The notes under the pieces were generated by a model that saw only the letters and a program-made list of their open reading frames with translations, was not told the DNA's origin and did not search any database. Positions 1-24,081 of a DNA stretch of 24,081 bases are shown piece by piece. Position 1 is the first letter of the stretch; the number at the start of each line of letters is the position of its first letter. The stretch is from positions 1 through 24,081 of the IMG/VR virus record IMGVR_UViG_3300031746_000169. One strand, given 5' to 3'. The position numbers and the translations under genes are program-made. Origin of the DNA: a virus.

Positions 1-87
1 CTCCTAGCAAGACCTAAATCCCCCCTAGTTTTGCTAGGTGGCGCACCTGCTTTAAAATTTACAGAAGGAAAAAATGCCATTAAATAA
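1..87 (+). CDS. 3' end of an upstream gene (partial)
   Basis: The first frame is open from base 1 to a TAA at 85-87, while the other two + frames hit stops within the first 25 bases. The 28 visible residues include the protein-like stretch LVLLGGAPALKFTEGKNAIK. The stop lies 14 nt inside the next gene, and the ribosome binding site of that gene (AGAAGGA, about 62-68) is inside this reading frame, the usual compact phage arrangement. Nothing can be said about function from so short a tail. The gene just upstream of the portal region in such loci is often a packaging or structural gene, but that is only context. The call rests on frame openness and composition. Confidence 0.5.
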   Translation, partial: LLARPKSPLVLLGGAPALKFTEGKNAIK

Positions 88-1303
88 GGATGATACATCT
101 AAATTAAATTACAAAGCCCAGATAGAATGGTATAGGGAGAGGGTAGCTTCCCTATCTAAAGGATTTGTGAACCCATCCGTTTCTATAAAGGAATCAGATC
201 CCGAGAAATATAGACAGGATTTGAAAGATATTCGTACCAAAATAGGTAAACTGGATAAAAGAATAGATACGGTTTGTGCCGGATTGAAAATTCCCATAGA
301 TGCGATAAAAGATCCAGATATTGCAATTGCTGTCAATAAAATAGATCCATCTAGTGGCGGGGAATATCTATCTTATGAAGTATATAAAAGGTTATCAGAA
401 CAATTATACGCCGGTAAGGCAAATCTTAAAATAGATGATTTAATTAAAAATTCCAGTAATGATATATTTTCTAATTCTCAGTTAATCCAAGATAGACTTT
501 ACAAAGGTTATGCATCATATGAAACTGAGGGTAATTCCGGAATTAGTTCTACGGATAGAAATGTTAATAAGTATCTCAATCTCGCTATAGATTGGAATGA
601 GTGGGATTATCCCGTGAGGCAAATTTTAGATTTTGCCGATGCTTACTTGGGAAATTATACTGATACGGATTATATCCCATGGGCATTTAAGCAAGATATG
701 TTGTTTGAGCAACTTCAGAATGATGGATTGCAAAATTTATGGAATAATTTTTCGGAACTCGGGAAAGTCCAATTAGATAATCTGGGAAATATTTTTCAAA
801 ATTTAAGTCCTCTTCAGCCGGACAAAAATATAGCTGCAGTTACTGAGAGATATTTAGATTACACCAATGTATTTTTAAATGGTGTAAATGATTTATTAAA
901 CGAAGGTTGGCTTGCGGATTTAATTTGTTGTTTTGTAAAATTTACAACCAAATTAGATATCAGGACACTTCAAGCTTTAAGGACTTTATTGCAACTTCTT
1001 AAGAATTCGCTTAATACCGATCTTCAGGATATTATGAATGTTTTTAAAGATATATTCAATAATATTTTAAGGGGTTTGATCCTGAATGGATTACTGGGTC
1101 TGATTAATCAGATAATGAAGAGTTTGGTGGGACCGATCGAAGATTGGCTTAGTAGGTCTGATAGTAAAGCATTGCATAAGATGCGATATGTGCTACATAT
1201 AAATTATTTGAAGAACTTCTACTTTAAATATATAAAGATATTGAGATGCAAAAGATATATAAAGATTCAAAGTTATTTCAATCTGGGGAAAATAAATGGA
1301 TAA
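74..1303 (+). CDS. Helical structural protein, 5' part of a frame-disrupted gene
   Basis: The start is supported by AGAAGGA 5-6 nt upstream. The first ~370 residues read as a normal protein. They hold a charged N-terminus, a Trp/Asp/Tyr-rich middle (WNEWDYPVRQILDFADAYLG) and amphipathic helices with Cys-Cys (ADLICCFVKF) up to about residue 365. After codon ~369 (near 1180) the composition collapses into Lys/Ile/Tyr/Asn-rich text typical of an out-of-frame read. In contrast, the -1 frame from 1180 encodes DAICATYKLFEELLL, which fits the upstream helices. That frame meets TAA at 1225 and then continues as the next ORF. I infer an ancestral protein of about 530 aa, broken by a frameshift plus a nonsense codon. 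Its place before the portal suggests a virion protein; function unknown. Confidence 0.6.
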   Translation: MPLNKDDTSKLNYKAQIEWYRERVASLSKGFVNPSVSIKESDPEKYRQDLKDIRTKIGKLDKRIDTVCAGLKIPIDAIKDPDIAIAVNKIDPSSGGEYLSYEVYKRLSEQLYAGKANLKIDDLIKNSSNDIFSNSQLIQDRLYKGYASYETEGNSGISSTDRNVNKYLNLAIDWNEWDYPVRQILDFADAYLGNYTDTDYIPWAFKQDMLFEQLQNDGLQNLWNNFSELGKVQLDNLGNIFQNLSPLQPDKNIAAVTERYLDYTNVFLNGVNDLLNEGWLADLICCFVKFTTKLDIRTLQALRTLLQLLKNSLNTDLQDIMNVFKDIFNNILRGLILNGLLGLINQIMKSLVGPIEDWLSRSDSKALHKMRYVLHINYLKNFYFKYIKILRCKRYIKIQSYFNLGKING

Positions 1304-1662
1304 ATACTGCGATTAATATTCTTGATACGGTAATTGCCGTAACAGAACTTGCTGCTTCTTGCGCAACGGAAAATACGCCAAATGCAGAAGATGTCCAAAA
1401 GATGATAGATCAATTTGATATTGGAAATAATGATTACACTTATCCGGTTGATGGTACACCAAATATTTATAATAGTTTTATTACGAAAGATCAACAAAAA
1501 GAGATAGAGGCAGCGGTGTTTGCTGGAGATTCTTCCGCACCATCGCGAGTAACTAATCAAAATCTTACTGTCAAGCGAGCAGAAATTTCAAAAAGAGTTG
1601 ACGATTGCAAGAAAAATATCAAAGATATTGATATGCCTCAAAGTGTTGTTTGGTTTGAATAA
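1246..1662 (+). CDS. 3' part of the frame-disrupted structural gene
   Basis: This 138-codon frame overlaps the preceding frame by 58 nt. Its text is protein-like (KWINTAINILDTVIAVTELA, later KRVDDCKKNIKDIDMPQSVV). The first ATG (1246) has no ribosome binding site, unlike almost every other gene here. In the same frame, protein-like sequence continues upstream of the ATG as IYKDIE back to a TAA at 1225-1227, and beyond that TAA to 1180. This makes the ORF most likely the C-terminal part of the gene beginning at 74 rather than an independent gene. A 12-bp direct repeat, ATATATAAAGAT (1228-1239 and 1255-1266, offset 27 nt, same frame), lies at the junction and may be linked to the damage. Whether it is translated at all is unclear. 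Confidence 0.5.
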   Translation: MQKIYKDSKLFQSGENKWINTAINILDTVIAVTELAASCATENTPNAEDVQKMIDQFDIGNNDYTYPVDGTPNIYNSFITKDQQKEIEAAVFAGDSSAPSRVTNQNLTVKRAEISKRVDDCKKNIKDIDMPQSVVWFE

Positions 1663-1693
1663 GATCATGCAAAATTTCCAAGGGAGAACGTAA

Positions 1694-3553
1694 ATGAATC
1701 TATTTTCCATCAGTAATACTCTAGCAGACAAAACAAAATCAAAATTCGGTAAGAAAAAACCAGTTATAGCATCCAGGGTGGCTAATGCGGGAGTGGCGTA
1801 TGGTGTACTCGGTCCGACGCAAAGTCGAACATCATTTCAGGTTGCTGAATATAATCTTGGTGAAATATCCAAAGTCATGGATATTGAATCTTATGTTAAA
1901 CAGGCATTTAATAAACATGTTGAGCTCTGTTTGAAGGAAGGTTATGACATTACCTCTAGAAATGAGGATGCTACCTTTTACATAAAGAGAAGATTACGTG
2001 AAATAGCCGAAGTTTCAGGACTTACTTTCGATATGATACTAAGAAGCATAACCCAAAATTTAGTAGCTTATGCTAATGCCTTTCTGGTTAAAGTAAGGGA
2101 TTATAAGAGTTCTAGCGGGGCGCAGGTACAAAGGATCGCGGGGCCTTCTCTTGCTCCGGTTGCTGCTTATTTCCCCATGGATCCAACGTCTATAAGGATA
2201 AAAAGGGATTTTCACGGAAAGATACTTAAATATTGGCAAAGGATTCCGGGAAATCCCATAATGCCTCAGTTTATTACTGAAAATATCATCCATATATATT
2301 ATGACAAAAAAGAAGGATTTGCATTTGGTACTCCGTATATAGTTCCTGTTTTAGATGACATTAGATCACTTAGAAGGTTGGAAGAGAATATTGAGATGTT
2401 AATGACTCAACATCTTTTCCCGCTTTACCAATATATAGTTGGTACCGAAACTGCTCCGGCTGAAATATACGAAGATGGTACGAGTGAAGTTGACGTAATT
2501 AAACAGCAGATAGAAAAGATGCCCACCGAAGGAAGTATCGTTACTCCGGAAAGGCATGAAATAAGGAATCTTGGAGCCGAGGGTAAAGCTCTGGATGCGA
2601 CAAATTATCTAAAATATTTCGAAAGAAGGGTATTAGCCGGACTTGGTATCTCAGATATTGCACTCGGTAGGGGTGATACAGCTAATAGGGCTACAGCTAC
2701 TACAATAGATAAAGCGATGACTGATCGCTGTAAAGATTTTCAAGCGGTTATTGAGAATTTTGTCAACGAATTTATGTTTAAAGAACTTCTATTTGAAGGC
2801 GGGTATATAATTGATGAAAGTGAAGATAATTTTGTTAGGATCAAATTCCGTGAAATAGACATTGATTTTATGCTTAAAGTACAGAATCACTCCGTATTTA
2901 AATATGAACATCATTCTATTACTGAAACAGAGATGAGAGAAGAAATATCCAGAGATCCTATAGGAGATACCCAGCGCGAGGATATGTACTTTAAGAGAGT
3001 TGAAGAACCGAGATCGATTATTATGGCGAGAGATGAACCTTATACTGCTGCGGCAAAGGCCGCAGTGGGGGTTGGCAAAACCTCCCCATCTTCAGGTGTT
3101 AAAAAATTAGAAAAAGGTAAGAAGGCTACCGAGAATAGGGAAAAACCGACTAATCAGCATGGTACTAAGCCGGCAAAAACATCCCAAAAGAAAGATTATG
3201 AAACTGTATCTGCTTTATTGGACCATTTGTGGAATCTTACCAAATTAGACATAATCGATATGACAAAGGATTTCGAAGACTGGAAGAGTATGAACGTGGA
3301 AAAATTAAGACCTATAATTAATATTACCCATGATGAGATTAAGAAACAAACGGGTGGTCTTGGAATTGACCACGATATATTAAGAAATGGAATGGAAGAT
3401 ATTTTCAATGATTTGGGAGATCTTCTTTGTAAGAATATTAATAATACTGAAGTAAGAGGCGATTTGATTTTTATAATTTCTGGAGTTTTTGAATCTCTAA
3501 GATTTAGATTAAATGATCTATCGGAAAAAGTTATATTAGAACAGGAGGAGTGA
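1694..3553 (+). CDS. Portal protein
   Basis: The portal forms the dodecameric ring at one capsid vertex, through which DNA is packaged and the neck attaches. AGGGAGA (1681-1687) supports the start. The core has portal-family features. Residues ~40-130 run from a membrane-proximal-type start into long helices (VEYVK-like ESYVKQAFNKHVELC), with YANAFLVKVRDY near 125. A wing region ends in an IIHIYYDK strand (~200), followed by the stem helices. The block LGISDIALGRGDTANRATA (~316-334) and the following long helix are typical of portals. Length is 619 aa against roughly 450-550 for many portals: after about residue 450 there is a Lys/Pro/Thr-rich linker and then a ~110-residue helical domain rich in Asp/Ile/Leu. 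The next genes (protease, scaffold, capsid) are the expected neighbours. Confidence 0.85.
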   Translation: MNLFSISNTLADKTKSKFGKKKPVIASRVANAGVAYGVLGPTQSRTSFQVAEYNLGEISKVMDIESYVKQAFNKHVELCLKEGYDITSRNEDATFYIKRRLREIAEVSGLTFDMILRSITQNLVAYANAFLVKVRDYKSSSGAQVQRIAGPSLAPVAAYFPMDPTSIRIKRDFHGKILKYWQRIPGNPIMPQFITENIIHIYYDKKEGFAFGTPYIVPVLDDIRSLRRLEENIEMLMTQHLFPLYQYIVGTETAPAEIYEDGTSEVDVIKQQIEKMPTEGSIVTPERHEIRNLGAEGKALDATNYLKYFERRVLAGLGISDIALGRGDTANRATATTIDKAMTDRCKDFQAVIENFVNEFMFKELLFEGGYIIDESEDNFVRIKFREIDIDFMLKVQNHSVFKYEHHSITETEMREEISRDPIGDTQREDMYFKRVEEPRSIIMARDEPYTAAAKAAVGVGKTSPSSGVKKLEKGKKATENREKPTNQHGTKPAKTSQKKDYETVSALLDHLWNLTKLDIIDMTKDFEDWKSMNVEKLRPIINITHDEIKKQTGGLGIDHDILRNGMEDIFNDLGDLLCKNINNTEVRGDLIFIISGVFESLRFRLNDLSEKVILEQEE

Positions 3554-3554
3554 C

Positions 3555-3746
3555 ATGCCGGATATTAAAAATGGGGCACCTATGGGTCAAGGCGGGGCTG
3601 GAATAGGTCCATATGATCCCACAAAAGAACCAAGTATAGGAACTAGGTATTTTAAAGCTGTGCAGAAAGATTTGACCAAGAGATACGGGAAAAATGGGTT
3701 AGGTAAGAATCCCCCATATAAAAAAGGAAATAAGATTGCTACATAG
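3555..3746 (+). CDS. Small basic Gly-rich protein of the head module
   Basis: A 63-codon gene starting one base after the portal stop, with AGGAGG (3543-3548) inside the portal's last codons, so translation is coupled to the portal. The N-terminus is Gly/Pro-rich (MGQGGAGIGPYDPTKEP) and the C-terminus is strongly basic (KRYGKNGLGKNPPYKKGNK). There is no hydrophobic segment and no recognisable domain. The near-perfect ribosome binding site and the position between portal and protease argue that it is real and made with the procapsid. A small basic protein here could be a minor core or internal protein, but this is inference from place and charge only. Confidence 0.65.
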   Translation: MPDIKNGAPMGQGGAGIGPYDPTKEPSIGTRYFKAVQKDLTKRYGKNGLGKNPPYKKGNKIAT

Positions 3747-3772
3747 AATATAGTAATTTATAGGAGAGTACA

Positions 3773-5446
3773 ATGGCCAAATATTTAGAATTTACCGATA
3801 ACATATCAGTTAAATTGAAATTAAGGGATGAAAATAAGAAAGATATTCTTTCTGATTCTAGTCATGAAGTAAAGAGTGGTTATAGTTTAGTATGTGAAGT
3901 AAATGCAACTCATGCTGGGACTCTCATCAATAATAGAATTTATCCTCCGGAATCCATGAAGAAGGGTATCAAGACATGGGTTTCCCCATATAAAAAACCC
4001 GTATTGGTTAATCATGATGAAACAAGAGATCCAATCGGGAGAGTAATAGCCGCTAAATATCTTAAGACGGACAACGGAATAGCAGCTATTGATTATAAAC
4101 CCATATTAAGAGAAAGCGAGGGGTATGGATACCAAAGATTAACTATTAAAATAACGGATCCGGAAGCAATACAAAAGATTCTAGATGGGAGATATGAAAC
4201 GGTATCAGTAAGAATGTCTACTAATCATGCTTATTGCTCTATATGTAGCTCAGATTGGAGCGGAGAAGATGGACCATGCGAACATGCTCCCGGTACTAAA
4301 TATGATGGAAAACTAGCATATATAACTACTGGGGATCTTTCTTATAGGGAAATGTCTTTTGTAAATCTTCCAGCAGATGAATATGCTGGAGTTAAGGAAG
4401 CAATTATTTCCGAACATAAGGATACTTCGGAGATAAGCATGTATGCTAACAATGATTCCGAGAAGGTTCTTTCCGATCTTAGTGATGGTAACAATTTGTG
4501 GGCTTTAATTGACTCAGAGGCGGGAGAAAGTGATGATATTGTTACATATTTGCTAGATAAATCTAAGAATTCCAAGAAAATTGACAAGGAGGAAGATGTG
4601 AAACTCACAGAGATTACCAGAGAACAGTTACAGGACTCCGATTTGTTTAAACAAATGGTACAAGAGGAAATTGATAAAGTTAAAGCAGTAGCCTCAGAAG
4701 ATTGCAAAAAAGCTACGGCAAAAGCTGCAGAAGATTGCCAAAAAGCTGTCGAAGATTGCAAGGCTAAAATGGAAAAAATGAAAGATGATTTAGCTATAGA
4801 AGATGCTAAGAAAAAGAAAGAAGAACCGAAAGAGGAAGAAAAAGAAAAGGAAGAGGAAGAAACTGAAGAAGAAAAAAAGAAAAAGAAAGAAGAGGAAGAG
4901 GAGGAGGAAGATAAGAAGAAGAAAAGCGCTAAGGGCGCTCCTGTTCCTAAAGAACTCCCTGAAAATAAAGGAAGTGGTAAAACGGGTGGAGTAAAGCATG
5001 GAGCTGGCGGTCAGGCCCCGGTGGGTGAAGATCCCGGCGATGCTGTCATCCCCGAAGATAAGTTGAAAGAGTTAGAAGATGCAAATAGGAAAGTGTTAGA
5101 TGAAAATGTGAAGATTAACTCAGAGCTTCATAAAATGGTGGCTGAGAGATTATATGATCTCAAGAAGACACTCCGTAAACCTGAAGTTGTGGGCATTTCG
5201 ACCCCAGATGCGCGCAATGCTAAGGTTGAGGAGTTCGCTCAGAGAAGCATAGATTCTCTAAAGGATCAGATCAAGGACTTACTTATAGAGCAAGAGACTG
5301 CTCTAGCTACTGGATTAAATGGGCAAGATGTAGAGAATCCAGCTATTTCTCCGTCTGACTTGACCAATGAAGTCATGGAAGACAAGAAAAAAACCCGCGA
5401 GGGCAAGCAGGATACTCTAACACGTCTTTTCCCAAGATCCAAGTAG
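3773..5446 (+). CDS. Prohead maturation protease fused to scaffold protein
   Basis: The N-terminal ~215 residues are a prohead serine protease of the assemblin-like fold (HK97 gp4/T4 gp21 type). The motif NHDETRDPIGRV carries the candidate catalytic His81, and ETVSVRMST carries the candidate nucleophile Ser145, followed by EMSFVNLPADEYAGV. An insertion with C155, C158, C169 and H171 looks like a small zinc site. After a linker comes the scaffold part: a helix with regularly spaced cysteines (311, 322, 329), a Lys/Glu low-complexity tract (~346-384), a Gly-rich linker and a C-terminal coiled coil (~430-515). The protease cleaves scaffold and shell proteins after procapsid assembly. AGGAGAG precedes the ATG. 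An internal GTG at 4598 probably also yields scaffold alone. The low-complexity tract makes exact domain ends uncertain. Confidence 0.85.
   Translation: MAKYLEFTDNISVKLKLRDENKKDILSDSSHEVKSGYSLVCEVNATHAGTLINNRIYPPESMKKGIKTWVSPYKKPVLVNHDETRDPIGRVIAAKYLKTDNGIAAIDYKPILRESEGYGYQRLTIKITDPEAIQKILDGRYETVSVRMSTNHAYCSICSSDWSGEDGPCEHAPGTKYDGKLAYITTGDLSYREMSFVNLPADEYAGVKEAIISEHKDTSEISMYANNDSEKVLSDLSDGNNLWALIDSEAGESDDIVTYLLDKSKNSKKIDKEEDVKLTEITREQLQDSDLFKQMVQEEIDKVKAVASEDCKKATAKAAEDCQKAVEDCKAKMEKMKDDLAIEDAKKKKEEPKEEEKEKEEEETEEEKKKKKEEEEEEEDKKKKSAKGAPVPKELPENKGSGKTGGVKHGAGGQAPVGEDPGDAVIPEDKLKELEDANRKVLDENVKINSELHKMVAERLYDLKKTLRKPEVVGISTPDARNAKVEEFAQRSIDSLKDQIKDLLIEQETALATGLNGQDVENPAISPSDLTNEVMEDKKKTREGKQDTLTRLFPRSK
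4586..4600 (+). promoter_or_regulatory. Internal ribosome binding site and GTG start for scaffold
   Basis: AAGGAGG at 4586-4592, five nucleotides, then GTG in frame. It is as strong as the sites before the capsid and decoration genes and better than several genuine gene starts in this window. An internal site of this quality is unlikely by chance, although the underlying codons (Lys-Glu-Glu) are common in such linkers. Confidence 0.6.
4598..5446 (+). CDS. Separate scaffold protein from an internal in-frame start
   Basis: In frame with the protease-scaffold gene, codon 276 is GTG (4598-4600). It is preceded by a full AAGGAGG (4586-4592) at a 5-nt spacing. The product would be 282 aa beginning (M)KLTEITREQLQDSDLFKQM, which looks like a natural N-terminus and sits exactly at the border between the linker and the helical scaffold part. 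Lambda Nu3 and other phage scaffolds are made this way inside the protease gene, so the scaffold can outnumber the protease. An overlapping ATG at 4596 is immediately followed by TGA and codes for nothing. The site is seen in sequence; its use is inferred. Confidence 0.62.
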   Translation: MKLTEITREQLQDSDLFKQMVQEEIDKVKAVASEDCKKATAKAAEDCQKAVEDCKAKMEKMKDDLAIEDAKKKKEEPKEEEKEKEEEETEEEKKKKKEEEEEEEDKKKKSAKGAPVPKELPENKGSGKTGGVKHGAGGQAPVGEDPGDAVIPEDKLKELEDANRKVLDENVKINSELHKMVAERLYDLKKTLRKPEVVGISTPDARNAKVEEFAQRSIDSLKDQIKDLLIEQETALATGLNGQDVENPAISPSDLTNEVMEDKKKTREGKQDTLTRLFPRSK

Positions 5447-5475
5447 TTTACAAATTCCTAAAGGAGGAATAAAAA

Positions 5476-6261
5476 ATGGCTTCAGCGAGAATTCCTAGAG
5501 GTTATGAACGTAATTCAAACCTAGTCAGGGAGTTTCTTGAGGTTTCGGAAGGTCAAAGGCCGGCTCTTGAACTTAGGCCAGCTCAATATCTTCCGGTACA
5601 ATATCAAGATCATTATCTTAACGACTGGGTTGTTATAACTGCCGGTACAATCGTTTCCATAGATGCAAGTGGAGATCTTGTAACTGCAAATGGTGGTGCA
5701 AGCAAAGCGTATACTTATACTGCTGATGATATCAGTGCTGGAACCGTTGATTATGATGCTAATGGTCATGATGTATATGTTACCGCTGCTGGTGCTACTT
5801 CTGCGTTAGCTCCTGGAAATAAACCTATTGGCATTGCGCCATATGACTATTTCCAGAATCTTAATGCTGGTTTTGATTCTGCTACTCCGGCAGGTTTAAC
5901 GAAATATACCAATTATCAGATACAGGATAAAGTTGCTGTTCTTTGCGATTACCTCATTGAGGTCCCCGTTAAGAGTGGCGTCGATGCTTCCGGTACCGTT
6001 AATTCTGGCGATTTAGTTCAGTCAGATAACGCAGGCGGATTCATTCTGTGGAAGAACGGTACGAGCGATGTTACCCAGATAGTTGGTCGTTGTATTCAGA
6101 GAAAGGCTGTTGTTGCAGTAGATAATCTCGATAAAGTCCAGACCGTTCCGGGCCTTGGTTTATCGGGTTCAGACACTGCTGGTGTTCCTCAGCATTTGTA
6201 CAATTATGGTCTAAGCGCTAAGTACGCAGAAAAACTATTAATACAACTCATGGTAGCATAG
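5476..6261 (+). CDS. Probable capsid decoration protein
   Basis: A 261-aa protein made from a very strong site (AAAGGAGGAAT, 7-8 nt before the ATG) directly upstream of the major capsid gene, the position of decoration proteins such as lambda gpD. The first 45 residues are Arg/Glu/Pro-rich and extended (LELRPAQYLPVQYQDHYLN). The rest is beta-rich with many Gly, Ala, Thr and Val residues and few Lys or Arg, for example DWVVITAGTIVSIDASGDLV and SGDLVQSDNAGGFILWKNGT. The C-terminal helix is KYAEKLLIQLMVA. No protease, membrane or enzyme motif is visible. I infer an abundant outer-capsid protein from composition, expression signal and place. A minor or secondary capsid protein (vertex or head fibre base) is the alternative. 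Confidence 0.6.
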   Translation: MASARIPRGYERNSNLVREFLEVSEGQRPALELRPAQYLPVQYQDHYLNDWVVITAGTIVSIDASGDLVTANGGASKAYTYTADDISAGTVDYDANGHDVYVTAAGATSALAPGNKPIGIAPYDYFQNLNAGFDSATPAGLTKYTNYQIQDKVAVLCDYLIEVPVKSGVDASGTVNSGDLVQSDNAGGFILWKNGTSDVTQIVGRCIQRKAVVAVDNLDKVQTVPGLGLSGSDTAGVPQHLYNYGLSAKYAEKLLIQLMVA

Positions 6262-6301
6262 AGTTACTAAGAGTCACATTATCTAAGGAGGAATAATCAC
6301 A

Positions 6302-7606
6302 ATGGCAGATCAGAAAATGGAAATTACGGATGAACTAGTTGGTGCCGTAGCTGCCAAGGTGTTCGATAAAATCGGAGATAGAAAACCAGAATCCCGTAAA
6401 TATTTCTCAGATTCAAAGCTTCAGGAGAAATATGAGAATACGGAAAAAATCTGGATAAACAATGGTTTCGAGAATACCGAAGATCAATTTGATGTCACAA
6501 AGAAAGATCAAAAGATCGGGTTCAAGGAACTTTGTGATGCTCTTTCTACGCCCGACGCGTCAATTCTTATTGGTAAAGTTGTTTCCAATATAGTAAAGGA
6601 AGCGATCGAACCCTTGTTAGTAGGTACCAGCCTGTTGCATACCATCAGATTTTCTGCCGGACAACAGATTACTTTCCCCGCAGCGGGTGCTTTTACTGCT
6701 GAAGATATACCAGAAGGCGGAGAGTACCCGGAACGTAAATTAGAAGTAGCTGGTACGGTTACAGCGTTTATCGGGAAGTCTGGTGTTAAGGTAAGAATAA
6801 CTGATGAGATGCTCAGGTATTCGCAGTACGATGTAATGTCAATGCACATTAGGGCTGCAGGGCGCGCCCTAGCAAGACATAAGGAAACAAAGATCTTCAA
6901 TATGATCCGCAATGAAGGTGCTGTAACTTTTGACAACAATGTTGGTAACAAGCAGACTTCTGGTCGCGCGTCTGATGGTACTGGCAACGGAACCATTACT
7001 CTCGATGACTTGCTGGTCATGTACTCGAAGATTGTTACAAACGGTTTTGTTCCGAACGCGTTATTGATGAGTCCGCTTGGCTGGTTATTGTTCTCTCGTG
7101 ATCCGATCTTGCGTGCTTTTGGTTTCGCGAACGGCGGTCCGATGTTTGGTCCTATGCAGGGTCAGCCAGGTTTGGCTAAATCTTGGTATCAGGGCGGTAT
7201 AAACGTCGGTCCTGTTGCTAGCGCTCCTTATGCTGCAACGACATATGCTAATGTTCCTAACATGTTCCCTTCACCGTTGAGAGTTATTGTTAGCCCGTTC
7301 TTGTCATATACAGCGGCTGTTGGTGGTACCGCTGCAAAGACAGACATTATAATGGCTGATACCAATGAACTTGGTATAATTGTCATTGATGAGGATGTCG
7401 TTAACGAGGAATGGGATGATCCCAACAGAGATATCAGAACCATTAAGTTCCGCGAAAGATATGGTCTTGGTATTTTGAACGAAGGCAAGGCAATATCAGT
7501 TGCAAAGAACATTAGTATTACTAAAGCTTATGATCTCGAAGATAGGATTCGTTGGATGGCTAATACTGGTGGTGCACTTCCGACCGTTAACCAGACCGGT
7601 GTATAA
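6302..7606 (+). CDS. Major capsid protein, HK97 fold
   Basis: This 434-aa protein forms the icosahedral shell. AAGGAGG with a ~10-nt spacer supports the start. The N-terminal ~90 residues are charged and helical (KYFSDSKLQEKYENTEKIW), like the scaffold-like delta domain that prohead proteases remove. The HK97-type core follows: TLLHTIRF-like strand SLLHTIRFSAGQQITFPAAG, the E-loop region with EGGEYPERKLEV, the spine helix (YSQYDVMSMHIRAAGRALA), and the A-domain with LLMSPLGWLLFSRDP. The C-terminal part has EEWDDPNRDIRTIKFRERYG, characteristic of capsid proteins of large myoviruses. The C-terminus reads WMANTGGALPTVNQTGV, and a second copy of this motif lies in the same frame just after the TAA stop. 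Confidence 0.9.
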   Translation: MADQKMEITDELVGAVAAKVFDKIGDRKPESRKYFSDSKLQEKYENTEKIWINNGFENTEDQFDVTKKDQKIGFKELCDALSTPDASILIGKVVSNIVKEAIEPLLVGTSLLHTIRFSAGQQITFPAAGAFTAEDIPEGGEYPERKLEVAGTVTAFIGKSGVKVRITDEMLRYSQYDVMSMHIRAAGRALARHKETKIFNMIRNEGAVTFDNNVGNKQTSGRASDGTGNGTITLDDLLVMYSKIVTNGFVPNALLMSPLGWLLFSRDPILRAFGFANGGPMFGPMQGQPGLAKSWYQGGINVGPVASAPYAATTYANVPNMFPSPLRVIVSPFLSYTAAVGGTAAKTDIIMADTNELGIIVIDEDVVNEEWDDPNRDIRTIKFRERYGLGILNEGKAISVAKNISITKAYDLEDRIRWMANTGGALPTVNQTGV

Positions 7607-7609
7607 TTA

Positions 7610-7690
7610 ATGGACCCGGAGGCCATTATCATTTGGATTGCTGGAAGGGGTGGTTTACCTCCCATTGATCAAAGTGGTGTAGACGAATAA
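7610..7690 (+). CDS. Mini-ORF copying the capsid C-terminal motif (26 aa)
   Basis: An ATG three bases after the capsid stop (TAA TTA ATG) opens 26 codons ending in TAA at 7688. It is in the same frame as the capsid gene. Its residues 9-24, WIAGRGGLPPIDQSGV, match the capsid end WMANTGGALPTVNQTGV with one gap. About half of the aligned positions are identical and most others are conservative (M/I, V/I, N/D, T/S). The matching residues often use different codons (Leu CTT/TTA, Pro CCG/CCT, Gln CAG/CAA), which suggests an old duplication kept at protein level. No ribosome binding site precedes the ATG, so expression would need reinitiation after the capsid gene or read-through of its TAA. The homology is seen; expression is inferred. 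Confidence 0.5.
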   Translation: MDPEAIIIWIAGRGGLPPIDQSGVDE

Positions 7691-7696
7691 GAATGC

Positions 7697-7733
7697 TAGC
7701 TTGGGGCTGGGTTCACAGCCTGGCCCCAAGCTA
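7697..7733 (+). terminator. Strong hairpin after the capsid gene (possible attenuator or 3' stabiliser)
   Basis: TAGCTTGGGGC (7697-7707) and GCCCCAAGCTA (7723-7733) form a perfect 11-bp GC-rich stem with a 15-nt loop. No T-run follows (next bases TATATCTCG), so it is not a textbook intrinsic terminator. It could still pause RNA polymerase or protect the 3' end of the capsid message. It lies in the non-coding gap between the mini-ORF and the next gene's ribosome binding site. Confidence 0.55.
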
Positions 7734-7765
7734 TATCTCGAATTAGAAATATATAGGAGGAATGT

Positions 7766-8269
7766 ATGGGAGTCAAAAGAGGTGATAGGGTAAGTTTAAA
7801 TACTGAGAAGAGACTATACTTTTTCCAGGATGGCGAAGGTGGAATTAGACTTTCGGTAGAACAAAATGAAATGGCCATTATTCCGGTAACGGCAACAGAT
7901 GTCCATTTATCTCAAATCAATCAAGCTATAGACAACGGTCATTTGGTTGTTGGTTGGACCGAAAAAAAGACAGAGGAGTTAGATAAAGATAGCGATATAC
8001 AGAAACTTCTTGAAAGCGGAAGAAACAAGGTTGACGAATGGATATATGCCATAAGAGAAGATAAGACTATGAAAAGCGGGGAAAAGGTTTCTAAACTTGA
8101 GCGCCTATTGGAACTCGAGAAAGCTGGTAAAAATCGAAAGAGTGTGGTTAAGATAGCAGAAAGTACTCTAAATACTATCGGAGGAATCTCCTCGGTAGAG
8201 GAGGTGGAAAAAACCAAGATAGAGATTCCAGTAATTTTTGGGAATAGCGAGACGCTAGAAACTAAATAG
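7766..8269 (+). CDS. Small head-associated protein, function unknown
   Basis: A 167-aa protein starting after TAGGAGG (7754-7760). An ATG at 7762 is out of frame and too close to the site. The first ~65 residues are predicted beta, with a Phe/Gly-rich strand pair (RLYFFQDGEGGIRLSV) and an acidic turn, ending LSQINQAIDNGHLVVGW. The remainder is a charged helical region (KLLESGRNKVDEWIYAIRE, KLERLLELEKAGKNRKSVVK) with an extended tail. No enzyme motif or membrane segment is visible. Its place directly after the capsid gene and before the neck genes makes a minor head or head-completion protein likely. I do not recognise the family with confidence. Confidence 0.6.
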   Translation: MGVKRGDRVSLNTEKRLYFFQDGEGGIRLSVEQNEMAIIPVTATDVHLSQINQAIDNGHLVVGWTEKKTEELDKDSDIQKLLESGRNKVDEWIYAIREDKTMKSGEKVSKLERLLELEKAGKNRKSVVKIAESTLNTIGGISSVEEVEKTKIEIPVIFGNSETLETK

Positions 8270-8277
8270 GGGAACAC

Positions 8278-9657
8278 ATGTCGGCACCTTTAATTATCAG
8301 TAGGACACCTGATGTAAATGAGGTAGGGGTATATCTAAATAAATATATTGAGGTTGTTTTTGATCAAGTTTTGGATCAGACAACTCTTAATGATAATACT
8401 ATCGTATTATACAGAGTATCCGATTACCAGATTCTTGGTAAATCCATTAGTTTTGATATAACTACTAATACTGTTACGATAGCTACCGATATAGTTTTAG
8501 ATCAGAATACTCAATATAATATGGTGATTGTGGGTGCAGATCAATCCACTACTTGTATTAAAAATGATTCCAATGAATCACTTGCAGTGTCTGTATCGTG
8601 GTATTTTACAACTGGAACTGAATCGGCAGCCCCGGAAGGAGAAACCCATGTAGAAGAAGGGGCGGAAGTACCATCAGCTCAATCTCCAGTATCTTTAGTA
8701 TTGGAACCGACAGATACCGGAGTTTTCGCAATAAAGTCAACTTATCCCGAGAATTATGCTTCTAATATTGGGGTTATGAATGGAGATTATGAGACCGTAT
8801 ATTATTCTGGTCCAGTAGCAGTTACTTTTAATAAAGCGGTTGCTAGTGGTGTTTCAGTAGATCAATCTTGGCTAACTTTTGAAGTTTCGCCTATAGATGG
8901 AGATCCGGCAACTATTACCCACATGCCGAGCGGGGTATTATCCAATACTAACGGAAGTACCTTGACATGGGTTCCAGCAACTTATGGTGCTAATGATTAT
9001 AGTTGGAGGATAAATAATGAAATTACCGTATCAGTTTCTAACACTGTAAAGGATTATTCCGGAGTAGAACTTGGAAATCAATATAGATTTATGTTTACTA
9101 CGAACTATAGACCGTATTATTGTACGGTTGCCAAAATAAGATCGGTAGTCGGATCTTTCTTGAGGGAAATTCCTGATGATACGATTTCTCGTAATATATA
9201 TCTTAATTCGTTAGAAGTTTATAATATAGCAAATACTATATATAGTCAGTATCTCTGGGATATAGATCACCCTACCTTTGCTGCTAAGATGTGGGTTTGC
9301 TGTAAAACTCAGTATGATCTATTATATGCCAAGCTTTTAGATATGGCAAGTTCGGGTCCCGGTACAATTAAGAGACTTGGGGACTTTACTATACAGGAAA
9401 GCACCGAGATACAAGCTGGAGTAAAGGGCGCACTTCAGAAGTCTTTGGATTGTACTAATGCTTGGTTAAAACTTATACTTGGAAAATATAGAAGGGCTAA
9501 AGCAAAGATGGTTGTAAAGGGAGTGGCATCTCCCGCAACTCCTCCGATGAGGGGAGTTAGAACATGGGCTCTCGAAACTGGTAGGGATACTCTTGGAGCT
9601 AATAAAACATTGACTAGAAGAATGAAGAGTCCTGGAATATATTCCGAATGGAGTTAA
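8278..9657 (+). CDS. Ig-like domain protein fused to a probable head-tail adaptor
   Basis: GGGGA precedes the ATG, 8 nt after the previous stop. The first ~112 residues form a bacterial Ig-like domain of the SbsA/Big_5 type: RTPDVNEVGVYLNKYIEVVF, then LDQTTLNDNTIVLY, ending SVSWYFTTGTE. A Pro/Glu linker leads to a second domain of the same kind (~145-280: PENYASNIGV, VAVTFNKAV, ending YRFMFTTNY). The last ~180 residues are helical: IRSVVGSFLREIPDDTISRN, then two long helices and TIKRLGDFTIQESTE. They resemble connector/adaptor proteins (HK97 gp6, SPP1 gp15) that bind under the portal. The order capsid, small protein, this, stopper and terminator supports an adaptor. I infer that the Ig domains decorate the neck. 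The Ig call is strong, the adaptor call moderate. Confidence 0.65.
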   Translation: MSAPLIISRTPDVNEVGVYLNKYIEVVFDQVLDQTTLNDNTIVLYRVSDYQILGKSISFDITTNTVTIATDIVLDQNTQYNMVIVGADQSTTCIKNDSNESLAVSVSWYFTTGTESAAPEGETHVEEGAEVPSAQSPVSLVLEPTDTGVFAIKSTYPENYASNIGVMNGDYETVYYSGPVAVTFNKAVASGVSVDQSWLTFEVSPIDGDPATITHMPSGVLSNTNGSTLTWVPATYGANDYSWRINNEITVSVSNTVKDYSGVELGNQYRFMFTTNYRPYYCTVAKIRSVVGSFLREIPDDTISRNIYLNSLEVYNIANTIYSQYLWDIDHPTFAAKMWVCCKTQYDLLYAKLLDMASSGPGTIKRLGDFTIQESTEIQAGVKGALQKSLDCTNAWLKLILGKYRRAKAKMVVKGVASPATPPMRGVRTWALETGRDTLGANKTLTRRMKSPGIYSEWS

Positions 9658-9668
9658 AGGAGGATTAG

Positions 9669-10271
9669 ATGGGATTACCGCTTTTTCCTAAAGGTGGATT
9701 TCAAACACTAAAGGTGCCTCCATATCCATTTGAGCCGAGTAAGCGATATACCGAAATAGATCTCAGGGAAGAGATGAAGATAATGTTAGAAGGGGACGCT
9801 TATGCTCCCAGAAGAGGTCATTGGGCATTATTAAGAAGAATGGATAGGCGGCAAAGATGTGTGTGTTGGAATAGGAAGGGTAAAGATGATGAACAGTATA
9901 GTCTTGATGAAAGTAAGTATAATGAACCCGAATTAAGATGCTCTGTATGTAACGGAGAGGGATGGGTTTACGAAGATGAGTTACATCTTGTAAGACGTAG
10001 ATTAGTTTCTCCTGAAATAGGTCTTGCCGCGTCCGAAGTTGTGTCAGATATAGGTTTTATCAATATAAATTATATAGTGTATTACTTTCAATATTATGTT
10101 GCTCCGCAGAAGGGGGATAAAATTATTGAGATAGAGTTAGATGTCAATGAAAATCCAGTCAGACCATATGTGCAGAGGGAACTTTATAGAATAGCTGTAG
10201 CTGAACCCTTTAGAGATCAGATCGGTAGAGTAGAATATTGGAGAGCATCCGCCGAACTGGAGGTAGTGTAG
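9669..10271 (+). CDS. Neck protein with Cys4 zinc site, likely head-tail stopper
   Basis: A 200-aa protein with AAAGGAGG overlapping the previous stop region. The N-terminus is Pro-rich (KGGFQTLKVPPYPFEPS). It is followed by GHWALLRRMDR and four cysteines: C64 and C66 (RCVCWN), then C91 and C94 (CSVCNGEGW), the last resembling the CxxCxGxG zinc knuckle of DnaJ. The second half is a beta-barrel-like region with VAPQKGDKIIEIELDVNENP and VQRELYRIAVAEPFRDQIGR, ending RVEYWRASAE. Such a barrel plus gene position just after the adaptor and before the tail terminator fits the head completion or stopper proteins that plug the portal after packaging. The function is inferred from order and fold impression; the zinc site is direct. 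Confidence 0.55.
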   Translation: MGLPLFPKGGFQTLKVPPYPFEPSKRYTEIDLREEMKIMLEGDAYAPRRGHWALLRRMDRRQRCVCWNRKGKDDEQYSLDESKYNEPELRCSVCNGEGWVYEDELHLVRRRLVSPEIGLAASEVVSDIGFININYIVYYFQYYVAPQKGDKIIEIELDVNENPVRPYVQRELYRIAVAEPFRDQIGRVEYWRASAELEVV

Positions 10272-11237
10272 ATGGCAGAGTTGGGTAAAAAGATAGAATC
10301 TTATACGGAAGCTCCGTATTACAATGCTAATCCTGATCTTGATAGAAAGAGACAATCCGATAGGAACGCCACACTTAACCAGATAACTACTTATATCCAT
10401 CAAAGTTTGTTGGATTTTCAAGGAAAATGGGATCGTACGGACAGAAGCGATTATATAATTTCAATGCCAAATGCTCGTTATCTGGCCGTTGGTGATAAGA
10501 TTAGCAATATAACTGCTAATAAATTTTATTTGATTGCAGAAGTGATATCCGAAGCCGGCAAAGGTGGTATGATAAGATTAAATACACAGGGTGCCTCGGC
10601 TCCTCAAGAGGATGATGTTTTAAGGTTGGATGAAAAAAATACCATTAATTTTGAGTCCTCTTATTCTAGGTATTACCAGGATAGACCTCTTGAGCAATGG
10701 AAGGATACCATTATATATAGAGTTAAACGAAGAGAACCTGGAACAATATCTAAACATCCTTTTGATCCTCCGACCGAAATTAAACCTAGGATAAGGGAAT
10801 ATATAGTTGATATAGATCATCCCGGGTGTCATGTAGTAGTAATGGGTCAATGGTTTGATAATTTAATTCAATTTGATTGTTGGTCTAAATATAACAATAG
10901 GGCTGATGATCTAATTGAATGGTTCGAAGATTTTGTATATAAATATATCTGGGTTTGGAAGAAAAATGGGGTCAATGAAATACTGTATTGGATGAGAAAT
11001 ACCGATGAAGAAAGTAGTAAGTGGCGAAATGACCTTGCGGTAAGAAATGTTATTTATTACTTCAAGACAGAAAAAATTGTTACAATAAAGGAATACGATT
11101 TTAGACAGATAGATCTATTTCTGGAGTTGGACAATGCGCTTCCATCAGGCTTTTATGGGGTTAGCTATGGGAATGTATTACCAGCGTCCGGAAACCTAGA
11201 AATCCTGGATAAGGGTTTCAGAACCTACATTACTTAA
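10272..11237 (+). CDS. Probable tail terminator / tail completion protein
   Basis: The ATG directly follows the previous TAG, and GGAGG (10259-10263) lies inside the previous gene. The 321-aa product has a mixed N-terminal half: a helix TLNQITTYIHQSLLDFQGKW, then barrel-like strands KFYLIAEVISEAGKGGMIRL. The C-terminal half has the alternation expected of tail terminators (lambda gpU, SPP1 gp17 type): VVMGQWFDNLIQFDCWSKYN, then a helix RADDLIEWFEDFVYKYIWVW, then edge strands NVIYYFKTEKIVTIKEYDF. Tail terminators cap the finished tube and join it to the neck. The position immediately before the sheath gene is typical. Confidence is moderate because sequence similarity in this class is low. Confidence 0.55.
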   Translation: MAELGKKIESYTEAPYYNANPDLDRKRQSDRNATLNQITTYIHQSLLDFQGKWDRTDRSDYIISMPNARYLAVGDKISNITANKFYLIAEVISEAGKGGMIRLNTQGASAPQEDDVLRLDEKNTINFESSYSRYYQDRPLEQWKDTIIYRVKRREPGTISKHPFDPPTEIKPRIREYIVDIDHPGCHVVVMGQWFDNLIQFDCWSKYNNRADDLIEWFEDFVYKYIWVWKKNGVNEILYWMRNTDEESSKWRNDLAVRNVIYYFKTEKIVTIKEYDFRQIDLFLELDNALPSGFYGVSYGNVLPASGNLEILDKGFRTYIT

Positions 11238-11253
11238 AAAGGAGGAAATGAGA

Positions 11254-12615
11254 ATGACGACCTTTGCAAATTTACCAGGAGCAACGGTAGAAATATTAGA
11301 TCAAGGTTTACGTATAAGTAGGCCGCCGTCTGGCCCCACGATCCTCCTGCTTGGATGTACCACATCAACAAATACCAATGCTACGCCATATGTCCCATAT
11401 TCTGTTTCTGACGGCTCAATGACCACTGCCTATATGTCATTTAAAAATGCTGATGGTACAGTCAGTCCGATTTGTCAGGCTCTGTATGAATGCCATATCG
11501 CAGGCGGAATGGATATAGAATTAATAAATATTCTTCCCGCTGCTTCAGGAGCAAGTCTCGCAGCTAACGACTTATATGGTTATTTAGGATATGCGTATGG
11601 AGTTTTAATAAACCATAACGTTGACATAATGGTCCCGGTTGGTGTTAATATTGATGATTCGGTTACAGCGAATTATCATGATGGTTATGGTACTACTTGG
11701 AACTTTGGTTATCAGTTAGCTAATTTCTGTTATCAGGCTACTAAGAATAACAATACTTGTATAGGTGTGATTTCCGTAGCATCGGCAACCGCTGATCCTT
11801 CTGGAACTCCGACCCTTGTGGAAGTGGAAAATTGGGTTCAGGATCTAGAAGCATATGCGGGCGCTCTTGCTCCTTATGATGGTACAACTGAAACTTCAGT
11901 GGGCGTACCCGGAAATTATTGTTTCGTTGCAACTACTACGGAAGAAATGCCTGCTAGTTATGCTGGTGGAGATGTTACGGATGCTAAGGGCAATAAGGTT
12001 GATATAGGTGCATATATTTCGGTTGTTGCGGCTAATATTCGCGCAGTAAATGATGCAGCTGTGGAACTCTATCCTACCCTTGGTTATTATAACACTAGTG
12101 GAGCTGCGGCTTATGCCGGTTTGGTAAGTAGTTTGGAATCCAAGAGTGCCCCCACGAATAAAATTCTTAATGGGGTAACTTGGGCTCAGGGTGTATCTGA
12201 AAACCAGGCTGATAGATTAGCCGGGAACAGATTTGTTACACTCCTTCAAAAACCTAAAGGTATTGTTGTTGCAAGTGCCATGACAGGAGCTTATAATATT
12301 GATGCGTACTCCCGTTCTGACTTTGTTAGATTGTCAACGGTAAGAATTGTTCATGACGCAATTAATTATGTCAGGGCTACAGCTGATCAATTTATTGGTG
12401 AACCCAATAATGCTCCTCAAAGAAATGCTTTAGCAACTGCTATCGAAAGTGCTCTTAAGAGCATGCAGGAACGTGGTGCACTTAGAAGGTTTAATTTCAA
12501 TGTATACGCAACACCTACTGATCAAGTACTTGGAAAGGCTACTGTTGAGTTAATTCTGGTACCTGCATTCGAATTGCAACAGATCACGGTGATCGTTGCT
12601 CTAACCTCTGAATAA
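11254..12615 (+). CDS. Contractile tail sheath protein
   Basis: The sheath surrounds the tube and contracts to drive it into the cell. The gene could open at ATG 11248, but GGAGG ends at 11245, only 2 nt away. ATG 11254 gives an 8-nt spacing and a typical sheath start, MTTFANLPGATVEILDQG, so 453 aa is preferred. The N-terminal region has SGPTILLLGCTTS. The middle is a variable beta-rich domain with alpha/beta elements (VLINHNVDIMVPVGVNIDDS). The C-terminal domain is diagnostic of phage sheaths: SDFVRLSTVRIVHDAINYVR, then a helix with NALATAIESALKSMQERGAL, then TVELILVPAFELQQITVIVA. The tube gene follows directly, as usual. Confidence 0.92.
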   Translation: MTTFANLPGATVEILDQGLRISRPPSGPTILLLGCTTSTNTNATPYVPYSVSDGSMTTAYMSFKNADGTVSPICQALYECHIAGGMDIELINILPAASGASLAANDLYGYLGYAYGVLINHNVDIMVPVGVNIDDSVTANYHDGYGTTWNFGYQLANFCYQATKNNNTCIGVISVASATADPSGTPTLVEVENWVQDLEAYAGALAPYDGTTETSVGVPGNYCFVATTTEEMPASYAGGDVTDAKGNKVDIGAYISVVAANIRAVNDAAVELYPTLGYYNTSGAAAYAGLVSSLESKSAPTNKILNGVTWAQGVSENQADRLAGNRFVTLLQKPKGIVVASAMTGAYNIDAYSRSDFVRLSTVRIVHDAINYVRATADQFIGEPNNAPQRNALATAIESALKSMQERGALRRFNFNVYATPTDQVLGKATVELILVPAFELQQITVIVALTSE

Positions 12616-12639
12616 CTCTAAAAAGGGAGGATAATACAC

Positions 12640-13239
12640 ATGGCAGTCAGTGAATATACACGCAGTTATAACTCTTTCTCCGGCGTAGATATTAAAGCTA
12701 CGTTTGCGGGAAAGGTTATAGGTGAATTACAGGGCGTGTCTTATGCTGTGACGAGAGAAAAAGCCCCCATTTACACAATGGGTTCGGCTGATCCTCGTTC
12801 CTTTTCTAGGGGAAAAAGAGGTATTGCCGGTACTCTTGTGTTCACAGTATTTGACAGAAGCGCTCTGATAGAAACGTTTAGAAGCTTGCAAGATAAGGGT
12901 GGTTGGTTCTTTGCACATGACAGCGACGTTCAGAAACACTACAGTGAAGAGGCGAAAGGGGCTCAGGTTTGGCAGGATATTAATACTGATAATACTTGGC
13001 AACCTGCTTGGTATCCCGATCAAGTTCCGCCATTTGATGTTGTTCTTACTGCGGCCAACGAATACGGCCAGGTAGCTCAAATGGCTATACTGGGTGTGGA
13101 AATTCTGAATGAAGGTTCTGGTATGTCCATAGATGATATTGTAACCGAACAATCTATGACATTTGTTGCCAGGGAAGTACAACCGTGGAGAGCGTCGTTC
13201 TCGGACGTATCTTCTACTAAGACCTGGATGGGAACCTAA
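12640..13239 (+). CDS. Major tail tube protein
   Basis: AAGGGAGG precedes the ATG. The 199-aa protein has a tube-type beta-barrel pattern: SFSGVDIKATFAGKVIGELQ, IYTMGSADPRSFSRGKRGIA, GTLVFTVFDR, PPFDVVLTAANEYGQVAQMA and SGMSIDDIVTEQSMTFVARE. It stacks as rings to form the tail channel inside the sheath. The gene is the first of three paralogous tube-type genes. This one has an extra ~32-residue segment rich in Trp, His and Asp (WFFAHDSDVQKHY to AWYPDQ) before the conserved PPFD motif. Its place directly after the sheath, with a strong ribosome binding site, makes it the likely main tube subunit. Confidence 0.85.
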   Translation: MAVSEYTRSYNSFSGVDIKATFAGKVIGELQGVSYAVTREKAPIYTMGSADPRSFSRGKRGIAGTLVFTVFDRSALIETFRSLQDKGGWFFAHDSDVQKHYSEEAKGAQVWQDINTDNTWQPAWYPDQVPPFDVVLTAANEYGQVAQMAILGVEILNEGSGMSIDDIVTEQSMTFVAREVQPWRASFSDVSSTKTWMGT

Positions 13240-13256
13240 TAGAAATTATTTAAAAT

Positions 13257-13288
13257 AATGGGGCTATAGTGTGAGCTATAGCCCCATT
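13257..13288 (+). other. 13-bp perfect inverted repeat between two tube genes
   Basis: AATGGGGCTATAG (13257-13269) and CTATAGCCCCATT (13276-13288) pair perfectly around a 6-nt loop, TGTGAG. On the + strand no T-run follows (CCAAGAGGGG), so simple termination is unlikely. On the - strand it is followed by T-rich sequence, but there is no - strand gene to terminate. It lies 18 nt after the tube stop and 4-5 nt before the next ribosome binding site. An RNA 3'-stabiliser, processing site or translation modulator are all possible. Confidence 0.6.
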
Positions 13289-13303
13289 CCAAGAGGGGAA
13301 AAT

Positions 13304-14035
13304 ATGCCTGGTATATATCCTATAGATCCTAATTTTACATCTAGTAATGATCAAGTTCAAAATGAAATGTCTACCAGGAGAAGCGCTCTAGGAGAAGCTA
13401 ACTATAAGAGCAAGTATGGATTTTATAATTCATTTTCCGGGGCTGACATTGTTGCTTATATACATATTGGACCACAAAAAACAGGAGAAACAGATAGTAC
13501 GGGTGCTGCGACAGAAACACAACCTGTTTTAGGTGTACTTGGGAATTTGCAAACATTGAGTTATAGTACGTTTAGAGAAGTGGATCCCGTCAGGAGTCTT
13601 GGTAAGACATATGCCGATGCATATACGCGTGGTCCGAGAACTATAGCTGGTACGCTCGTGTGGACCGTATTAGACCAGCATGTTCTTGCCGAGGCCTTAA
13701 AATATGCCGGAAATCAGGATTTCGATGTATCAACTACCCTAGTAGATCAGATTCCGCCATTTGATATTATAGTTACCTTTAATAATGAATACGGGGATGT
13801 GGCAACTATGGGTATCTATGGGATTAGAATTATTAATGAAGGTTCTACATTCAGTATAGATGATATGATTACTGAACAAACAAATTCATTTGTAGCAGCT
13901 GATATCGATATGCTTCATAAGGGTAAGCCATTCAAGTGGAATGCTGAAACAAATAGGAATGCTAAAACCGGGTCTGATATTCTTATGGCTTTGGCAAAAA
14001 AGAGAATGTCATCCCACGGGAGTACAATAATATAA
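13304..14035 (+). CDS. Second tail-tube-like protein
   Basis: A paralog of the major tube protein. A GTG at 13271 would also open this frame, but it lies inside the loop of the hairpin. ATG 13304 follows AGAGGGG at a good distance, so a 243-aa product is preferred. Shared blocks with the first tube: FYNSFSGADIVAYIHIG, LGNLQTLSYSTFREVDPVRS, RGPRTIAGTLVWTVLDQ, QIPPFDIIVTFNNEYGDVAT, IINEGSTFSIDDMITEQ. It has a short Gly/Thr-rich insertion (residues ~62-78, around KTGETDSTGAATET) in an early loop and a ~35-residue basic C-terminal extension ending KKRMSSHGSTII. Likely roles are a minor tube ring at one end of the tail, or a baseplate/tube junction protein. Confidence 0.72.
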   Translation: MPGIYPIDPNFTSSNDQVQNEMSTRRSALGEANYKSKYGFYNSFSGADIVAYIHIGPQKTGETDSTGAATETQPVLGVLGNLQTLSYSTFREVDPVRSLGKTYADAYTRGPRTIAGTLVWTVLDQHVLAEALKYAGNQDFDVSTTLVDQIPPFDIIVTFNNEYGDVATMGIYGIRIINEGSTFSIDDMITEQTNSFVAADIDMLHKGKPFKWNAETNRNAKTGSDILMALAKKRMSSHGSTII

Positions 14036-14808
14036 TGGCTGATAATCAGAACCAGGTGATTAATAAATTTGATTTTTATTCCGGATCACAGGCCAATATC
14101 TGGTTTGGGAATATCCTTATAGACGATATCAACTCTATCCAATGGGTAAGATCTCAAGGTAAGATGCCGATTTATGGATATGCTTCTCAGTTATTTGATG
14201 CGGTGGCTGTGGGAACAGTTGTTGTACAGGGAACTTTTTCTATTAACTTTCGCCAAAGGGGATATCTTCCGGCAATTATAAATGAAATTAGTGGTCTATA
14301 TAAAATTTTGGCTCCAGATGATCCGAGCGGGAAAAAACAGTTCGATCAGACAAAATGGCCTGTAATAAGGGGCTTAGTTCAAATGCATCTTAAAAATGGT
14401 ACATTTGGGCCCCAATCCATAATTGAGATACAGGAACTGGGAAATAACGAAAATTTCTTTGAACTTGCTAAAGATTATGAGAATCTAATATGGGGTATAG
14501 GACCAGCAAATGATTATACTTCAGAAAAAGATATCCAGCAAGTTTCTGAAAATACTTCTTCTTGGGATCCTCCTGATGTAAAACAGGCAAAGGATATTCC
14601 CGGAGGATTTAATATTTTGATAACTTACGGTAGTCAGTCTCAGGAGGCTGAAACCTTAAGCGATCATATGCAGTCTACTACGAAAAGCTTAACGGGGGTT
14701 CATCTGATAGGCGAATCTCAATTAGTACAAGTGGGAGGTCAACCTATTCAAGAGCACTATAGTTTTATAGCTAGAAACACCGATGAATTTATCGGTACAT
14801 CGAGATAG
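14035..14808 (+). CDS. Third, divergent tail-tube-like protein
   Basis: The start overlaps the previous stop (TAATG), with CGGGAG at 14017-14022 about 12 nt upstream, so translation is probably coupled. The 257-aa product keeps the tube outline: FDFYSGSQANIWFGNILIDD, then IQWVRSQGKMPIYGYASQLF, then VVQGTFSINFRQRGYL, and a C-terminal IARNTDEF. Between these it carries a ~100-residue insertion with a Glu/Asn/Asp-rich middle (IIEIQELGNNENFFELAKDY). It lacks the PPFDI motif of the other two but has PGGFNILITYGSQSQE at the matching place. I infer a tube initiator or distal tail tube protein that contacts the baseplate. Paralogy is supported by aligned blocks and tandem arrangement. Confidence 0.62.
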   Translation: MADNQNQVINKFDFYSGSQANIWFGNILIDDINSIQWVRSQGKMPIYGYASQLFDAVAVGTVVVQGTFSINFRQRGYLPAIINEISGLYKILAPDDPSGKKQFDQTKWPVIRGLVQMHLKNGTFGPQSIIEIQELGNNENFFELAKDYENLIWGIGPANDYTSEKDIQQVSENTSSWDPPDVKQAKDIPGGFNILITYGSQSQEAETLSDHMQSTTKSLTGVHLIGESQLVQVGGQPIQEHYSFIARNTDEFIGTSR

Positions 14809-14819
14809 GAGGAAGAGAA

Positions 14820-15143
14820 ATGACAGAAAGTTTAGTTAAGGGTATTACCCAGGAATTAATCGAGGAATGGAGAGCTAAGTACGGAGAAATCTATTTAATA
14901 ACTCTTGGTGATGAACAGTTTGTGTATCGGCCATTAAAAAGATTCGAATATAAGACTATTATGGCTAATGCAGAGTCTACCAGGGCATTCAACGAAGAGA
15001 AAATCGTACAGATGTGCGTAGTCAATCCCGCTATAGATGTGACCAAATTGCCTACATTGAAAGCCGGAACAATCTCAACTCTTGTAGAACTCATTATGGC
15101 AGCTTCTAATTTTGGAATAACCGAAGAACCAGTTAAGCTCTAA
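14820..15143 (+). CDS. Tail assembly chaperone 1
   Basis: AGGAGGAAG precedes the ATG. The 107-aa protein lies between tube and giant genes, the place of gpG/gpGT-type chaperones that coat the tape measure during tail assembly. Its core (residues ~11-100) reads LIEEWRAKYGEIYLITLGDE, then QFVYRPLKRFEYKTIM, a Cys/Pro turn (CVVNPAID), then AGTISTLVELIMAASNFG. The W..KYG..Y....G....YRPL.R.EY pattern recurs in chaperone-type genes of large phages. The following gene is a longer paralog. The two frames are related as -1, but the gene ends in TAA with no slippery heptamer in the usable overlap. Confidence 0.65.
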   Translation: MTESLVKGITQELIEEWRAKYGEIYLITLGDEQFVYRPLKRFEYKTIMANAESTRAFNEEKIVQMCVVNPAIDVTKLPTLKAGTISTLVELIMAASNFGITEEPVKL

Positions 15144-15145
15144 AA

Positions 15146-15760
15146 ATGGAAGAGACGGTAGGGGATCAGCTAATATCCGAAGATTTGAAAAGATTCTCCG
15201 CTGATATACTTGAATGGAAGCAAAAATATTCCAATATCTATTATCTTAAGTTTGGAAGTCATGAATACATATTTAGACTATTGACTAAGGGGGAATATCT
15301 CGCCCTATATTTCATTCAGTTCCATATAAGTAGCGAGGCGGAGGATATTTTGCTAGATAGGTGTCTTCTGTACCCAACTATAAATCGAGAACAACGAGAT
15401 AATTTATTAGCCGGAGAGGTAATGACCCTTATAGATAAAATATTACTTTTATCCGGATTTTCTACTATTGATAATATTAAGACTGATCTTGATTCTGAAA
15501 GAGAAAAAATAAGATTGTTAGATAATCAGATAATTTTAATTATATGTAAGGCATTTCCTCATATTACCCCAACTGATATAGACAATTTCGATTATCCAAC
15601 CATATTACATTATGTATCTCTGGCGGAAGAACTAATAGGAACCAAGCTGGAGATCTCCAAGGTAGATACCAATAAAAATACAATAGACTTTGAAAAAGAC
15701 AATAGGGAGCAGGGATTTATTCAATCTGCATTTCCTAGGAATCCCAATGTCAAAAAATAG
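15146..15760 (+). CDS. Tail assembly chaperone 2 (longer paralog)
   Basis: The ATG lies two bases after the previous TAA (TAAAAATG) and has no ribosome binding site, so it is probably translated by reinitiation. Residues ~18-110 parallel the previous protein: ADILEWKQKYSNIYYLKFGS, HEYIFRLLTKGEYLAL, CLLYPTIN, AGEVMTLIDKILLLSGFS. The remaining ~95 residues form an extra helical domain with LDNQIILIICKAFPHITPTD and a charged tail. The pair resembles the short/long chaperone sets of other long-tailed phages, where the long form recruits tube subunits to the tape measure. Here they are separate homologous genes rather than one gene with a frameshift extension. Confidence 0.62.
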   Translation: MEETVGDQLISEDLKRFSADILEWKQKYSNIYYLKFGSHEYIFRLLTKGEYLALYFIQFHISSEAEDILLDRCLLYPTINREQRDNLLAGEVMTLIDKILLLSGFSTIDNIKTDLDSEREKIRLLDNQIILIICKAFPHITPTDIDNFDYPTILHYVSLAEELIGTKLEISKVDTNKNTIDFEKDNREQGFIQSAFPRNPNVKK

Positions 15761-15799
15761 AGGAGATGATGGGTATAACCCGTTGTCTCCTATTTTTTT
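15761..15799 (+). terminator. Rho-independent terminator between chaperones and giant genes
   Basis: AGGAGATGATGGGT (15761-15774) pairs with ACCCGTTGTCTCCT (15778-15791), 14 pairs including three G-T wobbles, around a 3-nt loop ATA. The run TTTTTTT (15793-15799) follows directly. It starts right after the TAG of the second chaperone, and the next gene's GGAG (15800-15803) abuts the T-run. No room remains for a promoter, so downstream genes rely on read-through or antitermination. Confidence 0.82.
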
Positions 15800-15808
15800 G
15801 GAGAAAAT

Positions 15809-18800
15809 ATGGCTTTAAGAGATAATTTATCAGATCCTTATGAAGATACTCGAAGCGAGGTAGAAAAACGATCCAATATAACAGGAGTTGTAGCTACTGT
15901 AGCTACCGTTGCTGCGCTTATTGCCGCAAGAAGGAAAGTTGGTTTAACTAGAGGATTTTCAAGGGATATTTTAAGAGCCGGAAGAGCGGAAGAATCGAGA
16001 CTAGAAAAATATATCACCGCTGATATGATCAGAACTGTCAGGAGCAATCGTTCAGCAAGAGAAATTATTTTAGATACAGTTGAAGAGGCCGGTCCGGGAT
16101 TAAAGAATTTTTGGCAAGATCTGATAAGACCGCTTCCTACCGGTAAAGAACAGTACGAGATAGCGATATCTTTTTTGGAAAAACAAGGTCATTATCCGTC
16201 ATCGAAATTTCCTATATGGGAAAATCTTGGAATAAGGGAACCTAATTTTTGGGAACAGATGTGGCGCGGTCCTTTTGTTGCACCCTTTAGGACGGGAACT
16301 ACCTTAGGAGTTGTGGGCAGAGAGGGTGTTCCTAAACTTGTAGGTGAACATGGTGCTTTACTTATAGATGATGCTCTTTATTTTTTGGAGCATCCCGAGG
16401 CTGTAAAACCTGGGTTTTTCCCCTCCAGTTTTGCAGTACCGGGAATACATGCGAATCTTACTGGAACTTGGCTTACTAATCTTGAAAAAGAACGAAGGGG
16501 GTTATCGGGAACTTTTATTGACCCTCGGAATACCGAAGAATATATAAGAAGAATAGAATTAGACGCAAGATCTGTTTATGAAGTTGAAAGAAGGGAATTT
16601 ATAAAAAAGGAATATCTGGCTAGATTTTTTCCCGGTGTAGGTGTTAAACCAGGAATGACATCGGAAGAACTTTACGCTTTAGCTCAAGAACGATGGACGT
16701 TTGCCAAGACTGAAGAAGGTATTAGCGCAGGAATTCAAGGAACAGAACGCAATCCAAGATGGCTTAATCCTTTTTCTGGTGCAGAGCAGCCACTTCCGAC
16801 ATTAAGTCAATTTATGACTCAAAGGGTTTCTCAGTATGCCGATATAGCCAGGGAGAACCTTACATTCAGAAGACTTCTGCTTGAGGAAGCAGCTAAAACA
16901 AGAAGAACTATATCTACTGAAGCCGCTAAAAGCGAATGGGCCCAAGCAAGATTTAAACTTTTTAAATTTGGTCAAAAAGTAGGGATTTCGGAGGCATACG
17001 CCTCTGCCCAGGGATTTCCCCAGGGTTTAGAGAGGAAGATCAGAGAAGGTGCTGAATGGAATTATAGACATCCAATATCCGGAGAAGTTTTACCGGTAAC
17101 ATCAAGAAGATATGTTAGGCAAGGGGCAACCCTAGGATCTAAATGGGAGTTCGGAGAGGGCCCGTGGTATCTTTCCGGAGCCGGAGATGATGCCAAAAGA
17201 TGGCTTCTGGGATTTTCTACTGGAACATTCCATAAAGTTGGGGAAAAGGCATTTGGAATTGGTATTACATCTAGGGGTAATGCGGCTACGGAATTTATCA
17301 GAGATTTTATCGGATCTAAATCTGGTTCATATTCCGATCTATGGATAAAACAAGTAGCCAAAACAACTAGAATTCTGGGTCTTGGAATAGCGGCTCTCTA
17401 TACCTATAATTTTATAAATTATCTTTCTCGTCAAGCGTTAGGTTGGGGGCCAACAGATGTAGCAGCTTCTGCCTATGTAAATGCGCTGGAAGCCAAACAG
17501 AGGATTCTGCAAGAGACTGGTATAGTCAATGCGGCTCGTGTGGCTGAAAGAGCCTTTCCTGGATTGATAAAAAGTCCCGCAGCTCGTGCTCTAGAATTTA
17601 TTTCTCCAATATTGCTAGCACCTTATTTAGGTAAAAAATTTGGACCCAAGGGATATATATCTGGATTAGCTCTTGGTATAGCAATAGGTCTTATAACATG
17701 GGGAGACATAACTCAAAGTCCCGAAGAATTACATAGAATATATACTGGTGAACAGGAGATACCCGTAAGAAAAGGAAGATTCTGGATTATGGGTAAAACT
17801 CCGTTTTTTGGTGGGAAGATATCCTACTGGAGGCAACACTGGTATCCGCTGTTAAAGAATAGATATAAGGTAAGAGGGGGAATATGGGATACAGAGACTG
17901 AGTATTGGGCACAGGGTTCTCCGTTCGCACCAATCTTAGCACCGCTCCTAACTGGAAGAATGTGGGATCCTTATTATTGGGAAGCAAAGAATTATACCAG
18001 AAGGCCCTATCCAGTCACTGGGGAGTTGTTCGAACCTACGATGCCCTTTGCTTGGCTCGGGAATCTCACCATAGGTAGACTGCTCAAACCTCCCGTTTAT
18101 ATGCATCGGGGGAATCTTGGTCAAGCCCAGGAAACTACCGAAGGTCGGGAAAGAAACGTCCCTGTTTATGGTGGAAGTGCCATGGGATATGCGGATATTC
18201 CTGGAATAAATGTTACTGGAGGACAAAGTCCGTACGGTCTTGGTTATCAACTTGGGGTGGGAGCATATACTCAAACCGAGCAAATGGGTCTCCTGGGATT
18301 CGGTATTAATACTTTATATGAAAAAATAACCGGCCAACGAGATTTTGTGGCTGCTCAATCGGTTCTCCAGACACCGAGAAGGGCTTTTGGTCTCGAAAGA
18401 GCCTATTGGGAAATGGACATTGGTGATCCAGGAGCGGGTCCGGATGAGGGTTTAACCGAATATTTTAGAAGGTTCTTACCACATCGTAGGACTACTGCGG
18501 AAGAATATAATCCGATCATGAATACTATGCCTGATTGGATGCCCGGGAGAGACTATTATATTAATTTTCGTCAAGGGGATCCGTATGTAAAAGTCCCCAT
18601 GGGAGAAGCAAGACTTCCGGGTCCAGGATACGAAGTTCTTCATAGGCTTCATTCTGGAATTTCCGGTGTATATGATGCTGTTGATAGATTTTTGATATTG
18701 GCTAGTGTGGCTCCTTATTCGGATGAATATAAATCATATCATCGTGTAGCCAAAGCTATGGCTCAGGGGGATCCATATTGGTCAGAAAAGGTAGAAAGAG

Positions 18801-19900
18801 CGGAAACTCAGAGGAATGCACTTAACCAGGAATATGAATTTCTGGATACCGGAACAGAGGAAGTTCCTCTTTTACTTAAGCCCGTAAGCAGTGTATATAG
18901 GCATTTATTAGCAGCAGTGACTAATTTCCCGAATCCTCTGGAACTGCTTCCTCATAAGATCTTGGTTGCGGGTGCTATTCCCGCGCATGTTAACAAATGG
19001 TTACCATATAAGACTCCGGAAAGTGCCTATAGGGATTTCAGATTATACGGTTCGGAATATGCTATGTGGGATCAGCCAATAGCTGGATTTATTAGCCCTT
19101 TTCTCGAAAAACTGAGAAGCGTATTTGATCCGGGATATGTTCCTCCCGCCGTTAAGAGGCGCAGGGAAATACAGGAATATTTCGATAAACTTAAATATGT
19201 GAAATATACTAATTTATCCCAAGTTGCAAGAGATCGGGGTAATATGGACCTGGCTAAAAAATTTGCCAGAGTATCCAGGAGCACTATGGCCATGGGTCCT
19301 TATAGTCCTGCGGTAGCTGTATTTAATATACCCAAAGAGGAGAGGGCTTTTTACCCTGAATTTGCCAAGGCAAAGGGAGAAAAACGGTCCAAGATCTTGA
19401 GTATGGTTCCTTCGTATATGCGTAATTATTATATGACCGCATGGAACCAACAAGACAGGGAGGGCGGCGTAGCCCCTTCATATGATATAGATTATCAAAA
19501 ATCTAGGGATTTAACGGATTATTTCAGACATCATCAATTGCCTCCTCCGGATTGGCTTGGTTGGCACCCGGATGTGAGTCTCGATCAAGTAAAATTAAGG
19601 GTTGTGAAGAATGAGGCGTTTGACATACATAAATTCAATCTTTGGGAGAACAATGAAAGACAACTGGCTCGCCAGCCGTTTACTCCTGTTATTGATAATA
19701 TAAATGCGCCTAGTAACGACCTCACTATGTTACAGAATTCGATGATTTCCAATATGGAGAGGTTTGGGTTAACTAATAATAAGGTATATGTTTCCAGAAC
19801 TCCGGCATCAGAAAACTCATATAGGCTTAGGATTAATATGAGGAGGGATAGAACAGAAGAACATGAAAGGGCCATGAGACAAAGTCTGGCCATGAGGTAA
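15809..19900 (+). CDS. Giant tail/internal virion protein in the tape-measure position (1363 aa)
   Basis: GGAG 5 nt before the ATG supports the start. The gene follows the chaperones, where a tape measure is expected, but it is not a long coiled coil. Residues 24-40 are a hydrophobic Ala/Val segment. Two more hydrophobic stretches lie at ~520-540 (ILGLGIAALYTYNFINYL) and ~594-634 (ISPILLAPYLG, SGLALGIAIGLITW). Residues ~650-760 are Trp/Tyr/Pro/Gly-rich (RKGRFWIMGKTPFFGG, RQHWYPLLKNRYK, RRPYPVTGELFEP). Residues ~897-945 hold NPIMNTMPDWMPGRDYYINF. The C-terminus is basic. I recall similar Trp/Pro-rich blocks in unnamed giant virion proteins of large phages, from memory only. Length at 1.5 A per residue of helix would fit a tail of up to ~200 nm. 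Tape measure and ejected internal protein are both possible. Confidence 0.6.
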   Translation: MALRDNLSDPYEDTRSEVEKRSNITGVVATVATVAALIAARRKVGLTRGFSRDILRAGRAEESRLEKYITADMIRTVRSNRSAREIILDTVEEAGPGLKNFWQDLIRPLPTGKEQYEIAISFLEKQGHYPSSKFPIWENLGIREPNFWEQMWRGPFVAPFRTGTTLGVVGREGVPKLVGEHGALLIDDALYFLEHPEAVKPGFFPSSFAVPGIHANLTGTWLTNLEKERRGLSGTFIDPRNTEEYIRRIELDARSVYEVERREFIKKEYLARFFPGVGVKPGMTSEELYALAQERWTFAKTEEGISAGIQGTERNPRWLNPFSGAEQPLPTLSQFMTQRVSQYADIARENLTFRRLLLEEAAKTRRTISTEAAKSEWAQARFKLFKFGQKVGISEAYASAQGFPQGLERKIREGAEWNYRHPISGEVLPVTSRRYVRQGATLGSKWEFGEGPWYLSGAGDDAKRWLLGFSTGTFHKVGEKAFGIGITSRGNAATEFIRDFIGSKSGSYSDLWIKQVAKTTRILGLGIAALYTYNFINYLSRQALGWGPTDVAASAYVNALEAKQRILQETGIVNAARVAERAFPGLIKSPAARALEFISPILLAPYLGKKFGPKGYISGLALGIAIGLITWGDITQSPEELHRIYTGEQEIPVRKGRFWIMGKTPFFGGKISYWRQHWYPLLKNRYKVRGGIWDTETEYWAQGSPFAPILAPLLTGRMWDPYYWEAKNYTRRPYPVTGELFEPTMPFAWLGNLTIGRLLKPPVYMHRGNLGQAQETTEGRERNVPVYGGSAMGYADIPGINVTGGQSPYGLGYQLGVGAYTQTEQMGLLGFGINTLYEKITGQRDFVAAQSVLQTPRRAFGLERAYWEMDIGDPGAGPDEGLTEYFRRFLPHRRTTAEEYNPIMNTMPDWMPGRDYYINFRQGDPYVKVPMGEARLPGPGYEVLHRLHSGISGVYDAVDRFLILASVAPYSDEYKSYHRVAKAMAQGDPYWSEKVERAETQRNALNQEYEFLDTGTEEVPLLLKPVSSVYRHLLAAVTNFPNPLELLPHKILVAGAIPAHVNKWLPYKTPESAYRDFRLYGSEYAMWDQPIAGFISPFLEKLRSVFDPGYVPPAVKRRREIQEYFDKLKYVKYTNLSQVARDRGNMDLAKKFARVSRSTMAMGPYSPAVAVFNIPKEERAFYPEFAKAKGEKRSKILSMVPSYMRNYYMTAWNQQDREGGVAPSYDIDYQKSRDLTDYFRHHQLPPPDWLGWHPDVSLDQVKLRVVKNEAFDIHKFNLWENNERQLARQPFTPVIDNINAPSNDLTMLQNSMISNMERFGLTNNKVYVSRTPASENSYRLRINMRRDRTEEHERAMRQSLAMR

Positions 19901-19901
19901 A

Positions 19902-22550
19902 ATGCCTAAGATCCCTAAAAAAATTATTAAACTCCCCAAAAATAAAATTACTATGGAGGAAATCCTTAGTAATCCTAGGTTATTACGAGCTGGAGCGTTA
20001 GCGGAGTTTTTGGAGAGAAATCCTAAAATATTGGAGAGTGGGATTGTAGGAGAATTTTTGAAACCAGCTCCCAAACTTATAGATAAGTATGCATTGGATA
20101 TGCAAAATGCGGCTGATTTAAAACTTAAAGCTTCTCGAAAACCTTCTCCGCACCCAGAACCTGGCTACAGTGGGAATCGTCCAGATTTCTTAAAGGATCT
20201 TACAGATTATGCGAATTTGAATCCAAATAAAACGATATTTCCAGCCTCATCAGAAACTAAAGGTACTGTATCTCAAAAATTTTTGGCTGATCTCGATAGG
20301 GCGCAGAAGCAATCACAGGAAGGGAAAACACGCAGTGAAAAGCTGGAACAGGAAAAACTCGAGGGGATAGCCGGGGATTTGGAAAAGTCTAAGTTTTATG
20401 GGGAACATGCTCCGGAGACATTAGCACTTGCCCGTGAAAGAACTCCGTTTTGGAGACAAGCCGATACTAGATATTTGAGAAGACAATTTATTATAGATAA
20501 ACTTCGTCTTACCGAAGAAGAAGCGGATATTCTTAAGAGTGGGAAAGGCATTAGTAGCAAACTCAGAGATCTGTTTGCGGGAAGAATGGCGGAATGGGAA
20601 GTAACAGGGCATTTACCTAAAGAATTATCGGGCATGCCTTCTACTAGGATCGTATCTTATGGAGACTATTTTCTGGAAAAGGATGCATGGCATGTTGCAA
20701 CATATCCTTCTACCAGGAAGAGTTTGTTTGTTCCTTTGGCGCAGCAACGGGGGGCTGTACAAGAAGCTTTTGTTCCTACTAGATATACACTTGCTGATAC
20801 GGGAAAATTACTTGATCCCGAAAAAATATCCAGGATTACGGTTGCTCCTCCGCTTGAAGAGACTGCTGCTTTGGAAGAATTTTTGGGTAAGTTCAAGACA
20901 AGAAAAGATATTGGGGAATATATCGAGGCTAAGATAAAGATAGAAGAGCCTTTGGCAAAGAGGGAGCGTGTGGGTTGGGTAGACCCCAACACTATTCGTC
21001 CTGTAGATTTATACGAGAATTTTATCGGTAAACCAGGGCAGAGAAAACCTTCTATTAAGATAGGCGATGAAAATGAGATTTTATCGCAGATACTTGAGGA
21101 GGTTGCAGAAGAACCCGTTCCAGCGAGACCTGATCCATGGAGTCTCACGGGAGAAGAAACCTCTGGAATATTGGAAGAATGGGGAGCTGTAAATCCTAGG
21201 GAACGTTCTATCGGTTATCGGGATAGGCCATATTCACATAGGAATTTATTAACCGATCTTAGATCTTTCAAGAGAAGGTATTTGAGGTACAAGAGTGTTA
21301 AGGGTGTTCCGGGAAAGGGTGGGGTAATAGAAAAGCTTGTTGGATATAAACCAGGGTTACTTGAGCTTTTTGAAAAAGCTAAGGCTGGGCTTCTGCGAGA
21401 AGCGAAGGGAAAGGTAGTAAATGTTAAGGGTTGGGATTTAGAAAGATTTGCAGAATATATAACTAATGTTCCGACTAATATGAGGGTATATTTAAGAAAG
21501 GGCGGCGGATTGCATGAAATTAATGTAGCCGCAGCGGAAGGTTTTAGCCAGATACCCGGATTGGCTAAAAATCTAGTACCGCCGGAAGCAGCAGCTGAAA
21601 AAGTATTTGAGGTATATTTTAAGGAAATAGAGGGTAAAAAAGGACTCTACGGGGCTTATACCGAAGCCGGAACTCTTGTTGGGAAACGCAAGGGGAGACC
21701 TACGTCCTTAAAGGCATATGGAAAAATATTTCCGTATAAAGGGGGATATCGGGTAGGTGTACTTCCTGCTGAAAATGCTTTTTATAAGGGGGAATCCGAT
21801 TATGCTTCAAAAGGGGAAGAGATACGCGATTTCTATGATGTTCCCCAAAAAGGCAGGTTAATAGTTGAACCCGAAATGCAGGTAGATTTAACAAGAATGT
21901 ACTTCCAGAGAGATTTAGCGGCCCGTAAACTTATGCGTAAATATCAGTGGAATAGCGCGATAGGGGCCTGGGAAGATCTGGAAAAGGGCGAAGTTGTAGA
22001 TGCGAAAATTGTTACGGAATTTAAGAATAAATTAGTAACAGAGTCTGCGGCAAGGCGAAAAGCAAGCGTAAAAGAAGCTTTTGCCAATATAAATAAAGCT
22101 AATTTGGGAAAAGCAGAAAAAGGTATAGAGGGTAAATTGGGAAGGGGAAAGAATATATTATTTGCTGCTTTGGGTCTTTCTGCCCTACTGGTGGCATCTA
22201 CCGCTTTTTCCAGCAAGAGGAGAATAATGTCCATGCAAGATATTCCTAGGCAAGATTATGGGTCCACAACTGATGATGAGAGAATGTTTCGAGGTAGACC
22301 CATGAATCAACGAAGGGCACTAATAACTCCGGAGTATTCCGGTCCAATGGGGTACAGGACTAATATAGATGTTGATACTACTGATAATGTAGGTGTTGAC
22401 CATAGAAATTTCTCGGATGTGATGAATAGACATGTTACTGGGACTCTTGGTACTTCCAGGGGGCAAGTTAATATGGAAATAAATGATAATTCAGATAGTT
22501 CGACCTCTTATCAATTGCAGAAGAGATACTCTAATATGTTGAGGGCATAA
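19902..22550 (+). CDS. Large virion protein with C-terminal hydrophobic segment (882 aa)
   Basis: The ATG is one base after the previous stop, with only a weak GAGG upstream, so translation is probably coupled. The N-terminus is very basic (MPKIPKKIIKLPKNK), followed by short Leu/Glu repeats (RLLRAGALAEFLERNPKILE). Residues ~110-135 and ~165-200 are charged helices. A central alpha/beta region includes KSGKGISSKLRDLFAGRMAE and later VNVKGWDLERFAEYITNVP. A single hydrophobic segment at ~752-771 (ILFAALGLSALLVASTAF) is flanked by Lys/Arg. The last ~100 residues are polar and end NSDSSTSYQLQKRYSNML. No catalytic motif is clear. Position after the 1363-aa protein and before baseplate genes suggests a tail-lumen or baseplate-hub component; function is not recognised. 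Confidence 0.6.
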   Translation: MPKIPKKIIKLPKNKITMEEILSNPRLLRAGALAEFLERNPKILESGIVGEFLKPAPKLIDKYALDMQNAADLKLKASRKPSPHPEPGYSGNRPDFLKDLTDYANLNPNKTIFPASSETKGTVSQKFLADLDRAQKQSQEGKTRSEKLEQEKLEGIAGDLEKSKFYGEHAPETLALARERTPFWRQADTRYLRRQFIIDKLRLTEEEADILKSGKGISSKLRDLFAGRMAEWEVTGHLPKELSGMPSTRIVSYGDYFLEKDAWHVATYPSTRKSLFVPLAQQRGAVQEAFVPTRYTLADTGKLLDPEKISRITVAPPLEETAALEEFLGKFKTRKDIGEYIEAKIKIEEPLAKRERVGWVDPNTIRPVDLYENFIGKPGQRKPSIKIGDENEILSQILEEVAEEPVPARPDPWSLTGEETSGILEEWGAVNPRERSIGYRDRPYSHRNLLTDLRSFKRRYLRYKSVKGVPGKGGVIEKLVGYKPGLLELFEKAKAGLLREAKGKVVNVKGWDLERFAEYITNVPTNMRVYLRKGGGLHEINVAAAEGFSQIPGLAKNLVPPEAAAEKVFEVYFKEIEGKKGLYGAYTEAGTLVGKRKGRPTSLKAYGKIFPYKGGYRVGVLPAENAFYKGESDYASKGEEIRDFYDVPQKGRLIVEPEMQVDLTRMYFQRDLAARKLMRKYQWNSAIGAWEDLEKGEVVDAKIVTEFKNKLVTESAARRKASVKEAFANINKANLGKAEKGIEGKLGRGKNILFAALGLSALLVASTAFSSKRRIMSMQDIPRQDYGSTTDDERMFRGRPMNQRRALITPEYSGPMGYRTNIDVDTTDNVGVDHRNFSDVMNRHVTGTLGTSRGQVNMEINDNSDSSTSYQLQKRYSNMLRA

Positions 22551-24081
22551 TGGCGGAAGCTAATGGAAAAGTAGATATAGACTACTCGTTTTATAATGAT
22601 ATGCAGTCCAGGAAGCCGGATATTCAGTATGGGACTTCCGAGTTTTCTCTTCCGTGGATGCTCTCTCCTCCTATGTTGGATTCTTCATCGTATTCTGACT
22701 ATCTTAAGGCAAAAGATGGAACCCTTGATTGGATTCAGCAGTTAAAAAATTATAGATCTTATCAGAATGATCCCAAGAGAGACTTTACTGAGCCTGCGGG
22801 GAATGAACGGGATAAGCTTATACGCAAAGAAAAAGAAAGGATAAAAACACAGAGAGATTCCGCTGAATTCAAGAGGCCCGACTTTTTTGCTATTGGGACC
22901 GTATATCTCTCTATTCCCCCCACTCAAATATCTATTACTGAGGAAAAACATAATTTTAGATATAGCAGTTTGAGAAGTCCCACTCAGGTAGTTACTTCTT
23001 CCGGTAGATCGACAACGAGGATAGATCTGGAAATATACTTTAATGGTTTGGAAGATATCAATAATAAATTGCGTCCGTTAGTGGCCCAATTTAAATGTAC
23101 TCCCTTTCTTCCTATAGAAAACGATTATATAAGAGCAATTCTTGATCCGGAATCTCTTGGAATTAATGGAAAAATAGACCGGGCTGAGGCAACCGTAGAA
23201 TATCTAAAGGAAAAAAAAGATGAAGTAGATAGAGTGTTGGGTATGGAGGCCGATAAAATTATCAAGGTAGAAGAAATTCTTGATAAAGTGAAGCGTATGG
23301 CACTTGATAATATTATAACTGGAGATCAACGTGATAGGATAAATACAACGGTTAATATGTGGTATCTGCAGAATAATAGGAATTGGATATTAAGAGATGC
23401 GGATGCAGCAGCTAGTCTGGTTAAGGTTGCTTATGGATCGGGGTGGATACTGGATATAAAGAATTATATTTATAGAATAATCAAAGTTCCCGTTGGTATT
23501 GCTGATAATGTTGCTTCTTTAACTAAATCTATAAATGATATTGATTCGGCAGTTGCTGAGGTGGAAACTCTTACCCAAACAAGGGAGGCAATGTTTAATA
23601 AGGATTTACAGGAACGATATAGAAACAAGAGAATTGCCGGAGTTTTATCCCAAATTACGATATCTACTGTAGCGGGTTATCCGGAGACTTTATCCTGTAG
23701 GATTTCCATGCATATATTCAACTATGATCCCTATACTTTCGATTTTGGATTTGTTCAGGGATACGATCCGGCAAGGTATACTCCAGATATAACTCAATGC
23801 GATCTTTTCATTGATTGGTATGCTTATAGATTTCTCAGGGAAGGCGGATCTGGTACTTTGAGACAATATGATATGTCAAATCGTATGCGTATGGTATATA
23901 CCAAAAATATATCCTACAATGATTTGGTGTACAATACTACATATGAAGTTGATTCAAAAGCAATAGCCATAGAAGATGAAACATTTGTTACAGGTTTGTC
24001 CGTTACTATGAGAAATATTGTTCAGTTTCTTCCGCTTCTTTCGGGAGACCAGCCAACTTGTCAATATCTTGGCGCTTATAA
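22550..24081 (+). CDS. Baseplate-type structural protein (3' truncated by window end)
   Basis: An uninterrupted frame from ATG 22550 (overlapping the previous stop as TAATG) runs to the window end, about 510 codons. Residues ~1-110 are polar with coiled, charged text. At ~115-197 there is a beta domain: VYLSIPPTQISITEEKHNFR, RSTTRIDLEIYFNGLEDINN, QFKCTPFLPIENDYIRAI. It resumes at ~360 with IAGVLSQITISTVAGYPETL and ISMHIFNYDPYTFDFGFV. Between lies a ~160-residue, mainly helical insertion. Strands resembling tube/baseplate-hub barrels and the position after the tape-measure region suggest a baseplate or hub protein. The C-terminus and any lysozyme or LysM domain beyond the window cannot be assessed. 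Confidence 0.6.
   Translation, partial: MAEANGKVDIDYSFYNDMQSRKPDIQYGTSEFSLPWMLSPPMLDSSSYSDYLKAKDGTLDWIQQLKNYRSYQNDPKRDFTEPAGNERDKLIRKEKERIKTQRDSAEFKRPDFFAIGTVYLSIPPTQISITEEKHNFRYSSLRSPTQVVTSSGRSTTRIDLEIYFNGLEDINNKLRPLVAQFKCTPFLPIENDYIRAILDPESLGINGKIDRAEATVEYLKEKKDEVDRVLGMEADKIIKVEEILDKVKRMALDNIITGDQRDRINTTVNMWYLQNNRNWILRDADAAASLVKVAYGSGWILDIKNYIYRIIKVPVGIADNVASLTKSINDIDSAVAEVETLTQTREAMFNKDLQERYRNKRIAGVLSQITISTVAGYPETLSCRISMHIFNYDPYTFDFGFVQGYDPARYTPDITQCDLFIDWYAYRFLREGGSGTLRQYDMSNRMRMVYTKNISYNDLVYNTTYEVDSKAIAIEDETFVTGLSVTMRNIVQFLPLLSGDQPTCQYLGAY

Follow-up and report, generated by a model that had tools for sequence, protein, structure and literature searches.

Evidence for a capsid-coupled micro-gene paralogous to the C-terminal arm of a viral major capsid protein

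A short open reading frame (mini-ORF) that repeats the C-terminus of the major capsid protein lies directly behind the capsid stop codon in the window, the whole stretch of 24,081 nucleotides analysed here (IMG/VR record IMGVR_UViG_3300031746_000169), raising the question of whether it is a gene, an extension of the capsid or a relic. An earlier note on this DNA listed three possible outcomes of the duplication: a free peptide made by reinitiation, a minor read-through capsid protein with a doubled tail, and a dead remnant. Comparison with related viruses leaves us highly confident that the mini-ORF is a separate, selected and translated micro-gene; what its peptide would do is a more tentative matter.

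The capsid gene, its arm and the second copy

The features of the locus in the window are as follows.

6302..7606, + strand: major capsid protein gene (HK97 fold, 434 aa), identified by Pfam, PHROG and AlphaFold-model matches
7532..7603, + strand: C-terminal arm, capsid codons 411-434, template of the duplication; pLDDT <50, aligns with the mini-ORF
7604..7609, + strand: capsid stop TAA, then the 3-nt spacer TTA up to the mini-ORF ATG; spacer of 2-5 nt in relatives, no SD
7610..7690, + strand: mini-ORF of 26 codons plus TAA, MDPEAIIIWIAGRGGLPPIDQSGVDE, micro-gene paralogous to the capsid arm; homologues, purifying selection
7697..7733, + strand: RNA hairpin with a 17-bp stem and a 3-nt loop, right behind the mini-ORF; predicted by folding, z -5.2

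The capsid ORF matched the Pfam family PF25209 Phage_capsid_4 (E 6.8e-19) and PHROG 3922, major head protein (E 7.5e-24), and its product ends in ...DLEDRIRWMANTGGALPTVNQTGV ahead of the TAA at 7604-7606. The AlphaFold model of the capsid, a weak one built on a 30-sequence alignment (mean pLDDT 66, pTM 0.60), found HK97-fold shells as its matches in the PDB (encapsulins, N4, T7 and HK97), while the sequence search returned no credible solved capsid structure. Because residues 411-434 have low confidence in this model (pLDDT near 40 and <50 throughout) and come shortly after the last core strand (398-405), the duplication template is a C-terminal arm outside the predicted capsid core; the low-confidence arm coincides exactly with the duplicated segment. 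Elsewhere in the window, 12640-13239 matches PHROG 9206, which is also labelled major head protein (E 5e-55); this gene follows the sheath gene and is tail-tube-like by position, and the label may be wrong.

The mini-ORF runs from an ATG at 7610 to a TAA at 7688-7690, and its residues 2-24 align with capsid residues 411-434, that is, over nearly the full peptide. The Smith-Waterman score of the window's mini-ORF against the capsid end is 50, against 16.1 +/- 3.7 for shuffled sequences, none of which (0/5000) reached 50; in each of the five genomes with a distinct mini-ORF the similarity covers most of the peptide and likewise 0/5000 shuffles reached the observed score. This bears out the second copy of the capsid C-terminal motif described in the earlier note and extends it, as D-x-E-x-x-I-x-W, upstream of the motif first noted, also aligns between capsid and mini-ORF. 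When the window and all fetched loci were scanned in six frames with a motif profile, scores >9 occurred solely at capsid ends and mini-ORFs, and the arm motif was not found elsewhere in the head genes.

Distribution, origin and loss

Searches of IMG/VR with the capsid returned 25 loci and an alignment search 39, with some contigs common to both (individual loci are labelled L001 and so on), and mini-ORFs were sought by reading all three frames downstream of each inspected capsid stop. Five further contigs, each from a different data set (IMG/VR prefixes 3300020074, 3300035698, 3300031578, 3300031673 and 3300037488), also carry the mini-ORF, giving five distinct sequences in all, the window included, with peptides of 24-28 residues. 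The homologues are the following.

L001: MVEIRIVWTSGCGGLPPIDQ, truncated by the contig end
L003: VDPRIIWTGGVGPLPVIDQSGVEEEER
L004 and L005: MAESRIVWVPGKGGLPFIDQTGVEDVKK, capsid DNA 99.8% identical
L018: MIVAKIVWISGVGGLPPIDQSGLE

In a capsid tree covering residue ~154 through the C-terminus, the window, L001, L002, L003, L004, L005 and L018 form a single clade, supported at 100/99. This small clade of uncultured phages comprises six distinct genomes, in five of which the mini-ORF lies directly behind the capsid stop, and it is absent from L002. No mini-ORF was found outside the clade among relatives whose capsid end was inspected. Degenerate DNA scans for the mini-ORF motif across the whole of IMG/VR recovered the clade's known loci only, and a search for further relatives via the downstream gene led to known contigs only. 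Neither tblastn with the peptide against the annotated phage collection (E 10) nor blastn with the region gave a match, and no capsid relative was confirmed in bacterial or archaeal genomes.

L002 is the sister of L003, with 84% nucleotide identity in the capsid gene, yet it lacks the mini-ORF; the hairpin behind the capsid unit is still common to both. The simplest history that the sequences suggest is one duplication of the last ~24 capsid codons in the ancestor of the clade and one loss in L002. Because L002 keeps a very similar capsid gene without it, the mini-ORF is accessory, dispensable in L002 and not required for assembly in general. Relatives with identical capsid genes and no mini-ORF had been named in the earlier note as evidence against its proposal, and L002 answers that description in part, its capsid gene being similar rather than identical. 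We do not claim that L002 lost its copy through recombination between the tails: MAFFT did align the end of the L002 capsid with that of the L003 mini-ORF, but the test was weak (p 0.09) and the L002 tail codons favour the L003 capsid (33/45 matches) over the L003 mini-ORF (21/45).

Several capsid genes among the relatives carry other irregularities. The gene is interrupted at codon 153 in L018 (2322-3000), L023 (2705-3000) and L019 (2318-3000), with an HNH-endonuclease-like ORF read in the inserts of L018 and L019, and a second insert near codon 180 in L018 (about 3090-3940) and L023 (about 3090-3950) contains a LAGLIDADG-like ORF. The inserts, which occupy identical sites in distantly related capsid genes, are probably self-splicing introns; those of L018, L019 and L023 had no match in Rfam at the gathering threshold. 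The capsid frame shift near codon 306 in L017 (about 3192) is probably an assembly or sequencing error.

Selection and divergence from the arm

Selection was assessed by comparing the amino acid identity of mini-ORF pairs with the identity expected from an equal number of randomly placed base changes. Observed identities were 0.55-0.76 against 0.26-0.44 expected under neutrality, with p <= 0.004 in all ten pairs, which are non-independent as they share a tree. The pooled differences fall 61/46/124 on codon positions 1/2/3, and dN between mini-ORFs is 0.19-0.40, with dS mostly saturated and beyond estimation; for the capsid gene, dS is 1.1-2.2 among the window, L001, L003 and L004, and 0.75 for L002-L003. 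By this sequence measure the mini-ORF is under protein-level purifying selection. The comparison of capsid 3' regions with dN/dS on the mini-ORF, proposed in the earlier note as a check, thus gave a result uniform in direction and not neutral, in support of its view of an old duplication kept by protein-level selection.

Arm and peptide share the signature W-x-x-G-x-G-x-L-P-x-[IV]-[ND]-Q-x-G-[VL] with few exceptions, namely one extra residue in the window's own capsid arm and T for P in the capsid arm of L018. Within this framework the peptides differ from the arm at fixed places: the residue preceding W is V/I in the five peptides and R in the clade's capsids, the residue preceding L is G/P against A, and the residue following P (tenth motif position) is P/V/F against T/S. 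Acidic residues extend beyond the terminal V/L in the four complete peptides (4/4), whereas the clade's capsids stop at V. Since V/I for R, P/V/F for T/S and the acidic end are consistent, these differences suggest a specialised role for the peptide and not mere extra dosage of the arm.

Translation mode and message

The start codon (four ATG, one GTG) follows the capsid stop by 2-5 nt in all five mini-ORFs, the spacing being 3, 5, 2, 2 and 5 nt in the window, L001, L003, L004 and L018, respectively, and thus of the size used to recognise reinitiation pairs. The reading frame relative to the capsid is 0 in the window and -1 in L001, L003, L004 and L018, such that the in-frame arrangement reported for the window holds there and is not a conserved trait (four of five distinct mini-ORFs depart from it). 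The absence of a ribosome binding site before the ATG was confirmed: the anti-SD duplex energy at the window's mini-ORF start is -3.0 kcal/mol, close to the random-site mean of -2.75, against -5.7 to -12.0 kcal/mol at 16 of 17 other window starts tested, the exception being 15146. Across the five mini-ORF starts the energies range from -5.6 to +0.4 kcal/mol, with a mean about that of random sites. Experiments with E. coli and Haloferax found termination-reinitiation to be efficient where genes overlap or lie very close together and nearly absent once the gap reaches about 20 nt; pairs coupled in this way are enriched for subunits of one complex (PMC10666635). Of the three outcomes in the earlier note, the free peptide made by coupled reinitiation is the one supported, by the short stop-to-start distance, the variable frame, the lack of an SD and the selection on the peptide. 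In the tail region of the window, the genes 14820-15143 and 15146-15760 are separated by a 2-nt gap and the second lacks an SD (-0.6 kcal/mol), apparently another termination-reinitiation pair and a precedent in the same genome.

The predicted hairpin behind the mini-ORF recurs behind the capsid unit of the relatives (z -3.8 in L003, -5.5 in L002, -6.5 in L005 and -4.1 in L018), lying between this unit and the next gene in all five folded loci. It is GC-rich, without an obvious U-run, and its sequence is little conserved save between L002 and L003; the Rfam scan of the window gave no match. Given this strong hairpin downstream of the mini-ORF, and of its counterpart unit in the relatives, the mini-ORF probably shares the capsid message, ahead of the hairpin.

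Proposed mechanism and alternatives

Two readings would deny the mini-ORF a product of its own. One holds that read-through of the capsid stop, or frameshifting at it, yields a minor capsid protein whose tail is doubled; it draws on the window's mini-ORF being in frame behind the TAA, on a -1 frame that in the other four genomes runs without a stop from the end of the capsid gene to the mini-ORF, and on the extended capsid forms of other viruses (Q-beta A1, T7 10B). However, no single mechanism serves both frames, and the start codon, needless for a fusion, is kept in all five. The -1 frame of L003, L004 and L018 is blocked by a stop five codons upstream of the capsid stop, with no slippery heptamer there or near the stop, and a -1 shift cannot serve the window, which makes frameshifting an unlikely route of expression as judged from these sequences. 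Read-through is rejected as a conserved route because four of the five mini-ORFs lie out of the capsid frame, although it may occur rarely in the window's genome alone; overall we regard a doubled tail as very unlikely. The other reading, that the mini-ORF has no function and is left over from a tandem duplication or from an earlier second capsid-like gene, would fit the loss in L002 and the very short length, but the remnant envisaged in the earlier note is contradicted by purifying selection, seen in each of the ten pairs although their synonymous sites are mostly saturated, by indels of codon size and by the retention of start and stop codons, and we consider it improbable in the extreme.

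For the separate micro-gene, the following course of events is proposed. Ribosomes finishing the capsid would, very probably, reinitiate across the 2-5 nt at the mini-ORF ATG or GTG without the help of an SD, and the capsid message would yield the peptide in a certain proportion to the capsid. With less certainty, the free peptide may be a trans-acting version of the flexible C-terminal arm of the capsid. As the arm signature is kept, it could dock at the arm's site, on a neighbouring subunit or on another head or scaffold component, a suggestion drawn solely from the shared residues. An unattached peptide in that site might adjust assembly by filling sites that lack an arm, for example at special vertices, or by holding the docking site until shell closure. 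We give this full statement, of a reinitiated micro-gene supplying the arm in trans to tune head assembly, an even chance of being correct. The proposal of a free arm paralogue of 24-28 residues, made from the capsid message and acting in trans on a docking site as an assembly regulator or an immunity decoy, is likewise finely balanced in our judgement.

Two other targets for a free peptide were weighed. As a decoy, it would soak up or block, without triggering it, a host sensor that recognises the capsid arm. Defences that sense newly made major capsid protein do exist, such as CapRel-SJ46 (PMC9712102), a gene present in most but not all clade members fits a host-dependent role, and the consistent departures from the arm sequence are compatible with a mimic that avoids triggering the sensor. 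However, co-expression with the capsid and not earlier would be late for this purpose, and the putative sensing of the arm, the host and a matching defence system are all hypothetical here; we consider the decoy unlikely. The peptide might instead target the prohead protease/scaffold (product of 3773-5446), inhibiting it or serving as a timing signal in head maturation. The head operon does contain such a gene (PHROG 18299, head maturation protease), and a peptide resembling the capsid end could occupy a binding site on the protease or core, but cleavage or binding of the capsid C-terminus by the protease is purely hypothetical, and this reading is, to us, quite unlikely.

With a selected micro-gene of this kind, a tiny part of a major capsid protein has become a gene in its own right. 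The capsid arm would thereby be marked, as far as conservation can tell, as a functional binding element, and the peptide offers a natural probe for shell assembly or capsid sensing. It also illustrates that open reading frames of <30 codons downstream of strongly expressed phage genes, passed over by annotation pipelines, can be genuine genes.

Comparison with known systems

Coat proteins extended by read-through or frameshifting are familiar from Q-beta A1, the luteovirus read-through domain and T7 gp10B. The locus described here resembles them in that additional coding sequence immediately follows the major coat gene on one message; their extensions are fused to the coat, whereas here the extra sequence has its own start, is mostly out of frame and repeats the C-terminus of the coat, and it does not lie consistently in the coat frame or in one reached by a conserved recoding site. 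Lambda Nu3, made from inside gene C, is likewise the C-terminal part of a head protein, expressed separately from a start of its own, but Nu3 starts inside its parent gene and is a whole scaffold protein, in contrast to the diverged duplicate of ~24 codons behind its parent found here. Genes 23 and 24 of T4 are adjacent capsid and vertex paralogues, and gene 24 is similar in being a major capsid paralogue directly behind the capsid gene; gp24 is a full-length protein, whereas here the tail alone is present, without the HK97 core.

The nearest annotated capsids, at 31-37% identity, are those of Bacillus KLEB27-3, Acinetobacter ME3 and Moorella MTATph1, which are large myophages like 0305phi8-36. 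Their head genes stand in a similar order, with the portal first and the capsid after two intervening genes, but neither the W..G.GALP.INQ.GV arm nor a mini-ORF behind the capsid is present in KLEB27-3, ME3 or MTATph1. Encapsulin cargo-loading peptides (EncA with the EncB targeting peptide, PDB 7s2t) offer a parallel, by analogy only, for a short peptide that docks on a shell with the HK97 fold, and the capsid model has encapsulins among its best fold matches; no sequence link between the peptides was seen. No counterpart of a duplicated capsid tail or a capsid-coupled micro-gene was found in the literature searched, the coverage of which was incomplete. Extended coats, head products from internal starts and capsid paralogues are thus kinds already known, and what would be new here is a free, diverged, arm-only copy coupled to the capsid gene.
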